A DNA stretch of 9,997 nucleotides, taken from Chloroflexota bacterium (GTDB lineage Bacteria; Chloroflexota; Dehalococcoidia; UBA3495). Numbering within the stretch: the first letter of the stretch is position 1; each line of letters opens with the position of its first letter. The stretch spans positions 1 through 9,997 of the forward strand of contig JACZRM010000045.1 in the NCBI GenBank assembly GCA_022576105.1, given 5' to 3'. This document shows positions 1-9,997 of the stretch, in pieces. The notes beneath the pieces were generated by a model, which saw only the letters and a list, made by a program, of their open reading frames with translations, was not told the origin of the DNA and made no database searches. Position numbers and translations under genes: made by a program.

Positions 1-1099
1 GCCGCAGGTCGCGGATGTTTTGCCCGTCGAAGAGAATCTCGCCAAGCGATACGTCGTAGAAACGGGGCACGAGATTGACCAGGGTGCTCTTTCCCGCGCC
101 GCTCCGGCCGACGATGGCGACGGATTCACCGGGTTCGATGACGAGGTTGATGTCGTGCAGGACGGGTTGTTCGGGGGTGTATCCGAAATGGACTTGCCGG
201 AATTCGATGCGGCCCTGGGGATTTCGCAGGGCTTCGGCCCCGGGCTTATCGGCGATGTCGGGGTGCTCGTCGAAAATTTCGAACACGCGATCCATGGCGG
301 CGAGGCATTCCTGCACGATGGGGGAGGCGTCGGCGAGGCGGCGCGTGGGGAGGTAGAGGTGGGAGATGAAGCCGTAGAACCAGATGAACGTGGACATGTC
401 GAGGCTGCCGTTGATGACGCGGTAACCGCCGTAGCCGATGACGACGAGGGGCCCGGCGGCGGTCAGGAATTCGGTGGAGGCGAACTGCGTGGCCTGGACC
501 TTGGTCTTTTCCATGACACGTTCGAGGTATTTGCGGTGGTGCCCGAAGAATTTGAGTTCTTCGGTCTTCTCGCGGACAAAGGAGATGACGACGGAGAGGC
601 CGCTCAACTTTTCGGTCACCTCTCCGGACATGCGCGAGACCTGCTCCTGGATTTGGCCCGACGCGCGGCGCAGGCGCGGGTTGAGGAACAGGATCGACGC
701 GCCGTAGACGGGGAGCGTAAGGAGGCTGACGGCGGCCAGACGCCAATCGAGGAAGAAGAGGCCTATGACGACGCCGATTAAGAAGATGAAGTCGATCGTG
801 GCGGAAATGATACCCCGGTCGAGGATGCCCTGGGCCACGTTGATGTCGGCGATGAGGCGCGAGATGGTCGAGCCGGTGCGCCGGTTGGCGTGGTAGGTCA
901 GGCTGAGGCGCTGGATGTGGCGGTAGAGGTCGCGGCGGATGTCGAAGATGGTGCGGTTGCCGGCGAGTTCGGCGAAATAGGTGCGGCAGAAGGTGATCGG
1001 CGCGCGTAGCACAAAGGCCAGGACGAGTCCGCCAAGGATCGCGAAGAGTCGGGTGAACTGCTGCTCAGGCGTGAGGTCGGCCTCGACGACGAAGTTGAC
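1..1099 (-). CDS. MsbA-like ABC exporter (TMD-NBD half transporter), partial at both ends
   Basis: One uninterrupted minus-strand frame encodes about 365 residues of a type IV ABC exporter, the class that flips lipids or exports drugs as a homodimer in the inner membrane. The transmembrane-domain part carries the family hallmarks AGNRTIFDIRRDLYRHIQ and RRTGSTISRLIADIN, followed by membrane segments such as FIFLIGVVIGLFFL and the coupling stretch SGEVTEKLSGLSVVISFVRE. The nucleotide-binding domain begins with IEFRQVHFGY and contains Walker A GRSGAGKST (about 74-100). The window edge removes the Q-loop, signature, Walker B and H-loop. At the 5' end recognisable exporter sequence stops near VNFVVEADLTP, before a start codon; beyond it the same DNA reads better on the other strand as a permease. 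Third codon positions are almost all C or G, unlike the genes to the right. Substrate cannot be told. Confidence 0.88.
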
Positions 1100-1110
1100 C
1101 GCAGCCAAGT
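1080..1110. other. Breakpoint joining two truncated, oppositely oriented genes
   Basis: Left of here the minus strand encodes an ABC exporter; right of here the plus strand encodes the C-terminus of an FtsX permease. No intergenic DNA, start codon or stop codon separates them. Exporter similarity fades around VNFVVEADLTP (minus), while permease-like sequence DRSQVIAALRDALPP (plus) begins at about 1097, so the join lies within roughly 1080-1110. Codon use also changes at this point. This is either a real recombination/rearrangement scar or an assembly chimera; the sequence alone cannot decide. Confidence 0.7.
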
Positions 1111-1630
1111 CATTGCGGCTTTGCGAGATGCGCTGCCGCCGGCTGCCAGGATTCAAGATCGGGCCCTGGCGGCGGATACCGCCCGTCGCAATCCCCTGGC
1201 GGGCGGGGGCTGGAACGGTTTAACCATCCTGGGCATCAGCGCCCTAACGCTGGCAGTGGTGGTGACCCTGGGAACCCACGCGGTGGTGTCGGTGTTCAAC
1301 AGTAGAGTAGACTTGACTGTCGCCCGGGCGTTGGGATTTTCCCGGGCGCAGGTCCTGTTCTCCTTCGTCTTGGACCGGGCGATTATCGCCGCTTTCGGGA
1401 TGGTGACCGGCGGTATTGTCGGCTTCCTGCTGTCCAGATGGGTGCTTGGTTTCCTGGACAGTACCGCCAGCGGCAGAGACATCATCCCACCGGTGATATT
1501 TACCGCCCAGGGCGGGATAATCACCCTCACATTTGCCTGCCTGATCGCGGCCACGGTGCTGGCGGTGGTGCTGGCCTTGCTGTCGGCCCGGCGGCTGCGC
1601 GCCTCTGATATACTGCGAACCATTGAGTAG
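1085..1630 (+). pseudogene. FtsX-like ABC permease, C-terminal fragment (5' end lost at breakpoint)
   Basis: This frame holds the last ~180 residues of a MacB/LolC/FtsX-type permease. After a soluble stretch (DRSQVIAALRDALPPAAR) come three hydrophobic segments: GLTILGISALTLAVVVTLG, then a coupling stretch with VARALGFSRAQVLFSFVLDR, then IIAAFGMVTGGIVGFLL, and finally IITLTFACLIAATVLAVVLALL before the end SARRLRASDILRTIE. The order matches the C-terminal FtsX domain of the complete permease that follows (NWGGLL..., LLRTLGSSRNQVNRVVW, ...QQVLRAGEATK), so the two are probably paralogues. The frame stays open upstream into the antisense of the exporter, but the expected ~900 N-terminal residues are absent. 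A TTG at 1121 could be called as a start, but it lies inside the domain and lacks a convincing ribosome binding site. The fragment is marked as a broken gene; if the junction is an assembly artefact, the real gene may be intact in the organism. Confidence 0.8.
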
Positions 1631-1688
1631 AATCAGCCGTAGAACCAGCCGTAGAACTGGTCATAGAACTAACACATAGAACTAAACC
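1628..1688 (+). repeat. Five tandem 12/13-bp units, each beginning TAGAA
   Basis: Units start at 1628 (TAGAATCAGCCG), 1640 (TAGAACCAGCCG), 1652 (TAGAACTGGTCA), 1664 (TAGAACTAACACA, 13 bp) and 1677 (TAGAACTAAACC). The first TAG is the stop codon of the permease fragment. Because the first three units are 12 bp, the TAGs at 1628, 1640, 1652 and 1664 are all in the same frame. The array fills about half of the 111-bp gap before the next gene. It looks like stepwise duplication of the gene end; its function is unknown. Confidence 0.85.
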
Positions 1689-1741
1689 TGGAGCCAAACG
1701 GAGAACCCAGTCTTACCTCGTCGCGGATAGTACCAGCGCCT

Positions 1742-4700
1742 ATGTCTCTGCTGAATCTGGCATATGTAATAGCCCGTAGGCGAATTATCGCCAACTGGCC
1801 CCTGGAACTGGTGATGTTCCTGGGAATTTTGCTGTCGGTTGCCCTGCTGTCCAGCAGTATTGTCTTTTCTGACCTGCTGGCCGAGGCCGCCCTGCGCGCC
1901 AGCCTGCAAGAGGCCACTTCTGAGCAAGTAACCATTGGGGTGAGGGTGTTCAACAATCTGGAGGACCCGGCCATAACGGGCCGGGTATCGGCGTATCAGA
2001 AAAGCCTGGACTTTGTGGCCCAGCGGGTCGCCCCCCAGTTCGACGGCTTTATTCAGGACCAAAACCGGTTGTTTGAGACCGCCACCTTCTTCTTCGCCGG
2101 GCGCCCCCATCTGGAACTGGACAACGTCCTGCGTCCTCGCGGCAAGATTCAGCACATGACCGCCGTTGGCGACCCGCAGTACACTCGACTGCTCAGCGGC
2201 CGCTGGCCCGATCCCAACCAGTCTACGCTGGAACCCCTGGAGGTCGCGTTAGACCAGACCGGTTCCGAGTTGATTCAGCTTGAAGTCGGGGACCAGATGA
2301 CCGTGTTTCCCGCTACCACCAGGGACCTGCTGAACGACATGAATATTGAGGTGGTGGGAATCTTCCAAAGGAACGATCCCCAGTCGGACTTTTGGGACGG
2401 CCAGGACAAAGACTTTAGCTATCAGAATGATCGCTGGACCACTGTGCCGCTATTTACCACCGAAGATGCGGTGCTGAATCACGTGGGGCAGACCTATCCC
2501 GGGCTCCGCACCAATACCTCCTGGATCTTCAGATTGGACCGGAACAGCGTTGGGACCGACGATCTTGACCAGATTCATCGGGCGATCAGGGTGTCGAGGG
2601 CCGCGGTGGTCGGCAGTTTGGACCACGGCAGCATAACCATCAAACTGGACCGGGTGCTAAATGCGTACTCAGAGCAACTGCTCTTGGCCCGCATCCCCTT
2701 GTTTTTGATGGTGTTCCTGGTCACCGGAATACTGGCCTACTACCTGGCATTGATCGCCGCGTTGACCGTGCGGTCTCGCAGCGCGGAAATCGCTATGCTG
2801 AAGAGCAGAGGCGCCACCACCTTTCAGATCGGAATTCTGGTGCTGGTGGAAGGGCTGCTGCTGGCGGTGCCCGCGGTGGCGCTGGGCACCCTGGCATCGC
2901 CGCTGGTCGCCAAGTTCCTGGGCGCGCTGTTCTTTGAGGTGCAAGCCGACCTGGGCCTGGGCATCTCTTTGTTGGCATTCTTGTTGGGAGTCGGTGGGGC
3001 GCTGCTGGCGGTTAGCGTGCTGACCATAGCCACCCTGTTCGCCGCGCAGAAAGGAATCGTAGAGTTTCGACAAAGCGGCGCCAGACCCGCCACCGCACCC
3101 TTCATTCATCGCTATTACCTGGACCTGCTAATGCTGGTGGTCATTGGAATTTTATGGTGGCAGACCCAGAGTCGGGGGTCTTTTCTGGTAAAGACGCTGG
3201 GGTCAAATGATTTGTCCATCGACTACACCCTCCTGCTGGGCCCCATCTTGGCGCTGCTGGGCCTGGGACTGCTGGTTCTAAGGCTATTCCCCATGATGGT
3301 CGCGGTTCTGGCCAGAGTCGCCGAACCGCTGGGGCCGGTCTGGTTGGTGCAGGGCCTGCGGAAGATCTCCCGAGACCCTATCGTTCCAGGTAGCCTGGTG
3401 GTGCTGTTGATGCTGGCTACATCGTTGGGCGTCATCGGCAGCGCCTTCAGTTCCACTCTGGACCGCAACCAGCGGGAACGCGCCATGTATCAGGCCGGGG
3501 CCGACTTGTGGCTTCGACACAATGGCGACACTTCGCACCTGGCAACTTTGGGCCTCTCCGACCTGCTGACCGAAGGTAATCTGGTCGAAGGCGCGGCCGA
3601 GGTCAGCCGTTTCAGCGCCCGCCCGCTGACGGAAGGGTTTAATTCCACTCGGCTGACCGCGCTGGCGGTAGACACCAAGACCTTCGCCAAGGTGGGCTGG
3701 TACCGCCCCGACTTCGCCAATCGAAGCTCGTTGGCGGAGCTGATGGCGGCCATAACTCCGGAGGAGTCGTTCTTTACGGATGACGGTATCAAGCTGCCGC
3801 CAGACTCGACCGGCCTGGCCCTGTGGGTGCGGGCCGACCGTACCGCATCTCGTCAGGCACTGCAGGCCAGGTTTTTGGATTCCCAGGGACTATATTTCGA
3901 CGTCCCCTTGGGCAGCCTGTCCGAAAAAGGATGGCAAAGGCTGACAGCCCAGATTAAACTGCCGGAACCGACCCGGGGGCAATCCCGCTTGAGCCAGACC
4001 AGGCCAACCACCCTGGCTCCGCCCTACACGTTGTTGTCGATTCAGGTGTCCAGCGGTTCGATCGGCCGCGATCCAGGAGCGATGTTCTTCGACAGCATCA
4101 GCGCCATAACCCCGCAGGGAGAGCAAGTGTTGACCGACTTCCAAACCCTTGGTCGGTGGCAAGTCGTTGAAGACTACGTCACTCCTTCGCTGCATAGCCT
4201 GGAATTGAGCCAATCGGTTACTCGTGCCGGGCATGGCGCATCAGCCAGTTTTATCTGGTCGCCGGGCAGCGCCGGGCTGAGGGGTATCCGGTACGGCAAC
4301 GCCGAGGAGCCAATTCCGGTCATAGCGAGTAATGAGCTATTGGAAATCACCGAGGTGAAATTGGGGGATACCCTCTCATTGGGAGTGTCCACCTTTGCCG
4401 TGCCGGTCAAGATTGTGGCGTTAGCCGAGTTCTTCCCCACCGTTTACCCTCTGGACCAGCCCTTCGTTGTGGCCGACTTGAGGACGCTGATCCACTACGG
4501 TAATCGCCACGGCTCAAGAATAATTGGTGGCCCCAACGAGCTGTGGGTTAGCCTGCCGGAAGGACAGAAGGAAGGACAGGTCGGTGTTTCCAACGTGATT
4601 GGCGCTTTACAAGACGCTGGAATGAGGGTAATTGAGCACCGGCTGTCTTCGGAATTGGTTGCTCAACGACTGGACCAGCCGCTGACCAACGCCAACTGGG

Positions 4701-5125
4701 GAGGCCTGTTGGTGTTGATGTTCCTGGCTCTGGTGTTGGCCAGCGCGTCAGGAATCATGCTTTTTTCCTACACCGATACCAAGGAACGTCAAACCGAGTT
4801 CGCGTTGCTGAGGACATTGGGTTCATCCCGGAATCAGGTCAACCGGGTCGTGTGGTTCAGCTTATTTCTGATAGTCGCCTGCGGTGTTGGGTTGGGCACC
4901 TGGTCGGGACAGCAGATCGGGGCCAGCATTCTGCCCATCCTGGAAGTGGGGGAAGGCGGCTCCCGGGTGACGCCGCCGATGATACTTCAAACCAACTGGC
5001 TGACCTTGCTTATCGCCTACCTGGTCCTGGCGGCGGTGACCTTGGGCACGGTGCTGTGGCTGGCCTGGTTCACCGCAAGGTTGGAAGTACAGCAGGTACT
5101 GCGAGCCGGTGAAGCCACCAAGTAA
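1742..5125 (+). CDS. Large FtsX/MacB-family ABC transporter permease with CBM-like extracytoplasmic module
   Basis: This 1127-residue membrane protein resembles the ~10-TM FtsX permeases of Gram-positive-type bacteria. TM1 lies at about 20-45 (LELVMFLGILLSVALLSSS), followed by an extracytoplasmic domain to ~315. The first FtsX domain (about 317-435) contains the coupling motif RSAEIAMLKSRGATTFQIG. Extra helices follow at about 455-473, 494-528 and 545-568. A second large extracytoplasmic region spans ~575-980; its part at ~688-790 (GLALWVRADRT, W731 in EKGWQRLTAQI, FFDSISAI) looks like a β-sandwich carbohydrate/galactose-binding module. The C-terminal FtsX domain (about 983-1115) carries ERQTEFALLRTLGSSRNQV. 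Such permeases work with a LolD/MacB-type ATPase, here presumably the gene 57 bp downstream. The ATG is preceded by no clear Shine-Dalgarno, but MSLLNLAYVIARRR is a natural start just before TM1. The substrate is unknown: peptide, lipoprotein or glycan-linked roles are all possible. Confidence 0.9.
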   Translation: MSLLNLAYVIARRRIIANWPLELVMFLGILLSVALLSSSIVFSDLLAEAALRASLQEATSEQVTIGVRVFNNLEDPAITGRVSAYQKSLDFVAQRVAPQFDGFIQDQNRLFETATFFFAGRPHLELDNVLRPRGKIQHMTAVGDPQYTRLLSGRWPDPNQSTLEPLEVALDQTGSELIQLEVGDQMTVFPATTRDLLNDMNIEVVGIFQRNDPQSDFWDGQDKDFSYQNDRWTTVPLFTTEDAVLNHVGQTYPGLRTNTSWIFRLDRNSVGTDDLDQIHRAIRVSRAAVVGSLDHGSITIKLDRVLNAYSEQLLLARIPLFLMVFLVTGILAYYLALIAALTVRSRSAEIAMLKSRGATTFQIGILVLVEGLLLAVPAVALGTLASPLVAKFLGALFFEVQADLGLGISLLAFLLGVGGALLAVSVLTIATLFAAQKGIVEFRQSGARPATAPFIHRYYLDLLMLVVIGILWWQTQSRGSFLVKTLGSNDLSIDYTLLLGPILALLGLGLLVLRLFPMMVAVLARVAEPLGPVWLVQGLRKISRDPIVPGSLVVLLMLATSLGVIGSAFSSTLDRNQRERAMYQAGADLWLRHNGDTSHLATLGLSDLLTEGNLVEGAAEVSRFSARPLTEGFNSTRLTALAVDTKTFAKVGWYRPDFANRSSLAELMAAITPEESFFTDDGIKLPPDSTGLALWVRADRTASRQALQARFLDSQGLYFDVPLGSLSEKGWQRLTAQIKLPEPTRGQSRLSQTRPTTLAPPYTLLSIQVSSGSIGRDPGAMFFDSISAITPQGEQVLTDFQTLGRWQVVEDYVTPSLHSLELSQSVTRAGHGASASFIWSPGSAGLRGIRYGNAEEPIPVIASNELLEITEVKLGDTLSLGVSTFAVPVKIVALAEFFPTVYPLDQPFVVADLRTLIHYGNRHGSRIIGGPNELWVSLPEGQKEGQVGVSNVIGALQDAGMRVIEHRLSSELVAQRLDQPLTNANWGGLLVLMFLALVLASASGIMLFSYTDTKERQTEFALLRTLGSSRNQVNRVVWFSLFLIVACGVGLGTWSGQQIGASILPILEVGEGGSRVTPPMILQTNWLTLLIAYLVLAAVTLGTVLWLAWFTARLEVQQVLRAGEATK

Positions 5126-5133
5126 GCCGGCTC
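5103..5133 (+). other. Inverted repeat spanning the permease stop codon
   Basis: GAGCCGG at 5103-5109 is perfectly matched by CCGGCTC at 5127-5133, with a 17-nt loop that contains the TAA stop of the permease. No T-run follows, so it does not look like a factor-independent terminator. A weak intercistronic mRNA hairpin is possible, but the stem is only 7 bp. Confidence 0.35.
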
Positions 5134-5140
5134 TTACCAA

Positions 5141-5172
5141 TGACTAAAGCCGGGAGGGACTAAAGCCAGGAG
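5141..5172 (+). repeat. Tandem 16-bp duplication including the ribosome binding site
   Basis: TGACTAAAGCCGGGAG (5141-5156) is followed directly by GGACTAAAGCCAGGAG (5157-5172), differing at two positions. The second copy ends in AGGAG (5168-5172), ten bases before the ATG of the ATPase at 5183, and is the likely Shine-Dalgarno. The first copy duplicates the site upstream as GGGAG. It is one of several short tandem duplications in the gaps of this transporter cluster. Confidence 0.75.
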
Positions 5173-5182
5173 CGATACACGA

Positions 5183-6136
5183 ATGGCGGAAGAAACGCAA
5201 GACATTGGAGCGGCATCGGGCCGACTGGGTGAAGCGCCTGAGGCGGGACAGCCCTACATACAATGCCGGGACTTGTTCAAGATTTTCAAACCGGCGGACC
5301 TGGAGGTGGTCGCCCTTCGAGGGGTTGACCTGGACCTGGAAGCCGGCGAGTTGATGGCGATAGTTGGCGCCAGCGGCAGCGGCAAATCCACCCTGCTGAA
5401 TATTCTGGCCGGACTGGAAAGCCCCTCAGCCGGCCAGGTGCGGGTGGGCCACCGCGATCTGCTGGACATATCAGACCGGGAGTTGGTGATGTATCGCCGG
5501 TCGGAAGTGGGATTCGTCTGGCAGGCCACCTCCAGAAACCTGATGCCCTACCTGAACGTGGTCGATAATGTGGAACTGCCCATGGCCATTGCCGGAGTGG
5601 CGGGCCCGGAACGGCGAGCCCGCAGTATGGAATTGCTGGCCTCATTGAAAATGGAGGACAAAGCCCGCCGGATGCCTGGTCAACTATCGGGAGGAGAGCA
5701 ACAGCGGGTAGCCATTGGCGTGGCGCTGGCCAATCGACCACCACTGCTGCTGGCCGACGAGCCAACCGGGGAACTGGACAGCCAGATGGCCGCGGATGTA
5801 TTTGGTTTGTTGGGAGAAATCAACCGGACCTATGGTGTTACCGTTGCAATTGTCACCCACTACCCGGGCGTGGCGCAATACGTTGACCGGGTGGTGCACA
5901 TCCGCGACGGTCGGATTAGTTCAGAGAGCTACCTGCGGTCCACCTTTCAACGTTCCGGCGCCAACCTGGAAGAGGAGTATCTGGTGGTCGATCAGGCCGG
6001 TCGCTTACAGCTATCCCAGGACCATTTGGAACAACTTGGTCTGGACGGGCTGGCTGTGGCTGAAATCGCCGATGGCCAATTAACCATCAAGGCCGCCCAG
6101 GGAAGACCCCCGCGCCGCCGTCAAGACAACGCCTAG
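5183..6136 (+). CDS. LolD/MacB-type ABC ATPase with C-terminal AbrB-like tail
   Basis: This 317-residue cytoplasmic ATPase presumably powers the upstream permease. All ABC motifs are present: Walker A GASGSGKST at 62-70, a Q-loop near 113 (GFVWQATSRN, with Trp where Phe is usual), signature LSGGEQQRVAIG near 167-178, Walker B LLLADEPTGELD near 188-199, and the H-loop in IVTHYP near 225. The core ends near residue 245. LolD and MacB-type NBDs are usually about 220-250 residues, so this protein has ~70 extra. The stretch YLVVDQAGRLQLSQDHLEQL and the following ~20 residues have the VD..GR..L......LG......E......L layout of SpoVT/AbrB/MazE swapped-hairpin domains, ending in a basic tail (PPRRRQDN). 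The start at 5183 is supported by AGGAG ten bases upstream. The gene begins 57 bp after the permease, so co-transcription is likely. Confidence 0.93.
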   Translation: MAEETQDIGAASGRLGEAPEAGQPYIQCRDLFKIFKPADLEVVALRGVDLDLEAGELMAIVGASGSGKSTLLNILAGLESPSAGQVRVGHRDLLDISDRELVMYRRSEVGFVWQATSRNLMPYLNVVDNVELPMAIAGVAGPERRARSMELLASLKMEDKARRMPGQLSGGEQQRVAIGVALANRPPLLLADEPTGELDSQMAADVFGLLGEINRTYGVTVAIVTHYPGVAQYVDRVVHIRDGRISSESYLRSTFQRSGANLEEEYLVVDQAGRLQLSQDHLEQLGLDGLAVAEIADGQLTIKAAQGRPPRRRQDNA

Positions 6137-6152
6137 CCGAAACACCTAACCC

Positions 6153-6176
6153 AGGAACGCAGCAAGGAACGCGGTC
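6153..6176 (+). repeat. 12-bp tandem duplication (AGGAACGC core)
   Basis: AGGAACGCAGCA (6153-6164) is followed by AGGAACGCGGTC (6165-6176); the first eight bases are identical and the period is exactly 12. It lies 17 bp after the stop codon of the AbrB-tailed ATPase. With only two imperfect copies, chance is possible. Confidence 0.5.
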
Positions 6177-6298
6177 TGACTCATTAAAATTTACGCTCCC
6201 TGCAATGAACGCCAGCCTTGCCTTAAAATTCATTCTGGGTTTAGCGAACATCCTGGTTTACTCGATTTTAGACCCTGCGCAGAGTTTATCCTGAGCCA

Positions 6299-6336
6299 CT
6301 TCGACAAGCTCAGAGCCTGCCCTGAGTTTATCGAAG
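6299..6336 (+). repeat. Hairpin-forming dispersed repeat (TTCGACAAGCTCAG type)
   Basis: CTTCGACAAGCTCAG (6299-6313) and CTGAGTTTATCGAAG (6322-6336) form a 15-position stem with one C/A mismatch and one G-T wobble around the 8-nt loop AGCCTGCC. Nested with it, GCCTGCCC and GGGACAGGC allow an alternative shorter stem. Related fragments lie nearby (GAGTTTATCCTGAG before, GAAGAGCTCAGGG after). From memory, this sequence type is a widespread intergenic repeat in Chloroflexota and several other uncultured lineages. It could act as an mRNA stabiliser or terminator; no T-run is seen. Confidence 0.75.
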
Positions 6337-6382
6337 GGACAGGCGGGGCCGAAGAGCTCAGGGAGACATCAAAAATAGGCTC

Positions 6383-6396
6383 TTGACCTGGGTCAA
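6383..6396. promoter_or_regulatory. Perfect palindrome TTGACC-tg-GGTCAA, possible operator
   Basis: Two perfect 6-bp half-sites, TTGACC and GGTCAA, flank a 2-bp centre, about 80 bp upstream of the second ATPase start. The geometry suits a dimeric helix-turn-helix regulator. TTGACC could also serve as a -35 element, although no good -10 box lies at the right distance. No regulator gene is encoded in the window. A functional role is an inference from symmetry and position only. Confidence 0.4.
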
Positions 6397-6450
6397 AGGC
6401 CACAATTGGCACTTTTGAGGCTAAGCCCTAAACGCCAGAATAAGCGCATC

Positions 6451-6474
6451 AAGGTAATAATTAAGGTAATAATC
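6451..6474 (+). repeat. 12-bp tandem repeat carrying a duplicated ribosome binding site
   Basis: AAGGTAATAATT (6451-6462) is followed by AAGGTAATAATC (6463-6474), eleven of twelve bases identical, ending one base before the ATG at 6476. The AAGG of the second copy sits about 9 bases from the start codon and is the likely Shine-Dalgarno; the first copy supplies a spare 12 bases upstream. Copy-number change here would leave the proximal site intact, or shift spacing. Confidence 0.75.
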
Positions 6475-6475
6475 T

Positions 6476-7222
6476 ATGCGAGAAAACCCACCAACCCCGG
6501 ACCCGAATGCAGCAAATGCAGCTACATCCAAGGGTGATACCATAATATCTACAAATGCGGTCAGCCGGGTTTTCGGCTCCGGAGAAAACGCGGTTGTTGC
6601 GGTTGACCAGGTGACATTGGAGGTACGCTCCGGGGAGTTCTTCGCGTTAACCGGGCGGTCGGGGTCGGGTAAGACCACCTTGCTCAATTTGATGGCCGGC
6701 CTGGACCAACCCACCGGCGGCCAGGTTGTGTTCGAGGGTAGGGACCTGGCGGCCCTGTCCGAGAAGCAAATGGTTGAATTGCGGCGTCACAAGATTGGCT
6801 TCATCTTTCAATCGTTTGGTCTGATACCTTTGCTGTCGGCCTATGAAAACGTTGAGTTGCCCCTTCACATCAGCGGCACAACCTGGCGGGAGCGGCGGCG
6901 TCGGGCAATTGAATCCCTGCACCTGGTCGGTCTGGGGCCCAGGGCCAAGCATCGACCATATGAACTTTCCGGTGGGGAGCAGCAGCGAGTTGCTATCGCC
7001 CGCGCGCTGGTCACCGGCCCCGACGTGCTATTCGCCGATGAACCGACTGGGGAGCTGGATACCGTTACCGCCATATCGATATCAGCTATCCTGAAGGACA
7101 TAACCCAAAAGCAGGGTGTCACCGTGATAGTCGCCACTCACGACCGGACGCTGTCCGGGATATGCGATCGAGTCCTGACAATGGAAGATGGCGCCCTGGT
7201 CGATGGTGGCCAGCAGGCTTGA
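6476..7222 (+). CDS. LolD/MacB-type ABC transporter ATP-binding protein
   Basis: This 248-residue cytoplasmic ATPase is of the LolD/MacB/FtsE branch. Its motifs are Walker A GRSGSGKTT at 60-68, the Q-loop in IGFIFQSFGLIPLLSAYENV, the signature LSGGEQQRVAIARAL, Walker B VLFADEPTGELD and the H-loop VIVATHDRT. Length is normal for the family, with a poorly conserved, Pro/Asn/Ala-rich N-terminal ~20 residues. Unlike the ATPase upstream it has no C-terminal tail, stopping soon after ICDRVLTMEDGALVDGG. The start ATG is set by the AAGG duplication just upstream. It lies 340 bp after the first ATPase, so it may be transcribed separately. It might serve the truncated permease at the left of the cluster or a permease outside the window, while the tailed ATPase serves the intact permease. 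That pairing is a guess. Confidence 0.93.
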   Translation: MRENPPTPDPNAANAATSKGDTIISTNAVSRVFGSGENAVVAVDQVTLEVRSGEFFALTGRSGSGKTTLLNLMAGLDQPTGGQVVFEGRDLAALSEKQMVELRRHKIGFIFQSFGLIPLLSAYENVELPLHISGTTWRERRRRAIESLHLVGLGPRAKHRPYELSGGEQQRVAIARALVTGPDVLFADEPTGELDTVTAISISAILKDITQKQGVTVIVATHDRTLSGICDRVLTMEDGALVDGGQQA

Positions 7223-7334
7223 GGTTAACCAATTTTGCCGATTCCTGGTGTCGCGGGAAGCCGGGGTACCGGCGCGTCAAGGAATGGGCGTCAGGACCGA
7301 GGGGCCCGGACGCTGAATACCGGCGTTGCGGTGG

Positions 7335-8966
7335 CTACGGTGGCGGGTCCGGCGGCCATACCGGGTACTGAGCACGGTCAATATTAATATCGCTGGAATG
7401 CATTGACTCCAACTCTGCCAGGGTGCATTCCCCATCATCGTCCAATTTCAGGACTGATTCCGGCAGCAGGTCCACCGGGGAATGCCACTCGTCCAAGAGA
7501 TCGTCACCAGAAGACCGCGCCACGACAAACCCGTTGCTAATCAGCCTAGCGACCACCTCAGTGGAAACCTTTCCGTAAATACTGCGTTCGATCGAGCCAT
7601 GGGCATCCCACAGATTGGCTAGTTCCTCGCTGACGGTCAAGAGGCCGCCAGGAACCCGGGACCCGTAGAGGCGGCTGTTATCATTTCCCACCACCACGAT
7701 CAGGTGCTTGGAATCAACTCTCCCGCCGATCATCAGGTCTACCACCGACGCCATACCCACCCCCAGCGGCTCCTCCAATTCTCTAAAGCGCCAGCCTTCC
7801 CTTCGGCGCAGCGACCTGGTCAACCAATCGTTGCTGGTAGGATTGATTCCCAGAGCGATTTCGCGCTTCACCATGGCATCAAGAATCTTTCTCTGGACTT
7901 GTCTAATCTCCGCCCAATGATCATTGGAGTATAGCCGGTCTGAGTTGGCCAGGTCCTTCACGGCAAACAGGATATTGGCGTTGTCAAGTTGTTGGACCGT
8001 TCCAAACTCGACCAGGTCCTGGAGTATCTTTAGCCGGATTAGCAACTCACCTTCTTGCCAAGACTCTCCAAAATGAACGGCCACCCTGAGCCGGGCCTTG
8101 GCCGCAGCACGCCGGGCGGTGGCCTGCCACTCGGGCCGCCATCGCGAGTCCAAACCCACGCTGTCGATACCCCAGAGCATTCTCTTGGCGTTGGGTCGAT
8201 TGCTGCGCAATTGCTGTATCGCCGAAACCAGGCCTTCAGCCCGCCGGTCGATCAGGTCAGATTTCCCATTGCCTGCGGTGGGATCCAAATCTTGCTTACG
8301 CAGGCCAACCAGGTACTTGACTTGCAAAGGAGCCGGAGAGCCGGCAACTGCGGCATGGGCCCCCCGAAGGGCAGCTTCCGCCGCTTTCTTGAAGCCATCG
8401 GTTTCATGGTCACCCAGAGCGGTGCGGAACCAGACCTCCTCGACGCCATGTTGGGCGTTCTCCAAGGCGACGATCCGGTAAGCCTCTTGGAGCAGTTCCA
8501 GGGAATCCGGGTGGCTGCTCTGGAAAGCCAGCCTGATCAGATTGAGACGGTCATCGGCCTCGTCGAAGTCGGCAGGGTCTCCGGAGAGGGGGATTTTGCG
8601 TTGAAACCATTCCAGCAGTGCATCATCCGACTGCTCAAAAAAGCCCGGGATGTCTTCCTCCCTGACCAAGAAGTCATTCAGGATGTAGTCCAGGAAGGCC
8701 TCCTGGGCGACCTGGTCTTGACGGTAGACCTGTATCACCCGCATCAGCAGCTTGGGATCGCCGATGGACCCGGTGATGTGCTGGTGGGGATTGACCTTGG
8801 TAACCTGGTCCAACAGAGCGACCAGGTCTGGAAAATGCCAACTTTCTTGCTTTACTTTGTTGGCAATCAATAACACGTCCAGCACGTGAGCCAGTTCTGC
8901 CACGCTGATGGAACGTGACTCAATGAGGCCCTCGGGACTGATTGTCGTGTTGCCGATTCGTGGCAT
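7335..8966 (-). CDS. Divergent adenosine-deaminase-fold amidohydrolase, catalytic residues altered
   Basis: This 543-residue protein has the motif order of adenosine/AMP deaminases. After an extra ~55 N-terminal residues comes VNPHQHITGSI (H61, H63), matching the HxH...GS start. Then come WGIDSVG (about 265-271), like the IDLAG strand; VHFGE (H298, E301), like HAGE; INPTSN (374-379), like CPTSN; and VVVGNDNSRLYG (424-435), like NSDDP. Aligned by eye, the four zinc ligands (H61, H63, H298, D429) and the proton-shuttling Glu (E301) are kept. The catalytic His of RIGHG falls on N329 (QQLDNANIL) and the second Asp of the DD pair on N430. Residues from ~455 to the Pro-rich end are not typical of ADA. 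It may therefore use a different substrate or mechanism, or be a binding protein. GAGG eight bases upstream supports the start. It follows folE2 by 86 bp on the same strand. Confidence 0.72.
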   Translation of the reverse strand: MPRIGNTTISPEGLIESRSISVAELAHVLDVLLIANKVKQESWHFPDLVALLDQVTKVNPHQHITGSIGDPKLLMRVIQVYRQDQVAQEAFLDYILNDFLVREEDIPGFFEQSDDALLEWFQRKIPLSGDPADFDEADDRLNLIRLAFQSSHPDSLELLQEAYRIVALENAQHGVEEVWFRTALGDHETDGFKKAAEAALRGAHAAVAGSPAPLQVKYLVGLRKQDLDPTAGNGKSDLIDRRAEGLVSAIQQLRSNRPNAKRMLWGIDSVGLDSRWRPEWQATARRAAAKARLRVAVHFGESWQEGELLIRLKILQDLVEFGTVQQLDNANILFAVKDLANSDRLYSNDHWAEIRQVQRKILDAMVKREIALGINPTSNDWLTRSLRRREGWRFRELEEPLGVGMASVVDLMIGGRVDSKHLIVVVGNDNSRLYGSRVPGGLLTVSEELANLWDAHGSIERSIYGKVSTEVVARLISNGFVVARSSGDDLLDEWHSPVDLLPESVLKLDDDGECTLAELESMHSSDINIDRAQYPVWPPDPPP

Positions 8967-8974
8967 AACGTTAG

Positions 8975-8978
8975 CCTC
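8975..8978 (-). promoter_or_regulatory. Ribosome binding site of the deaminase-like gene
   Basis: Read on the minus strand, GAGG lies eight bases before the ATG at 8966. This supports separate translation initiation after the 86-bp gap from folE2 and fixes the N-terminus at MPRIGNTT. Confidence 0.55.
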
Positions 8979-9052
8979 GGCTCAGGCCGGGTTGACCCGG
9001 CATGGGCATCTCACGGGCCAGCAAGGGGTTGGCGACGTAATCGTACGGCAAA

Positions 9053-9925
9053 TTATTTCGCGTCATTGCTTTTCTTTTTCCGCTCCACTTTGGGCCTGGT
9101 CCACTCAACACAGGCGAAGACGTTGTGGCTATGGATGCTTTCATGATTCACAACTTGCACCTGGAACCAGGAGATCCGCTGGTCCTTCTCCAAGCGTTTG
9201 GCAACGCCGCGAGCTATGTCTTCGACAAAGACCGGGTTGTCGTAGGCCTGCATCGTCACATACCGTTCATCCGGGCGCTTCAGCAGCGGGTACACGGGCG
9301 CCGAGGCTGACTTTTCCGCAATATCAATCAGGTCTTCAGCCCAGACCATGGCCGGTATCCCTTCTTTGGAACTGGAGCATCGGACGTCGATGGTCACATA
9401 ACCGCGCTGGTTGTGCGCTCCATAGTCGCTGATTTTCTTGCTGCAAGGACAGAGGCTGGCTACCGGGACTCGCACTCGAAGAATAAAACGGTCCTCGTCC
9501 CCTTCCAGTTCGCCAATCAATGAACACTCATAGTCCATCAAGGCCTTTGCGCCACTTTCCGGAGCGATTCTTTCCAAGAAAAACGGGAAAGTTACTTCCA
9601 TGTGGGCGTTATCAGCCCCCAACCGCTCCTTCAGCCGCCGGAGGATTACCGGCAGAGAATGTATCGTCATTTCACCCTCATACTCGTTGAGGATCTCAAT
9701 GAAGCGGCTCATGTGGGTCCCCTTGACCTGCTGCCTCAGGTTCACCCCCATGGAGATTTTGGCGACGGTATGCTGCCGGTTCTGGTTTCGGTCGAATACC
9801 ACTATCGGAAAGCTGACATCGCTCACTCCCGTCCGGTCAATGGGAATGCCGCGCTGGTCACTTTGTTTATGCACATCTGCGATAGTGGCGGGTGATGCTG
9901 CATATTTACTGCCGGTCCGAGCCAT
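9053..9925 (-). CDS. folE2: GTP cyclohydrolase FolE2 (type IB, MptA family)
   Basis: This cytoplasmic enzyme opens GTP and rearranges it to 7,8-dihydroneopterin triphosphate, the entry to folate and, through QueD, to queuosine-type 7-deazaguanines. The 290-residue reading shows family features in order: IADVHKQSDQRGIPIDRTGV (15-34), the M-V-L/KGTHMSRF segment (59-75), LCPCSKKISDYGAHNQRG (158-175), YPLLKRPDERYVT (212-224) and ESIHSHNVFA near the end. C159 and H171 have the spacing of the metal-binding Cys/His pair of known FolE2 proteins. The frame is open to a GTG at 9967, but the ATG at 9925 is preferred: it gives MARTGSKY at the usual distance before IADV and has GGGAGAAG upstream. FolE2 is the metal-flexible alternative to zinc-dependent FolE and is often linked to zinc limitation in other bacteria. 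It is co-directional with the deaminase-like gene and probably first in that unit. Confidence 0.95.
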   Translation of the reverse strand: MARTGSKYAASPATIADVHKQSDQRGIPIDRTGVSDVSFPIVVFDRNQNRQHTVAKISMGVNLRQQVKGTHMSRFIEILNEYEGEMTIHSLPVILRRLKERLGADNAHMEVTFPFFLERIAPESGAKALMDYECSLIGELEGDEDRFILRVRVPVASLCPCSKKISDYGAHNQRGYVTIDVRCSSSKEGIPAMVWAEDLIDIAEKSASAPVYPLLKRPDERYVTMQAYDNPVFVEDIARGVAKRLEKDQRISWFQVQVVNHESIHSHNVFACVEWTRPKVERKKKSNDAK

Positions 9926-9935
9926 GACTACTTTT

Positions 9936-9943
9936 CTTCTCCC
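9936..9943 (-). promoter_or_regulatory. Ribosome binding site deciding the folE2 start
   Basis: On the minus strand GGGAGAAG precedes the ATG at 9925 by about 10-13 bases. No comparable site precedes the upstream GTG at 9967, so the shorter protein is favoured. The remaining ~50 bases to the window edge probably hold the promoter, but I see no clear boxes. Confidence 0.5.
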
Positions 9944-9997
9944 TGATAGATACAAGCCGAAGTACACGTTTCATTCACAACTATTTTGCTCAACTCT

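Follow-up and report, generated by a model that had tools for sequence, protein, structure and literature searches.

The locus described here raises the question of what a protein of the adenosine deaminase (ADA) superfamily can do when it carries Asn at two positions that are catalytic in its relatives. Our answer is that this remote cousin of ADA is probably no ordinary adenosine deaminase but an enzyme for a pterin-like compound. It is encoded in a window of 9,997 nucleotides (the whole stretch of DNA that was analysed), and the features on which the argument depends are collected in Table 1. The open reading frame picked out in the sequence-only reading of this DNA is real, and its coding strand is the minus strand. 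Read on the plus strand, frame 1 is interrupted by stop codons across the interval; we regard the overlapping plus-strand reading frames, the longest of 272 aa, as shadows, since a conserved family exists for the minus-strand protein. The motifs HQH (61–63), HFGE (298–301), NPTSN (375–379) and GNDNS (427–431), as well as N329, have the residue numbers given in that reading.

Table 1. Genes of the window that enter the argument, with their positions, coding strand and basis.
Feature	Positions	Strand	Basis
ADA-superfamily protein, 543 aa	7335..8966	minus (8966 -> 7335)	ORF, family alignment, model, fold, profile alignment
folE2, GTP cyclohydrolase type IB	9053..9925	minus	PF02649, E 4.1e-90; NF010200 FolE2, 275.6 bits against a cut-off of 215
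queD (6-carboxytetrahydropterin synthase), last 22 codons and stop	9928..9996	minus	recognised by eye; fragment not long enough for profile searching

The relationship to ADA is distant. The A_deaminase profile (PF00962) has no match in the window protein at E up to 1; it matches two of the 42 family members, with a best E of 0.034, and none of them reaches the curated cut-off. Pfam places no domain over cut-off on the window protein. A match to HTH_31 is below cut-off and falls inside the barrel, for which reason a helix-turn-helix protein was rejected. The PDB gave no match to the window protein by sequence, and two to the family alignment (E 0.49 and 1.9), both unrelated. An ADA-type barrel is present in the predicted model and in its fold comparison with solved chains. 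In the AF2 model (mean pLDDT 83.5), the barrel strands, assigned by hand, span residues 57–62, 175–180, 215–223, 264–270, 294–298, 326–328, 371–374 and 424–426, which puts HQH, HFGE, N329, NPTSN and GNDNS at or immediately after strands 1, 5, 6, 7 and 8, respectively. A profile-profile alignment against 23 ADAs (Prob 97, E 8.1e-11, 299 columns) pairs HQH with HxH, HFGE with HAGE, NPTSN with CPxSN and GNDNS with NTDDP. About 50 residues precede the barrel in the model. The C-terminal region had been put at about 90 residues; the part beyond the barrel is nearer 54 (490–543), and this extension is modelled as a low-confidence tail that adds little.

Conservation was counted over 42 alignment rows, with gaps from partial proteins set aside. 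N329 is Asn in 41 of 41 rows and N430 in 38 of 38, and both are Asn in all 14 rows, taken from 35 long ones, that are less than 60% identical to each other; the two positions are thus conserved among homologues and do not vary at random. The metal ligands and the general acid are also kept (H61 and H63 in 38/39 rows each, H298 in 42/42, D429 in 38/38, E301 in 41/42), the exceptions being H61R in P0024, H63Q in P0007 and E301K in P0041, one row each. The predicted zinc site of the sequence-only reading is therefore retained in the residue counts and the profile alignment: HxH, the His of strand 5 and the Asp of strand 8, together with the acid Glu. Four further positions are invariant: T65 (39/39), D328 (41/41), N331 (41/41) and N428 (38/38). 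Among 132 ordinary ADAs, which were aligned to one of their own number and are not a sample of all ADAs because 121 of them are the matches or the query of one search, His occupies the first position in 132 of 132, and the second is Asp in 130 and Asn in 2. The separate subfamily that had been suggested is real; it is a remote subfamily of ADA, and one of its defining traits is invariant Asn where ADA has the catalytic His and the second Asp (Asp296). After strand 7, N379, R384, R387, W392, R393 and R395 are each present in 40/40 rows where the column is filled and form a candidate anion-binding patch.

The placement of N329 needs a closer look. In the profile alignment strand 6 takes another register, in which the ADA His is opposite residue 320; the window protein has no His there either. 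Residue 320 is variable and lies inside a model helix (308–321), strand 6 is formed by 326–328, and residue 329 is invariant. Simple register scores rank F321 above N329 in two narrower windows and N329 above F321 in two wider ones; the strand-6 motif, scored over the whole protein, fits best at H173 and not near 329, and the same scoring did not recover the expected place of the strand-4 motif. The correspondence of N329 with His238 is not given by the profile alignment or the simple register scores alone. The register was settled by a separate model of residues 1–334 (mean pLDDT 79.6, with residues 329–334 below 50), aligned to solved chains, and the models were weighted above the profile alignment and the simple scores. 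Twelve mammalian ADA1 rows are listed; in 11 of them (3t1g, 1fkx, 1add, 1uip, 7rtg, 1uio, 1w1i, 3km8, 1fkw, 3iar and 1ndv) the final residue of this model, 334, is paired with 243, and in the twelfth, 1krm, whose numbering is 3 lower, with 240. With 334 at 243, residue 329 falls on His238, provided that the last six residues are ungapped. The models thus make it very probable that N329 corresponds to His238 of mouse ADA. The earlier alignment by eye, of N329 to the catalytic His and of N430 to the second Asp, holds on the model strands, the 1–334 model and, for the Asp site only, the profile alignment; in the structural register N329 stays opposite His238, and no other His or Asp takes its place.

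The consequences of these substitutions can be judged from characterised enzymes. In mouse ADA, according to PMC9483566, His238 is the base that turns zinc-bound water to hydroxide and Glu217 is the acid. The window protein keeps the general acid (E301) and has Asn in place of the base; no report of Asn at the His238 position was found among the open-access papers searched. Replacing Asp296 of mouse ADA by Asn severely impairs binding and catalysis, as PMC12669630 states, citing Sideraki 1996. The same paper describes TaqCad1, which has Asn549 at the Asp296 position and Gly264 at the Asp19 position, converts ATP to ITP and deaminates adenosine only weakly; its N549D variant shows no reaction with ATP. 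Given Asn549 in that account, Asn at the Asp296 position alone is not new, and N430 would, by analogy, be compatible with an active enzyme that has a non-adenosine substrate. The invariant R384, R387, R393 and R395, and the replacement of the acidic residue that binds ribose (Asp19 to T65), would fit a substrate that is anionic and not adenosine.

The genes beside the ADA-like gene, which were absent from the sequence-only reading, suggest what that substrate may be. folE2 lies directly upstream on the same strand, with 86 bases between its end and the ADA-like start; its own start is the ATG at 9925, the reading frames also allowing a GTG at 9967, and its relatives in the PDB include 2r5r, 8g6c and 3d2o. 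Two public genomes were read for comparison, a SAR202-cluster MAG (L002, G001) and a Chloroflexi MAG (L001, G002). The translation of the queD fragment, NETCTSACIYQGEEK, resembles the C-terminal ETCTSGCxYxG of the operon QueDs of both MAGs and of solved QueDs. The order queD, folE2, ADA-like gene is found in all three loci on which gene order rests, the window and both MAGs, and probably reflects one operon. The ADA-like proteins of the MAGs are not extra family members, since they have exact 50-residue pieces in common with rows P0022 and P0037. In both MAGs the ADA-like gene is followed by genes for an EamA permease, an Oxidored_molyb-domain lipoprotein and a sensor kinase; the last two occupy L002:12519-14594 in the SAR202-cluster MAG and L025:1329-3625, the L025 kinase being recognised by eye. 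In the window, convergent ABC-transporter genes on the plus strand lie 3' of the ADA-like gene. Elsewhere in it, at 1121-1156, two genes that are apparently truncated at the 5' end face each other: on the minus strand an ABC exporter with a membrane domain that begins at position 40 of a 274-position profile, and on the plus strand a piece with the FtsX C-terminal domain only. A rearrangement or an assembly junction could account for this. A promoter scan found none, against 1.4 expected, and an Rfam scan over eight sources found only two tRNAs, both in L024.

folE2 is rare in the order, with four of 197 genomes having it, two of them together with the ADA-like gene; no ADA-like match came from the remaining two, and none was seen by eye beside their folE2. 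Both MAGs also contain an ordinary FolE, with two matches in the Chloroflexi MAG, so the operon folE2 is an additional GTP cyclohydrolase. The operon queD is probably an additional copy in the SAR202-cluster MAG, where a separate queF, queD, queC, queE run includes a QueD of 87.1 bits against a cut-off of 89.25. The only other PTPS-domain match in the Chloroflexi MAG is a 462-aa protein that scores 33.6 bits against the same QueD cut-off, so that the operon QueD may be that genome's own. The 462-aa protein (L026:4119-5504, minus strand) has Cys-rich repeats, by eye, and its PTPS domain is C-terminal. The operon QueD of the SAR202-cluster MAG (L002:8558-8920) has Asp in place of the Cys of CGRLHGH, by eye against its Chloroflexi counterpart and solved QueDs; its product may thus differ from 6-carboxytetrahydropterin, and the intermediate may vary between species.

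Three other explanations have to be weighed against a pterin-directed enzyme. The protein could take part in the queuosine route, for instance by recycling a 7-deazaguanine nucleoside or nucleotide, with the adjoining queD and folE2 feeding preQ0 synthesis. queD and folE2 are adjacent in 3/3 loci, and both MAGs encode, away from that locus, QueF and QueC, which exceed their cut-offs, as well as a QueE-like protein that stays below every NCBIfam QueE cut-off (best E 3.9e-28 and 1.4e-29). The operon QueD of the Chloroflexi MAG, possibly its sole QueD, is very close to solved QueDs, has the CGRLHGH motif and might serve queuosine synthesis too. Against this stand the separate que run of the SAR202-cluster MAG and the absence of any Rfam family at gathering score, preQ1 riboswitches included, from the window and from the L001 and L002 loci. 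The preQ0 route is not known to need an ADA-like step, and we consider this explanation distinctly unlikely.

The protein might also be a nucleotide deaminase like Cad1 or RdrB, acting on ATP, GTP or another nucleotide, in which case the proximity of folE2 would reflect the use of purine nucleotides and not pterin chemistry. We regard the idea as unlikely. We find it improbable that the protein is a pseudoenzyme whose former active site binds a pterin or nucleotide and which senses that ligand or scaffolds FolE2 and QueD. Two residues important in ADA, among them the base of the mechanism proposed in PMC9483566, are substituted throughout the members that cover these columns; however, all four metal ligands and the acid are kept in at least 38 of 39 rows, and no other domain exceeds the Pfam cut-off. 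A decayed active site is expected to lose metal ligands or acid as well, and their retention makes the pseudo-enzyme offered by the sequence-only reading less likely, whereas its unusual substrate gains indirect support from the operon with queD and folE2.

Our leading, still tentative, reading is that of a single-metal ADA-superfamily hydrolase, the third enzyme of a queD-folE2 operon, that acts on a GTP-derived heterocycle or a close derivative; a dedicated pterin-type pathway is the simplest reading of the three-gene set. FolE2 converts GTP to dihydroneopterin triphosphate, and QueD converts dihydroneopterin triphosphate to 6-carboxytetrahydropterin. In the proposed pathway both would act in this way, the ADA-like enzyme would hydrolyse, and probably deaminate, one of these compounds or something closely derived from it, and transport of substrate or product across the membrane may fall to the EamA permease that follows the gene in two genomes. 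Contrary to this role, the counterpart of His238 is missing and no replacement base was found in the window protein; the damage reported for Asn at position 296 of mouse ADA also counts against it. In addition, purine C6, the site of ADA chemistry, would correspond to pterin C4, which is already oxo, so that a pterin would have to bind differently from the ADA substrate. The bolder version, an Asn-Asn enzyme that dispenses with the canonical catalytic His and catalyses a new step whose substrate is a pterin derived from GTP or the triphosphate of that pterin, from a dedicated queD-folE2 operon of SAR202/Dehalococcoidia-type Chloroflexota and hence in an undescribed pterin or deazapurine pathway, is in our view rather doubtful. 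Activity of the protein would mean that the ADA scaffold can hydrolyse a substrate with Asn replacing the described general base, and it would suggest that uncultivated Chloroflexota have a pterin-derived metabolite not yet described. The FolE2 and QueD neighbours narrow the substrate to a handful of compounds, which makes the proposal directly testable.

The Asn-substituted deaminase family is rare. It was found in one of 393 and one of 294 genomes of the class (two overlapping draws), in two of 197 genomes of the order, and in 1/8 and 1/50 genomes of the two families. Among 400 genomes across the phylum there were three matches, the SAR202-cluster MAG and two weak ones (E 2.6e-4 and 3.4e-4); the latter were rejected as members, their reading frames carrying an ordinary RIAHG motif and the one scanned being a normal A_deaminase. 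The protein database yielded 41 members and, on a second search, 49; two have an organism name, Chloroflexi and Dehalococcoidia. Searches of the phage and viral collections gave no family member, and a phage or plasmid gene was rejected, as no relative was confirmed in viral contigs or found in phages and the one plasmid match (E 4) is at chance level. Among the open-access papers listed, some of which concern pyrrolopyrimidine and archaeosine clusters, nothing was recognised as this family.

Among known deaminases, ADAL/MAPDA, the N6-methyl-AMP deaminase, acts on methylated AMP according to its entry titles. As regards RdrB of RADAR, the window protein matches no PADLOC model at E up to 1; a known defence effector was rejected on the same ground. 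Compared with the ADAs of PF00962, such as mouse ADA1 (1add) and the P. aeruginosa enzyme (3ou8), the window protein has extra N-terminal helices and insertions in the profile alignment and the model, and N329, N430 and T65 in place of His238, Asp296 and Asp19. Cad1, from type III CRISPR, is an ATP deaminase fused to a CARF domain, and Pfam finds no such domain in the window protein. In a residue comparison that uses TaqCad1 alone, the same two positions (N430 and T65) are changed in both, and the window family is additionally changed at the position of the catalytic His, N329.
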